Shown here in pieces: positions 1 to 64,000 of a stretch of 64,000 nt of DNA (position 1 is its first letter; every line of letters begins with the position of its first letter). Position numbers and translations under genes: made by a program. The DNA comes from Tetracentron sinense (taxonomy: Eukaryota; Streptophyta; Magnoliopsida; Trochodendrales; Trochodendraceae), in assembly GCA_015143295.1 (NCBI GenBank), contig CM026571.1:28982505-29046504 (forward strand). Reading direction: 5' to 3'. Below the pieces are notes generated by a model that was not told the origin of the DNA, searched no databases, and saw nothing but the letters and a program-made list of their open reading frames with translations.

Positions 1-2022
1 CGGGATAAACGATGGCCGATGAACTTGCTCCTAAAAAAAAAATCGGGGGCTACACCCTCGAACCCCCATTGTTAGCCTCTTGCAAGAGAATCTTGCCCCC
101 CCTGAATAATAACTATTAAAAAAATTACAAACCATGTTGACATTTTGTGTGATCGACAACCACTTTCATAAGCTTCCTCTGTTCATTTAACCCATGTGGT
201 ATATATGAGAAGTGATAACTGAGATCGATGAAGACAACCATAGAATTAATTTTATTTTTTTGGATAAGAAACCAATGGTTATGTTTTGGAGATGAGGGAA
301 ATGGATGAGTTTGTGTCAGATAAAGCTATAGAAGAGATGTATTGTATGATCGTTATTCCAAAAAAAAAATAGAAATTAGAGAGAAAGAAATCCTTGAAAT
401 GTTAGCTTAAAATTCTAAAGATGCGGTTCGTCGTTTCTCTTAGTCTTTTTTTTTGGTGAAAAATGTTATCATGTAACTAACACACACTATAAACTCACAC
501 ACACAGCCAGACCTCGTTTCTCATAGTCACCCATGGCAATGTGAAGTGCCTAAAAAAATGGAAAGCCCAAAAAAGCAATCCTCAAAAAACAGAGATAGGT
601 ATTAAAGGAAAGCCCCGAAAAGCGTCAAAAACAAACAACGGGTATTTACCTTAGTTACATCACCTTTCATAGAGGTAGGAGTAAAACAATTGGTGGGGGC
701 ATTTTAAAAAGAATTCCCATTACATTCTTGGCATTATGGTTTTTGTCAAAAGATCCGAAAGCGATCTCTTCATCTTTCTCCATACTCTTCAGTTGTTGTA
801 GCACATAATCAAGAACAACGTAAAGTGTTGGCCGCATGTAAAGAATTTCTGAAAGGTTTCTTAATCAGAATTCACAGCTCTATCATTAACAATCTCTTTC
901 ATTCATCACCTCATATCAAAATTGAATAGTAGTGGAGAAACCCCCAAAATCACCGCCATCCGTAAGGCTTCTTTTTGCGCAAACAAACCCTTGTCCAATA
1001 TTGTCATAAAAGAATAAAAAAGTTATGTCCATAGCAAGATCCGGGAGTTGGAGACCAGTGGTAGAGATTCTGAAGCCATTGATGGATGGTCTGATATGGA
1101 TGGGTGCGAGGGTAGAGATTATAGGAGAAGGAGGGTGGTTGAAAGAGTCTTGATAACACTTTGGGCAAATAGGTTGCCACATTCTCACTCGCTCTCACCC
1201 TCTTCTCTCAAACTCCTCATGGCCACTCTAATAAGATTTAAGAAGAAAAGTAAGAGTTGCAACCTTATATTGATCCAAAAGAAAGCGACGGGTTCCAACC
1301 TTTGGGTGACTTATCTAGCATCCCAACAGTTGTCAACCGGAATGAGGTGTTGGTGTGAACGGACGTGATGGTTTGGAAAGTAAGGTAGGATGGTTTGCTA
1401 AAAGCGGTGAAAAACTGATGTGGCAGTGGCAGTGGTAGAAGGGGAGAAAACATTCTGGCTTAGTATTAGTTAATAGATTAGGGTCAGCGACACAAGTCAT
1501 GTCTTGCCATTCCCTTTTGTAAAAGGCCATGATTTCATTTAAAGCGTGTGGAACATGTATGCGTTTGGAGCATGTATGTTTGTGTGTGAGCTTGTATGGC
1601 ATTCTGCAAACTCCCATATATTGTCTACAAGCTCATCGATCTGAAGTCCATGATTTTCCAAATTAACTCATTTCAGTATGTTCCGGTTGAAACATGTCAT
1701 TTCCATTAGTCTTTGAAACCTAAACACATTTAGCATAAAAGTCATAAGATTTTTATCAAATGTTTTTGAATGCGGACATTGGAGCATCTAGTGTGCGAGT
1801 GTACGAGCGGAGGACGAGGAGAGCCCCTACACTGAGCATGTTTCCTTGTGGATGGAGGACATGTACAGGGGTTGATTTGAGCTTTTGATGGGTGATTTGG
1901 AGTGTTGAAGGCCTCATGTGCACATAGGATTCATCATGAAGACCCCACATTGGGAAGATGTGCACATGGGAAGAATTCAGCAGGTCTTAATGTTTAGGAG
2001 TTTAATTTGGGCTTTTGTTAGG
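1..2022. other. Region without a supported gene
   Basis: No ORF here has recognisable domains or credible splice structure. Short minus-strand ORFs at about 916-1200 overlap each other in two frames and match no family I know. The stretch at 30-110 has the C/G-run character of transposon debris. The segment at about 1756-2022 probably belongs to the same old repeat as 5471-5710, because the hAT-like element at 2031-5462 interrupts it. Confidence 0.4.
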
Positions 2023-3989
2023 TCCACAATCACTGTAACAAAAAAACTCCGTTTTTTTCAAAAATTCGCGGATTATTCGCGTATTTTTGCTTTGCCGAAT
2101 TATTTTTCGAATTATTCGCGAATTATTGGATTCTCGAATTATTGGCGAATTTTCTAAATTATTCTCGAATTATTCTTGATTTATTTTTTTAAACTTGACA
2201 AAAAACTACTTATTTTTTGTATATTTTTTAATCAAAATTGTAACGCCCCATAATTTTAAATAATAAAATTATGCGTTTATTGGTCCTTAACTGGGGTTAA
2301 ATACTTAAGTGTTTGTTAAATTAATAAAAAGTGGGTTTTGCTCGGGATTGAAGTGCATCGAGGAAATCTCAGTATCTTTTCACAAAAATCACACACAGTG
2401 TGCCGGTCGACTGTCGGGACACACCCCTATCATATCGGTTCCGTCAGGTATCATTTCGCAGGACCGCGGGGCCATTATGTGTGATAAAATTGAGAAATAT
2501 GGGAAATTTCCTGATTTCCAAAAATTAAGTGGGACCCAATATCTGTTGGAGATCTCAATAGAAATCTGTGCGGTTGGTACTAATGCGTGCTGGTCGGCCG
2601 TGGGGATTAATGTCTGTCGTCTCAGTAGTTAGTTATCTTAGACGGAGAAACGGCGACCTGTTTTGTGTCCGAAATCAGAAAATTAGTGGGTTTTACAGTT
2701 TTCTTCCGAACTAAAGTGCAACTGACAAAACTCAATATTTTTCCCTGAAATTTTTACAGTAGGTGTCGGACTGTCCCAAGTTCGGTCAACTGAAGTTTCG
2801 TCATAATCGGACATCATGAAGTAGGGTTTCAGAGGTCGTATACGCGAGAAAATACGGAAGAATAGTCAAACACGGTCAAACTGTTGACTTGGTCAACAGG
2901 ACCATTAATGGTGTTTATGTGCATGGCACATGACCCTTGATTTATAACTAAGGGGCCAACCCCTTTCATTCTCACGGTTTGCATTAGTGGGGGAGTTCTG
3001 CCAAACTCCCTTTCTAGAGAGAAAGTAGAGAGAGAGAGAGAGAGGAAAGAGAAAAGAGGAGAGAGAAAGAAGAGAGAAATAAAAAGGGAGGTCCACCTTG
3101 ACATATTTCGACGCTCCCAACGCGTTGGCGGCGTCTGATTTTCTCCCCGGTGTCTTGTTTGGTGTGTAGAGAGAGAGAAAAAGGAGGAGAGAGAAAGTTG
3201 CATGTGCTCTACCCCGGGGTTGATCGTTGTGGAGAACGTGTAGGCGACATTTATTTTCTTCTCCGGTGCCTCGATTGACATGTAGAGAGAGAAATGAAGA
3301 AATCTAGAGAGAGAAAGTGAAGGTGTGAAGGCGAGGAGCTCCACCTTGGGGTTGATCGTCCTCCCGAACGCATTGACGGTGTTCGTTTTGGCCCTAGATG
3401 CCTCGAAATGCTTGAAAGAGGTAAAAACCCCTTCCATCTCTTTTCTTTTCTCTGTTATTTGCTATATTTTTTTATGTGGAATGTATGTGTGTTTATGGAA
3501 AAGGGTTTAAGACCCCGTGGATGTGTTATGGGAAGGTGGTTGTGCGTGAAAAATGAGTAGAGGGGTGTAGCCCTCGGTCTCGGGTCTCAAAACCCCGGAT
3601 TTAGACTCACTGTGTAAAAGGCGTGGATGGAAAAATGGTCGGAAACCCATATGTGATGTTTTGATTTTCTGTGGACCTTCGGGGAGCCAAATCGGGTCTC
3701 AAATCGGGTCTCAGGTAAATTGTATCGTCACCCTGGGGTGTCGAAAAGTTGTTTTGTAGGTCGTATAAGGCTATGGACACATCCATTAGCCTGGAAGCGT
3801 TTCCTAACGGGACGGTGTGTTACTGGATTTGGTTCACGGGCGCGAGGCCCGAGTATTTCAGTTAACCAAGCGAGGCTTGGGTTAACTGGGGTTAACCTGT
3901 GGTTAGAAAAACCTAACCAGGGTTAAAGTATAATCCTCTGTGACTGATAGTCGGGAGTGGGTGGATTTTTGACTATGTCAGGGGAGAAC

Positions 3990-4400
3990 AGATTGTTGTG
4001 TTATTTGATAGATATGCCGTACCGAGGCTGAGTTAGTAGGTTGTGATGCCTCTGATAGATATGTCGTCCGTACCGTGGCTGAGTCAGATGGTTGTGTTAT
4101 CTGATAGATATGTCGTACCAAGACTGAGTCAGTAGGTTGTGATGCCTCTGATGGATATGCCGTCCGTACCGTGACTGAGTCAGATAGTTGTCTTATCTGA
4201 TAGATATGCCATACCGAGGCTGAGTCAGTAGGTTGTGATGCCTCTGATAGATATGTTGTCCGTACTGTGGCTGAGTCAGATGGTTGTGTTATCTGTAATC
4301 TGATAGATATGCCGTGAGGATAGAATTCTCCACCGTGGCTGAGTCAGATGGTTGTGTTGTTTGATAGAGATGCCGTGAGGCTAGAGTTCCTCACCGTGAC
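3990..4400. repeat. Tandem array, 96-bp unit, about four copies
   Basis: The block GTTGTG followed by TTAT and a GATAGATATGCCGT-type motif recurs at 3995, 4091, 4187 and 4283, an exact 96-bp spacing. A degenerate fifth copy starts near 4351. Each unit holds two related half-units (CTGATAGATATG ... GGCTGAGTCAG). The array lies inside the solo LTR. Confidence 0.8.
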
Positions 4401-4452
4401 TGAGATCAGACGATTATTTTGGTTCTAGCGGGTGAAGGCCCGGATTATGATC

Positions 4453-4602
4453 GAGTCTATGGACTCAAGGTTGTACGGAGTCTAACGACTCAAGGTTGTA
4501 CGGAGTCTACGGACTCAAGGTTATACGGAGTCTAATGACTCAAGGTTGTATGGAGTCTATGGACTCAAGGTTGTACGAAGTCTAAGGACTCAAGGTTTGA
4601 TT
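4453..4602. repeat. Tandem array, 25-bp unit, six copies
   Basis: Six copies of a 25-bp unit built around GAGTCTA and GACTCAAGGTTGTA start at 4453, 4478, 4503, 4528, 4553 and 4578. Each unit contains the imperfect palindrome GAGTC...GACTC. Related GAGTCTACGAACTC motifs continue, more widely spaced, to about 4790. Confidence 0.85.
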
Positions 4603-5470
4603 TCATTGGGTGTAAGCCTGGTTGATCTTGATAGTTATTATGGGGGTATGGGACGCCATGGTAACAAAATTAATGTTAACGGATTTGGAAATGGATAGCG
4701 AGTCTACGAACTCTAACTTGGATATTGAGTCTACGAACTCAGGTTGAATACGGGCGAAGGCCAGTTGATTGAGTCTGTAGACTCAAGGATAGAGTGTGAG
4801 CAGTAGTCTGGAAGGGTAACCTAGTGGTGTAAACGATGATTGGATGAACTTGGAAATTGAGGTTCGAAACTCGAAATAGGGTGAAATAGCCCTGAGTGAC
4901 CTCGGGTCACGGATTACGATATTATATATATTATAATATGAGAATTGTATTGCAATACTATATCGTTATTGATGATGATGATTGTTACTAGGTGGAAAAT
5001 AGCCTAGATGGATTGTGGATTTTGCTGGGCTCTATAGCTCACTCCTCTCATTTTATGTCTTCAGATTTGGAAGTAATTACCGATTGGCAAGGAGTTATAC
5101 TTGATGGATTCTGAAAGTGTACCGGTGCAGTTGTGACGCCAAAAGTAACGGCTATTGTAGTCAGTGAGGTAACGTATTTGTTTATGATGGGTTATTGTGA
5201 TGACCGGTTGTTATTGCTTATGTAAGCTCATCAGAAAAGTTGAAAAAATCCTGTATTTTCGTGGGTAAAGTCTTCTGCTTGCATGATTTGACGAACGAAC
5301 GCGTGTCTCGGAACTTGATTCCTTAGGCGCGGGTTCGGGGCGTCACAAAAATTTTTGGTATATTTTTATATTTATTAATTTATTTTTGTTCCGAATTTTT
5401 TCCGAATTTTTCCAAACTTGACCTCTGTCGAATTATTCCTGAACCCCGACTTTGTCACTATGCCCACAAT

Positions 5471-5861
5471 AGGGCTCTATGTGTGGTACTACTGAGTTAC
5501 AATGTTAGTTTAAGTAATTAAGGGTACTTTAGTCTTATTACATGTTATTAGGTTTTTATTATGTTTTAATCTTGGCCGTCGATTAGTTTAATAACCTAGA
5601 TTTCGTTAGAGGTTTTAAGAGTCTCTATAAATAGTTGTAAAGATTGTTTTATGAGACAAAAATTTTTGGAAGGAAAGAATACTTTTGAGTTTCCTGTAAA
5701 AGGATTGGTCTGAAGCCATGGTGTAAAGGTAACCCTAGATCTCTTCTCTTATTTTCTTTTGTTCATTATTTTCTGTTTTCTTGGGAATCACCAACTAAAC
5801 CCAAACCCTAGTCTCTAGATCTACCTGTTGCTGTTTTTCTTGTTTTCCCCAAACCCTAGGG
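5471..5861 (+). mobile_element. Possible old copia-type LTR and primer-site remnant
   Basis: The stretch has a TATA-like CTATAAATAG at about 5625. Near 5711 it has TGGTCTGAAGCCATGG, which resembles the initiator-Met primer site TGGTATCAGAGC followed by a gag start. It is probably an old LTR whose left part lies upstream of 2030. No partner LTR was identified and the boundaries are not resolved. Confidence 0.3.
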
Positions 5862-6364
5862 TTGCTGCCAGCTCCTATACCACTTTCCCATTCACCCGAC
5901 AGTCCTCTACAGCCTATCCCTAGGCTGCCACAACCCTATTCCCCAAAGCCCCTGCTGCCACAGCCCCTATACTTACTCCAGATCTGCCGCAGACCTGTCC
6001 AGCCCATCCCATCACAGCCGAACCATTGTCCCTGTCATTCTCTGCTATCCCAGCCCTTCCCCCAACCCCTACAGACCCCTACCTTTCTGCTGCAAGCCCT
6101 TCAGCTTTCTCCTATTTCTGCTACAGGCCCCTGCAGCCTTCCCATTGCTGCTGCAGCAATCTTTTACCCTATCTTTTGGCCGCCAACCCCTACAGTCCCT
6201 CTTTTGCTGTTACAGCCATCTTATCCCCTTTCCCTTGCAACCATACTTGTCCTATAACCTCAAAACCTTAAAACAGCAAACAAACCCAAAACCTTAACCC
6301 TAGATTTTGACTATTCTTTTTATTTTGCTGCTGGTTTGTGTTACTTAACCATGTTACTATTTAA
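5862..6364. other. C-rich low-complexity stretch, no supported gene
   Basis: This is a C/T-rich stretch with many CTGC, CCACAG and CCC motifs. It gives a Pro/Leu-rich open frame of about 131 codons that looks compositional and has no domain. It resembles the untranslated leader of a retrotransposon more than a protein gene. Confidence 0.4.
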
Positions 6365-6664
6365 ATACATATCTCACATGCATGTTTCAATCCTAAACCT
6401 TATTGAGCCCAGACTAATCATTGAAACCCTCAATTGACAAGGAAATCTTATTGACTATTTGTCTACTAATGAAAGTTCCCACTTTTATTAGGATCACCCA
6501 ATTCAATTTGGGAAACCCTTTACTACGGGATTGTGGTTTAACCTAAAACATTGCTAATCTCCTTTATGGAGTTCCTTATGGTGATTGTGGAATTTAAGTA
6601 ATTTTATATTTTTTTATGATCGGTGAAATTTGAATTCTCATCTCACAAACACATCATCCTAGGT
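6365..6664. repeat. Direct duplication, copy 1 (300 bp)
   Basis: This copy begins ATACATATCTCACATGCATG and ends with CATCATCCTAGGT. It is nearly identical to 6901-7199 over its full length with scattered substitutions. Copies 1 and 2 are separated by 236 bp of unrelated sequence. Confidence 0.85.
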
Positions 6665-6900
6665 AGTTGCATGATCATGCATCAGTTTCAGTGGACATTG
6701 TAACCTTTTGGTAGTCATAGATTGCAATTTCACATTATTAATATAAATATATATGTCCGTGGTTGACATAGAAGCGTTGACCAAAGCGTACCCATCCGAA
6801 TAGAAGATATTTAAAACACTTAGATGTTCAACTATTGAACCCATTTATTGAGGTTAGTGGTAGAAAACAATCACTCCTTATAGATTAAGGAGATTAAAAG

Positions 6901-7199
6901 ATACATATCTCACATGCATGTTTCAATCCTAAACCTTATTGAGCTTGGACTAATCATTGAAACCGTTAATTGACAAGGAAATCTTATTGACTATTTGTCT
7001 ACTAGTGAAAGTTCCCACTTCCATTACGATCACCCAATTCAATTTGGGAAATCCTTTACTACGGTATTGCGGTATAACCTAGGAAATTGCTAATCTCCTT
7101 TATGGAGTTCTTTTTGGTGATTATGGAATTTATGTAATTATTTATTTATTATTATTGCTGAAATTTGAATTCTGATCTCACAAACACATCATCCTAGGT
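6901..7199. repeat. Direct duplication, copy 2 (299 bp)
   Basis: Second copy of the 300-bp unit at 6365-6664, in the same orientation. The same start and end motifs are present, with a few substitutions and small indels. No coding content was recognised. Confidence 0.85.
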
Positions 7200-7539
7200 T
7201 TTATTTTATGTTTGATTACTTATTTATGAGGCAAGTTTACTATAAACTTGCTAATTTGAGTTCAAATAGGAATAGGAATAGGAATAGGAAACTAGGGGGA
7301 TGTCTAGCAGGCAATAAAAAAGAAATGTAATGCTTTATTTTGAGGGGATTTGAAAAAAACTCCAGAACATTGTTAAATCCCTTTGTACGTGTCCGTGCGT
7401 CTAGTCCAAAGTAAGATTGTCTTGGAACCCTAGGTGCAGTTACCTAGATTCTTCCTCTTTTCTCGTCATCTTATTCTTTCTTTTTTGCTTCTATATGTCT
7501 CTATTTCTTTTGTTACTTCTCCATTACAGTAGTCTGTAC

Positions 7540-8324
7540 CAATGTTTTAAAACTTGAAAGCGTGAGGCGAGGTGTTAGGACCTCAAGATGTGTGGGGCAT
7601 ATGCCTCGAGGCATGAGGCTTAAGCCTCACAAGAAAGCTTCATGCTCTCCGATTTTAACAAACAAAAAAAATATAAGAAAAATTTCAAAAAATTCAAAAA
7701 GTTAATGAAAGATTATAGTATATATATAGAGAAAGAGAAAGAGAAAGAGAGACATTTATATATATATATATATATAATTGTATTCATGTACATTGTGTGT
7801 GTTCTTGTTGGTGCATGCCTACACATAAAAAAATAAAGATAAGAATGCAAGCAAATGCTAAAATTTCAATTTACTTTTTTGTTCATATGCATATTGAAGG
7901 TGATGTTCAATCATCAATTCATGTGATAGATTTAGAATTTTAATAAATTTTTTTGCTAATAAGTAATGAACTACATTGTAGGCCAGTGGCTCTAAATTAG
8001 ATTCAAAGGATTTAAATAAGGTAAATATAATAAATTAAGTGCTAGTTGAAACCAATATCACCATTATCATTTTCAATGTCTTATTTGAAATTAATAAAGT
8101 GTTATTTGTTGAAACAAATAACAAATTTAGGAAAAAAAAGACATTTAAGTCTTAGTTGATGAATGAGACAAACGCCATAGACATAAAGCGAGCTTCAAGG
8201 TGTTAGGCATATGCCTCATGTCAGCCTCATGTGGTTTAAGCCTTATGGTTGAGCCTCAAGGCGTTTTCCTTAGGGCCTTGAAGCAAGCCTCAAGGTGTAA
8301 GCCTCACACGTTTTTAAAGCACTG
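7540..8324. mobile_element. hAT-like MITE, perfect 8-bp target duplication
   Basis: The element starts CAATGTTTTAAAA. Read from the right end on the other strand it starts CAGTGCTTTAAAAA. GTCTGTAC is duplicated exactly at 7532-7539 and 8325-8332. The sub-terminal regions share motifs such as GTGAGGC and CATATGCCTC. The interior is AT-rich with GA and TA simple repeats and has no coding capacity. TIR type and target size fit the hAT superfamily. Confidence 0.9.
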
Positions 8325-9089
8325 GTCTGTACTCATCAATCATCATTCCATAACCCATACAATTAATCAGCCTTTTCCCTTAAATTCTAACCTCAACCCT
8401 AGACAACCATAACTTTTTACTTACTCATGGCCTGAAGATTTTGCCATAAACCAGTATTTCCACTTTCAGTCTGAACCTATCTCCCTTAGTATTGGGTACA
8501 AAATTCCCTCTTTTACGTAGGCATTTTTAACTCCAATCGGTTGCTGTTTGATTAGAGGCTTAGAACCCTACCTCTTGGTGCTGAATCTAGTTGATCCTTC
8601 CTCAAAAGGTCTGACTACATCTTTTTATTTTTTTATTCTATTAATTTTTTAGGATGAAAATACCGTAACATTGGGGAACCCAATTTTCTTTTATTTCCAT
8701 CTTACATCTCAATATTCATAATTGATTGATGCATATTGTTTCAAGGTTGGCTAGCTTTCCAACTTTGTTGATTAATTTTTTTGTGAAAAATTATATTAAA
8801 AGTATTTTTAGAAATATTCAAAAGAACACATATTAGTATAAATAGCAATAAACTAGAACTAGATCTCACAAATTAATCCTTGATTGATTCATAGGTAATT
8901 GATGTTGGCCCAATCTGCAACCTGGTTGGATTAGTTTTTTTTCTCTCTCATGAAAAACATATATTTTCTAATTAAAAATATTTGAAACTATGCAATTAGT
9001 GATTTAATGGGCAACCGATGTCATAACCAGCATTTGTCGTTGGCCTAGCATCTGGTCATGGAGATTAGATCTCCCTCAGAATCTGCTTC

Positions 9090-9960
9090 CTTGTCTATAG
9101 CAAGGGATTCCTATTCTTCTCTAACTCTCTCAGGATTATCACCTGTGGAAATCCTTGATTACATTTGAGCTTAGTATAAAATCAGCAAATGGATTGCTGT
9201 TTAACAACTGAGCAAGCTGTAGTTGTTAGTTGTCCTCCAAATTGAATTTATTTTTCTCTTTCAACTCTCCCATGGCAGAAGCTTTTTCTATGGCTATTTG
9301 CTAATGAAAGCCCACCTGTGTGGGAGACTTAATATAGAGTGAACTTAGGTCCCTGCTTATTATCCTCTCTGCAGTCAGGCCTCTGAATCTATTGCCCATC
9401 TCTTCTGATCCTGCTCGGCTGCTCTCTGATTTGAGACTATTTTCATCCTTTGGCAAAACCTCCATCCCTCCTTAATTTTCATACCACTTCCTGACATTTT
9501 CCCGGATTTTGCAGATTTTTTCCGAAGTTTCCCTTGGCTGAATAAATCCTGAACTCGGACTAGGTGACCATGCTTCCTATTTATCAACTCTCAGATCAGC
9601 CTCGACTTTCCCTGGTTTTCCCATTTTATGTGGCTTCGATCTCAATTACCTTTATCTTGTGGTTTATTTGGTTTGGTGGAGTTGAGTCATTTTTGAAAGC
9701 GTCCTTATGATAATCTTTCCATCGTTTTTCAAGTCCAATCTTTATCTTAGGAGCTTTATCATGCCACTTGCCACAACCTGCACTGCTGCTGCACACACCC
9801 TCCATAGGTAGTACTCCTAAGGTAATTTTAATCAGATGGAATCCCCCGACCTATTCCGGATCAATCTTCTTGTCATATGGGTCAGCTTCTGGATATCGGG
9901 AATTCACAGGTATTGGGATATTTTCAGAAGTTCATCAAGTATTTAATATTTGAATCAGCC
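9090..9960 (+). pseudogene. Decayed LINE 3' ORF remnant (zf-RVT and RNase H-like)
   Basis: Conceptual translation of about 9350-9550 gives ASESIAHLF-x-SCSAAL-x-FETIF, where both x are TGA. This matches the ES.HLFW.C...W signature of the zf-RVT region at the C-terminus of plant L1-type reverse transcriptases. Further on, RWNPP followed by GSASGYREF and IGIFSEVHQVF resembles the start of an RNase H domain (family pattern DGSA.GNPG..G.GGI.RD..G). The frame is interrupted by several stops and shifts. Both TGA stops sit where tryptophan is expected. This is a dead fragment; upstream RT motifs are missing. Confidence 0.6.
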
Positions 9961-10920
9961 ATATTGCTATTTCTACTCACAACATCTAACTATCCAAGTT
10001 GTGAGGTCTGTTGCCGGGTCTGCAGATTTTTATAACGTGTAACCCTCATACCCAGGTTGTAACTAAATTACCTAGTCAATCAGAGATTAATCACCCTTTT
10101 TTAACACTGATCTTAATGGAAACTTAAACACCTTGCTCATGATTGTCTAGCCTCGATCCCTCAGGTTCAACCAATCCATTTTCGTTCACTAATATTTTTG
10201 AGGCAAATAAAAGTGCAGATTGGTAAGCAAAGATTGCAGCTCGACATCTTGAGATGTGCTTCATTTTTTAAGTTCCACTAGCGAATTTAAGTATTTATTT
10301 TTATTTTTATGGCGACCTTATGGTTTGTTATTTACCTAGAGTAATATTGTTTCCTTTTCAATGTGAATATCTATCTACCTAGTTCCAAACCCCTTACATA
10401 CAATTGATAATTATTGTCATGGTTTCCAATGGGTTAATTACTGGTATTTAATGATTTCCATAATTGAAACTTTTGTTTATTTAAATAAGTATTTAAATCA
10501 AAAAATAATATTCTCAAAAAATAAAAACAAACCAAGGAGCATATAGTTCAACGAGTGCATGTGTGTTTGTTGAACTACAATCTTAATCTCTTAATTAGAA
10601 ATTATTCTTAAATTAGAAAGATGATATTTTATTTAAAATATTTAAAACAAGGAATAAATTCGGAATCTCATATGAATATGGGTGCCTGTATGTTTGATGT
10701 ATTTTAACAATTAATTGTTAATAAAAATGAATATTTTGTTTGAAAAATTAAAGAAAGAAAAGAAACAATATAAAATATCTCATTTGAACATGCATACATG
10801 TGTCTAAGAGGCTTATACTACAAACTAAGCAATACAAATACCACAGTTAGTTGCAGAGCAAAAGCCAAAACAAAACAAAATCATCCTTTCCTAATTGAGA
10901 AAACATTGACTTATTGCTAT

Positions 10921-11094
10921 TGGTGGCTATTGTGATGACAGGACTTATTGCTTTATTGAGAGCATTTGATAATTTTTTTTTTGAAAATTCCCGCATTTTC
11001 GCAGGTAAAGTCTCCCGCTTGCATGGTTATGAGTTATGACGAATGGGCACGCGCCTCAGAATATGATTCCTTAGGCACGGGCTCGGGGAGTCAC
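10921..11094. mobile_element. Terminal fragment of the 2239-5347 LTR family
   Basis: The sequence parallels 5187-5347: a TTATTGCTT stretch, then ATTTTCGCAGGTAAAGTC, CTTGCATG, a CGAA/GGGCACGCG block, GATTCCTTAGGC and a GGGG-GTCACA end. It is a truncated 3' portion of the same LTR family. The left edge is only approximate. Confidence 0.65.
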
Positions 11095-11100
11095 ATGTTC

Positions 11101-11615
11101 CTTCCCATTTTGTTAATTAGGAGCAACACTTAGCTCCTACTAATATTACTATTAAGAAGGAATTACAAGTTAACAGCAGACACAAGAAGGGAGAAGGGAC
11201 CACTGTGATAAGGCCGGCTACTAATTCAGATTCCGTTGAATTAGGCTCCAATTCAGATTTCGATTCAACTAATCCTAATTCCTCTTTGATATCTATTCCT
11301 ATTAATGATGATAACACTCACATTGCCTTACAAAGGGAAGCATCAGTATACTGTGCATCTTATCTCTAATTATGTCTCTTATGCAGCTCTATCCTTTGTC
11401 ATTCTTTTTTTTTGTTCCATGTTTCTTTTGTGTCTTTACCTTCTAGATTTTAGGAGGCAATCTCTGATCCTAAGTGGCGTGGGGCATGATAGAAGAGATG
11501 AGGGCCTTAATTAAGAGTGGTACATAGAAATGGTGAATTTACCCAAAGGAAATGAGCTAGTTGGTTGCAAGTGGGTGGTCATTGTGAAACACAAGGCTGA
11601 TGGGTTGATTAAAAG
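11101..11615 (+). pseudogene. Copia polyprotein fragment, start of reverse transcriptase
   Basis: Translation in shifting frames gives KGKHQYTVHLISNYVSYAAL, then AISDPKWRGA, GNELVGCKWVV and KHKADG. In copia elements this order marks the segment joining integrase to reverse transcriptase (family pattern A..DP.W..AM..E...L...W....LP.G...VGCKWVF..K...DG). Several frameshifts and stops are present. The fragment breaks off at 11615, exactly where the dispersed repeat at 11616 begins. Confidence 0.7.
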
Positions 11616-11995
11616 CATAGTTGCAAGGAAGCTATGTACAGGGCTTCTTCGGACAGACTCACTTCTTAGGAAGCTCGCTTCCTCGGACAGACTCGCTCCC
11701 TAGGAAGTTCACTTTAACATGTCCCATTTAGTAGTCAAGAGAGCTGAATGTGTGAAGTGATGTGGTAGACCACAGTCTATAGCCTAGGGTGTATACTCTA
11801 AGCAAGTATTGTCGGTTTGAAACCTAAGACATCTATGTTTTCCACAAAAATCTCATGTAAGATAAACTCAAAGGTATAGTTACCCATAAATAACATAATG
11901 AGAATAAGGAGCCTATAACTCATTTCTCGTTTCCTAAGGTTTTTTTGAGCCTCGCTTCCCATTTCTCACTTTCGCTTTGCTTCTTGTTTTCGATG
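11616..11995. repeat. Dispersed repeat, copy A (begins CATAG)
   Basis: Starts CATAGTTGCAAGGAAGC and ends near TTCTTGTTTTCGATG. A second copy starts at 30730 with CATAGTTGCAGGGAAGC and ends near 36086, interrupted by a copia element. Both contain AGCTATGTACA near the start, ATCTCATGTAAGATAAA or a close match in the middle, and CCTCGCTTCCCA near the end. The CATAG terminus recalls the hAT-like elements nearby, but no target duplication could be matched, so the class is uncertain. Confidence 0.6.
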
Positions 11996-12002
11996 TGCAA
12001 CT

Positions 12003-12250
12003 TAAGGGGGAGTGTTAAGATATGTTATTATTATGAGAGTGGATACAATATATCATGTCTTGAGGGTATTATTGTAATCTTCATTTATAAGTGATGTAAA
12101 TAACAAAAGGGAGATCAACCCCCTAATATTTCCTTTCCATTTTTTTTCCTCTCTTTTTTTCCTCTTTCTTCTAGGGTTTCACTTTCTATTGATCTTATAT
12201 GAATATTATTGAATTTTATTTGTTGATAGATATTATCAATTTAAAATATA
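12003..12250 (+). mobile_element. Copia polypurine tract and start of a 3' LTR
   Basis: AAGGGGGAG at about 12004-12012 is followed directly by TGTTAAGATATG, the normal arrangement of a copia polypurine tract and 3' LTR start. It probably belongs to the same element as the RT fragment at 11101-11615, with the sequence between deleted or replaced by the 11616-11995 repeat. The right end of the LTR is not resolved. Confidence 0.5.
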
Positions 12251-12297
12251 AAATATCTTTTGTTTTCCAAATATTTTGATTATCCTCTGGATATAGT

Positions 12298-12728
12298 CAT
12301 AGTCGCCAAGTATGGGTACGGGTATTAAACGACAATGATACGTTTTGGAAGTACGAGTTTTAAACGGTAAAACATAGGAAAAGTACAGGGAGTTAAAAAT
12401 AATAATAAATAATTTATATATATATATATATATATAAACATAATACTAACTACTAAACATTTAACTCATAATTTAAGCTTACACAGTTGCAAAACGAAGG
12501 CAACCACATTTAAACCACATAGATGCAAAGGATAAGGAGGAATACCCCTTCCCAATATGTACATAAATTGATTAACTCATATACCCCTAGACATGAAACT
12601 TCCAAAAGCATCACAAGATGGTTTAAAAGAATTTTGCGTATGAAAAATGGGTGACTTGGGTAGAACCGAAGCTAGTCTCTCCTAGTCCTAGCTAAGGAAA
12701 TAAACCAGACATTAAAGGGGAATAACCC

Positions 12729-12763
<35 letters not shown>

Positions 12764-13068
12764 ATCATTGCTGGAGAGAGGTTCCACCGGAGAGTAGCCG
12801 AGTGAGAGACGAGAAAGTTGAGGCTTGAGACCAGAGTGAGAGACGAGGTATTGACGTTTTGTCCTAACACATCGTCTCGTAACTCTTAAAACACGTTTTA
12901 ATCTTCTTCTTTTTTAGGTTAAAAAAGTTTTAAACGTGTATAAAACGGAGTACGTGTTTAAAACGTATTTTAAAATTTAAAACGGCAAACATGTTTAAAA
13001 TGGAGTTTAAAATGGCGATCCCTTCCAAAAGTTTTAAACACGTTTTAAACGGGTACTTTGTGACTATG
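12298..13068. mobile_element. hAT-like element, perfect 8-bp target duplication
   Basis: The left end is CATAGTCGCCAAGTATGGGT. The right end read on the other strand is CATAGTCACAAAGTACCCGT. GATATAGT is repeated exactly at 12290-12297 and 13069-13076. Sub-terminal segments carry many copies of GTTTTAAACG/CGTTTTAAAC, typical of clustered transposase-binding repeats. It contains (TA)n near 12418 and (GA)n at about 12733-12761. It has no coding capacity. Confidence 0.9.
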
Positions 13069-13703
13069 GATATAGTAAATTCATAAACTAATAAAAATAT
13101 GTAATCATTAGATCTTATATGATTATTAATGCAAAAAATAAATATTTTTTTTTTGTATTGAAAAAATAAAAATATTTATTTTCCAAAAATTAAGGTAGTC
13201 TATGGATGTGGTAGATCATTCTTAGACAAATCATATTTATTTTTAGTTTATATATTCTTAGAACTTGTTTTGAAAAAATTAGTATTTCTATTTGTTTTGT
13301 TTGGAAGGTAAATCCATATATCATTAAGAAAAATGACGATTACAAAAACAACAAACCAAATGGTCCACACAATGTGAGCCAAAAATGTTACACTAACAGT
13401 CAAATTGCAAGGACTTCAGGACCTCTAAATTGAGAACAAAGCGGCTATTTCTGAGTCCCCAATCTCTTTCCTCATAGAGCACCAAAAAAGGATAAGCTCC
13501 CAATTTCTCACACTGAGACGGGTTAAAGATAAGCTCACACCCTAAAAATGCGCCGTTTTCTCTTCTTCTAAATAGATCATGCAATGGCACTAGGTAGTAG
13601 TGCCCAGATTGCTGCTATAGGAGGCCCCAGAGAAATTGATGATCAACAAGATAAGAAGTCCCGAAAGGATCTAGGAAAGACCCAGACCACTCCTAACTGG
13701 GAT

Positions 13704-14068
13704 CATAGTTACCAAACACCCGTATTATACTCGTATAGTACTCGTATAATACTTTTAGGTGGGGTCGCCGTTTAAAACTCCGTACTTTAACCATGTTACA
13801 TGTTATACCTGTATCGCCATTTAATTCCCGTTTAATATGCGAATTACGTATTAAACGCGTACAATACACGTATTTTTGTTGTTCTTTTGCTGTGTTAAAC
13901 ACATATTCCACATTAAATAATTGTTATTAGTTAATATCATGATTTTTTTTATAATAATAATAATTTTTTAATTTTTCCTTACTTTTGCCATGTTTTTGTC
14001 GTATAACACCCGTACTTCCCGAACAGATCATTGCTGTATTATACTCGTACCCGTACTTGGTAACTATG
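13704..14068. mobile_element. hAT-like MITE (365 bp), perfect 8-bp target duplication
   Basis: The ends are inverted repeats beginning CATAGTTACCAA on both strands. ACTGGGAT is duplicated exactly at 13696-13703 and 14069-14076. The interior carries repeated TATACTCGTA and GTATTAAACG motifs, much as in 12298-13068, so the two belong to related families. It has no coding capacity. Confidence 0.9.
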
Positions 14069-14814
14069 ACTGGGATAAGAAGAAACTCCAAATACCCACA
14101 GCAACAAGACAAGACAAGAGTAAGTGATATAAAGATTTCACCGAGAATTGACCCCTTAGGTCCCTAGACCACAAACGACTATCCTTAGATAAAGGATTGA
14201 GATGGACTGAGATCAAACGACCTAGGAGACTAGACAGATCTATTTGTTTACCTCACAATACATTAAAAATTGTTTAAAAACCATCATTAAATCTGAGTTC
14301 CTAATACTTGATTATTTCAGACCATATCACAACTCTTTAGATATGAATTTGTGATGCGCACTTCTTATATTGTTCTTTTTTTGTGTGTTTGGGATGTAGT
14401 ACTTTATGATCATGGCTATACACCATTTATTATTGGTAACGTTAATTTTTAGAGTTTCAAACATGTGCGGCAGCATGCCACTTAGTATTGACCTGTTTTT
14501 TCCTATCGCAAATTTTTATTGTTTATATAATTCCTAAGTTTGTAACGATTTTTCATTTATTATTTCTTAAATTTCAAATCATATTTCTAACATTTTCATA
14601 ATGTTTCAGAGTTTTTTTCTCACTATTTGTTGCCACTTTCTAGGGACTGAAGTCACACCATTAATAAAAGTTACGAACTTTTAGTCAGTGAATCACTTAT
14701 TGTTCGAGTCATACCACCAAAAGCAGACAGTTATCCAAATTTTATTTATTTGTTATTATTTTTTGAGAAATCAATGTCATCATAAATGTTTGATAAGTTT
14801 AACTGATTATGCAG

Positions 14815-14941
14815 GTAAAGGATGGAAGAATAGGAAACTCAGGTTGATAACAGATAGGGTTTTCGATCTTTTCAAAGATGAGACAGGAAAGGTTAATTTG
14901 TTGTTTATAGAGCTATATAATGCTGTCCTACTTATCTACAA
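14815..14941 (+). CDS. EF-hand gene, first visible coding exon
   Basis: Acceptor TTATGCAG ends at 14814 and donor GTAAGA begins at 14942. The exon opens with the last two bases of a codon and ends with two bases (AA) of an Asn codon completed by the next exon. It encodes KGWKNRKLRLITDRVFDLF and the following degenerate first EF-hand-like segment. Confidence 0.8.
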
Positions 14942-17900
14942 GTAAGAATTTTTTTTTTCCATTTTCAAGAAAAATTATTGGTCGTTTGATTTTTTTCTAT
15001 TGGGGTACGATATTCTTACCTAGCATAGTTATCTTTTTTACTGTAGTGATATTAACAAGTATTTGCCCGGTCCGCACTTCGATCCCCCATCTAAAGCACA
15101 AATGAAAGCTATGATGAAGGTACTCTCTAATCCTCATATAGTTTGGAAACCCCTATCATTCCAGGGGCCCTCTCTTGAAGTGCATTATTAGCTGAGGGAA
15201 ATTGTTCTATCAGGATAGTTACTTCGCTGTTTTCAGGGTCCTCATGAACCAAGACTTTAAATGTTGGTTTGGTGTCAATTTCAGTCATGGTAAAATTGAA
15301 ATAAAATCCTGAAATTTGAAATATCTTGAAACTTTGTCGAAATACTAAAAATTCTGTATAGAAGAAGCCGAAATTGGTTGAAATTTCAAAATTTAAAAAA
15401 TTCAAAATGACTCAAAATCCAAACAAGATCTCGAAATCTTTGAAATTTTACCCAAATTGGAAAAATTGTTAACTCTTTTCCAAATGATTGCCATACAAAG
15501 CTTACATTAAGCACCAAAATTACTAATGCAATGCAGAAGTGTAGCCTTGAATAACTCAAGAGATCGAACCCAATTATCAAAGCCCCCAAATGGTGAATTT
15601 TAGACAGAGAGGTATTTTGGTAATTGGACAATTTTGATCCATAAATAAAAATCAGCATCAGAATCTAGAGGTTAGGTAATACCTTTATATAAAGTTTAAG
15701 GACAATCCAAGGTGTCTCTGTCAGTCAATTAGAGTTTCAAATGTTCAAGGTTGAATCTGGAAAATTTCAGAAAGATTGTATATTCCCAATTAACCCAAAA
15801 TTTCTAATCAGACACTCACTCAAATTGAATGTATGCCCAGGTCAGATTAAGTCCCCATTTGGAATCTCTAAATTTCGGGTTTATTTGTCTATACTTCTAT
15901 GGCGGATAGACTATAGACGTTTTCACATTTTAGACCGTTTGGTAGCGTGCCCACTGATTATAGAAAAAAGACGAAAAATGTCTTAAATAAAAATTCAAAA
16001 TAATGGGGATTTTGGGGAAAGATTTATATGTCTTTTACGGGTAGATGATGGAACTTAAATTTTCATCATTTTATTTACTATTTTACCCCTTTATATGTGG
16101 CTTTATTCCAACCCAAATCCACTCACGGACGAAATAGGGTTCCCATTACTGCCACTACTGCCGCATGTTCCCGTTGCCACTGCCAGTTGCTGCTCCTGCC
16201 GTTAGCTGCTCCCATTAGTAATCCCCTTCTTGCTTCTCTTTTTATGTTGTTCTCTTCTTTCTTCTTTCTTATTTCTTCTTCCCCTTTTCTATTTTTTCTT
16301 CTTCTTCTTCTTCCCCTCTTCTCTTCTTCTGTCTATCTTTCTTCATTTTCTTGTTCAAACCGTAAAATAGAGAAAGCAACAGGTCTTTTAGTTTTTTTTA
16401 CCTAAACCCTGAAAATTTCTGAAATTTATAGGGCAAGGTGAGAGCTTTTTCCCTCATTAGGGCCGTGAGGTGTGATCACTGTACCGCGAATTCCAGGCAA
16501 TGAGTAGACTTTGATTGGTGGTTAATTTCAACTACCAATAGACATGAAAAGAATACATTTAGGCTTGCACCTCGGTTTACAAAACGCCTGTCAAAATCCC
16601 TTACCACCACCGCCATTCATACCAAGGTTCCTCTCATAAGAGTGGAGGGAAAGGGGAACCAATGAGAGGTTGGGATTCTTAAATATATAAGTCCCTGTAT
16701 TGGAGGTTGCAGAAAATGCCAAATTTTTTTATGATGTGGGTCCGATCCACCCTTTTGACCTCTGGTTCACTGATCAAAATTTCAAATACAAGTGTTGCAG
16801 TGTTCTCAGTTCAAACCATCCATGTCAATGGAGATGGATTTTTTTATTTGTGTTTATATCAAATACACTAATAAAATGCTATACCTTTTACACCCCACAT
16901 ATGAACATCTGACCATATCAATGTTCTTAAAATTTCCACATCAAACACCTTGCGCTCATATCTGATGTTGACCCAAAGTTACCTCCCTAACTTACATAAC
17001 TAGATTGGTTTTGTTTGTTGTTTGAATTCAAGTCATCTCCTCTTTTGCTGAACGGATGAATCATTAAGTATAAAATGTTAAACCATTATTGCTAGCCCCT
17101 ATCGCTTCAACATAACTAAAATAGTTCACCATACCATTTTCATGTATATCATACCATTTGAAGTATTTGAATTTATGTGTATAATAGATTATGGCACAAG
17201 AATTTCAGCATCTCATATGTTCATGTGGGAGTGGAATTGGCTACCCAATGAAAATCTATTCTTTAGAAATGACATCAACTGCCCCTGTAGTAAGATGCAA
17301 TAAGGTGATTTTACCAAACACAGTTTTACAAAAAAACTGTCTATTATTATGCGCTGCTGCCAAACAATTTTACTGTCTATAGTTCTATTTCTTACTGATC
17401 TTCTTCTCACATATCTATTTTGAATAGATCCATCCGAAATAGACAAGATTAGAGAGGATCTCCCAAACGAACTCTAAGTCCACTAATCAAAAGCCCTCAA
17501 GAAATTATGAACAATTTTCTGGTCTTAGAAGAAATTTAGGAAAGTCCCAAATTGAACCTAGTAGCCAAATTAGGGGTTTCTAACTGGAGGTTGGAATCCG
17601 AAATTGATTCTTATGGTATGTTCTTGTCACTAATGTATGACTAGAACAGAATTTTAGAGAACAAGCCCTAATTTCAGTTATAGATTTCAAGGATCAAACC
17701 AAATCTGAATCAGTTGAAGATAAAAGTAATACAAAAGATTAATTCAGATGGTACAACAGCCTTAGTGAAGAATCTATTTGTTTGTTTCACATCAATCAAT
17801 CTCTCTTCCAATATTCAATACCAAGAGTAATACTCAAAATCAATGGAAGAAGAGTAATAATACTTGAATCTAGCATAAACAAAGGAATAACACTCTCTGA

Positions 17901-20900
17901 GTTCAATATTAACAACTTTTAAAAGTACTAAGATCTTCTTATTAAATTTTTTTCAAAATACTTCACTCATCCCAAAAACTGCGGTTCTCTAGCTTTTACG
18001 TAGCCTTTATAAACAAAGGAAGATCTTTTAAAATCCTAATCTAATAGAATTTCTTAATTAAGAAAACTCCAAATCTAGGACTAATAAAGTTAGAAACAGA
18101 TCCTACTAATATTCTGACTTATCAAGTAGTAATTAAAATTTGAAAGACTAATATAGCTGATGGGCTGGCTGACTACCCTAATTGGGCCTACTATGGGCCC
18201 TCCTTTTATAAGGCGCTCATAAAGGATTATAGGCCTTAGTTGAGAACCTCCTTGGGCTGGTCAGCTGGACTTCATTGGGCTTGGGTGGCTTTCCTTGGGC
18301 TTGGGGTGGTTGAAATCAACCCCAAACGGTCCTCGATTTACATCAACTACTTCTGATTGTGTGTACTTTATACTCTTAAGAATTCTATTTTGTATTCTCC
18401 CGAGTGTTTACCGTAGTAGAAGAGCACCATAATTACATAAGTGGTAGACAACTTCCTAGAAGCCAATATTTACTAGCAGGAAAAGAGCACAATAACTACT
18501 GTAGTTAATATTGCTTCACCATATGATCATATTTCTTTTACCACTTATCTTTAAAGTTTGAAAAACATTATGTTGCAAATCCCGAACATTAGAACTCTAT
18601 AGGCAGTGATCCTGCCACTAATGGGGACTATGGATTGGTAACCTATGTAGATTACCTCTCTTTAGTTTATGTCTTTATTTTATCTCTTGTGGATTATAAT
18701 AGTAATATACTATTAGTATCTCTTATATACTATTAATACACTAGTAATAGAGTATAAATAATAAAAGATAAGAGAGAGACATAATTGTCTCTCTCTCTCT
18801 CTCTAATTTTCCCTAATCTCTTGATCTTCTCTTTCTCCAAAACCCTATATCATAAAACCCTAAAACCTCATTGTTGCTGACATTTGCATGACGTCATGTT
18901 GATGTTAGCAATTCGGACACTGTAGCAGTGGTGGAGTTTTTTGTTTTTTGATTTCATTCAATATATCATGATTTATCATGAATTTTGGGGATTTTTCCTA
19001 GATATTTTGAAGCTTGGAGATGTGCTTTTTTTTTTTAATGTCTCTGAAAATTCAGGAAAAAATTATTTTAGGAAAACAGTTTGGTGCGATTGATTGGGGA
19101 GTTTTTGGACAAGCAAATCTGGTATTGATTAGTCCCTATTGGAATTCCAAAGTTTTTGGAACAAGTTTCACGAAGATTTGTTAAGTTTTGGGGCATCGGT
19201 AATGATTTTTCTCTCTTATTCCTACTCTTTTTACTGTTCATTGTGAGTATGTTTTGCTTTTGAATTACATTAGTCCCCTAATTGCTAGATAACCTTGGAA
19301 AGTGATGGTAAGATCTTGGATTGCTGTTTTTGGTGATTGAAGACCTAATTAATTTCATTGAGTGGATATGGGGTTGTGAAACCCTAATTTGGTACTTTTT
19401 TTTGGAGTATTGATGGTTGTGGAACCCTGATTTAGTACTATTGCAGTTCTGATTTGTGTAAATCAGCCCTGTGTGAAATTTGATGGATGAATCAGAGGTT
19501 AGTCCTTTAGTATCCCTGTGTCTGTGCAAGTGATACCCTAAATCTCCAAATTAATACTGTAAAACTGGATGAGACTAATTTTATGGCATGGTCTCAATCT
19601 GCTATGTTGTTTGTGTAAGTACCCCATTTTTACATCCCCTTATTCCTCCTGTTTTCTCCAAAGCTCCAAGGAATCCACCCAAATGCGTTATAGCCTAACA
19701 CCCATACCTCCAGGCCAAGCCCAAAGCCCAAAGCCCAAAGCCCAAAGCCCAAAGCCCATGAGTTAGAAATGTTATATTTGGAGCTCGATTTTCCTGGATC
19801 TAGTAGGTTTGCGCCATAGCAGGTAGTCACGAGTCACGCTATGTGGTTAGCTCGCTGAGGGTGCAAGGGGCAGCACGCCCCCTTGCCAGTACCTCGGGGA
19901 TGGAGTCCCCGACCCATTTTTCTTTTGGTGGCTCAGTAAGCAAAATGTCCATTTATGTCAAAACACCCATTTCGTTCGAACTATTTGGTTTTCGTTCAAA
20001 TGACCTCATCTCGTTCGAACTGAGATTAGGTTCGGAGATCTAACCCTCTTCTTACACCTCACTAAACCTCCCTAATCATCATCAACTATCCTAACCCTTG
20101 GAAAATCTATAGATACTCAGCCACCACAAACCATTTAACCTAATACTGAAAAACCTACACCCAACCTCTTCCCACTTGAAAATTCTAGGTTTTCCCTCCC
20201 AAAATTTAACCAAGTCAGACTTTCCACCCCAAAACCAAAACCTTGGAGTGAGGTAGGCCTAGGGCGGAAGCCATTGGGTTATACCTCTTTTGAAAGGCCA
20301 CTCCTCTTTGTACTCTCCTCTTGGAGCCTTAAAGAAGAACAAAGGAGAAGGGTGGGTTTTTGTCATACCCCCCTTGATCTTTAATCTTTATTTCATCTAG
20401 TATTTCTTTTGTTTATTGCATTTCTTTTATTGTCTTTCTCTTTGCATTTCTAGTCCTTTTCTAGAAATTTAGGAAGGCTTACCTCCTCTAGAGCAATCTC
20501 CAAAGAGGGACCTCCTATATTGCACTATGCAAGGTAGGGGGTCCCCACATATGATGGGAGGGTAAGCATTCCCTCTTTTGCTTAAGTTAATCTTTGCGGT
20601 TTAAGGGAGGGTGTTATCCTAGTGATAACATCATTCTTGGAGCTAGGGTTTGCGTACAAGCCAAGTTCGTTCGAACAATGTTAAGTTAAATCACCTTTTT
20701 TTTGGCATTGCTTTAGTTTATTTCATAACCCTGCTTAAATTCCTCAAAATTTTGCATTTCTGGGTTCTGGACGATTACAGAACCAGTTTTGTTTGAATGA
20801 AGTTCATGCTTGTTCGAACGAATATGTTTTTGTAGGAATACAAAATCATATTCATTCGAACCAGATGAACATGGTTCGAACGAACTTGACCCTGTAGAAA

Positions 20901-23416
20901 TTTTTGGCCCATCAGACCTCCCTTAGGTAATTTTATAACCTTGTTTAACTTTTTTTTTTTGGTCACTATAACCTTGGTTAACTTGCCAACCCCCTTATGC
21001 TCTGAAATGGGTCTAAACCACTATGTGAAATTCCAAAAACATGATAAAATCCCAAAATACCAAAAACACTCATCAATCAGCTTAGCATGCTTGCTTTGTA
21101 AGATTTACTATAGCTTGATCTTGCCAAGTTGGGCAAGTAGATAGTCCTAACAGGTCTAGCCCACCTAGGATTAATTTCCCTTTTCCTCTTAATCTTGTTT
21201 TGTCTCTTATTTAGCATAATCAAATAGTACTTTTAACTTTTTTTTCTTAATTTCCCTAAAATTTTGCTTAGACATAGGGAATAGGTCCAGATGGGGGGTC
21301 CGAGGTGCCTAACACCTTCCCTGGTTCTTAAATGAATCGCTTACCTAGAATTTCAAATCGGACCTTAGATTTTTTTAATTGTATTTTGGGATCCTTTTCC
21401 CTTAGAATTTAATAGGCAGCGACTTACTATTTAGGCGTTTAGTGTAGTTCCTCTGCAAGGCTCGACCTGGAAGAAAATGCGATAAATTGCAGCGCTCATA
21501 GTTTGTAAGACCAAAGGGAAGATGAGTTATTTGACCGGTGTCTTTCCGACTCCCAAATCCTCCGATTTAGCCTATATTATGGGATGCTGAGAATGCCATT
21601 GTTATGTCATGGCTCATTCATTTTATACAACTCGGCATTAGTAATGGGTATTTGTTTCTTGTAAGATATGTGATGTAGTGACACATACTTATTCTGAAGT
21701 GGGAAACACTGCTTGTGTGTCTAAGTTATGACAGAGTTTCTGGCAATTGAAGCAGGGCGATATGTTTGTTCCCGTGTATTACTCCACTCTTCGTCGTCTT
21801 TGGAAATAGTTGGATCATTATCAGACCTTTCAGGCTATGTGTCTTGAAGATGCATCTGCATACAAGAAATTATTAGAACAAAATCATGTGTTTGAACTTC
21901 TTGCTGACCTGAATGTAAGGAGCTCCTACCATCCCTGATGGAAGTTTACCCTCTTCCCTTGATAGATCCGCCTTAGCCTCCTCATCACAGAGGGGAGGCA
22001 GGAATGGTAGTCGTGGTAGAGGAGGGGATCGGTTTGGATCCTCCATTTTTTCCAGTGATGGCCGCTTGACTGTGATAGACTTATATGAGACCATTGTGAG
22101 TGCACACGTCATACAAGAGATACTTGCTGGGATGTGCATGGTCATCCTTGTCCACGGGGATCTACTGATAGGGGGTGAGGCTACAGGGACCAACAATATG
22201 GTACCAGAGGGGGATCAAGTGCTCATTCAGTTATTTCTACTGCACCGATACCCACCATTACTCCTTCACCAGTGAATCCTTCCGATAGTCATGGCCTTTC
22301 TAGAGCTGAGATAGAGGTCTTTTGTAGAGTCTCGTATCTAAATGAAATTTTATTTTCAATAATATCAAGGGTAAATGAGTCAACTATTTATGTGTGATGC
22401 GATTAGTGTTAATTATCATATAAGTGTGTTTAAAAATAGTTAAAACACTAAACCAAGGTAGGAATAAAAGAAAAAAAAAGAACAGAAAATCTGGAAAATG
22501 GCCCAGCCGGTCAATCGACCTCCCTAGCCGGTCGACCGACTAATTTAAAAGGCTCAAATAGTAGAGCACCAGATCGACCACCCATCACCCCTGGTCGACT
22601 GACTGGTGGATTTTCGCAGAACTGGGCCTTCTAAGCCCATCTGTCGACTGCCCATCAGTGTAGTCAAGGCGTCTAAGCGATGCCTAGGCGATTAGGCCTG
22701 GCTAGGCGAGGTGCTGCCTAGGCGATGCCCAAGCGATGCCTAGGCGATAAAAATAATTAAATTATATTTATATATATTAAATATATTTATATGTAATATT
22801 AATATATACACATTATATAAATAATAGATACATAATTAGTTTGAAATTTTTTAACTTTTAAGGTGATTTTGAGTGTTGACTTTGGATGTTGCTTTTAAAG
22901 TTTAAATGCACCACCTATATTTAAGATAGTGTTTTTAGACTTTAAAAGAGAGTTTTAAAATAGGGTGGTTTAAGAGTTTAAATGATGATTTTAAAATGGG
23001 AAATGCTTAACTTAACATTGCTGCATTCCACTGTAGAGGAATGTGCGGTCCTCATTGGTCCATGTCCCCCTTTTTAACACCCATCAGTTGCGGTTAAGAT
23101 TCATTCACCCCTAGGGTTAGGCAATCTAACCTTAGTTTTTGAAAAAAAAATATATTAACCTTAATTTTCTTAAGCTTAACCATAGTTAAAGGGGTATTAA
23201 GAGGGACACATGGACACAACATTTGACTACATAGTCAAATGCCTGGTGGGCTAATCACTATCCCATTTAAAATATGGTTGAAAAGAGGTTTTTAAATGAA
23301 TTTTTAAAATAGGATTTTAAAGGAGGGTTGAAAAGAGGGTTTTAAAATAGGTTCTTAGAAAAAAAATTGTATGGACCATTACATCCCCGAAAGTCCAAAA
23401 CTGTATTTTTAATCCT

Positions 23417-23508
<92 letters not shown>

Positions 23509-24696
23509 GTATATTTCTAAGAGGCGAATAGGTAAGTTTGAACTTGCACATCCGTTGGAGGTTGGAGAAACAGATTAGTGGAGATAGAGGGAAATGAAAA
23601 TGAATTTTGGTCCACCTTTAAAAAAAAAAAAAAAAAAACTATTTCTAGGAGACAAATAGGAAATTTTGAGGTTTCAATATTATTTACTTTAGCAGTCAAA
23701 ACACATATCCTTTTGTTTCCTAGAGGGGAATTTAACGCCAAAGGTGACATATAGGCAAATTTTCCCTAATTTTCAAAAAGGAAGTTAATGATCAAGTGGT
23801 TAGCGTTGTCGGATTGGGTCGTCTGGGTGGTATGACAACCTACACCCTCGGTCCCACAGGATGGCCCTAAGTAACCAGAGCGAGAGTGTGAGAGCGTCAA
23901 GTGTCAATTTAGGATAGGGTCGGGAGCGCTTCCGTAGCGCTGAAATATATACATAAAAATGTATACTTGATGTTCTTGAAAATTACTTGTAGATGTAAAT
24001 ATATCTTTTTTACTTTTCTAAATAAGAGAAAATTGATAAAATCATTCATAATTCAAATTTATAATCACAGCAAGCAAGATGACTATTGAATTATTAAATG
24101 TATCTTTCTAAATTCATTTACAAGATCATTAATAATTAACAAATCTTATATAAATCTTGTATCCTACAAAGAAAAATGACAAAATACACTCTATTTAACA
24201 TGAAAAATTAGGATAAAAATAAATTTTTACACAAAACCGCACCTTTAGGTGAGAGTGAGGTTTACAAAAGTTGAAATTGAGCTCCTAAGGTGAGACCGAG
24301 GTTTGAGAACGGGAGCGGGTAGCAGGTTAGGAGGTTTGGGTTACTAAGGGATGGCCTCTCTACTTGCGCAGTTGGGAAGAAATGTTTTATTTTTTTATGA
24401 TTCATAAATTCATTGTTTTTGTGCAGGAATACGATACCAACCTTGATGGAGAACTCGATCGAGAAGAATTTACAGGCTTTATTCAGAAGTTGGCTGCCGA
24501 GACGCTAACCAAAGTTAGTCATGAATTTATGGTCGCTGTGGTTGTAGCACCAACAGTTGCAATAGCGACAAAGAAAGCGACTGAGGGCCTCCCGGGTGTT
24601 GGGAAGATGGTGCATAGAGTCCCCACTTCTATTTGCGCATCCCTTGCGACTCTCGGGGTTGTCTTTTTCCAAAACTCATCCCATCGAATCAAATAG
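14815..24696 (+). CDS. EF-hand calcium-binding protein gene (exons 14815-14941, 15047-15119, 24427-24696)
   Basis: Three exons join in frame to encode about 156 residues, ending in TAG at 24694-24696. The first visible exon contains ITDRVFDLFKDETGKVN and ELYNAVLLIY. Splicing creates NDINKYLPGPHFDPPSKAQ in the second. The third begins with an EF-hand whose 12-residue loop is DTNLDGELDREE: acidic or oxygen ligands at positions 1, 3, 5 and 12, Gly at position 6. A hydrophobic tail follows with VVVAPTVAIATKKATEG and a second hydrophobic stretch near the end. This order matches a small plant EF-hand family with a C-terminal hydrophobic tail. Calcium binding is expected from the loop; its partners are unknown. 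The start codon exon is missing: the first exon opens in the middle of a codon, so an upstream exon must exist. A short one ending ATGG would give MGKG, but I could not place it. An AATAAA lies at 24766-24771. Confidence 0.85.
15047..15119 (+). CDS. EF-hand gene, middle coding exon
   Basis: The acceptor is a T-rich tract ending ACTGTAG at 15046 and the donor is AAG/GTACTC at 15120. The 73-bp exon supplies the T that completes Asn, then DINKYLPGPHFDPPSKAQMK and AMMK. It ends on a codon boundary. Confidence 0.85.
17460..18350. mobile_element. Possible LTR remnant
   Basis: GGGCTGG, GGGCCTA and CTTGGGCTT motifs at 18150-18310 and the end AAATCGAGGA...TGATGT-like (minus strand TGATGTAAATCGAGGACC) resemble chromovirus LTRs in style. 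No partner LTR, primer site or target duplication was found. Confidence 0.25.
18798..18815. repeat. (TC)n microsatellite
   Basis: Short CT/TC dinucleotide run in the EF-hand intron, within a region with a TATAAATAAT-like motif just upstream. Confidence 0.6.
19716..19758. repeat. (AAAGCCC)n tandem repeat, about six units
   Basis: A 7-bp unit, AAAGCCC, is repeated in tandem about six times. It has the same length as the plant telomere unit AAACCCT but a different sequence, so it is recorded only as a microsatellite. Confidence 0.8.
20361..21414 (+). mobile_element. Probable Ty3/gypsy (Tat/Ogre-like) LTR remnant
   Basis: A TGTCATACCCC start is preceded by a purine-rich stretch (AAGGAGAAGGGTGGG). 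Near the 3' end lies GAGGTGCCTAACACCTTCCC, a motif I associate with plant Tat/Ogre-type LTRs. It is followed by CTTACCTAGAAT and a GGCAGCGACTTA segment that could be a decayed primer site. Several CGTTCGAAC palindromes occur at 19975-20030 and 20665-20890. No internal domains follow, so it is truncated or solo. Confidence 0.4.
21580..22330 (+). pseudogene. Decayed copia gag fragment
   Basis: Translation gives WDAENAIVMSWLIHF, then SNGYLFLVRYV, then WIIIRPF/DHYQTFQ and EQNHVFELLADLN in shifted frames. It continues with a Ser/Gly/Arg-rich linker (RGGRNGSRGRGGDRFG) and a degenerate zinc-knuckle region. This order matches the UBN2-type gag of plant copia elements (family pattern NA.V.SW.....P.I..G......A...W). 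Multiple stops and frameshifts show it is dead. It has no flanking LTR of its own that I can identify. Confidence 0.6.
22656..22760. mobile_element. Left end of a hAT-like element
   Basis: CAGTGTAGTCAAGGCGTCTA opens a block of repeated TGCCTAGGCGAT motifs, the style of hAT sub-terminal repeats. No matching right end or 8-bp duplication was found, so it may be truncated. Confidence 0.35.
23001..23258 (-). repeat. Dispersed repeat family R1, copy A (inverted)
   Basis: This segment, read on the minus strand, is similar to 46100-46347 and 54748-54996. Shared landmarks are TAGTGATTAGCCCACC at one end, ACTACATA-TCAAATGCC, a TAACC...CCTAGGG core and AAGTTAAGCATTT at the other end. It has no coding content. 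Confidence 0.65.
23420..23504. repeat. (GA)n followed by (TA)n microsatellite
   Basis: About 42 bp of GA dinucleotides, then AACT and about 38 bp of TA dinucleotides. Confidence 0.9.
24427..24696 (+). CDS. EF-hand gene, last coding exon
   Basis: The acceptor is TTTTTGTGCAG, ending at 24426. The 270-bp exon encodes the complete EF-hand DTNLDGELDREE with flanking helices (EYD before, FTGFIQKL after). A hydrophobic tail with APTVAIATKKATEG and PGVGKMVHRVP follows, then stop TAG. The reading frame is intact and joins in phase with the exon at 15119. Confidence 0.85.
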   Translation, partial: EYDTNLDGELDREEFTGFIQKLAAETLTKVSHEFMVAVVVAPTVAIATKKATEGLPGVGKMVHRVPTSICASLATLGVVFFQNSSHRIK

Positions 24697-25271
24697 AGTC
24701 ATTGTTGTTTTTTCCAGTATTATTGTTTTGATGATATATAATGTTTCCCTATATTGTATAACAAAAATAAAAAATGGAATAATTTCTTTATGTTGGTGAG
24801 GGAAATATTGCAACTGATATTCTGCTTAAAGTCTAAAAAAAACATTGCCAAAATTTCTGTGGGAGATTTTAGAAAACTGAAATTGTATTGGGTATAATAT
24901 TACAATAGAATTGAGGTGTCATCTGATGTTGGACTGTTGAATCTGCAGGATGCTGGGAAGATTTCTCGACTTGTTTATTTATTATTACTAGTAGGAATTT
25001 GGAGTAATGTTTATACGAGGTAGTTAAGACCTGTTTGGATGTCCAACTTGGACTAATTTAAAACATGGTTATGAATAACACAAGGCCCCACAAAACTTGT
25101 CATGAGTAAAATTGAATTTAAGGAATTATCAATTTATATTAGAATTTGCTTTAGTTGTGTTCCTGCTGGTCGAGAGTTATTGATGAATCTCTCTTATAAG
25201 AGCAGGCACAGCCACCTCCATAGACGATTTATGATATAAATCATTCACCGGAGAAGCAAGATGGCTGCCCC
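24697..25271 (+). other. 3' flank of the EF-hand gene
   Basis: Probable 3' UTR with an AATAAA at 24766-24771, then AT-rich sequence up to the chromovirus. I see no other gene here. Confidence 0.5.
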
Positions 25272-25729
25272 TATCACGGGCAATTTACGTTGCCAGGTAA
25301 ATCCCGTGCGACACTTGATCAATCCGTTGATCAAGTCAGCCTATTCACACAGTTACCTAAGAACAAGAGTAAAACACACCACAATGCGCAAGAAAGAAGC
25401 AAATATCAATATTATTACATGAAGGGAAAGGTTACAAGACACTATACAGGTATTGGAAATAAAAGACACTAGGGGAGCAGGTGATCAAAGATGGTGCAAA
25501 GACAACCCACTCAAGTGAACTACCACCTCCCCTACAAGGTGGAAAATAAACCTTTTACCATTTGGCAGAAGTAAACATCCTATGTGCTGGTGGAGTCATA
25601 CTCCCTTATTACAAAAATGCCACTAAGACTTTGGCGACTAAACTACCCTTTTACAATAGATCAAAAGACATACAAAAATAGGGCCATCACCAAGGCCATG
25701 CAAACATTACTGGACGAATGGTCGTGACA
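25272..25729 (-). repeat. 3' LTR of the chromovirus
   Basis: On the minus strand it begins TGTCACGACC directly after the polypurine tract and ends CCCGTGATA. The copy beside the primer site ends CCCGTGACA, so the last CA here is mutated to TA. A small hairpin, ACTTGATCAA-loop-TTGATCAAGT, lies 38-62 bp from the left edge. Confidence 0.8.
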
Positions 25730-25743
25730 TACTCCCCCACTTG

Positions 25744-26340
25744 TTAAGTTGACGCCCTCGTCGACTTGTTCGCTAAGTATTCTTCAATTTTATCTGCGAA
25801 GGGGAGAAGGGTGACGCCTAGTTCCCAACTAGCTTTGGCGTCGGATAGCCTTTTCCATATTACCAAATACTCTATGTGCGCGGGCCTGGTCGGTGATGCT
25901 TGGACATGACGATCCGTAACAATACATTCAACTTTTCTTTGGGGTACGGTCGTTACGGTAGCTGCAGGCCAGTTCGGAGTGTTGCGAGTGGGGTTTTCCT
26001 TGTCTGCATTATACGGCTTTAACACACTGGCGTGGAAGACCGGGTGATATCTGCGAAATGACTCAGGCAGTTTCACCTTATAGGAGACTTTTCCCACCTT
26101 TTCAGTGATAGGAAATGGTCCTTCATACTTGCGAACTAAGTTTTTGTTGCCTTTACGAAAGAACTTTAAGTTAACTGGATTTAGCTTTATCAACACTAAG
26201 TCTCCCACTTTGAACTTATCTTGTATTCTTTTCGGATCCGCAAATTTCTTCATTCTTCTAGCGGCTTTCTCAAGGTATGCTCGGGCAATCTCTGCATTCT
26301 TGTTCCACTCTTTGGCAAACTTGTATGCGCTGGGGCTGGT
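25744..26340 (-). pseudogene. Chromovirus integrase C-terminus and chromodomain
   Basis: From an in-frame TAA at about 26341-26343 the frame runs about 199 codons to a natural stop. It contains KFKVGDLVLIKL, KYEGPFPI, KVGKVSYKVKLPE and HPVFHASVLKPY, the GPY/F-type C-terminal integrase module. A chromodomain-like HIEYLVIWKRL and ASWELGVTL follows. The chromodomain is expected to bind histone marks and guide integration into heterochromatin. The upstream stop separates it from the integrase core. Confidence 0.85.
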
Positions 26341-26343
26341 TCT

Positions 26344-26607
26344 TTAGTAACCGACAACGACTGTATGAGGTGTTAGTGGTTGTTGCCCGGTTACTAGCTC
26401 GAATGGGCTCTTGTTGGAAGAAGAGCTTTGTTGTAAGTTGAAGCAAAATTGAGCGACATTGAGCAAGTTCACCCAATTCTTTTGATTGGCACTGACAAAG
26501 TGCCGGAGGTATTCTTCAAGGAGAGCGTTAAAACGCTTGGTTTGGCTATCAGTCTGAGGATGACTACTTGTTGAGAAGTTGAGCTTGGTCCCGAGAAGTT
26601 TGAACAA
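26344..26607 (-). pseudogene. Chromovirus integrase core, distal part
   Basis: Contains [20 protein letters not shown] and [19 protein letters not shown], the region holding the third acidic residue of the integrase active site; the usual N.R/E context here reads [11 protein letters not shown]. It is in the same frame as the upstream core but separated by TAA at 26635-26637, and it ends at another TAA near 26343. Confidence 0.8.
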
Positions 26608-26634
26608 TTCTGACCAGAATTTTTCCGTGAATCG

Positions 26635-26958
26635 TTAGTCCCTGTCGCTCGCAATGTTCTGAGGCACACCCCAGTATTTCACCACATTCTTCATGAACAA
26701 GTAAGTTGCTTCTTCTGCTGAGCAGTGCAAAGGTGAGAGGATGAAAGTAGCATACTTTGAGAATCTGTCGATCACCACCAGGATCGACCCGAACTCCCCC
26801 ACTTTTGGCAAGGCCGAAATGAAGTCCATGGAGACACTCTCCCATGGTCTCCTAGGGATAGGTAATGGCTCCAAGAGCCCAAGAGGCCTATTCCTTTCCA
26901 CCTTATCTTGTTGGCACACAAGACAAGTATTCATGTATTCTGTAATATCATCTCGCAT
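26635..26958 (-). pseudogene. Chromovirus integrase zinc finger end and catalytic core
   Basis: CLVCQQDK is the CxxC half of the HHCC finger. The first catalytic Asp follows in SMDFISALP, then VVIDRFSKYATF and a stretch ending NIASDRD, where the second catalytic Asp lies. A TAA follows immediately where the coding frame should continue into [10 protein letters not shown]. Confidence 0.85.
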
Positions 26959-27044
26959 ACGAGGTCAGTAGTATCCCCGTTCTAGCAAGGCATATGTACG
27001 ATGCCATCCTTGATGGCCTGCCCAAAGAGTATCATGACACTCTT

Positions 27045-27473
27045 TTATAGATCCTTCCTTAGGTCCCCCATCCCTGGGACAAAGATGCGGCTTCCTTTTG
27101 TGTAAAGAAGTCCATCGTTGATCCAGAAGCGACGAGTCTTGCCACTTTCAACTAGTGGCCAAATTACCTTCGCCTGGTGATCGGTCTTCAACCCTTCACG
27201 GATCTTATCATGCATGGTATACTGCACCCGTTGCACACTCCTGTGCATCACTTTCTTGAGGACCGCAAGTTCTGCTTTGCGACTTAAGGCATCGGCAACA
27301 TTGTTGTACCGACCCGGTTTGTACTCTAACTCAAAATCAAATTCCGCTAGCAACTCTTGCCAGCGCGCTTGCTTGGACGTGAGTTTCTTCTGCGTCATGA
27401 AGTGAGACACGGCAACATTGTCGGTCTTCACCACAAATTTTGATCTAAGTAGTGCCTCTACACCCGAAGGCAA
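27045..27473 (-). pseudogene. Chromovirus RNase H C-terminus and connection
   Basis: KFVVKTDNVAVSHFMTQKKL and GRYNNVADALSRK are the C-terminal RNase H landmarks. The frame is shifted by one base relative to the upstream RT. It breaks again at about 27045; the expected continuation KECHDTLWAGHQGWHRTYAL, with the HH half of the integrase finger, lies in another frame. Confidence 0.85.
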
Positions 27474-28681
27474 TGCACCACGGCAAGTAACTCTTTCTCT
27501 TGAGCCGTGTAGCGACGCTCCGCTTCAGATAATTTCTGGCTCTCATAAGCAACCGGATGTTCTTCTTGCACCAACACTCCTCCGATAGCATAGTCTGACG
27601 CATCAGTCTGTACTTCAAAAGACTTCACCAAGTCTGGCAGTGCAAGAACAGGATGTTGGGCCACGGTAAGCTTCAGTCTCTCGAAGGCTTCCTGGCACTC
27701 CCTTGACCATACCCAAACATGCTCATTCTTAAGTAGGTCAGTCAATGGTGCTGCAGCTGCTGAATAGTCTTTAATGAACTTACGATAGTAATTCACAAGG
27801 CCTAGGAAAGACCGCAGCTTGGTGGTAGTCGTAGGTGGCTCCCACTCTTGAATAGATCGGATCTTATCCTCCTCCATTCTCACTTTTCCTTCGCCCAACA
27901 CATGGCCAAGGAAACTAATGTGCTCCTGTGCAAATGAGCACTTCTCCTTCTTCACGTACAATTGGTTCTCCTTTAGCAAGGCCAACACCTTTTGCAAATG
28001 CTCAACATGTTCTTCAAGAGTTGAGCTATACAGCACAATATCATCCAAATAGACCACAACGAACTTGTCCAGGAACTCATGGAATATCTGGTTCATCAAT
28101 GTTGAGAAGGTAGCTGGGGCGTTGGTAAGACCGAAAGGCATCACCATGAATTCGAATGCGCCATATCTCGTCACGCAAGTCGTTTTAGGTTCGTCGCCCT
28201 CCGCGATGCGAACTTGATAGTAGCCTGATCGCAAATCAAGCTTACTGAAGTACTTGACTGTCCCAAGTTGGTCGAACAAATCGGCAATCAACGGGATGGG
28301 ATACTTGTTCTGCACGGTCAACTTGTTTAGCGCTCGGTAATCCACGCAAAGCCTCAGACTCCCGTCATGCTTGCGCTGGAAGAGGATTGGTGCCCCAAAT
28401 GGTGCCTTGGAGGGGCGAATGAAGCCTGACTCCAAGAGATCATCAAGTTGCTTCCGAAGTTCTGTGAGCTCCGGAGGGGCCATACGATAAGGGGCTTTCG
28501 CAGGCGGCTTAGCCCCGGGAACAAGTTCTATCTCATGATTAATTGTTTGACGAGGAAGAAGGGACTTTGGCAACTTGTCGGGCATCACGCTAGCAAACTT
28601 TGCTAACACCTCGGTCACTTCCTTCGGAACTGGATCCTGCTCTAGTTGAGACTCTTCTCTCAACGTAGCCAAGTAAGTCAT
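27458..28681 (-). pseudogene. Chromovirus reverse transcriptase and RNase H
   Basis: The longest intact frame of the element, 407 codons. RT motifs occur in order: LRLCVDYRALN, YFSKLDLRSGYYQVRI, FEFMVMPFGLTNAPATF and VVVYLDDIVLYS with the YLDD catalytic box. FLGLVNYYRKFI follows, then the RNase H start FEVQTDASDYAIGGVLVQ. It begins directly after an in-frame TAG that separates it from the protease. It ends at TAG (expected Trp) close to a one-base shift. Confidence 0.92.
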
Positions 28682-29320
28682 CTATCTCTTCTTCAACCCT
28701 TTCTTAAGCTGTAGGGCCGAAAGCATCTTCTCTCCACCTTTGCTTGCCACTGTTGGAATCATACATGAAGAGTCACCAAAGATGCACAGCGATCGCAGGT
28801 ACGACATTGGCACGGCCTTAGATTCCTGCAAGAACTCCATCCCCACAATGACCTGAAAGTCATCCATGGGAATCGCTGTCAAGTTAGTCTTTCCTGACCA
28901 AGCTCCCACTTCAATCGATACCCCCTTGGCTACCTCGTGAATGGGCTTCGCTGCTGAGTTCACAGCTTTGATGCGATTTGAATTTTTCTCCAGCTTCAAT
29001 CCCAGTCGCTTAGCTTCGCCTTCCGCAACAAAGTTATGTGTCGCCCCCGTATCCACCATGGCCCGGGTGGCCTTCCCATTGATCTTCAAATCAACGAACA
29101 TGAGTCCTTTTGACTGTGGCGCCTTCTCATCACCCTGAGTCTTAAGAGCATTTAGCAACCTGATGGCTCTCATCCTAGGTTGCTCTTCCTCATCATCATC
29201 ACTCTCGGACAGTTCCTCGTGCATAGCCGAGTTACTCACCGATGCCTGTAGAGCATTGAGGGCTTGTTTCTGCGGACAAACTGCTACTCGGTGTGGTCCA
29301 CCACATAAGAAGCACTGCAT
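28682..29320 (-). pseudogene. Chromovirus zinc knuckle and aspartic protease
   Basis: A CCHC-type knuckle CFLCGGPHRVAVC opens the frame. The protease active site is AMVDTGATHNFV (DTGA). A flap-like IPMDDFQVIVGMEFL follows. It is in frame with the upstream gag across a single TAG at 29333-29335 and in frame with RT across a single TAG at 28682-28684. Confidence 0.88.
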
Positions 29321-29332
29321 CGGCTTGGAACC

Positions 29333-30283
29333 CTAACCTTTTGAGGTTGAAGCTTCTTTGGTCGGCCCGGACTTGCCATTGCTATGCTTCTTTCCATTTG
29401 ATGGTCGAGAAGATTTATTGTGGCTAGTATGGGTCGAGGTCGCCTTCTTCTTGTTAGGGTCACTTGTGGAGTAGTCATTCAGACGCTCTGCTGCTGCTTG
29501 TGCTGAAGCTAAGTCTTGAACACGTTGCCTCTGCAACTCGGTCTGTGCCCAAGGTTTCAATCCCTCCATGAAGTAGAACATCTTGTCTTTCTCGGACATG
29601 TCCTTGATGTCTAGCATGAGGGCCGAGAATTGCTTCACATATTCACGCACCGTGCCTGTCTGATGCAACTGTCGCAAATTCCTCCTAGCGATGTACTCCA
29701 CGTTCTCGGGCAAGAATTGGGCTTTTAACTCCCGCTTCAAGTTCGCCCAAGTATCCACGATGCATCTCCCATTCTGAATGTCATCGTATCGTGTACGCCA
29801 CCATAACTTGGCATCACCCGATAGATACATTGTTGCTGTTGAGACCTTGGCTTCCTCTGATTCCTGTCTCACGGCTCGGAAGTACTGTTCCATTTCGAAC
29901 AAGAAATTCTCAAGCTCTTTTGCATCTCTCGCACCACTGTACGAGCGAGGCTCTGACACCTTCACTCGACTGTATGTCTCGGTAGGGCCATGAGGGTGCG
30001 AACCAACTGCCATGGTAAACACATTCAACCGGTTTGAGAGCTCTTCAATCTTGGCCTGGAGAGCATCCACTGTCCCCTTCACGTCCTCGGTCAAGGTCTC
30101 TACTGATTCGGCCAACTCCTGGTGTCCTTGTTCCATGTTGCTTACTCGGTCATCCATCTGTACCATGGTATGCAACATCCCATCAATCTGTGCTGTCTGG
30201 GCTTCCAAATCGTCCAGACGATCCTTGTTAGTGCGCGCTCCTGTCCCCTGTGCCATGTCTTCTAGCCTTGAATACACGGTCAC
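29333..30283 (-). pseudogene. Chromovirus gag (capsid)
   Basis: 316 codons. The N-terminal third is a heptad-like coiled coil (residues about 20-90). The gag capsid region follows, with YLSGDAKLWWRTRYD, WANLKRELKAQFLPEN and LRQLHQTGTVREYVKQFSAL, then a basic Ser/Thr-rich tail. The first Met is close to the primer site, as expected. It ends at TAG just before the zinc knuckle; the following codons remain in frame, so one base change separates gag from the rest. Confidence 0.88.
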
Positions 30284-30303
30284 GACCTTGCTCTGATACC
30301 AAC

Positions 30304-30409
30304 TGTCACGGGCAATTTACGTTGCCAGGTAAATCCCGTGCGGCACTTGATTAACGGATTGATCAAGTGCCGCACGGGATTTACCTGGCAACGTAAATTG
30401 CCCGTGACA
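30304..30409. repeat. 106-bp near-perfect palindrome in place of the 5' LTR
   Basis: The left arm begins TGTCACGGGCAATTTACG and the right arm ends with its reverse complement. The arms are about 51 bp with one visible mismatch (T versus C next to the loop) around the 4-nt loop CGGA. The left arm equals the terminal 51 bp of the LTR as seen at 25272-25322 with two differences. The loop is TCCG in the 3' LTR, the opposite orientation. Confidence 0.9.
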
Positions 30410-30729
30410 CTAAGGAGCCATATCACCTGTATCACTTCTGGCACAAATCATTTAGATCGCTCCCAAGGTCCGGCATTCACCAGGAAGAATTGGCAGTCTG
30501 GTTCCAACAACTTTAAGGTACGGCTGGGGAGAGTTTTTACTAACCCATTAAGGTGTAATGCATTTCAAGAAGCCATTGTCTAGGTCCTCCCCTTAAATAG
30601 GATCATATCACAATCCTATTCTGTTGCAACCTAACCTGAACAATGATCGTTAGGGGAAGTTGTTTTGTTTCGAGGCAATGTTCTGCATCACCCTGGCTAC
30701 CATGAAGCTGTGACCTAAGCTTGGGAAAT
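30410..30729. other. Region without a supported gene
   Basis: Short spacer between the chromovirus and the dispersed repeat; no open frame or repeat was recognised. Confidence 0.5.
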
Positions 30730-30970
30730 CATAGTTGCAGGGAAGCTATGTACATGGTCGGTTACTTGCTTTTCAGGAAGCTCATTTTCCAAACTCACTT
30801 CTTAAAAAGTTAGCTTCCATTGCATCAATGATTAAAGGGGATATGTAAATAGGAAGTGGTGGGATAGACCCGGGTATACAACATAGGGTATAGACCTTGA
30901 GTAAGTATTATTAGATTGAAACTTAAGGCACTTCTCTATAAAAATATCATGTAAGATAAAATTTAAGATA

Positions 30971-31118
30971 AAAAGTAATTTGGGAGAGAAAAGATATACT
31001 TTATTATGCTTCCAATCCAATATATATACACAGAATTCCTAACTAAATAAGGATAGAACAAAAATAGGAAATTAATTAAAGGCTAAAGAAACTGCTAAAA
31101 ATACTCTTAATTCCAACA
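30971..31118 (-). repeat. 3' LTR of the copia element
   Basis: 148 bp, same length as the partner at 35810-35957, with only a few substitutions visible between them. Confidence 0.85.
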
Positions 31119-31125
31119 CTCCCTC

Positions 31126-31875
31126 TCAAGCTGAGGTGAATATATTGATGAGTGCAAGCTTTACAAGAGAGGATTGCAGTAACGAGGGACCATTAGACTT
31201 GGTGAATATATCGGTAGTCTGATCGGATGAGGAAACAAAGTTCGGAGAAATGATACCTGAACGAACTTTTTCCCGAATGAAGTGAATATCAACTTCTATG
31301 TCATGAAGTATAGAGTCAGAGGATAACATAATGACATACTTATTATCACAGAATAAAGACGATGAGTCTATCGCTAAGAAGCCAAGCTTAGTCATAAGGG
31401 AATGTAGCTAAAGAAGCTCACACGTGTCCAAAGCCATGACATGATATTCAACCTCAATAGAAGATTGAGAAACAATCGCTTGTTTCTTACTTTTCCAGGA
31501 TATGAGATGACTGCCACAGAAATTTCATATGTTAGAAGTAGAGCACCTATCACTCTTATACCCTGCATAATCAACATTTGTAAAACAAGAGAGACCTGAC
31601 TATGCTCTTGTCGTATAAAAAAGCCCAAGACCAGGACAGGTCTTAAGGTACTGAAGAATATGATAAATTGCATCCTGATGAGAGGTACGTGGAGAGTGCA
31701 CAAATTGACTCACAACACTAACAACAAAAGTGAGATCCGGTCTTGTGTTCGTCAAGTAAATAAGATGACCCACAAGACGCTGATAAACGAACGGATCCGA
31801 TAGTAACTCCCCCGATTCTGTTGATAATTTAAGGTTTGGATCCATAAGAGTAGAAACAGGCCTACACCCAAGCAT
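31126..31875 (-). pseudogene. Copia RT C-terminus and RNase H
   Basis: MLGCRPVSTLMDPNLKLS, VYQRLVGHLIYLTNTRPDL and SQFVHSPRTSHQDAIY mark the end of RT. After a frame change, SSSLFCDNKYVIMLSSDSIL and DIHFIREKVRSG mark RNase H with its DN pair. Stops and shifts lie at about 31600 and 31392. Confidence 0.85.
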
Positions 31876-31911
31876 ACCTGTATCCTGAAGAAGGTCAAGA
31901 ACATACTTCCG

Positions 31912-32508
31912 CTAAGATAGGGATATGCCACGGTGAGATCTAGCAAACTCAATGCCAAGGAAATGCTGTAGAGGACCCAAGTCCTTAATGTCAAAGGACA
32001 CCCTGAGATCACACTTCACCTTAGCAATACCGTGTGCATCATCTCCAGTAATAATGATGTCATCTATGTAAACTGAGATGATAATACACCGTCCATCTGA
32101 CTGTTGCCGAATAAAGCATGCATGATCAGAGTGACACCTAACAAACCCCATATTTTGAGCTACATCACTGAAGCGACTAAACCATGCTCGAGGAGACTGT
32201 TATAGCCCATAGAGGAATTTTCAGAGACAACAAACTTTCCCTAAATACTCCCCTTGAGCCCGAAAACCAGGTGGCGGATCCATGTAGATAATCTCCGAAA
32301 GATCACCATTAAGGAAAGCATTCTTGACATCCAGTTGATGAAGAGGCCAAGAATAGGAAGTAGCAAGTGAGACAAGAAGACGAACCATAGTCAACTTAGC
32401 CACAGGAGCAAAGGTAATACCAAAGTCTTTACCCGGAACCTGAGTGAAGCCTTTAGCAACAAGGCGAGCCTTATACCTCTCAACAGTGCCGTTTGCAAAA
32501 TACTTCAC
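31912..32508 (-). pseudogene. Copia reverse transcriptase
   Basis: YKARLVAKGFTQVPGKDFG, FAPVAKLTMVRLLVSLA, LHQLDVKNAFLNGDL and the catalytic box SVYIDDIIITGDD are present. The two frames (32221-32508 and 31912-32151) are separated by stops around 32160-32220, where YGLKQ would be expected. Confidence 0.88.
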
Positions 32509-32627
32509 ACTGAAGACCCACTTACAGCCAACTGTACGCTCACCAGCAGGTAGATCAACAAGGTCCCATGTCTATTTTGTTGAAGAGCATCCATTTATGC
32601 TTTTATGGCAGCCACCCACTTAGGCTC

Positions 32628-33787
32628 TTAGAGAGCCTCAGAGACTGATCGAGGAATAGACACTGAATCAACCTGACCAAGAAAAGACTGATAGGAAGCT
32701 GAAAGACCTTGATAAGAGATAAACTTGGCAATCGGATGATCAGCACTACAAGAAAAACTCAAATGGGTGGAGGGATGACGATCACGGGGATGGTACCAGG
32801 GAGGTACAATATCAGAAGCTAAGGGAAGACATGAAGTACTTGAGTCCGGAGAAGATTCTGGCGGAGGAACATGAGAGCGCGGACGACGAGGAACATTAGA
32901 GCGTGGACAACGAGAAACATAAGGGAAGGGATCAGTAGTGATTACCAGAGGAAGAGACCTGCTAGTGAGTGAAGGAGTCTCCTCAACAGGTCTCGGCAAG
33001 GAAGGAGTACCTGAAAAGAAATGAACAATTTCCAAAAAAGTAACATCCAATGAGTGATAAATGTGACAAGTAACCGGATCATAACAACGATACCCCTTAA
33101 ACATGCTAGAATACCCTAAGAAGATACATCGAATGACCTTATCATCGAGTTTGGTACGAGAAGGATTGCGGTTCTGAACAAAGCATGTACACCCGAACAC
33201 ACGAAGTATGATAGGAAAAATGGTGCTATCAGGATGAAGGACATGCGTAAGGGTTTTGCCTTGCAAGATTCGACTGGGAGTGCTATTTATACGATATGTG
33301 GCAGTGACGACAGCCATATGCCAGAAATATTTGGGTACTTTCATACCACATAAGAGACATCGAACAATAGACATAATGTAGCGGTTTTTACGCTCCGTCA
33401 CACCATTCTGCTCAGGAGTGTAAGGACAGGTAAGCTGTTGGAGAATACCACTTTTGTTAAGTTCACTTCAAAATTCATTTGTGATATATTCCCGAAAATT
33501 ATCAGACCAAATATTCTGTACAGCAGTATTATATTGGGTTTTGATTATTTGCAGAAAATTAATAAAGTGGGAAAACACCTTAGATTTTTCTTTATAAGAT
33601 AGACCCAAGTGCAACGAGTGTAATCATCTATGAAAGTGACATAATAACGATGTTGAGATAAGGCAGTCACTTGAGAAGGACCCCACACATCAAAGTGTTT
33701 AAGATCAAAGGCACTAGATGTACGGTGCATGCGAGAGATATAAATAGTGCGAGTATGTTTTGACAATTCACACACCACACACCACAC
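32628..33787 (-). pseudogene. Copia integrase
   Basis: DVWGPSQV and FIDDYTRCTWVYLIKK carry the first catalytic acidic residues (frame 33545-33787). TERKNRYIMSIVRCLLCGM and KYFWHMAVVTATYRINSTPS follow in frame 32628-33401, then the C-terminal FGCTCFVQNRNP and KVIRCIFLGYSS. A shift near 33410-33540 separates the parts. Confidence 0.85.
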
Positions 33788-34415
33788 ATTTAAATTTAAT
33801 GTTCTTGCATGCTTTATTCAAAGGCAGAAAAAGCCAACATAAATACTGAAAATTTGCATGCCCTAAACGAGCCTGCCACAAATCAAGAGTATGACTAGAA
33901 AAAATAGAATACTCAAAAACAGGCAGAACAAACGCCTGAAGATTAGATGAAGACACTTTGGAAGACAGAGGATCTCCAAAGTAGTAGAGTTCATCGGGCT
34001 CATATCCCCTGCCAAAAATCTTCTTCAAAGTCAAGTCCTGCAAAAGACAATGATCGGGTAAGAAAATAACAGCACAATGAAGGTTTTTCGCAAGTAGACT
34101 AACTGAAAGAAGATTATAAGCAAAGTTAGGAACATAGAAAACAGAGGGAAGAGTGATGTCTGAAGACAAATGTGCATTACCTTGACTACTGATTTTGATA
34201 GAGGACCCATCGGCAATACGAACGGACTAAGTAACAGGGGTAACTGGAGATGATAAAATGGATAACTCACCAGTCATATGATTATTGACTCTGGAATCCA
34301 AAATCCAAGTGGGATTGCCTGACTTAACATGAAGAGTAGTAGATATACCTATAGCAAGATTAGCCGTAGGACTGACAGACGAGATAGTCGCCGAAGAAGC
34401 AAGACCCAAGCCCAA
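33768..34415 (-). pseudogene. Copia protease and GAG-pre-integrase region
   Basis: WILDSRVNNHMTGELS corresponds to the copia protease site WILDSGA..HMTG, but the Gly is changed to Arg, so the active site is probably dead. FYVPNFAYNLLSVSLLAKN and the later DLWQARLGHANFQYL belong to the pre-integrase region. The frames change near 34230. Confidence 0.8.
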
Positions 34416-34535
34416 ATGTAACTGAAGCTAAGCAATTTGTGACTGAAACTGACTATAATCTGAAATAGATGGAGCAGGTAGTACCTCAGCAATGATGCCT
34501 ATACGGGGAGCCCATTTCCCTCGATCTTTGTTCCC

Positions 34536-35441
34536 CTAGTCCCGATTCTGAGAATAACGTTGCTTTAACTCAGGATGGACATCAAAGCAACAATCAATGA
34601 CATGACCAGACTTGCGGCAAAGCTGACAATAAGGGGGAAGAGAGCCTGAAGGAGCAGCAAAGGACATCTGATCAAGAACTGGTGGAGACAACTCAGGTGA
34701 CAGAGTCGGTGGAAGAAGATGACACCAACGTCCATCTCCATTCATAGTAGCAAATGTCTCGTAAAGAGAAGGCATAGGAGAGGAGTTTAAAATTTGAGCC
34801 CAAAGAGCCTCAAACTTAGGTTTCAAACCCATTAGAAATTGGTACGTGTACCTACAATCAATACGTTTAGACTTAACAACAACATCAGTAGGGAAGTCAC
34901 TAAGGGGCTCATATTAAGCCAACTCCTCCCATCTAGTTTGGAGGTAGCCAAAAAAGTCCGCAACTAAGAGTCCCAAGGCAGCCTAGGAGGTATGAGAGAT
35001 ATCCCGATAGAGCTCGAAGATCCGAGAGTCATAGTGTGCATGAGCATACATCTTAGTCAAGGCACTCCATAGACCATGGACAGTATCGTGATACATGAAC
35101 ATATTGTAGATCCTATCTTCCATTGAGTTGAAGATCCAACCCAGAATAATATAGTTGTCCAAGTCCCACTGTTCAAACTTGGGATCAGATGCAGTCGGCC
35201 TAGGCTCTTTTCCAAGAATCCACCCAGTCTTGCGTTTTCCACCAAGATAGAGACAGAATGAGCAAGACCAAGCATGAAAATTTTGTCCATTCAACAACAC
35301 GCTCATGACATGTTGAGCAAGTGTGGATTGAGTGATAGACAGATCTATTCGAGAAACCAAGAAAGCTGGAGGGGCAGCTGGGGCAACTTCTTTTTCAGGT
35401 TCAATCATTACGCAAGTAGTCCAACAACACAAAATGGACAT
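34536..35441 (-). pseudogene. Copia gag
   Basis: QHVMSVLLNGQNFHAWS, GKRKTGWILGKEPRP and YHDTVHGLWSALTKMY define the UBN2-type gag (34983-35441). After stops, LKPKFEALWAQILNS leads to a zinc knuckle CQLCRKSGHVIDC (34536-34832). The gag is split by stops at about 34833-34982. Confidence 0.85.
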
Positions 35442-35809
35442 ATAAAGAACAAAGGTCGGATAATGATCGGCAACAATAGAACCATAGCCGGGAAAAAATG
35501 GCTGAATTGACAGGGGTAATCGGACACTCGGCTACCCAACCAATAGACAAAGAGCTCGGGAGGGATCTAAGACATCATGAACAGGCCGAGAAGGCCAAAG
35601 GTGGCAGCATAGAGGCTGCGCAAAGGATCGGAAGGCCGCTGGTGGCTGGTGGTGGTTGGCCGCCTGTCGTGAGGGTTGTTGGTTGGTGGCTGGTGGCCTG
35701 GGGCTGTCATCTGGCTGGTGGTGTGGTGCTGTGGTGTGGTGGTGGTGGTGTTGTGGTTTGGTGGTGGTTGGCGGCTAGGGTTTTGTCTCTTGGGTTGGCT
35801 TTGATACCA

Positions 35810-35957
35810 AAAAGTAATTTGAGAGAGAAAAGATACACTTTATTATGCTTCCAATCCAATATATATACACAGAATTCCGAACTAAATAAGGATAGAACAA
35901 AAATAGGAATCTAATTAAGGGCTAAAGAAACTGCTAAAAATATTCTTAATTCCAACA
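35810..35957 (-). repeat. 5' LTR of the copia element
   Basis: 148 bp. The primer-binding site TGATACCA (plus strand) lies immediately beside it at 35802-35809. Confidence 0.85.
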
Positions 35958-36095
35958 AGGTATAATTTGAGGTACTATAAAGGGAATGAGGATTTTTTGA
36001 AACCTGACATTTATCGCTTCTTAAGGATTGTTTGAACCTCGCTTCCCACTTCTAGCTTTCAGCTTGCGTCTCATTTTTTGCTTATGGCTTTAGTA

Positions 36096-36446
36096 TCTGT
36101 AGACACCCAATTTTGCACGGCCATAGACCCATTTAGCTTCAAGTACCGAATGATAAACTCAATAAAGAGATCCGAACTCCGGATAGTGTGGCGGAAATCC
36201 AAGCCGTACTCGAGACCATAGTTAGTAAGTTCGGGTACGGGAAAAATACGATACGGGAAATGTCTGGGTATTATACTTTTTAATCTCAAAAGTTCGTGAG
36301 CAAAGATTCAGTCCAAAAGAACAAAAACGTCAAATAATCAGATATGGATATATTTGGGTTTAATAAATTTTTGCTTCAAAAGTCTCGGATACATATATAT
36401 TTGTGTTTAATACATTTTTGCTTCAAAGGTTCGAGACCAAATACGG

Positions 36447-36451
<5 letters not shown>
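36096..36451. mobile_element. Possible Tat-like LTR start with a hAT-like end inside
   Basis: TGTAGACACCCAATTTTGCA at 36096 resembles the opening of Tat/Ogre-type LTRs. CATAGTTAGTAAGTTCGGGT at 36217 resembles the TIR of the elements at 12298 and 13704, but no right end was found. A block of about 65 bp with TTTGGGTTTAATAAATTTT is duplicated at 36350-36430. Confidence 0.3.

Positions 36452-36508
<57 letters not shown>
36452..36508. repeat. (AT)n microsatellite, about 57 bp
   Basis: Uninterrupted AT dinucleotide run. Confidence 0.95.
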
Positions 36509-36510
<2 letters not shown>

Positions 36511-36563
36511 TTCTACTAATAAAAGTACAAGGAGTATGCAAAACTTTTTGTGGACGTAATCAC

Positions 36564-38737
36564 TGAAAGTATGCCTCTTTTTAATTTTAGAAACACAGTT
36601 CTTGGGGGGCATACATCGAATCCCAAGATTTGATTAAGATTCTAATTGATTTTATTCAATGAAGATAAGAATAACATTCACCTTTGCGACTTTGAAATTG
36701 TTAATTCAAATCCACGTTTTAATAGTACTCGCAAAACTTCACAAGTGTCAAGTCTCCTGTCGATTCACACGAACCTTTTTTTTCCTTTAAAGCTTTCTCT
36801 AAAGGAAGCTAATGGCCCTTCCAAATTTCCAGCTCTAGGAATCTTGAATAAAAGATACAATCTTTTGTTATAAAGAACCTTTCTTGATTCTTTTCTTGAT
36901 CTTCAAAATTAAGAACCCAAGAGAGAAGAAGATGGGGGAATATGGGGCTGATCGTACACCACTAGAGAGAGGGGTTGGGCGTGAGATTTGAGGAGAGGGG
37001 AGAGGTTTCCAAATTTGGAAATTCTGGAAAATTAAAGAATGCCCAAAGCCTTGGACGTCCAACCCTCTTTATAGGCTTTATTGGTTGCTTGCAACCAAAG
37101 TTTCCTAATCCTTATCCAATAAGGATTCTTCAATTAGTTTCCTATTTGGTTTCTCCATAACTAATTAGGAATAATCAAAATAGAAACTAATCTCATCCAT
37201 TAGTGTCCAACTAATCTTATTCTAATTTAATTAGGATTCCTTGATTAACAAGAAACTAATAGACTCCTTGTCCAACAAAGAATATTTAATTAGTAACTAA
37301 CTCTAACTAACTAACTAACCTTATCTAATAAGGATATTAGTTATTGGAAACTAATTAAAATAATAACAATTATTATTCCTCCTTGAAGTGGGTGTCAGAC
37401 CCTAGGTGGGTTCCACTCCACACGTCCCCAATGGGTTCTAAACCCTTTTAGTCACTTTAACTATTCTTTTAAAATATTCCCCAATGGGTCCTACCCATTT
37501 GGTTTTTCACATCTAATGTGATTCCACCTTTTAGAGCTTCACTATACCATATAGTGATCACTTAGATAAATTAATTAATTTAATTAATAATTAAATTAAA
37601 TACTTTAAGAAGGTTCTTGTGTGTGAGATCTAAAGGGATCTCCTATTTCCGGTTGTGGGACCAAGTACTTCACCTTTTGGTTAAAGCATTGTTATTAGGA
37701 AACACCTTTCCTACACTCCATTAGGATTATAGAATTTTATCTATATCCCTGGACTTCCACCAATCACAATTAATGTCCATTAACACAATGTGATTAACCT
37801 CCAGAAATTAGAGAATTGCTTGTAAGTACCATCTCACAATATATTTATAAATAAATCTTTCCACATTCCGATATCACTTGTAAGCTTCCGAGATTGGAAC
37901 AATTCCACTGTCTTAGTCCCTAGCTTATGAATAGAACCCTTTCCCATGATTGCCTTTTCATGGAATTAAACCTCCAAAACACTTTTGAAGAAACATTAGA
38001 AAAGAACTGACATATATATTTATATATACTTTTCCATATTAAAAATATCAACTTCGATAAAAACCATTGTACCGAAAATCACCAGTACTGGATTTAACAG
38101 TTCAGTTCAACAAGTATCACCTTGATATCATTATCTCCAATTAAGGAGTTGTAGATTTCTTATTGAGTGTTTACACATTTCTCTAAACATTGTGTACATG
38201 ATCCAACGTACCCGGAGTTAGTCCTGTGTATTGGACATTGACGATTGGCACATCAAAGCCATATAGACAAATATTTGAGAAGATGTTAACCTCTCAGGTC
38301 TAAGGATAATTTGTTAAATGGATAACCCTAATACAATCTGACAGTGTATTCCATAGTGTATCCATTATTGACCCCGTTCAGTATTATGTACTTGCTACAT
38401 ATACTCACATGTTAGTCAATAGTCACCACTCTCTGTGAATGAGATTCATCACACTATCTCATAGAACTACACATGTGCAAGCCATGATGAAGTACGGCGC
38501 CTAACCAGTACTCTAGAGGCTTTGAATAATATTAGGTTTACAAGGAACCGGAAAATCATATCTCCTCGCAACCTTTGCATGATTTTCCTACAATGTTTCC
38601 TATGGAACTTTATGTCATCATCAAATGAGACAGTAATTAATATAAATACCCTTTATAGTTGGTTTTGTGAATATGATGCTTGTCTAATCAACATAGAAAA
38701 GTCTTTTATTGGCTTTCGAGGGCATATATGTCCAACA
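36564..38737 (-). mobile_element. Solo LTR (2,174 bp) with 5-bp target duplication
   Basis: On the minus strand it begins TGTTGGACATATATGCCC and ends GGCATACTTTCA, with TG...CA ends. ATCAC is present at 36559-36563 and 38738-38742. No coding region and no second LTR. Orientation is taken from the TGTTGGACAT start, which is common in plant LTRs. Confidence 0.75.
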
Positions 38738-38742
38738 ATCAC

Positions 38743-40270
38743 CCTTCATTATATATAAAAAAAAATTATAATTTATAGTTGAAAATTATAATTTATAATA
38801 TTATGTGAGTCCCATGAGACTCACTATTACGTATTAAAAATCTAATTTGCTATTTTTTTGGATAAGGACTCTCTATTAGTCGAGAGTTAAGTAGGATTCA
38901 TTAAAGTTAGAATTAGTCTAGGGATACTCCCAAAGTGTACTCCCATATATAATCCCAAACCTTAACCGTTTATCTCAATTATTAAGCGGTTAGGATTAAA
39001 TCTAAAGTGGAATTAGAAAAGACAAAATAAGCCAACTCCAATCTTGACCCTTAGTGGTTGGTTATAAACGGTTAGGATTAGGGAATATATTTAGGAGTAT
39101 AATTGGAAGTGCCCATAGACGGACTCTTAAAATTATACTAATCTAATGTGGGACCCTCCGGACAAACAGAGCTAAATCATAGAGCCTTTCGAGTCGGCCA
39201 TCAGCATGACTGATGAGAGAGCAAGTGAGCACATATTAACTGGCTAGAAGGCGCAACATGCGGTTGAGCATGATGGGAGCCTCTAGGTTGTGAGTGGGCA
39301 GGTGTTAGATACATGCTAATTTTATATTAAAGTTTGATACATGTATTTGAGTACAAGTAGGTTACTAAATACACAAGGGAATACGTAACTAAGAGCCAAT
39401 CCTTAATTGATTGAGTTACATATATCTTAGTAGATTCCGGGTGATCTTTAAGTGATAAGGATTATCTTTCCTTTATGAACCTGCCCCAGATATGAAATTA
39501 TAACAATAAAAATCTGCTAGCTGTTGTCGTGAGACAGATGAAAGGAATTGGAAAGAAGCCCCCTTCCTTGAGAGAGAAATTAATAGAGTGAGAGAGCCAA
39601 GACCCTCTACCGTGAGAGAAAGAGAGAGCTTGAACCACTGGTTTAGCAGTAGAAAACCCCATATCCCTCCCAAATAAATCAAAAGAACAAGAGAGTTCGA
39701 TTTGAACTCTCCCTCCTTTTTAGAACTTTTGATAAGGCACAAAGGACAGAGGAAAAAAACAGAAGAAAATTGAAAAATAAGGACTCTAATTTACTATTTT
39801 TAAAGATAAGGACTCTCTATTAGTAGAGAGTTAGAAGGACTCTTGAAAATTATATTAATCTAATGTGAGACCCATGGAACTCTTTGGCTATTTTTATGGA
39901 TAAACACTATCTATTTATATATTTTTTTATATTTTAAAGTCAAAAGCACTAATATTCTAACCATGAAAAAAAATAATAATGTCATATTAAAAGATTATTA
40001 CGATTCCTTGCTTTTAATACATTTATAAGTGGGACAACTAAATAATCTAACTATTAGTAACTCTTTTCTAATATAAAATTTAAATTAATATAAGAGCTAT
40101 TAAATTTAATTACTGAAATATATTTATATAAACATAATAATATTTTAAGAAATTATTTAATATAAAAAGAGTAATGTGACATCTAATGAAAACATATTAA
40201 AAATTATATTAGATTTTTTAAAAAGTTAGTTTTTAATTAAAGATGAAAAAGTTATACGTGCTGTAATTTT
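38743..40270. other. AT-rich region, no supported gene
   Basis: The block GGATAAGGACTCTCTATTAG followed by AGAGTTA recurs near 38871 and 39778, and a GACTCTT/AATCTAATGTG block recurs near 39122 and 39829. These are older repeats. A short ORF at 39473-39742 has no domain. Confidence 0.4.
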
Positions 40271-40639
40271 ACTAGTATATATCTTTATTATTACTAGTAA
40301 GTGTGCACGTGCTTTGCACGTATTAATTTTCTATTAATATAAATATACAAATTTAATATAATAAAACAAAGAAAAATCTTGGAAAAGTCATAGTTCATAA
40401 ACAAAAGTGCAAAAAATGTACTACACAACACTCCTATAGCGTCATTTATATAGAATATTATTAATAATTAGATAAACAAACAACCTAATTACATAAGATA
40501 GAACACATAAAAGTAAGGACTATCTAATAGAAAAGGAAAAGAAAAATAAAGTCACAAGGACACACCTTTGTTAGCCCATGGAAAGTAGTGGGCCCACAGA
40601 GGATCGAGGTCTCCACTATAACTTATGATTGGGCAATAA

Positions 40640-40970
40640 CCTTCTGCCTTCCTACAAGGGCCCAAAAGAGCTCCTCAAACAGCATCGCAGTCTGATAACC
40701 AAGGACCTTGCATTGTCTATGAGGCCATCCTTCGCATAAGCATCAACCAAAAAATTCATAGCTAGTGTTTTCGAGTTGAACCCAAGTTTCAAAGTAAGAG
40801 CATGCACATGCTCAATGTGCTGAACATACTCATCAAAGCTGCCACTATTGGCCTTCAACTGCTCCACGAAAACTCTTAATCCACAAACCAAATCAGCAAA
40901 ACCTTTATAGTCTTTTGCCACTTTGAGATTCATATTCTCATAATTCCGAGTAACTTAATTGGAGTAGGAA
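40640..40970 (-). pseudogene. Chimeric gene fragment: BLOS2-like exon fused to PPR-like segment
   Basis: An open frame starts in NYENMNLKVAKDYKGFADL and runs through GLRVFVEQLKANSGSFDEYV. I recognise this as the central part of plant BLOC-1 subunit 2 (BLOS2). At about residue 42 it switches to VHALTLKLGFNSKTLAMNFL and VDAYAKDGLIDNAR, which has the pattern of a pentatricopeptide repeat. The two families are unrelated, so this is a fusion of fragments from two genes. A third short open stretch (TAMLFEELFWALVGRQK) follows in another frame. Too short to be functional. Assignments rest on recall of family motifs. Confidence 0.6.
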
Positions 40971-41057
40971 ACTATAAAGAGATAATTATAGGCCTTTTAC
41001 CCTCAACACTGAGTCCAAAAGCAAAGTTATTCTTTCATATTAAGAAACCCAAAATTT

Positions 41058-41243
41058 TAAAACACTTACCTAACGATAAGGATCAAATGTCTTAACTCTA
41101 CATAGATGAGTAAGGACTCTCTAATAGTCCTTCAAAGTCACCCAAATCTTTAAAACACTTACCTAACTATAACGATCAAATCTTTTAACTCTACATAGAT
41201 GAGTAAGGACTCTCTAATAGTCCTTTAAAGTCTCCCCTAATAG
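41058..41243. repeat. 93-bp tandem duplication
   Basis: TAAAACACTTACCTAAC begins copies at 41058 and 41151. Both contain AACTCTACATAGATGAGTAA and GGACTCTCTAATAGTCCTT. It lies inside the Helitron-like element. Confidence 0.8.
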
Positions 41244-41622
41244 AGTCCTACGAATAATAGATAAACGTTTAACTATTAATTTTTATTGAGTCCTACTAAC
41301 AAAAATTATCTCTTAAAGCTTTGAATACCCTAAGTTATTTATAAAATAAATTAAATTAAAGTGTATTTTGGTCAGCATAAAGTTTAGGTTACTCCTTGTA
41401 CTTTTATTAGTAGAATGATGATGCGAGAGCCTTTCGTAGATGAAATTTCCGAAATTCCCAAACTACCCTACCCTTATTTAAATACAAAACATTGATTTAA
41501 TGTTTTACTTTAATTCTCAAACTACCCCTTGCATTTGATTTGATGTTTTACTTTAATTCCCAAACTACCCCTTGCTCATCTATCTATTTAGAATCACAGC
41601 CAATCAGGATTGAACTCGGGGA

Positions 41623-41931
41623 GAGTTCAATCGCACCCGCGGGTTAACACGTGTCCCTTTTAACTCCTATTAACTGTGGTTAACTCCTTCCCCTCGCGCT
41701 CACGTGCATTGCACGTGCCACTAGCGAGTTCAATCGCACCCGTGGGTTAGCACGTGTCCCTTTTAACTTCTATTAACTGTGGTTAACTCCTTCCCCTCGC
41801 GCTCACGTGCTTCACACGTGCCACTAGCGAGTTCAATCGCACCCATGGGTTAACACGTGTCCCTTTTAACTCATATTAACTATGGTTAACTCCTTCCCTT
41901 GTGCTCACGTGCATCACACGTGCCACCCGCT
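41623..41931 (+). repeat. Three tandem 103-bp copies of a Helitron 3' end
   Basis: Units start with GAGTTCAATCGCACCC at 41623, 41726 and 41829. Each holds a hairpin near its end: CACGTGCATTGCACGTG in unit 1, with weaker versions in units 2 and 3. CCACTAG follows in units 1 and 2, while unit 3 ends CCACCCG. Hairpin plus CTAG is the Helitron 3' terminus. The corresponding 5' end was not found. Confidence 0.7.
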
Positions 41932-42129
41932 TGTATATATATATATAATACATCAAATGTCTTATAATAATTATCCTAGTACAATAATAATTAATTAGTA
42001 GAGAAACCACCCAACTTTGAGGAGGGAGAAGGATGCTAACCCAATCAAAAACGGGCACCCAGCAATCAAAATTTCCAGGACAGTAGCAAAAGGGAAGAAT
42101 GACCTTACAATTTATAAACTCACCCATGG

Positions 42130-42620
42130 GCTAATCCAGTAGCCCAAAAGAATTGATTGCATACTTCGGGGTACCTAAAACAGATACAGTCTTTGGGTAC
42201 ACTACTGACTGCCGAACACCATAATTGATAGCAGAGATTACAATTGACATGCCATTCATCTTAGCCCTTTGCAGCTCTAGAATCTACTACCATTGAAGAA
42301 CTAGTTCTAAGGACAACTACATAATCAAAATAGCAATGAGAACCTTCAAGAACAAACAATAACTAGAAATTGAATTAGATAAAAAGAAACCTAAAAAAAA
42401 AAATTAAATGTGAATGAGAGTTACTTACAATGGCACGAGCAAGTTCTCTATGAAAATCTAGATGAAAGAAACTTCTATGCTATGCGACCATAGATGAAAG
42501 AAACTGAAGAGAAACGAGAAAACCATTTTCTTGAATGACAGAGAACACAGTTGAGTGTGGTTAGTGGTTTACCACTTCTCGGTAAGGCTGTGACCGGTCG
42601 TCCGTCGTTGGAAAAAGCTA
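42130..42620 (-). pseudogene. Possible gene fragment, unrecognised
   Basis: On the minus strand an open stretch reads MNGMSIVISAINYGVRQ then YPKTVSVLGTPKYAIN and stops after 42 codons. Upstream, a segment ending TGCTCGTGCCATT is followed by GTAAGTAACTC, a good splice donor. I do not recognise the protein. It may be another captured fragment, since it lies between Helitron ends and MITEs. Confidence 0.3.
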
Positions 42621-42629
42621 CCACTTTAA

Positions 42630-42828
42630 GGTGGTGTTTGGTAACACTAGTCTTAAAAGAAGTGCTTATTAGAAAATTATGCTTAGTTGGACTTTAGATT
42701 GTTAAGTTGAAGATTAATTGCATGTCTACATTTGCAATTAACTTTCAACTTAACCATCGAAAGTCCAACTAAACATAATTTTTTTTAAATAAGCACTTCT
42801 TTTTAGACTAGTGTTACCAAACGCCACC
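42630..42828. mobile_element. Tourist-like MITE (PIF/Harbinger type), TAA duplication
   Basis: A near-perfect foldback: GGTGGTGTTTGGTAACACTA on the left and GGTGGCGTTTGGTAACACTA read from the right. TAA flanks both sides (42627-42629 and 42829-42831). A 3-bp TWA duplication and a GG.GGTGTTTGG end define this class. 199 bp, non-coding. Confidence 0.85.
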
Positions 42829-43050
42829 TAAGACTTGAGAGCCGCCCCCCCCTAATCCTGGATAAATGGAAGGTTGAGGGAGAATGAGAATTATGAGGAA
42901 GAACGAAGAAAACGCAAGAGATTTATCACTTTCAAATTTCCTGCTTTTCCACACGTATTTAAGGAAAGTTTACTTTAATATCCGAACGATCCTATACGTT
43001 ATGAGATGCATATTCGCGTTTTTTCCGTACAGTTCAATATAATTCTTGAT

Positions 43051-43393
43051 GGAGCCAAATCATCTCCGGGCAAATCCGGTTATCACCCCTAGAGGTCACC
43101 ACGTGTCTCCTTTGACACCCCTTAACCGTGGGTAAGGTTCACCCACCCATTTTTGTTTTTTTTTTTAAATATTAATTATTTTTTTAAAATTAAAAAACTG
43201 TTTTTAAAATTAAAAAAACTCTAAAAACAGTTTTTTAATTAAAAAAAAAGAATTAATATTTAAAAAAAAAAACCAAAAATGAGTGGGTGAACCTTACCCA
43301 CGGTTAAGGGGTGTCAGAGGAGACATGTGGCGACCTCTAGGGGTGATAACCAGATTTGCCAAATCCGGTTATCACCGTAGAGGATTTGACTCC
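43051..43393. mobile_element. Mutator-like foldback MITE, 9-bp target duplication
   Basis: The TIRs are GGAGCCAAATC on the left and GGAGTCAAATC read from the right. Flanks ATTCTTGAT (43042-43050) and ATTCTTAAT (43394-43402) match at 8 of 9. Nearly the whole 343 bp folds on itself around a poly-A/T core. The arms contain the recurring CCACGTGTC...GACACCCCTTAACC...TTCACCCACCC motif. Confidence 0.75.
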
Positions 43394-43446
43394 ATTCTTA
43401 ATACGTGCGTTTTTTTTTAAAGTATTCGTGTACGTGTATATTATAC

Positions 43447-43783
43447 TATTTTCTATTCCGGTTCATACAACATATCTTCCAATTAATTTAATAAGAAAAT
43501 GTTACGTCACCCTTTTAATTATTGTTCTTCTTTCTTAATTAAGTGATGGGTTAATTGCTCACCTTAACCCACTAACATTCTATTTTTTAAAATTACAATT
43601 AATTAAATCTCATTGGCTTCTATTTTCTATTTTGGTTCATACAACATATCTTCTAATTGTTTCAATAAGAAAACACCCCGTCACCCTTTTAATTATTGTT
43701 CTTCCTTCCTAATTAAGTGATGGGTTAATTGCTCACCTTTACTCACTCACATTCTATATTTTTTTAATTACAATTAATTAAAT
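43447..43783. repeat. Two tandem copies of a 174-bp unit
   Basis: TTTTCTATT-CGGTTCATACA starts copies at about 43449 and 43623. Shared landmarks are CGTCACCCTTTTAATTATTG and AATTAAGTGATGGGTTAATT. Confidence 0.8.
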
Positions 43784-43789
43784 TGTAAT

Positions 43790-45846
43790 GACAAATATTT
43801 ATTTTTTCTTTTAATTCTACTATTTAATTGTAACTAATTAAGTTGTAACATTTAAATTATTAAAAATATGAAGTCTAAGGGTCTCTTCTTCCTTCCCTCC
43901 ACATTCTCATTTTTTAATTGTAATTTATTAAATTATAACATCTACCACCCTCAAATAATCTCCTATAAATAGTAGACAAATCCACAAGACACTTTTTATT
44001 CTCAAACATGTAAGGATTTGACATGTACATTTTAGTTAGTGTGGTTCAGCAGGGAGGTTTTTCCTAAACATTGGAGCATCTAGAGTGAAAATCTTAAGAA
44101 GTTTGTTTTCATGACAGTTATTAGGAAGTTCTTAAGTCTGCGTGCATTATGGCATGAGTGCATTTTCAGGTACTATATTTTGGGTAATTCGATGCTATTG
44201 GAAGCTGTCAGGTTCTGGTTCTGGCATTACTTATCTTTATACTTATGGGTCTGTACATGGAGCTTTGGTAGAATATTAGTACATTTTAGGCACTATTTGG
44301 TTCTTCTATTTTTCTCTTGCAGTAACGATTTGAAATAACATAGATTATTCTCATTGAAATTAATGAGATTCACGCTATCATTGATATGAGGAGTAAAAAA
44401 TGAAATTCAAATTATTTTTAATATTCATTGGTGTTAAAGTGTCAAGTGGTTTCATTTAAAGTTCTTCATCTCTCAATTAACTGTAAAAAAAATTAACAGC
44501 AATAAACGAAGGAAAGAAATCTTTCCTAAAATAATAGTCTACCCTAAATCTCTCCTTATATATATATATTATATTGATTTATTTAGGTCATAATTAATTA
44601 TATTAACTCTCTAATTAGTAAATACTTTATAAGAAATTGAGTTTCTTGACATGGTATTTCTATTTGATTTTTATTTTGTATTTTGTTATATTATGCAAAT
44701 CAGTGGTAGTGTTAAAGTGAGTCCCACTAGAAAAAAATTTAATTAGATGTTGTTTCGAGTTAAAGAATAGGAAGAGATTAACATTTTCTCTTCTATGTAA
44801 TATTTTCTTTATAATAACTAATTATTTAAATAGAATTAATTATTTAAAGAACTTGTTTATTTATAAGAAATATCATCATCTCTAAAACTTTTAAATAATT
44901 TTTACACATTAAATTTTTAGATAAGATGAGATAACTTTTTTTTATAATGATGCAAACTTACTTTCTTGAAGTTATATAATAATAAGATAAAAATTTATAT
45001 ATAACAATAAAATTATGAATTTTTAAATGATTAAATTAGCTATTTTTAATAGGATACATATAAAAAAAATCTCACAGGAGATGACTAAACTATCATCATT
45101 TTTCTTCTATTTTATTTTTATATTTTTTGTCTTATCGTCTATTTTTAATTTTCTAATCATATTTTTCGTTTATTCATTTTCTTATAAAGTGAGGCGATGA
45201 GATGAGAAAAATGGTTTTGCAATGGATATGACCTAAGTTGAGTAGGATCTCTCCTCTTTGGGATTTTTAAATCATCACCACACTTTTTTTTTTTTTGGTT
45301 AAGACATCACCCACACTTGAGTGATGAGTGTGTTGGTGCTACTTAATGTCAAAACTTTGTGATTCGTTTGGAGAATACGTAACATGTTAGTCTTACTTTC
45401 TATCTTATTTTACCTCCTTTCCAAAGAGGTTATATATAGGTTCTCCAAATACGCGTTAAGACACAATCCATATCCCTTTTAGTCAAGCTTTCGAGATCTA
45501 GATCAAATGTCCATATCACACCACATGTTTCTTGGCTCTCTTTGTTCAAGCAAACCCACTGAAAGTACTTGTTTGGATAAGCTTCTTTGAGAAGAGAATG
45601 ACTTCTTTAGGAGAACTTTTGTGATAGGGACTTTCGAAGAAGCTGCAGAGACCATTCTGAGAAAAAAAAAATGTTTGGTTTGCAAATGTGAGAAGTAATT
45701 TCTTAAATCAAAATTTACATCTGGTTTGCACTCGTAAAAAGGGGCGGAACGAGGGGGTGAGTGCCAATTTTTTTGAAAATGTATGTAAATTTTTTTTATA
45801 AAATACATAATATGTAAATTTTGTATTTTGTGCACCCCAAAAAAAA
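43790..45846. other. AT-rich region, no supported gene
   Basis: No domain-bearing ORF, no clear repeat pair and no RNA gene seen. A 122-codon minus-strand ORF at 45503-45871 has no recognisable features. Confidence 0.4.
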
Positions 45847-46550
45847 AATTTATTGTGAAATTTTCTAACATAAACCCTTTTAACCCTAGTTAAGATTTAT
45901 TACTTCAGGAGTTAGTTTTTTTTTAATAAAAACCAAGGGTGGATGTATAAACCCTAGGGGTGGGTGAATCTTAACCACAGTTAATGAGTGTTAAAAGGGA
46001 CATGTGTCATGCAAGAGAGACGAGCGTGTTCCACTAAACATGAATTGCGTGTGTAAAGAAACAATCTCCATAATATAAAAATATAGTAATTTTAGAGTAG
46101 TGATTAGCCCACCCCGCGTTTGACTACATAATCAAATGCCTTCACATTTCATCCATTTTAACCGTGGTTAGCTTAACTAACTTAAAGTTATTATTTTTAT
46201 TTTTTTTTCTAAAAACTAAGGTTAAATGGATGAACCCTAGGAGTGAGTGAATCTTAATCACAGTTAATGGGTATTGAAAAGGTGGGCAGGAACCAATGAA
46301 GACCAGCATTTCATTACATAGTGGAAATGCACAGTAAGTTAAGCATTTTCCTAATCTTATTTATATAATGACTATCAAAAGGGAGGCCCATGTTTAAGTT
46401 TCTTGTTTCTAGAGCCCTTTTTAGAATGCAACATTAACGAACTTTATGACCACGATGACCCATTATTTTGGAAAAAAAATTCTTGGGGTCTATGCCCCCA
46501 AATCCCCAACGCCCCATACCCTAATCCCATTAATTTTCTTGATATATGTA
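45847..46550. repeat. Tandem duplicate unit, copy 1 (split by Athila element)
   Basis: Matches 54500-55201 throughout, ending CTTGATATATGTA in both. After the Athila element the unit resumes at 54405 with ATGTACTTC and continues to about 54499; the same continuation follows copy 2 at 55202-55297. Confidence 0.8.
46100..46347 (+). repeat. Dispersed repeat family R1, copy B
   Basis: TAGTGATTAGCCCACC to AAGTTAAGCATTT. Related to 23001-23258 (inverted) and 54748-54996. Confidence 0.65.
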
Positions 46551-47877
46551 TGGTCGTTACGTAATTTAATTATTCCTTATGGTAAAATTTTGTAGAATAG
46601 TACTAATAAGGGTGTCGAACCTCTGAGGACTTCACTGGTTTCGTTGTCTTTTATCAAGATTAATTCTAAACTAATGAGTGAGAAGAGTTGAACTAAAACA
46701 ATTATTCAAACTAATGGTGACTTCTAATTTAATTATCAACTATTGAGTTTTTAAATCATTTGGAAAGAAAATCTAGGGTGTTTGAATCCACAACTAACCT
46801 CATAACTAATCTCATTATGAATTTATTCAGATATCTTGATTTGCAAACATTACAGTGAGAGTGACAGTACGTCCCTTAACCATTGATCAAGAAAGATATA
46901 ACGGATCAAACTCTAGGCATATCATATCTTCGGTTAGCATGAGTGGTATACATTAAATTAGGGTAGTATGATCACTCGTCTTTCCTTTGCATAAAATATT
47001 TTAGGATCTAATCTCTTGATATATTAAAACTATTGCATAAAACTTATATCAAAATTCTAACGAAAATAAACAGAAGTGAGTTCAATTTCAATTTTCTAAC
47101 ACCTAAGACAAGGATAAAAATTTCATTGAAATCAAATTTAAATCCGGTTGCTAAAATAACCTTCTCATTATGCAATCAATGTCATACAAATAAGAAATCT
47201 TAATAAAAACAAAGAACGACACAGTTACTTGGCTATGGTTTCATCGAAACTCTAAAACGGAAAGTTGGTTCATTGTGAGGGAGGAGCACGCCGTCTTCAT
47301 AGACAAAAACGCTGATCTCATCTTCAAAACTTGCTTGATTTCCAGAGCATTTTCTCTTCTTTTGATCCAAAATTCTCTTCCTTATTTATGACCAAAAGTT
47401 CTTCTATTTATAGAGAAAGGGAGTCCATTCAGATTAGGGTTGTTGTAAACCCATTAGGACTCGAAGTCCTCTTTTCCGGATACTGTTTACAAGGCAAAAA
47501 CGTCGTATCTGTGATCGATCGCAAAGTAACTACGATCGATTGCACACATGCAAAACTTTCTAGAAGCTCTTTGCATTCTTTGTGATCCATCGTAGCTTCT
47601 TCATCTATTGGAGCATGACCTCCGATCGATAGCAGACCACTTATGATCGATCGCCAGGTACAAAATTTCTCGGATTCTTCCTTCTTTTGGTCTTTCACAT
47701 GGTTGAAACTCTTCTAAGTCTTTGAGAGCCTTTAAATCTCAATTTTAACTTATTTTCTCGCATGAACTTGAAATCAACAAAGACAACCAAGTACCGTAAG
47801 ATAGTCTAAAAGATTACTCTAAGGAACTAACAAGTTTAGATTGAGGTGCTTAAATGTATAACAATTAGCACCGATCA
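46551..47877 (-). repeat. 3' LTR of the Athila-type element
   Basis: 1,327 bp, TG...CA on either strand. Contains GATCGATCGC-type palindromes at about 47508-47655. Confidence 0.85.
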
Positions 47878-49920
47878 CAACCCCAAACTTATACTTTGCT
47901 AGTCCTCGAGCAATGAAAAATAAAATAAAAACTAAACTAAACTATGTCTACATCCCCTTTTGTGGGATACCCGGTTGCATTTGGCATATGCAACAAACCT
48001 TTTAAACCCTTAGGTGGCGCTAGTGGACGAGTGTAGTTTCGTGAAGGTTTACAATGATGACACCCACAAACATCTGTACTATCCTGTAATTGTGCAATAT
48101 ACTCAAGTAAAACATGCAAGTTTCAAAATAGTGACTGATACATATTCCAAAATTTTCAAAATTACAGTACGTACAAGATAATCCACAAATTATTAACAAG
48201 GTTGAATCTTTGACTCTCCACTTTCTCAATTTCACACAATTCTCACCCAGTTCTGAATAATTCAGCTCATAAAAGATTTGTCATAATTTTTCTTTGATGT
48301 GTAAGTGAATTAACAATTGAATATGTGATCTCAACCCGACTTTTCAATAGTTATTCTGTTAATCCACTTGTCATTGAATTTTCTTTCAATTTAAACACAC
48401 AACCCCAAGGCTTTCACTCACTTTTCTTTTTTATTTAAATGTGACTATGCAGAATTTAAGTCCATTAAGCATTCTAGACAATCCAGGTAGCGAGTGTTAG
48501 GCCGGTGAATCCAAACCAGAAGGCTTTAGGGCACCAGGTGTCAAGACACCTCTATGGGCTTATTAACTCAAGTCAAATAGGCTTCGAACTCAAACTAATC
48601 ACACTAAGTTATTTTATTCATTCTTAAGATCATACGGTACGCCTCTTTACTTAGTGAGGCAAAAGGCCCGGTTACTAAGTGCAAAACCTGGTCAGGTAAC
48701 CCATTCTTTTATCAAATTTTTTAGTTTAGCCAAGGTTGGTGTTGAATTTCTAGGTTATCTAACTTCATATAGGTTAACAAAAGCACTAATCAATTAGTTT
48801 GGTTTCAAACCCTACTAGACAATATGTTAGAGTGCTCATGCATATAATCAAAGTGTATGTATGACTTTTGAAAAAATTCAGCTTTAGTAGTTCAGTCAAG
48901 GGTTAAAAATTGTGTCTATTTGTAATCATGTGTTCTCAAATATAACTCTATCAATAAGACTTGGATTACCCTATATGTATCACAAATTTTCAAATTCTAA
49001 AACAGTTCAGTCTTGCAAACATTCATTGTTTTGCATGTTCTACTCTGTTGCATGGTTGCACAATCACCCAAAAGTAGTAAAAAATAATGGCTATTATTTT
49101 CCAACCCCAAACTTAAAGATTACATTGTCTTTAATGTAAAGATAGAACTCAAGCACAAATAGGGTTTAGAACAATAATACATGACAAGTGAAATGCAATC
49201 CGTTAAAGAAATATGAAAATGAGGAATAAAATAGATCACACATAGGTAGTAGTCACCTCAAACTTCTTCCATATTACACCTAGGAGGGTTAGCACAAAAC
49301 CAGAAAATCCCCCAAAATAAAAATAGATGCAAACATCCAATAGAAATATCAATATAAAATTTTTACATCATCATGTATAATGGTGTGAAGTCATAAGACT
49401 GAGTGACTCAACTAACAGAAGGAAAGGAAAAGAGTAGAACTCTTTAAATGAGACTCAAGAAAAAGAAAGAGAAACAATGAAGAAAAAGGAGTATAACTCC
49501 TTACAACTAACTCATTAAAAATAGAAAATCCTAACTAAGGACTAGAAAATCTGTTACTAGGGTGGAGGTGGTGGTGAAAGAAACTGGCCAGGTGGAAAAT
49601 GGGCTTCAAGTGTAGCCCTCATCATCTTCTGAAATTCAAAAGTACTCTGAATCTGTTGGGCATTAAATCTATCAGTCTGGTCCTAATGTTGATGGGCCTG
49701 ATCATAAAAGGCACTGGCTTGTCTCCATCTCTGAGTTGATTGTTCTCTAAACTACTGAAACTCTGCATGCTGCACTAACTGATACTGACACTGGGCCTCC
49801 CATCTCTGATCCTAAACAACTTGGTAGGTAAGAAACTCCTTACGAGTCTTATAAACTGGTGCTTCTGGCTGATCAACAAACTGGGGAGGTGGGGGAGGAA
49901 GGTACTGTGGAGAATGATGC
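47878..49920 (-). other. Athila non-coding 3' region
   Basis: Between the env-like ORF and the 3' LTR. A T- and A-rich region with many stops. The segment at 49560-49920 still resembles the Pro-rich tail of the env-like ORF (CACC/CCTCC-rich on the minus strand), but it is broken. Confidence 0.5.
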
Positions 49921-49926
49921 TAAAAT

Positions 49927-50937
49927 TCAAGTGGAGACTGGTGATAAGTCATAGGGCAGTGGGGGAGGGGTCATAGCAACATCAGCCTCAGCATCTCGAA
50001 TCACCTCATCAGGATGCTTGGCAGTATGAATCCTCCTTTTAGTGGCCTTCATCAGGGCATTGTAGCTCTTATCCCACTGATGTTCCCCAAACCTTACACT
50101 CGTAGTCATCGGCTCATCCTCTCTAATTACATGACCCTGATGCTCTAAAAGCTGCATAATCATGTTACCAAATAATAGGTGCCAAATTAGGGGTCACTAT
50201 TGCCTCAATGTAAATCCTTTGATTACTCTATATACATACTCCGCGGCATTCACCCAGTGCCCCTTCCACATATCATAAAGTGCGTCTAACGTGACTCCTC
50301 TTCTTTCAGTGATGTGCCCTATGGAGTAAAGGTTAAGCCGGAAAATAGAGTCAACAAACCAAAGTGTAGGGGGGAGGTAAGACCTACAAGTTCAATTTTT
50401 TTTGTTGTTACCATATCTCCCTCTCCACATCTCCCTAATGATCTCATGCAGGGTTGCTGAAACCCGAGGTGCAGGTACATAGGGGAACCCATGGTAGGAA
50501 TTCAAGGGAGATCCTATAGCTTGGGCAATGGATGAGGTAACTGTGACCTCAAAGGTTCGACCCTCAACAGTGACTTCAAGGGCATCCGGGCCCTCCTCAT
50601 TATTCTCATCCTCTTCATACTTTTCCTCACCCTCTTCAGAATTTTCCTCACTGTCCTTTTTTTTATCTTTTCCTTTTTGAACCATGTTTTGATAAAATAA
50701 GCGGACCAATCTAGGGTATGCCTTAGTTGCTGATCCAAAAAGGCACTGGAGGCCACTATTTTCCAACTCCAAAATGGTGGGTGCCGTATCTAGGGATCTT
50801 CTAAAATTTTCTACATGGAATTCGGTTTGAGGAGAGACCGCCCAAGTGGCAAATTTTCCTAATGGTTGCTCTACTCGGCCTTGGGTAGGTCTACTAGAGC
50901 TAGGTCTGTTGGCCACTTTCTTTCTTTTGGGTGCCAT
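49927..50937 (-). pseudogene. Athila env-like ORF (plant transposon protein domain)
   Basis: The first part (50392-50937) opens MAPKRKKVANRPSSS. It has YPRLVRLFYQNM, an acidic block rich in E and D, and DALEVTVEGRTFEV followed by AQAIGSPL, the pattern of the ORF found after pol in Athila elements. A frameshift lies in an eight-base A run at about 50397-50404. A later frame (49927-50163) has TTSVRFGEHQWDKSYNALM. The function of this ORF family is unknown. Confidence 0.7.
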
Positions 50938-51369
50938 TTGGTATAAAACCTAGACTAGGATTTTTCACAAACACGTGGTGTGCCCCCTTTTTAAACACTT
51001 CACAACTCAATCACAACCCCACCAAATCCAAACACGGCCAACCTGGCCTCCAAACACAATCCCTTCCTCCACACAATGCCAACCCGGTCTCCAAATAATT
51101 CCTTCCTCCACACAATCACATGAAAGAAAGCAAAATAATGGAAAAAAAAATTGGATTTGGGTATTTACCTTGTAAAGGAATTTTTTGCTCTTACAAACCC
51201 CAAAATCTTCAATCCGCGTGATTTCTCTTTGTATCACTTTTCCAATCAAAACAAGAGCATGAACAAATGATAGGAAGAGAGAAGAAGAAGAAAATGGAGG
51301 AGAATAGGAGAAGAAATGAGAAGGAATGGGAAGAGGCACGAATGTGGACTGAGGTTTTTAAATGAATCT

Positions 51370-51540
51370 GGGTGACTGCGATTGATCGCAAAGCAACTGT
51401 GATCGATCGCACATGTGGTAGAAGCTTGCTGGATTTTAGCCACTGTTTGTGATCTATCGCAGAATTCTACCATCTATCGCAGATGTGGCCGAAACTTTCT
51501 GGAAATTAGCCACTGTCTGCAATCTATCGCAAAGCCCTTT
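51370..51540. repeat. Cluster of (T)GATCGATCGCA-like palindromes
   Basis: At least five variants of ATCGATCGCA, ATCTATCGCA and CGATTGATCGCA occur within 170 bp. Similar clusters lie in both LTRs (about 47508-47655 and 54033-54180). Confidence 0.7.
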
Positions 51541-51729
51541 TTTTTATAGGTGGATTTATAATCCACCCCAAATTTAGACCCAATCTATCTAAAGGAATTT
51601 TAGTATAAAACCGATGGGTTGCCTCCCAACAAGCACTAAGTTTTTCATCTTCAGCTAGACGTCCTTAATTAAATCAACCGTCTTGGTAGACGGGATCATG
51701 CGAAACCAAGGTTTCTATCAATTCACCGG

Positions 51730-52322
51730 TGACATACCCTCAACATAGGGTTTCAATATTTGACCGTTAACCTTGAAGAGATTCCCATCTTTAGGGTCTT
51801 TAAGTTCAAATGCTCCATGAGGGAATACTGTGGTCACAATGTAGGGGCCATCCCATTGGGAGCAAAGCTTACCGGGGAAGAGGCGTAATCTAGAATTAAA
51901 AAGTCAAACTTTCTTATTGGGGACAAAAGAATTTCGTAAGATTGTCTTGTCATGGAAAGTTTTAGTTTTGGCTTTATAAATTTTTGCACTTCATATGCAT
52001 CATTACGTATCTCTTCTAATTCGGAGAGTTGGAGTTTTCGATTCGAATCCGCTAGAGCCATATCGAAGTTAAACTTCTTAATGGCCCAAAGGGCTTTGTG
52101 TTCCAACTCCATCGGAAGGTGGCAAGCTTTGCCAAAAATGAGGCGATAGGGAGATATTCCAATTGGGGTCTTAAAAGTCGTAAGATAATCCCAAAGTGCA
52201 TCATTAAGCCTTATCGACCAATCTTTTCGATTTGGCCTCACTGTTTTCATGAGGATGTTCTTGATCTCCCTATTAGATACCTCGCCTTGGCCGCTCATTT
52301 GGGGATGGTAAGGAGTAGCCAC
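51730..52322 (-). pseudogene. Athila integrase core and C-terminus
   Basis: [52 protein letters not shown] and [13 protein letters not shown] are the Athila-type integrase landmarks; the third active-site acid lies in EVSNREIK. The final part ([20 protein letters not shown]) continues in another frame to about 51730. Confidence 0.85.
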
Positions 52323-52359
52323 TTTATGAGTGATGGAGTATTTGAGGGTTAGAGCCTCA

Positions 52360-53081
52360 AAATATCAATTTAGGAAGTGTTTTCCTCCATCACTTATAAT
52401 TGCTCGCAGTGTGCGAAAACGACTAAAAATATTCTCTTGAAGGAACTTGACCACAACCTTGTGATCATTAGTCTTATTGGCAACCGCTTCCACCCACTTG
52501 GGGATATAGTTCACTGCCACCAATATATATCCAAATCCAAAGGATGGCGGGAATGGACCCAGAAAGTCAATACCCCATACATCGAAAATTTCTACAACTG
52601 GAATTGGGGAATAGAGACATCATTTCTCTTCAGAATATTGCACCTAATTGTTGGCACCTTAAACAAGCCTGACAAAATTCATGGGCATCTTTGAAGATTA
52701 AGGGCCAATAAAAACCACTTTGTAAGACCTTAGTTGCGGTCTTTTTCCCTCCAAAGTGACCTCCTCATGCAAGAGAGTGGTAAAAGGTAAGAATACTTTG
52801 GAATTCACTCTCGGGCACACATCTTCGGATCACTTGGTCTAAGCAATTCCTAAACAATTCCGGATCCTCCTATAAATAGTATTTGATTTGGGAAAAGAAA
52901 TAGGATTTGTCTTGTTTAGACCATTGAAATGGGACTTGTCCAAAAGCGAGGTAATTGACCATATCAACGATGGTTGAACTTGATTTACCTCAAACTGTTG
53001 CTCGTCTGGGAAAAAATAATGGACGGGGCAAGACTTTAAAGAAGAGTCGACTAGGATTCTAGATAAATGGTCTACGACCAT
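52360..53081 (-). pseudogene. Athila RNase H end, integrase finger and core start
   Basis: VVDHLSRILVDSSLKSCPVH (RNase H C-terminus), then in shifting frames FCQACLRCQQLG (CxxC of the integrase finger), a [13 protein letters not shown] segment with the first catalytic Asp, and [10 protein letters not shown] with the second. Numerous stops. It starts abruptly at the 5' LTR, marking a large deletion. Confidence 0.75.
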
Positions 53082-53082
53082 A

Positions 53083-54404
53083 ATTTAATTATTCCTTATA
53101 GTAATAATTCGGTAGAATAGTACTAGTAAGGGTGTCGAACCTCTGAGGACTGCGCTGGTTTCATTGCCTTTTATCAAGATTAATTCTAAACTAATGAGTG
53201 AGTAAAGTTGATTTTTTAATGGATTAAACTAAAACAATTATTCAAACTAATGATGACTTCTAATTTAATTATCAACTACTAGGTTTTTAAATCATTTGGA
53301 GAGAAAATCTAGGATGTTTGAATCTACTACTAACCTCATAACTAATCTCATTCTGAATTTATTCAGATATCTTGATTTGCAAACATTCCAGTGAGAGTGA
53401 CAGTATGTCTTCTCTACACTGATCAAGAAAGATACAAGAGATCAAACCCTAGGCATATCATATTTTCAGTTAGCATGAGTGATATACATTAAACTAGGGT
53501 AGTATAATCACTCGTCTTCCCTTGACATAAAATATCTTAGGATCTAATCTCTTGATATATTAAAATAATTGTATAAAACTTATATCAAAATTCTAATAAA
53601 AATTGACACAAGTGAGTTCAATTTCAATTTCCTAACACTTAAGACAATGATAGAAATTTCATTGAAATTAAATTGAAATCCGGTTGTTAAAACAACCCTT
53701 ATCCAATCAATGTCATACAAATAAGAAATCTAAATAAAAACAAAGAACGACATAGTTACTTGGCTAGGGTTTCATCGAAACCCTAAAACAGAAAGTTAGT
53801 TCACCGCGAGGGAGGAGCACACCATCTTCATAGACAAAAATATTGATCTCATCTTCAAAACTAGCTTGATTTCCAGAGCTTCTTCTCTTCTTTTGATCCA
53901 AAATTCTCTTCCTTATTTATGGCCAAAGGTTCTTCTATTTATAGAGAGAGGGAGTCCATTCGGATAAGGGTTGCTGTAAACCCATTAGGACTCGGAGTGC
54001 CCAGATACTGTTTACAAGGCAAAAATGCCGATCTACGATCGATCGCAAAGCAACTGCAATCGATCGCACACAAGCAAAAATTTTCAAAAGCTCTCTGCCT
54101 TCTTTACGATCCATCACAGCTTCTTCTTCTATCGCAGCATGACCTGCGATCGATCGCAGACCACCTACGATCGATTGTCAGGTACAAAATTTCTCGATTT
54201 CTTCCCTCTTTCGGTCTTTCACATGGTTGAAACTCTTCTAAATTTTTGAGAGCCTTTAAATCTTCAATTTTAACTTATTTTTCTTTGCATGAACCTGAAA
54301 TTAACAAAGACAACCAAGTACCGTAAGATAGTCCAAAAGATAACTCTAAGGATCTAATAAGTTTAGATTGAGGTGCTTAAATGTATAACAATTAGAACCG
54401 ATCA
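53083..54404 (-). repeat. 5' LTR of the Athila-type element, 3' end lost
   Basis: Parallels 46551-47877 over its length. Homology ends near 53083, where pol sequence begins, so about 10 bp of the LTR end are missing. Confidence 0.8.
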
Positions 54405-55297
54405 ATGTACTTCAATGCCCCTAGAAAAAATCCTCGATTGTCCCCTACTCGTGAGAAATACATTTTGTTAATTAATGTATGCTACCAATTGGTATAAATT
54501 ATTGTAAAATTTTCTAACATAAACCCTTATAACCATAGTTAAGATTTATTATTTCAGGAGTTAATTTTTTAAAATAAAAACCAAGGGTAGATGTATAAAC
54601 ACTAGGGTTGGGTGAATCTTAACCACAGTTAATGAGTGTTAAAAGGGACATGTGTCAAGCAGGGGAGACGAGCGTGTTCCACTAAACACGAATCACATGT
54701 GTAAAAAAACAATCTCTATAATATAAAAATATAGTAATTTTAGAGTAGTGATTAGCCCACCCCGCGTTTGACTACATAATCAAATGCCTTCACATTTCAT
54801 CCGCTTTAACCGGGGTTAGCTTAAACAACTTAAAGTTATTATTTTTATTTTTTTTCTAAAAACCAAGGTTAAATGGATGAACCTTGGTGGTGAGTGAATC
54901 TTAATCATAGTTAATGGGTATTGAAAAGGTTGGTAGGAACCAACGAAGACCGGCATTTCGTTACATAGTGGAAATGCGTGGTAAGTTAAGCATTTTCCTA
55001 AATCTTATTTATATAATGACTATCAAAAGGGAGCGCCCATGTTTCAGTTTATTTTTTTTAGACCCCTTTTTAGAATGCAACATTAACGAACTTTATGACC
55101 ACAATGACCCATTATTGGAAAAAAATTTCTCAGGGGCTATGCCCCCAAATCCCCAACGCCCCCCCCCCCCCCCAATCCCATTAATTTTCTTGATATATGT
55201 ACTTCGGTCCTCCTAGAAAAAATCCTGGATCATCCCCTGCTCGCGAGATATAGATTTTGTTAATCAGTGTATGCTACCAATTTGGTATATAATTATT
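54405..55297. repeat. Tandem duplicate unit: end of copy 1 and all of copy 2
   Basis: 54405-54499 completes copy 1 (ATGTACTTC...GTATGCTACCAATT). 54500-55201 is the second copy of 45847-46550, and 55202-55297 repeats 54405-54499. The full unit is about 0.8 kb. Copy 2 has a run of 14 C at about 55160. Confidence 0.8.
54748..54996 (+). repeat. Dispersed repeat family R1, copy C
   Basis: Part of the duplicated 0.8-kb unit; same landmarks as 46100-46347. Confidence 0.65.
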
Positions 55298-57030
55298 TTC
55301 ATATATCAACTAATGTACTCCTCCTCATGTGATGGTTGTGGAACCGACATTGCCACGACTGTGTGCGCGACATGTTTACTAATAGAGAAAAAAACTTTTA
55401 TATGTTCATTCCATCCTCCATCAGTTAACCAATTCCACCATTCATTCCACATTTGATAACATTGTCCATATTGAGTTAATAAATTTCATTTATCCTAAGT
55501 TGAAGCTGCACAACCAATTGAAGAATTCTTTTAGAATTTAGTCATTAGTTTGATGAGAAAATAAACAATGAACTTCCATTAATAACATTTGATACTATAA
55601 TCTTTGGCCGATGAGTTACTTCATCAACATATATCCTATGGAAAAATATCATGAATTTATGTACAAAAAAGAACATTAGTGTCAATTTGATTTTGCTAAA
55701 CATAAAGTAAGACAACTCAAGAATTAATTAAAGTTTTTTTTTTTGCTTTCCTATTATTATTACTTTATGACTTACAATTTGAATTGTTGTTTATTTAGGA
55801 AAAATAAATTATTGAAAGATAGAAATGAGAAACGTACGTAGGTATATATTTCTTAACCCTGAACAAACAATAAATACTACTAGTGTTGAATTATCGATAA
55901 TAAGTAAATTGCTCTAAGATAAGGATGACTAAGTACTTACCATACATTATAATGGTGAGTAAGTTTTTGCTTACATCTAGCTCTCATGTTATTTTGTTAC
56001 TTATGATTACTAATTCTTAAAGTTGAGTGTTCATTTGAAATTTTAATTTTGGAATTCATTATTCAATTGCAAGGAACACTGGTGTTTGTGTCTAATCCTT
56101 CAAAGAATGATTTCAACATACTGGTTGGTTGGATCCATTGTAGTTAGGCATAGACGCACGCTCAAAAATTACAAAGGTCCTCAATGGGTAAGTAATTTTT
56201 TCATAGCTTTTACATATTTTACATTTATTTTTATGCTTTGTATTAACTTTATATATTTGATCAAATTACTTTTGTGAATAGTAATTATATACAAGTTGAG
56301 TCTTTTGAAAGACAAGAATAGACCCAAAAGAGCGAAATTTATTAATATTAAGTTATGATCGTCATTAAGTAGTCATTTGAATTGTTGTTTTAGAAATTTT
56401 TTGTATTAAACATAACTGACATCCCGATGATTATTTTAAATTTTTTGTAATGTCTCAAACAAAATGGTAACTAAGAATGTGGTTACTACACCATGTTATA
56501 CCCGAAGGACATCATCATCAACAATGAAATAAAAATAAATGATAAGATTGCTGAATGTTTTGTTAAGGGTGATGAACTATATAGTAATAAAACAATAGAA
56601 AGACTTAAAAATGATCTGGCTAAATACTTGATAATTGTTATTGTTTAGATTAATTTTCATTTGTGCATATATGTATTCTAATCACATTGTAAATAAATTT
56701 CTATTAATTAATAAAAATATAGTTTGTTGTTATATTATTTATAGTGGAAGTTAATTTATTCTATTATTTACAAGTTGAGATGCTTTATTTTATTCATGTA
56801 TAATCATGATTTATTAAAACACCATGAGCTTTTAACTATAAACAATCAAAGTTAATAATGCATCCAGAATGACCGTAGTTCGAATGTATAATCTTGAATA
56901 ATTTACATATACAATCACACTTATATAATCGTGATATTTGATACGAAATACGATCACACATCAAAAAGTTACTGTTCGTTCTAAGCATTATAACCGTGAT
57001 CAATGACCAACAGTTACGGATAAAAACCAT
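55298..57030. other. AT-rich region, no supported gene
   Basis: Short ORFs (55271-55456, 56086-56277) lack domains. The stretch at 56490-56650 reads KDIIINNEIKINDKIAECFV and ERLKNDLAKYLI in one frame, perhaps the tail of an old transposon protein, but I cannot name it. Confidence 0.35.
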
Positions 57031-57056
57031 GGGCGATGATCCGATTTCTTATAGTG
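57031..57056 (-). mobile_element. Terminus of a CACTA-like element
   Basis: Read on the minus strand from 57056, the sequence is CACTATAAGAAATCGG, matching the CACTA..AGAAA terminal type of plant En/Spm elements. Upstream AT-rich sequence repeats ATAA-CGTGAT motifs that could be sub-terminal repeats. The other end was not found. Confidence 0.45.
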
Positions 57057-57301
57057 ATGTTGTATGTATGATATAATATATTTATTGAGTGGAGATGAGA
57101 CAACCCTATTAATAATAAGGTGGGGCCGAGTCAGCTAAAAAAAGGATAGGGCTCGGGCATATATACATTGAGCTCATTTTTGAACCGAGCCTAACCATGC
57201 CCAGCTGAGCGCTATCAACTCAACCTATCTATAATCACCATACGTAAACTTAGCTGTATAGTGATATAAATGCCTTCATATTTTATATATCTATACATAT
57301 A

Positions 57302-59051
57302 TCTCTACTATTATAATGAGAGAAGCGGGGTTAAAAAGTTGGTTGATTTTTTTTCTAATATTCCTAATGAGTCCCAATCTTATGGTATCTTACTCTGAGC
57401 GTAGTTAATAAGGTGAATTTTCTATATTTTTCCTATTTTATCCATAAGTTCATCTGAAAAAAATTAAGATACTATGTTATCTTATTGGAGAAAATACATT
57501 TACACCCCATGAGGTTTGAGGAAAATACAAATAGACTCCCTCAGGTTTCAGAAAATAGATTAGGTACCCTACTTTTCAAAATATTGACACTTACACCACT
57601 TCCATCAGTTGACCATTAGTCAACTGACAGAATGATGATGTCATGTGATAAAATGATATGAACTACCAAAAATGCCCTCTCTAAAGTTGTCATTTTCAAC
57701 TTTTCTCATGTACAAAATTGTCCCCTCATTTTTAAATGAATTAAAATCCTCTAGGGGTGGCCATGTGTCCTTTTTGACACCCCTTGAGGTGGCCACGTGT
57801 CCTTCTTGACACCCCTTAAATGGGGTTAGATTCACCCACCCCTAGGGTTCACCTGTCCATCCGTTTTTTTTTCTAAATATTAATTCTTTTTTTAAAATTT
57901 GTTTTTAAGAAATTTTTAATATTAAAATATTTTTAAAAAGAATTAATATTTTTATAAAAAAAACCAAGGATGGGCAGGTGAACCCTAGGGGTGGCCACGT
58001 GTCCTTTTTGACACCCCTTGAAATAGCCACGTTTCCCTATTGACACCCCTTAACTGTGGTTAAGATTCACCCACCCCTAGGGTTCACTAACCCATCCTTG
58101 ATTTTTTTTTTTGTATTAATTCTTTTTTAAAATATCAATTCTTTTTTTAAAATTTAAAAATTGTTTTTAAGGCTTTTTTAATATTAAAATATTAAAAAAA
58201 AGGATTAATATTTTTTTTATAAAAAAAACCAAGGGTGGGCGGGTGAACCCTTGAGGTGGCCACGTGTCCTTTTTGACACCCTTTGAGGTAGCCACGTGTC
58301 CTTTTTGACACCCCCTTAAATGGGGTTAGATTCACCCACCCCTAGGGTTCACCCGTCCATCCTTTGTTTATTTAAAAAAATATTAATTCTTTTTAAAAAT
58401 ATTTTAATATTAAAAGAGCTTTAAAAACAGTTTTTAAAATTTTAAAAAATAATTAATATTTAGAAAGAAAAAAAAAAACCAGGATGGACGGGTGAACCCT
58501 AGGGGTGGGTGAATCTAACCCCATTTAAGAGGTGTCAAAAAGGACATGTGACCATCTCAAGGGATGTCAAAAAGGACACGTGGCCACCCCTAGAGGATTT
58601 GGCTTCATTTAAAAATGAAAATGAGGGGGCAATTTCTTATATGAGAAAAGTGGAAAATGACAACTTTAGTAGAGGGCATTTTTGATAGTTCATACTACTT
58701 TATCACATGACATCACCAATCTGTTAGTTGACTAACAGTCAACTGATGGAAGGGGTGTAAGTGTCAATATTTTGAAAAGTAGGGGTACCTAATGTATTTT
58801 CTGAAACCTGAGGAGTCTATGTATATTTTAATCAAACTTCAGGGGGTGTAAATGTATTTACTCCTATCTTATTTTAGATGAGAAAAGTTAGTAAGGGTAT
58901 TAAAGTAATATCAACTTCAACTAACTATAATCCCTCTATATCTATACCCAAAATATTTAATTATTTTTTGAAAATGTCCTCACTAAGATCTCTCTTCCTA
59001 GTCTCTCCCCCCTTCCCCTCTCCCACATGCATCGAACGTGCTGCCCACTAG
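57302..59051 (+). mobile_element. Non-autonomous Helitron, split by a Mutator-like element
   Basis: Begins TCTCTACTATTATAATGAGA directly after A. Ends CACATGCATCGAACGTGCTG then CCCACTAG directly before T. A weak hairpin (CATG...CGTG) lies just before the end. 5' TC, 3' CTAG and an A-T insertion site are Helitron hallmarks. Without the nested 57487-58864 element it is about 360 bp. No coding capacity. Confidence 0.7.
57487..58864. mobile_element. Mutator-like foldback element, perfect 9-bp target duplication
   Basis: The TIRs start GGAGAAAATACATTTACACC on the left and GGAGTAAATACATTTACACC from the right, and homology extends for about 250 bp on each side. TATCTTATT is present at 57478-57486 and 58865-58873. 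The centre (about 57735-58605) holds several inverted AT-rich blocks separated by copies of the GGCCACGTGTCC...TTCACCC motif. It has no coding capacity. Confidence 0.88.
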
Positions 59052-59061
59052 TATATATATA

Positions 59062-59409
59062 CTAGCAGAGACTTGTGCGATGCACGGAGGTGAATAAATA
59101 ATATAAAGTCCCTCACATGGACTAATCCCTCTCTACATTCTCTCTCTATCCCTCTTATCTCAATCTCTTATCATAGTCCCCTAAAACCCCCCCAATGGAT
59201 CAATACCTCTTATCACAATCTCCTAAAATCCCTCAAATGGATCAATAAATCTATACGATCTCTCCCTCTCTCTATATTCCTCCTACATATCACAATTCCT
59301 TAAAATCGCTCTCTTTTTTAGAGGTGCCACATCAGCACTTGTAGAATTCCAGGGATTGGGGTTTGGAGATCAAAGAGGAAAGTCTTATTTTTTTATATTA
59401 TAGTATAGA
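59062..59409 (-). mobile_element. Short non-autonomous Helitron (348 bp)
   Basis: On the minus strand it begins TCTATACTATAATATAAAA after A. It ends CCGTGCATCGCACAAGTC then TCTGCTAG before T, with hairpin GTGC-ATC-GCAC. It meets the preceding Helitron tail to tail, ten bases apart. Confidence 0.7.
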
Positions 59410-59479
59410 TATATTTATATATATCAAATTTATAATTGGATGTATAAAAAATTAATTTACTTGATTAACAAAATGGTCG

Positions 59480-60272
59480 AACTAAACCCAATGCCCTAAA
59501 TTCAAAAGAAGAGAAATTTTACTGGAACTTTTGATTCAAATTGGAGCCATTGAGTTTATATTCTTAACTTTATGCAATGCATGCTATTAGTCCCCTAGTT
59601 AAATTCCTTCCCATGGTCATGCTAAGAGTGGTGCTCGAGTGTAATACTCGGGCATCTACCAGAGAAAATCTGTTGTCGATAGGATCAAAAGGCCTTCATT
59701 GAAATTTGAAACCCTGGAAGATTTTTTATTTTTTCTAGGTTGCTCTTACTGAAGGTGGAATCCTGTAAAACCCTCTCAAATCCTAGAAGGTTTTCATTCC
59801 TCAACAAGCTCTTCTCCTCCGTGTTGGTGGTCACAATGACCACCTCTAATTTGGATCATCCGGCTTTTTGTATAGAAAACAACTGAAAACCAATTACTAA
59901 GGCTATACCTTCCATTTAGCAAACTCTGAAGTTCTGCATTGAAGAGATGACTCTTCAACTCTCTTCTCCTCCTTTAGCTGGATGGGGAGCCTTTTCCTTT
60001 TGGAACCAAAAGAACCCTTAGGGGCAAGAGTTAGGATCATCAGGGTCCTAGAATCCTACCCATCAAGGATTCTGGTCTACACATCAAATGGTGATTATGC
60101 CATTTTAAATATGACACACTAGTGTGCGTCTAGGGTGTACCGATTCTGGTGTACCTTAATGATCACCACCACATGATCAGACTCTTATCGGTATGCTTCG
60201 ATCAAACGGGAAGATTGATTCGGGGTTTTGAAATTAAACCCCGTGATCATTGTGTGACCACAAGATCTAACA
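59480..60272 (-). repeat. 3' LTR of a copia element (left edge uncertain)
   Basis: On the minus strand it begins TGTTAGATCTTGTGGTCAC directly after the polypurine tract AAGTGGGAGAA (60273-60283). The other end of the LTR is not resolved, because no second LTR is present for comparison. Confidence 0.55.
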
Positions 60273-60907
60273 TTCTCCCACTTGGTCTACAATGATCACG
60301 GTGACTTATTTATTTGAAAATCATTTTAAGAAAAAATTAGCCAGATGAAGACATTTTAAGGAAACATGACGAGTGGCCACTTTTTGAGAAAAACTTATCT
60401 TCCCAATCAAGATCGCGCAACACCCAACAACTTGGTTAGAAAAAATACAGTCAATATTGAATTATGGTGGTCATTATATTATCATATCAACATAAGACCT
60501 TCCATAGTCACAATACTTGCAGAATCCTTTGTCCAAGTCACTGCATTGGCATAATCTGTGCCGCATGAAACCTTATGGTGATCAACTCATGCTTATCCAT
60601 AATTGATCCTTACTTTCTTCACACAGGATCTCATGTGTGTCTTTCAGATGTTTTTATGACTATTACCGTCATACAATTGAGACCCGTCACCCTTCACATC
60701 TGAAACGAGGGTTTACCGACTGTGATGTCCAGTCACGTCTAGCCCAAGCCTTTAAGAGGATCTAACAACCTTCTAGATCTCCCTGTAAGCACTTTTGAGT
60801 CATTATGCTCACCTAGTGGTCTAGATACATCTGGGGACATAACATTTTGATATATAAATAGAGCAACATGCAATATGATTATCAAAACAAGTGTCATGAC
60901 TATCTCT

Positions 60908-61159
60908 TCAGCCAAATAGATCAAAATTATCTACAAGACGCATCTGAGCAACATGCTCCTGAAAAACTTTAGGGTTCAAACCCTTAGTCATAGGATCGGC
61001 AATCATTTGCTTTGTACTTATATGCTCTAATGACACTTGATGGTCTTGTACCTTTTCTATTACAAAAAGATATTTGATATCAATATGTTTGGAACCGCCA
61101 AAACTCTTGTTGTTCTTAGAAAAGAAAACTACTGCTTGATTATCACAAAATATTCTCAA
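60908..61159 (-). pseudogene. Copia RNase H
   Basis: RIFCDNQAVVFFSKNNKS, KHIDIKYLFVIEKVQ and KQMIADPMTKGLNPKVF are the usual copia RNase H landmarks, and the frame ends close to the polypurine tract. The segment upstream to 61470 is broken by stops. Confidence 0.85.
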
Positions 61160-61469
61160 CGGCCTGGAGATTGAATCAACAATCTAAAGACTGGAGAGTA
61201 GTGGCTTCATAACATGCCACAAATTCTGCCAGCATGGTGGATTATAAGTGTTTGCTTTACACTTTTCCATGAAATGGCTCCACCAGCTAATAAAAAGATG
61301 TATCTAGATGTGGATTTCTTATTGTCAAGGCAACTAGCGTAGTCATAATCTGAATAACCAGTCACCTTAAGATGATCAGACCTTTTGTATGTGAGTTTAT
61401 AATCTTTAGCCCCTACAAATATCGTGTTACCTTTTTAGCTGTTTTCCAGTGATCCATACCAGGATTACT

Positions 61470-61958
61470 CTAATATCTACCCAACATGCCAACTGCAAAT
61501 GCTATGTCCAGACGGGTGTAGACCATAGTATACATTAAACTTCCAATTTCTGATGCATAAGGAATGTGTTCCATCTCTTTTTGTTTAAGGTTGTTATTGG
61601 GACACTGAAACATGCAGAATTTATCACCTTTAACAATCGGTGCCACTCCCGGAGAACAATGCTGCATATTAAAATGTTTTAATATTTTATCAATATAAGC
61701 TTTCTGAGACAAACCAAGAAGACCACGAGATCGATCACGATGGATTTCAATTCCTATAACAAACGATGCTTCACCTAAATCTTTCATTTCAAAATTCTTT
61801 GACAGAAATTGTTTGGTTTCAAACAATATACCCAAATTACTGCTAGCTAGCAATATATCATCAACATAGAGAATCACGAAAATAAGCTTACTCCCACTGA
61901 TTTTCAGATATATGCATTCATCCACAACATTTTCTTTGAAACCAAAAGATGTAATCAC
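61470..61958 (-). pseudogene. Copia RT, catalytic part
   Basis: Contains FVILYVDDILLASSN with the YVDD box, then FEMKDLGEASFVIGIEIHRD, GLSQKAYIDKILKHFN and YASEIGSLMYTMVYTRLDI. Upstream, VDECIYLKI marks the beginning of this block. Confidence 0.88.
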
Positions 61959-62100
61959 TTCATCAAATTTTATATACCATTGTCGAGAAGCCTATTTTAA
62001 ACCATATAGAGATTTGTTTAACTTGCATACCAAATGCTCCATGCCTTTCAACACAAATCCTTCTAGTTGTTGTATATAAACATCTTCATGTAAATTACCA

Positions 62101-62487
62101 TTAAGAAAAGTAGTCTTCACATCCATCCATTTGGTGCAGCTCTAAATCAAAATGAGCAACTAATGCCATTATGATTCTCAATGAGTCCTTTTTAGAAACT
62201 GGAGAAAAAGTTTCCTTATAGTCAATTCCTTCTTTTTGAGTAAAACCCTTTGCAACCAACCTAGCCTTATGTCTTTCAACATTGCCTTTGGAATCACGCT
62301 TAGTTTTGAATACCCATTTACAACCAACTACCTTGATGTCCTTTGGTAATTCAATAAGATTCCAGACTTGATTCTTTTCCATTGACTTTAACTCATCATT
62401 CATGGCATTGATCCATTCACATGAATCAGAACTATCTATAGCTTGTTCAAACAAAATTGGATCATCATCCAAACCAATGTTAGTCAT
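62101..62487 (-). pseudogene. Copia RT, N-terminal part
   Basis: WINAMNDELKSMEKNQVWNL, KVVGCKWVFKTKRD, RHKARLVAKGFTQKEGIDY and FSPVSKKDSLRIIMALVAHF are present. At about 62110-62130 the frame slips in the expected MDVKTAFLNG segment (reads MDGCEDYFS). Confidence 0.87.
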
Positions 62488-62812
62488 TTTCTTGCAAATA
62501 CACTATATAGTCATTAGGAATGGCGGACTTTTTTTGTCTTTGAGACCTTCTCAATGGCATGTCAACAACAGGTGGAACAATCATAGTATCCACTTGAGAT
62601 GGTATATCATCAACTGTCTGGTCATTTGAACTAGTACCCTCAACAATAGTTTGAATAGTTAGCATTATGTTGAATAATAGATAAAGGTATATGGATATGA
62701 TCCTCTTCAAAAATGACATTTCTTGTTTTATCATTCTCACTGATCTCACCATCTTCAAGGAATTTGGCATCTCCAGACTCAACAATCTTTGTACTGTGAG
62801 AAGTGTAAGCAC
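62480..62812 (-). pseudogene. Copia linker between integrase and RT
   Basis: VESGDAKFLEDGEIS and a VIFEED segment are followed by LRRSQRQKKSAIPNDYIVYL, which leads into RT after a frameshift near 62480. The element is cut off upstream of this. Confidence 0.7.
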
Positions 62813-64000
62813 ACAATTTTTAAACCCCTATCTAACCATGGTTAAAACCTTTTAACCATGGTTATCCCCTGTCAAATTTCCTAAACCCTAGGTAAGCCTC
62901 TAGTTAGTCTTAGGACTCCCCCTAAGTCAAACCCTAGAAAACCCTAGAACCAAACCCTAATCCTAGGTAAACCCTAACTAAGCCCTAGGACTCAACCCTA
63001 GTTTCACCCTAATTAAACCTTAATGTAAAGCCCGTGCCCTAGGTGACCCTAGCCGAAGCCCTAGCCTAGCCCTAGAGCCCTTAGGGCTTGAACCCTCAAA
63101 TCCAGGGCCTATAAGGCCTAAACCCCTAGCTTGGGCCCACAAGGCCCAAAAAAACTAAGCCTAAAAACCCATACCTATTTGTGCTAGGCCAGGCCCAATT
63201 AAAATAAAATTTCTTATTGTCGGTAGAAGGTCTACCGACAATTTAAAAAATGCCTGTTTTCACAATGGTGGTAGACCCTCTACCGCTATTGCTTAAATCA
63301 AGTTTGCAGACTGCGTACACCACCTTGCACACTCCACCCTCACCTTAACTCTCCCTTCAGCCTTCTCACTCAACCTCCACCAGGTCCAACCCCCTCTTAG
63401 GCCTTCTCCTTAATCCCTTTTAGGTCCCCTAGGTTTTTTCCTATAAAACCCAACGTCACCAACAGTGCAAACGGTCTGCAAATCCTATAGGGCACCCCTG
63501 TTGAGGAATTCCCACTCCTCAGCCTCTTCCACATCTTGAACTTAATCCCAGGACCCCTGTTGGCCTGTCCTAAACCTCCTAACTACTGCAATACTGTCGG
63601 AGTGCACCACCACCTCACGCACAGACCACCACCCCTCTTCGGCAAGAGCAGAGCAGGGTAGGGCCCTGCCTCTCCCCACTTTTTCTTTCTTTTTTGAACT
63701 GCTGTGAGCCCCTGGTCAGCTCCAAGGGAGCTATTTGCTATTCATTGCTGGTGTTTAGTATGTAGACTGGACCCAACAGGGTGTTCACCTACCTTTGTCA
63801 TAGGTATGGTGAACCCCTACGGGTATAGCACCATTCTGCGAGCCTTGCAGACCTTCACAGATCCTCTGGGGGTCCCTCAGCTCATGAAGGAACCCCTGGT
63901 CATCACTGTGCACACCCCCATGGGCAAAAAAATTAGTTTTTAAGTAAAATCAGGAATGGCGAAAAACTCAGTACCGCCATTATGCACTTTCAGTTACAAT
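62805..64000 (+). mobile_element. Probable start of a Tat-like LTR, runs off the window
   Basis: TGTAAGCACACAATTTTTAA opens the stretch exactly where the copia element breaks. Tat/Ogre LTRs often open this way, and 36096 is similar. The stretch is rich in AAACCCTA, TAGCCCTAG and GGCCCA motifs, with no conserved ORF. The other end lies outside the window, so this is inference. Confidence 0.35.
63217..63241. repeat. Perfect hairpin, 11-bp arms
   Basis: TTGTCGGTAGA, loop AGG, then TCTACCGACAA. A second GGTAGA-ccc-TCTACC hairpin follows about 25 bp later. Confidence 0.7.

What the first reader, a model, noticed from the sequence alone, without database searches (positions are those of the whole stretch)
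40294..41414. Helitron-like element carrying a fusion of BLOS2-like and PPR-like gene fragments
A minus-strand open frame reads as the middle of plant BLOC-1 subunit 2 (GLRVFVEQLKANSGSFDEYV) and then switches without a stop to a PPR-type repeat (VDAYAKDGLIDNAR). It sits in an element ending with the hairpin ACGTGC-AAA-GCACGT and CTAG next to T. Helitrons are known to capture and fuse gene pieces, so this looks like a recent capture whose frame is still open across the junction at about 40803.
Basis: partly seen in the sequence, partly recalled or inferred. Interest (0 to 1): 0.75.

Follow-up and report, generated by a model that had tools for sequence, protein, structure and literature searches.

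The report
Helitron with captured, reshuffled gene fragments
A short jumping DNA element in a relict Chinese tree carries broken pieces of two ordinary genes joined together; it is a well-documented example of a known kind of genome shuffling, and the joined reading frame looks like an accident rather than a new gene.

Summary
Window 40294-41418 (minus strand) is a 1,125-bp non-autonomous Helitron of what is very probably Tetracentron sinense. An empty site beside a related copy shows clean insertion between A and T. The inner frame joins an exon piece of the BLOS2 gene on C10 to a piece of a PPR gene on C20. At least 14 copies carry the PPR piece; the 24-nt 5' terminus occurs 1,720 times in the genome. 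The pieces came stepwise. Related copies carry a longer BLOS2 piece followed by an unidentified segment X. In the window's subfamily, PPR replaced X and the BLOS2 tail. The claim of a recent capture whose frame is 'still open' fails. The original junction was, by comparison with the donors, in frame. Seven of 13 copies with a 1-nt loss are out of frame, and an eighth through another deletion. In the window and its sister copy, a further 35-nt deletion brought the halves back into frame. I find no good sign of selection on the fused frame. Stepwise Helitron capture is already published for maize. This is a new member of a known kind, of modest interest.

The parts
40294..41418 (-). whole non-autonomous Helitron, 1,125 bp; on the minus strand it is preceded by host A (41419) and followed by host T (40293)
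   Evidence: A|TCAT at 26 of 28 and CTAG|T at 26 of 28 loci counted; 13 further loci with a missing or rearranged end were left out of the count; precise empty site beside the related BLOS2+X copy L051
   Evidence: 24-nt terminus TCATTCTACTAATAAAAGTACAAG at 1,720 places with at most 1 mismatch, reversed control 0
40964..41414 (-). 5' part shared with the non-PPR copies; contains a 93-nt tandem duplication (41047-41236)
40812..40961 (-). piece of the BLOS2 (BLOC-1 subunit 2) exon, donor C10:29729603 or its paralogue on C12
   Evidence: 86% and 83% over 151-152 nt; BLOC1_2 match
40805..40812 (-). BLOS2/PPR junction with the scar of a 35-nt deletion between GTG repeats; a T of ATTGATGC is also missing
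   Evidence: alignment of 13 copies and both parents
40696..40811 (-). first PPR piece, donor C20:16361412 (895-codon PPR gene)
   Evidence: 89% over 112 nt in this copy, 92% over 151 nt in the undeleted copy C2; only non-element match among 15
40652..40695 (-). second PPR piece from about 0.35 kb further down the same donor, read in another frame
   Evidence: CTTGTTT stands twice in the donor, 346 nt apart, at the two edges
40652..40954 (-). fused open frame, 100 codons stop to stop, 93 from the first ATG
   Evidence: N/S counts compatible with neutrality
40294..40633 (-). 3' part shared with the non-PPR copies
   Evidence: of 27 fetched non-PPR loci, 82-84% in 17 (L049-L065), 77-84% or split in 7, no match in 3 (L040, L041, L043)
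40307..40321 (-). 3' hairpin ACGTGC AAA GCACGT, 9 nt before CTAG
40294..40297 (-). 3' terminus CTAG, followed by T

Best explanation
A non-autonomous Helitron that gathered gene pieces in steps and was then copied around the genome by Rep/helicase supplied elsewhere. An older line carried segment X. It gained about 190 nt of a BLOS2 exon. In one branch, X and the last roughly 40 nt of the BLOS2 piece were replaced by about 195 nt of a PPR gene. That branch multiplied to at least 14 copies. The fused frame is a by-product: in frame at first, put out of frame by a 1-nt loss, and brought back into frame in the window's lineage by a 35-nt deletion. Shown: ends, insertion site of a related copy, donors, copies, shared BLOS2 start and different BLOS2 ends, junction states. 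Inferred: rolling-circle mobilisation in trans, that X came before BLOS2, that PPR came in a single event, the order of the junction changes, and absence of function.
For: Ends and A|T target. 14 PPR-bearing copies plus one PPR gene are the 15 matches to the PPR segment. Of 41 fetched element loci, all 23 that hold BLOS2 without PPR have the piece running to exon position 195-201 and then X; all 13 that hold BLOS2 with PPR stop at 158-163. The 13 PPR copies form one clade (100/99) next to the BLOS2+X copy L040 (100/100) in a tree with 4 of the 23 BLOS2+X copies (bootstrap not settled). Junction states 72 in frame, 71/76/67 out, 36/33 in. N/S counts fit neutrality per piece. 151 Helitron_like_N matches show possible enzyme sources.
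Against: No clean empty site for a PPR-bearing copy: C16b gave only weak hits across the joint (69-72%), and C4b sits at the edge of an abundant repeat, with hits running at most 29 nt past the joint. The 1-nt state needs 3 changes on the poorly resolved tree, so it arose more than once, spread by conversion, or the tree is wrong. The autonomous partner is not proven. X is unidentified. The pooled N/S test at transition weight 2 gave p = 0.03, though 0.22 at the observed transition bias and no piece alone is significant. The 41 loci are the best-scoring ones: one search scored 40 of 1,369 candidates.
Confidence: 0.93

Rival explanations
1. The fused frame is a young chimeric gene kept by selection: a BLOS2-PPR microprotein made from several copies.
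For: Five of the 13 copies with both halves are in frame across the junction, two of the three in-frame states following separate deletions; N is below expectation in both pieces, and pooled at transition weight 2 p = 0.03.
Against: Eight of 13 are out of frame; indels of 1, 5, 35 and about 39 nt lie in the junction; no significant N/S departure per piece, nor pooled at the observed transition bias; the BLOS2 part holds only profile positions 25-74 of 96 and the PPR part less than one repeat; no protein covering both halves among 27 hits of about 55-175 residues.
Confidence: 0.04
2. BLOS2 and PPR pieces were taken together in one event, and X replaced PPR later.
For: Order of events rests on comparison of living copies only.
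Against: X-bearing copies keep about 40 nt more of BLOS2, collinear with the gene, which PPR-bearing copies lack (23 of 23 against 0 of 13); an X-for-PPR swap could not restore it.
Confidence: 0.02
3. Not a Helitron but a MITE or other repeat with a chance CTAG and palindrome.
For: This copy encodes no Rep or helicase: its longest frame is the 100-codon one.
Against: Exact A|T insertion without duplication at one empty site, TC start, hairpin 9 nt from CTAG, 1,720 termini; no inverted repeat in the list of 14 nt or more joins the two element ends.
Confidence: 0.01

Closest known systems
Stepwise gene-fragment capture by maize Helitrons (ZmhelA2/A3/A4, helitron_mc1; Dong et al. 2011, PMC3288121; abstract and section 9 read)
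   Same: Non-autonomous Helitrons with shared ends gaining different gene fragments in successive steps, and losing inner sequence.
   Different: Other plant lineage; here the step is a replacement that trims an earlier captured piece, and the junction frame is traced through loss and return.
Gene-capturing Helitrons of Brassica napus (PMC11986588; passages read)
   Same: Pieces from two or more capture events in one element are common there (35.25% of gene-capturing TEs).
   Different: That study is a census by similarity; no frame history was in the passages read.
HelibatN3 / Helraiser (PMC4778049; passages read)
   Same: TC...CTAG ends, 3' hairpin, AT target; capture explained by reading past the 3' end.
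   Different: HelibatN3 captured a promoter and splice donor; here only exon interiors were taken, and the inner position of the pieces does not by itself show which capture model applied.

Membership tests
Helitron | 5' end TC, 3' end CTRR | tested here: met
   TCAT...CTAG in this copy; 26 of 28 loci counted at each end, 13 of 41 left out for missing or rearranged ends (two pairs of the 28 look like duplicate contigs)
[quoted passage not shown]
   hairpin 40307-40321, 9 nt before CTAG; -5.8 kcal/mol, z -2.24
Helitron | insertion between A and T without target-site duplication | tested here: met
   tandem-duplicated flank of the related copy L051 shows ...TTCAAATA|TATTCTTAA filled and empty; not shown cleanly for a PPR-bearing copy
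Helitron | no terminal inverted repeats | tested here: met
   none of 14 nt or more joins the two element ends in the list; shorter ones not tested
Helitron | Rep/helicase encoded by the element or by a partner with the same ends | tested here: inconclusive
   this copy has no long frame; one intact Rep place (C2:1842246) has the exact terminus 5.45 kb upstream on the same strand, 1 of the 9 listed Rep places on C1 and on C2 up to 23.3 Mb, the part for which exact termini were listed; its 3' end was not seen
BLOC-1 subunit 2 (PF10046) | curated score and full domain | tested here: not met
   28.1 against 33.4 bits, 50 of 96 positions; the intact protein P0001 scores 96.8
PPR protein (PF01535) | curated score; tandem repeats | tested here: not met
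   14.8 against 25 bits, one partial repeat; the donor scores 260 bits

The most novel reading that the evidence does not exclude
The BLOS2-PPR frame, lost and regained within one Helitron subfamily, is transcribed and translated from several copies and acts as a lineage-specific small protein, for example by binding BLOC-1 partners, or its transcripts act as small-RNA sources against the BLOS2 and PPR donors.
Probability: 0.04. Interest if true: 0.6.

Novelty: new member of a known kind. Interest (0 to 1): 0.27.

Why it matters
It is a clean case of successive capture, replacement and frame change inside one Helitron family, with donors, intermediates and an empty site all in one genome. It warns that an open frame across a captured-gene junction need not be inherited or selected: here it most simply came back by a chance deletion.

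Tried and rejected
Identifying segment X: Pfam gave nothing for three strings, PDB nothing convincing (best E 1.1), and the large protein search gave 21 hits, all unnamed or 'hypothetical protein', sharing VTRVVLPRVIMHSRYHYG-like words in the four that I read. The best-matching place outside the BLOS2-bearing copies is a degraded stretch at C2:16660076, 80%.

Empty sites for PPR-bearing copies: not decisive.

Considered and dropped: a single co-capture, a MITE, and a selected chimeric gene (see rivals). Introns at capture edges: not informative, both pieces lie inside open exons. Transcripts: no RNA data on hand. Not in print, judged from titles and the start of abstracts in the listings only: Helitron with Tetracentron (one paper, on sandalwood), Helitron with pentatricopeptide and captured (8 papers), stepwise or sequential capture (9 papers, 15 of 27 listed), gene capture and chimeric exons (20 of 24 listed), and frame and chimera (12 papers) showed no description of this family. 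The word Helitron does not occur in the main text held of the T. sinense genome paper. Most subscription papers are not held.

Full report
Genome. The window is G000:C21:28982505-29046504 in an assembly of 1.161 Gb and 1,479 contigs. The BLOS2 exon on C10 reads exactly as residues 32-120 of the Tetracentron sinense protein P0001 (residue 32 falls on the splice-acceptor bases). The published T. sinense assembly (1.17 Gb, 24 chromosomes of 33-65 Mb; PMC7709256, passages read) fits contigs C1 (64.6 Mb) to C24 (33.1 Mb). The species name is an inference, but a strong one.

Element. Read on the minus strand, copies agree on A|TCATTCTACTAATAAAAG at the 5' end and CTAG|T at the 3' end: 26 of 28 loci counted at each end. 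Of the 41 fetched element loci, 13 with one or both ends missing or rearranged were left out of that count. Loci L032/L063 and L058/L065 share flanks and look like duplicate contigs, so the 28 stand for about 26 insertions. One related copy of the BLOS2+X type, L051, sits in a tandem-duplicated flank whose second unit is empty...GTGTATTCAAATA|TATTCTTAA. This shows insertion between A and T with no duplication and fixes both ends. The element is thus 40294-41418. The 24-nt terminus occurs 850 + 870 times with at most one mismatch; the reversed control occurs 0 times. A 20-nt form of the 3' end, GCACGTGCACATTTACTAGT, occurs 93 times exactly. The window copy carries the variant GTGCACACTTACTAG.

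Captured pieces. The BLOS2 piece (40812-40961) is 86% identical to the exon on C10 and 83% to the paralogue on C12. The PPR piece is 89% identical over 112 nt in this copy, and 92% over 151 nt in the less deleted copy C2, to an 895-codon PPR gene on C20 (Pfam PPR 260 bits plus E motif). A second short PPR piece comes from further down the same donor, where CTTGTTT stands twice 346 nt apart, and is read in a different frame. The PPR segment has 15 matches in the genome: 14 element copies and the one gene.

Order of events. The 41 loci compared are those fetched from searches that scored only the best candidates (40 of 1,369), so they are not all copies. Of the 41, 23 hold BLOS2 followed by segment X, 13 hold BLOS2 followed by PPR, 1 holds PPR without BLOS2 (L039, C20b, truncated), and 4 show no BLOS2 match (L041, L043, L044, L045). 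The BLOS2 piece starts at exon position 10-19 in 35 of the 36 and at 30 in L048; in 7 of them (L046-L048, L053, L058, L062, L065) it is split or partly doubled. It ends at 195-201 in all 23 X copies and at 158-163 in all 13 PPR copies. PPR therefore replaced X together with the BLOS2 tail. In a tree with 4 of the 23 BLOS2+X copies, rooted on L055 by choice, the 13 PPR copies form one clade (100/99) with L040 next to it (100/100); the bootstrap had not settled. X-like sequence also lies about 0.3 kb from the family's exact 3' end at places where the BLOS2 searches list nothing, for example C7:34315401, C23:15395223 and C12:31631346, and in L044 and L045. X may thus be older than BLOS2; this is an inference.

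Frame. From the BLOS2 anchor to the PPR anchor the distance is 72 nt (in frame) in C13 and C16b. These two keep the ATTGATGC found in both BLOS2 genes, so I take this as the original state. It is 71 (out) in C2, C16, C17, C11, C4a and C1 through loss of one T; 76 (out) in C6, which has the T loss and 5 extra nt; 67 (out) in C15, which keeps the T and lacks 5 nt; 33 in C20, which lost 39 nt (or 38 after a T loss; this cannot be told); and 36 in the window and its sister C4b. That counts 13 copies: 5 in frame, 8 out. C20b, which lacks the BLOS2 front, shares state 33. By inspection the window sequence cannot be made from the 72 state by one contiguous deletion; it needs the T loss and a 35-nt deletion. 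Its five nearest relatives after C4b (C2, C16, C1, C17, C6) all have the T loss, so out-of-frame first, then in-frame, is the simplest order. Against a single origin of the T loss: 3 changes are needed on the poorly resolved tree.

Age and selection. Over columns 61-1060 and 13 copies (C20b left out), window and C4b differ by K2P 0.0089; the other copies differ from the window by 0.026-0.069; the largest distance between any two is 0.075. The last jump is young and the captures are older than the spread; I give no years because no call gave a rate for this tree. Nonsynonymous to synonymous counts are 21:12 (BLOS2) and 11:7 (PPR). At transition weight 2 the pieces give p 0.095 and 0.28, at the observed transition bias 0.34 and 0.45; pooled, 0.03 and 0.22. 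With junction indels of 1, 5, 35 and about 39 nt, I read this as neutral drift, while noting that the pooled crude test leans the other way.

Enzymes. The search for Helitron_like_N gave 151 matches, some of them pieces of one element. One with an open frame of 1,114 codons, C2:1842246, has the exact terminus 5.45 kb upstream on the same strand. Among the 9 listed Rep places on C1 and on C2 up to 23.3 Mb, the only part for which exact termini were listed, it is the only one within 6 kb. Its 3' end was not seen, so the partner is a candidate only.

Setting in print. Dong et al. 2011 (PMC3288121, abstract and section 9) describe sequential capture and inner loss in maize Helitrons. PMC4778049 (passages) gives the read-through model and the AT target. 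PMC11986588 (passages) reports multiple capture events in 35.25% of gene-capturing TEs in B. napus. PMC13317346 (passages) reviews capture in plants. The present case fits these and adds the traced junction. The other papers named in search listings were not opened.

Noticed in passing
window 36508-40275 (+): A second Helitron-like element: same 5' terminus (TCATTCTACTAATAAAAGTACAAGGAGTATGC) at 36508 after a TA run, and a degenerate 3' end ATACGTGCTGTAATTTTACTAG|T at 40254-40275, tail to tail with the reported element 18 bp away. That the two ends belong to one element is not tested.
   Followed up: partly
window 41623-41931: Three tandem copies of a 103-nt unit, each with a CACGTGCATTGCACGTG-like palindrome resembling a Helitron hairpin and followed by CACTAGC in the first two.
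   Followed up: no
window 43060-43380: Long inverted repeat seen by eye around '...AACCGTGGGTAAGGTTCACCCACCC...'; a similar sequence flanks the C13 Helitron copy, so perhaps a foldback or MITE family.
   Followed up: no
window 43446-43783: About two copies of a 174-nt unit in tandem, 88% matches.
   Followed up: no
L005, L003 and window 3' flank: Family members insert beside each other: within about 20 bp an opposite 3' end follows copy C17 and another 5' end follows copy C2, in ATATAT-rich stretches.
   Followed up: partly
L055 middle (1050-1380) and C2:16660076: Segment X: a conserved segment (DEKLGRMVTRVVLPRVIMHSRYHYG, intron-like gap, AFSENFTGLELEDGGGRGTSG) of unknown host gene, carried by many copies of this family.
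   Followed up: partly
window 25744-30316, 32628-35531, 50392-52364, 61470-61991: Long minus-strand frames that read by eye as LTR-retrotransposon gag, protease, reverse transcriptase and integrase (no family search made); the Helitron lies in a transposon-rich stretch. No Rfam match in the window.
   Followed up: no
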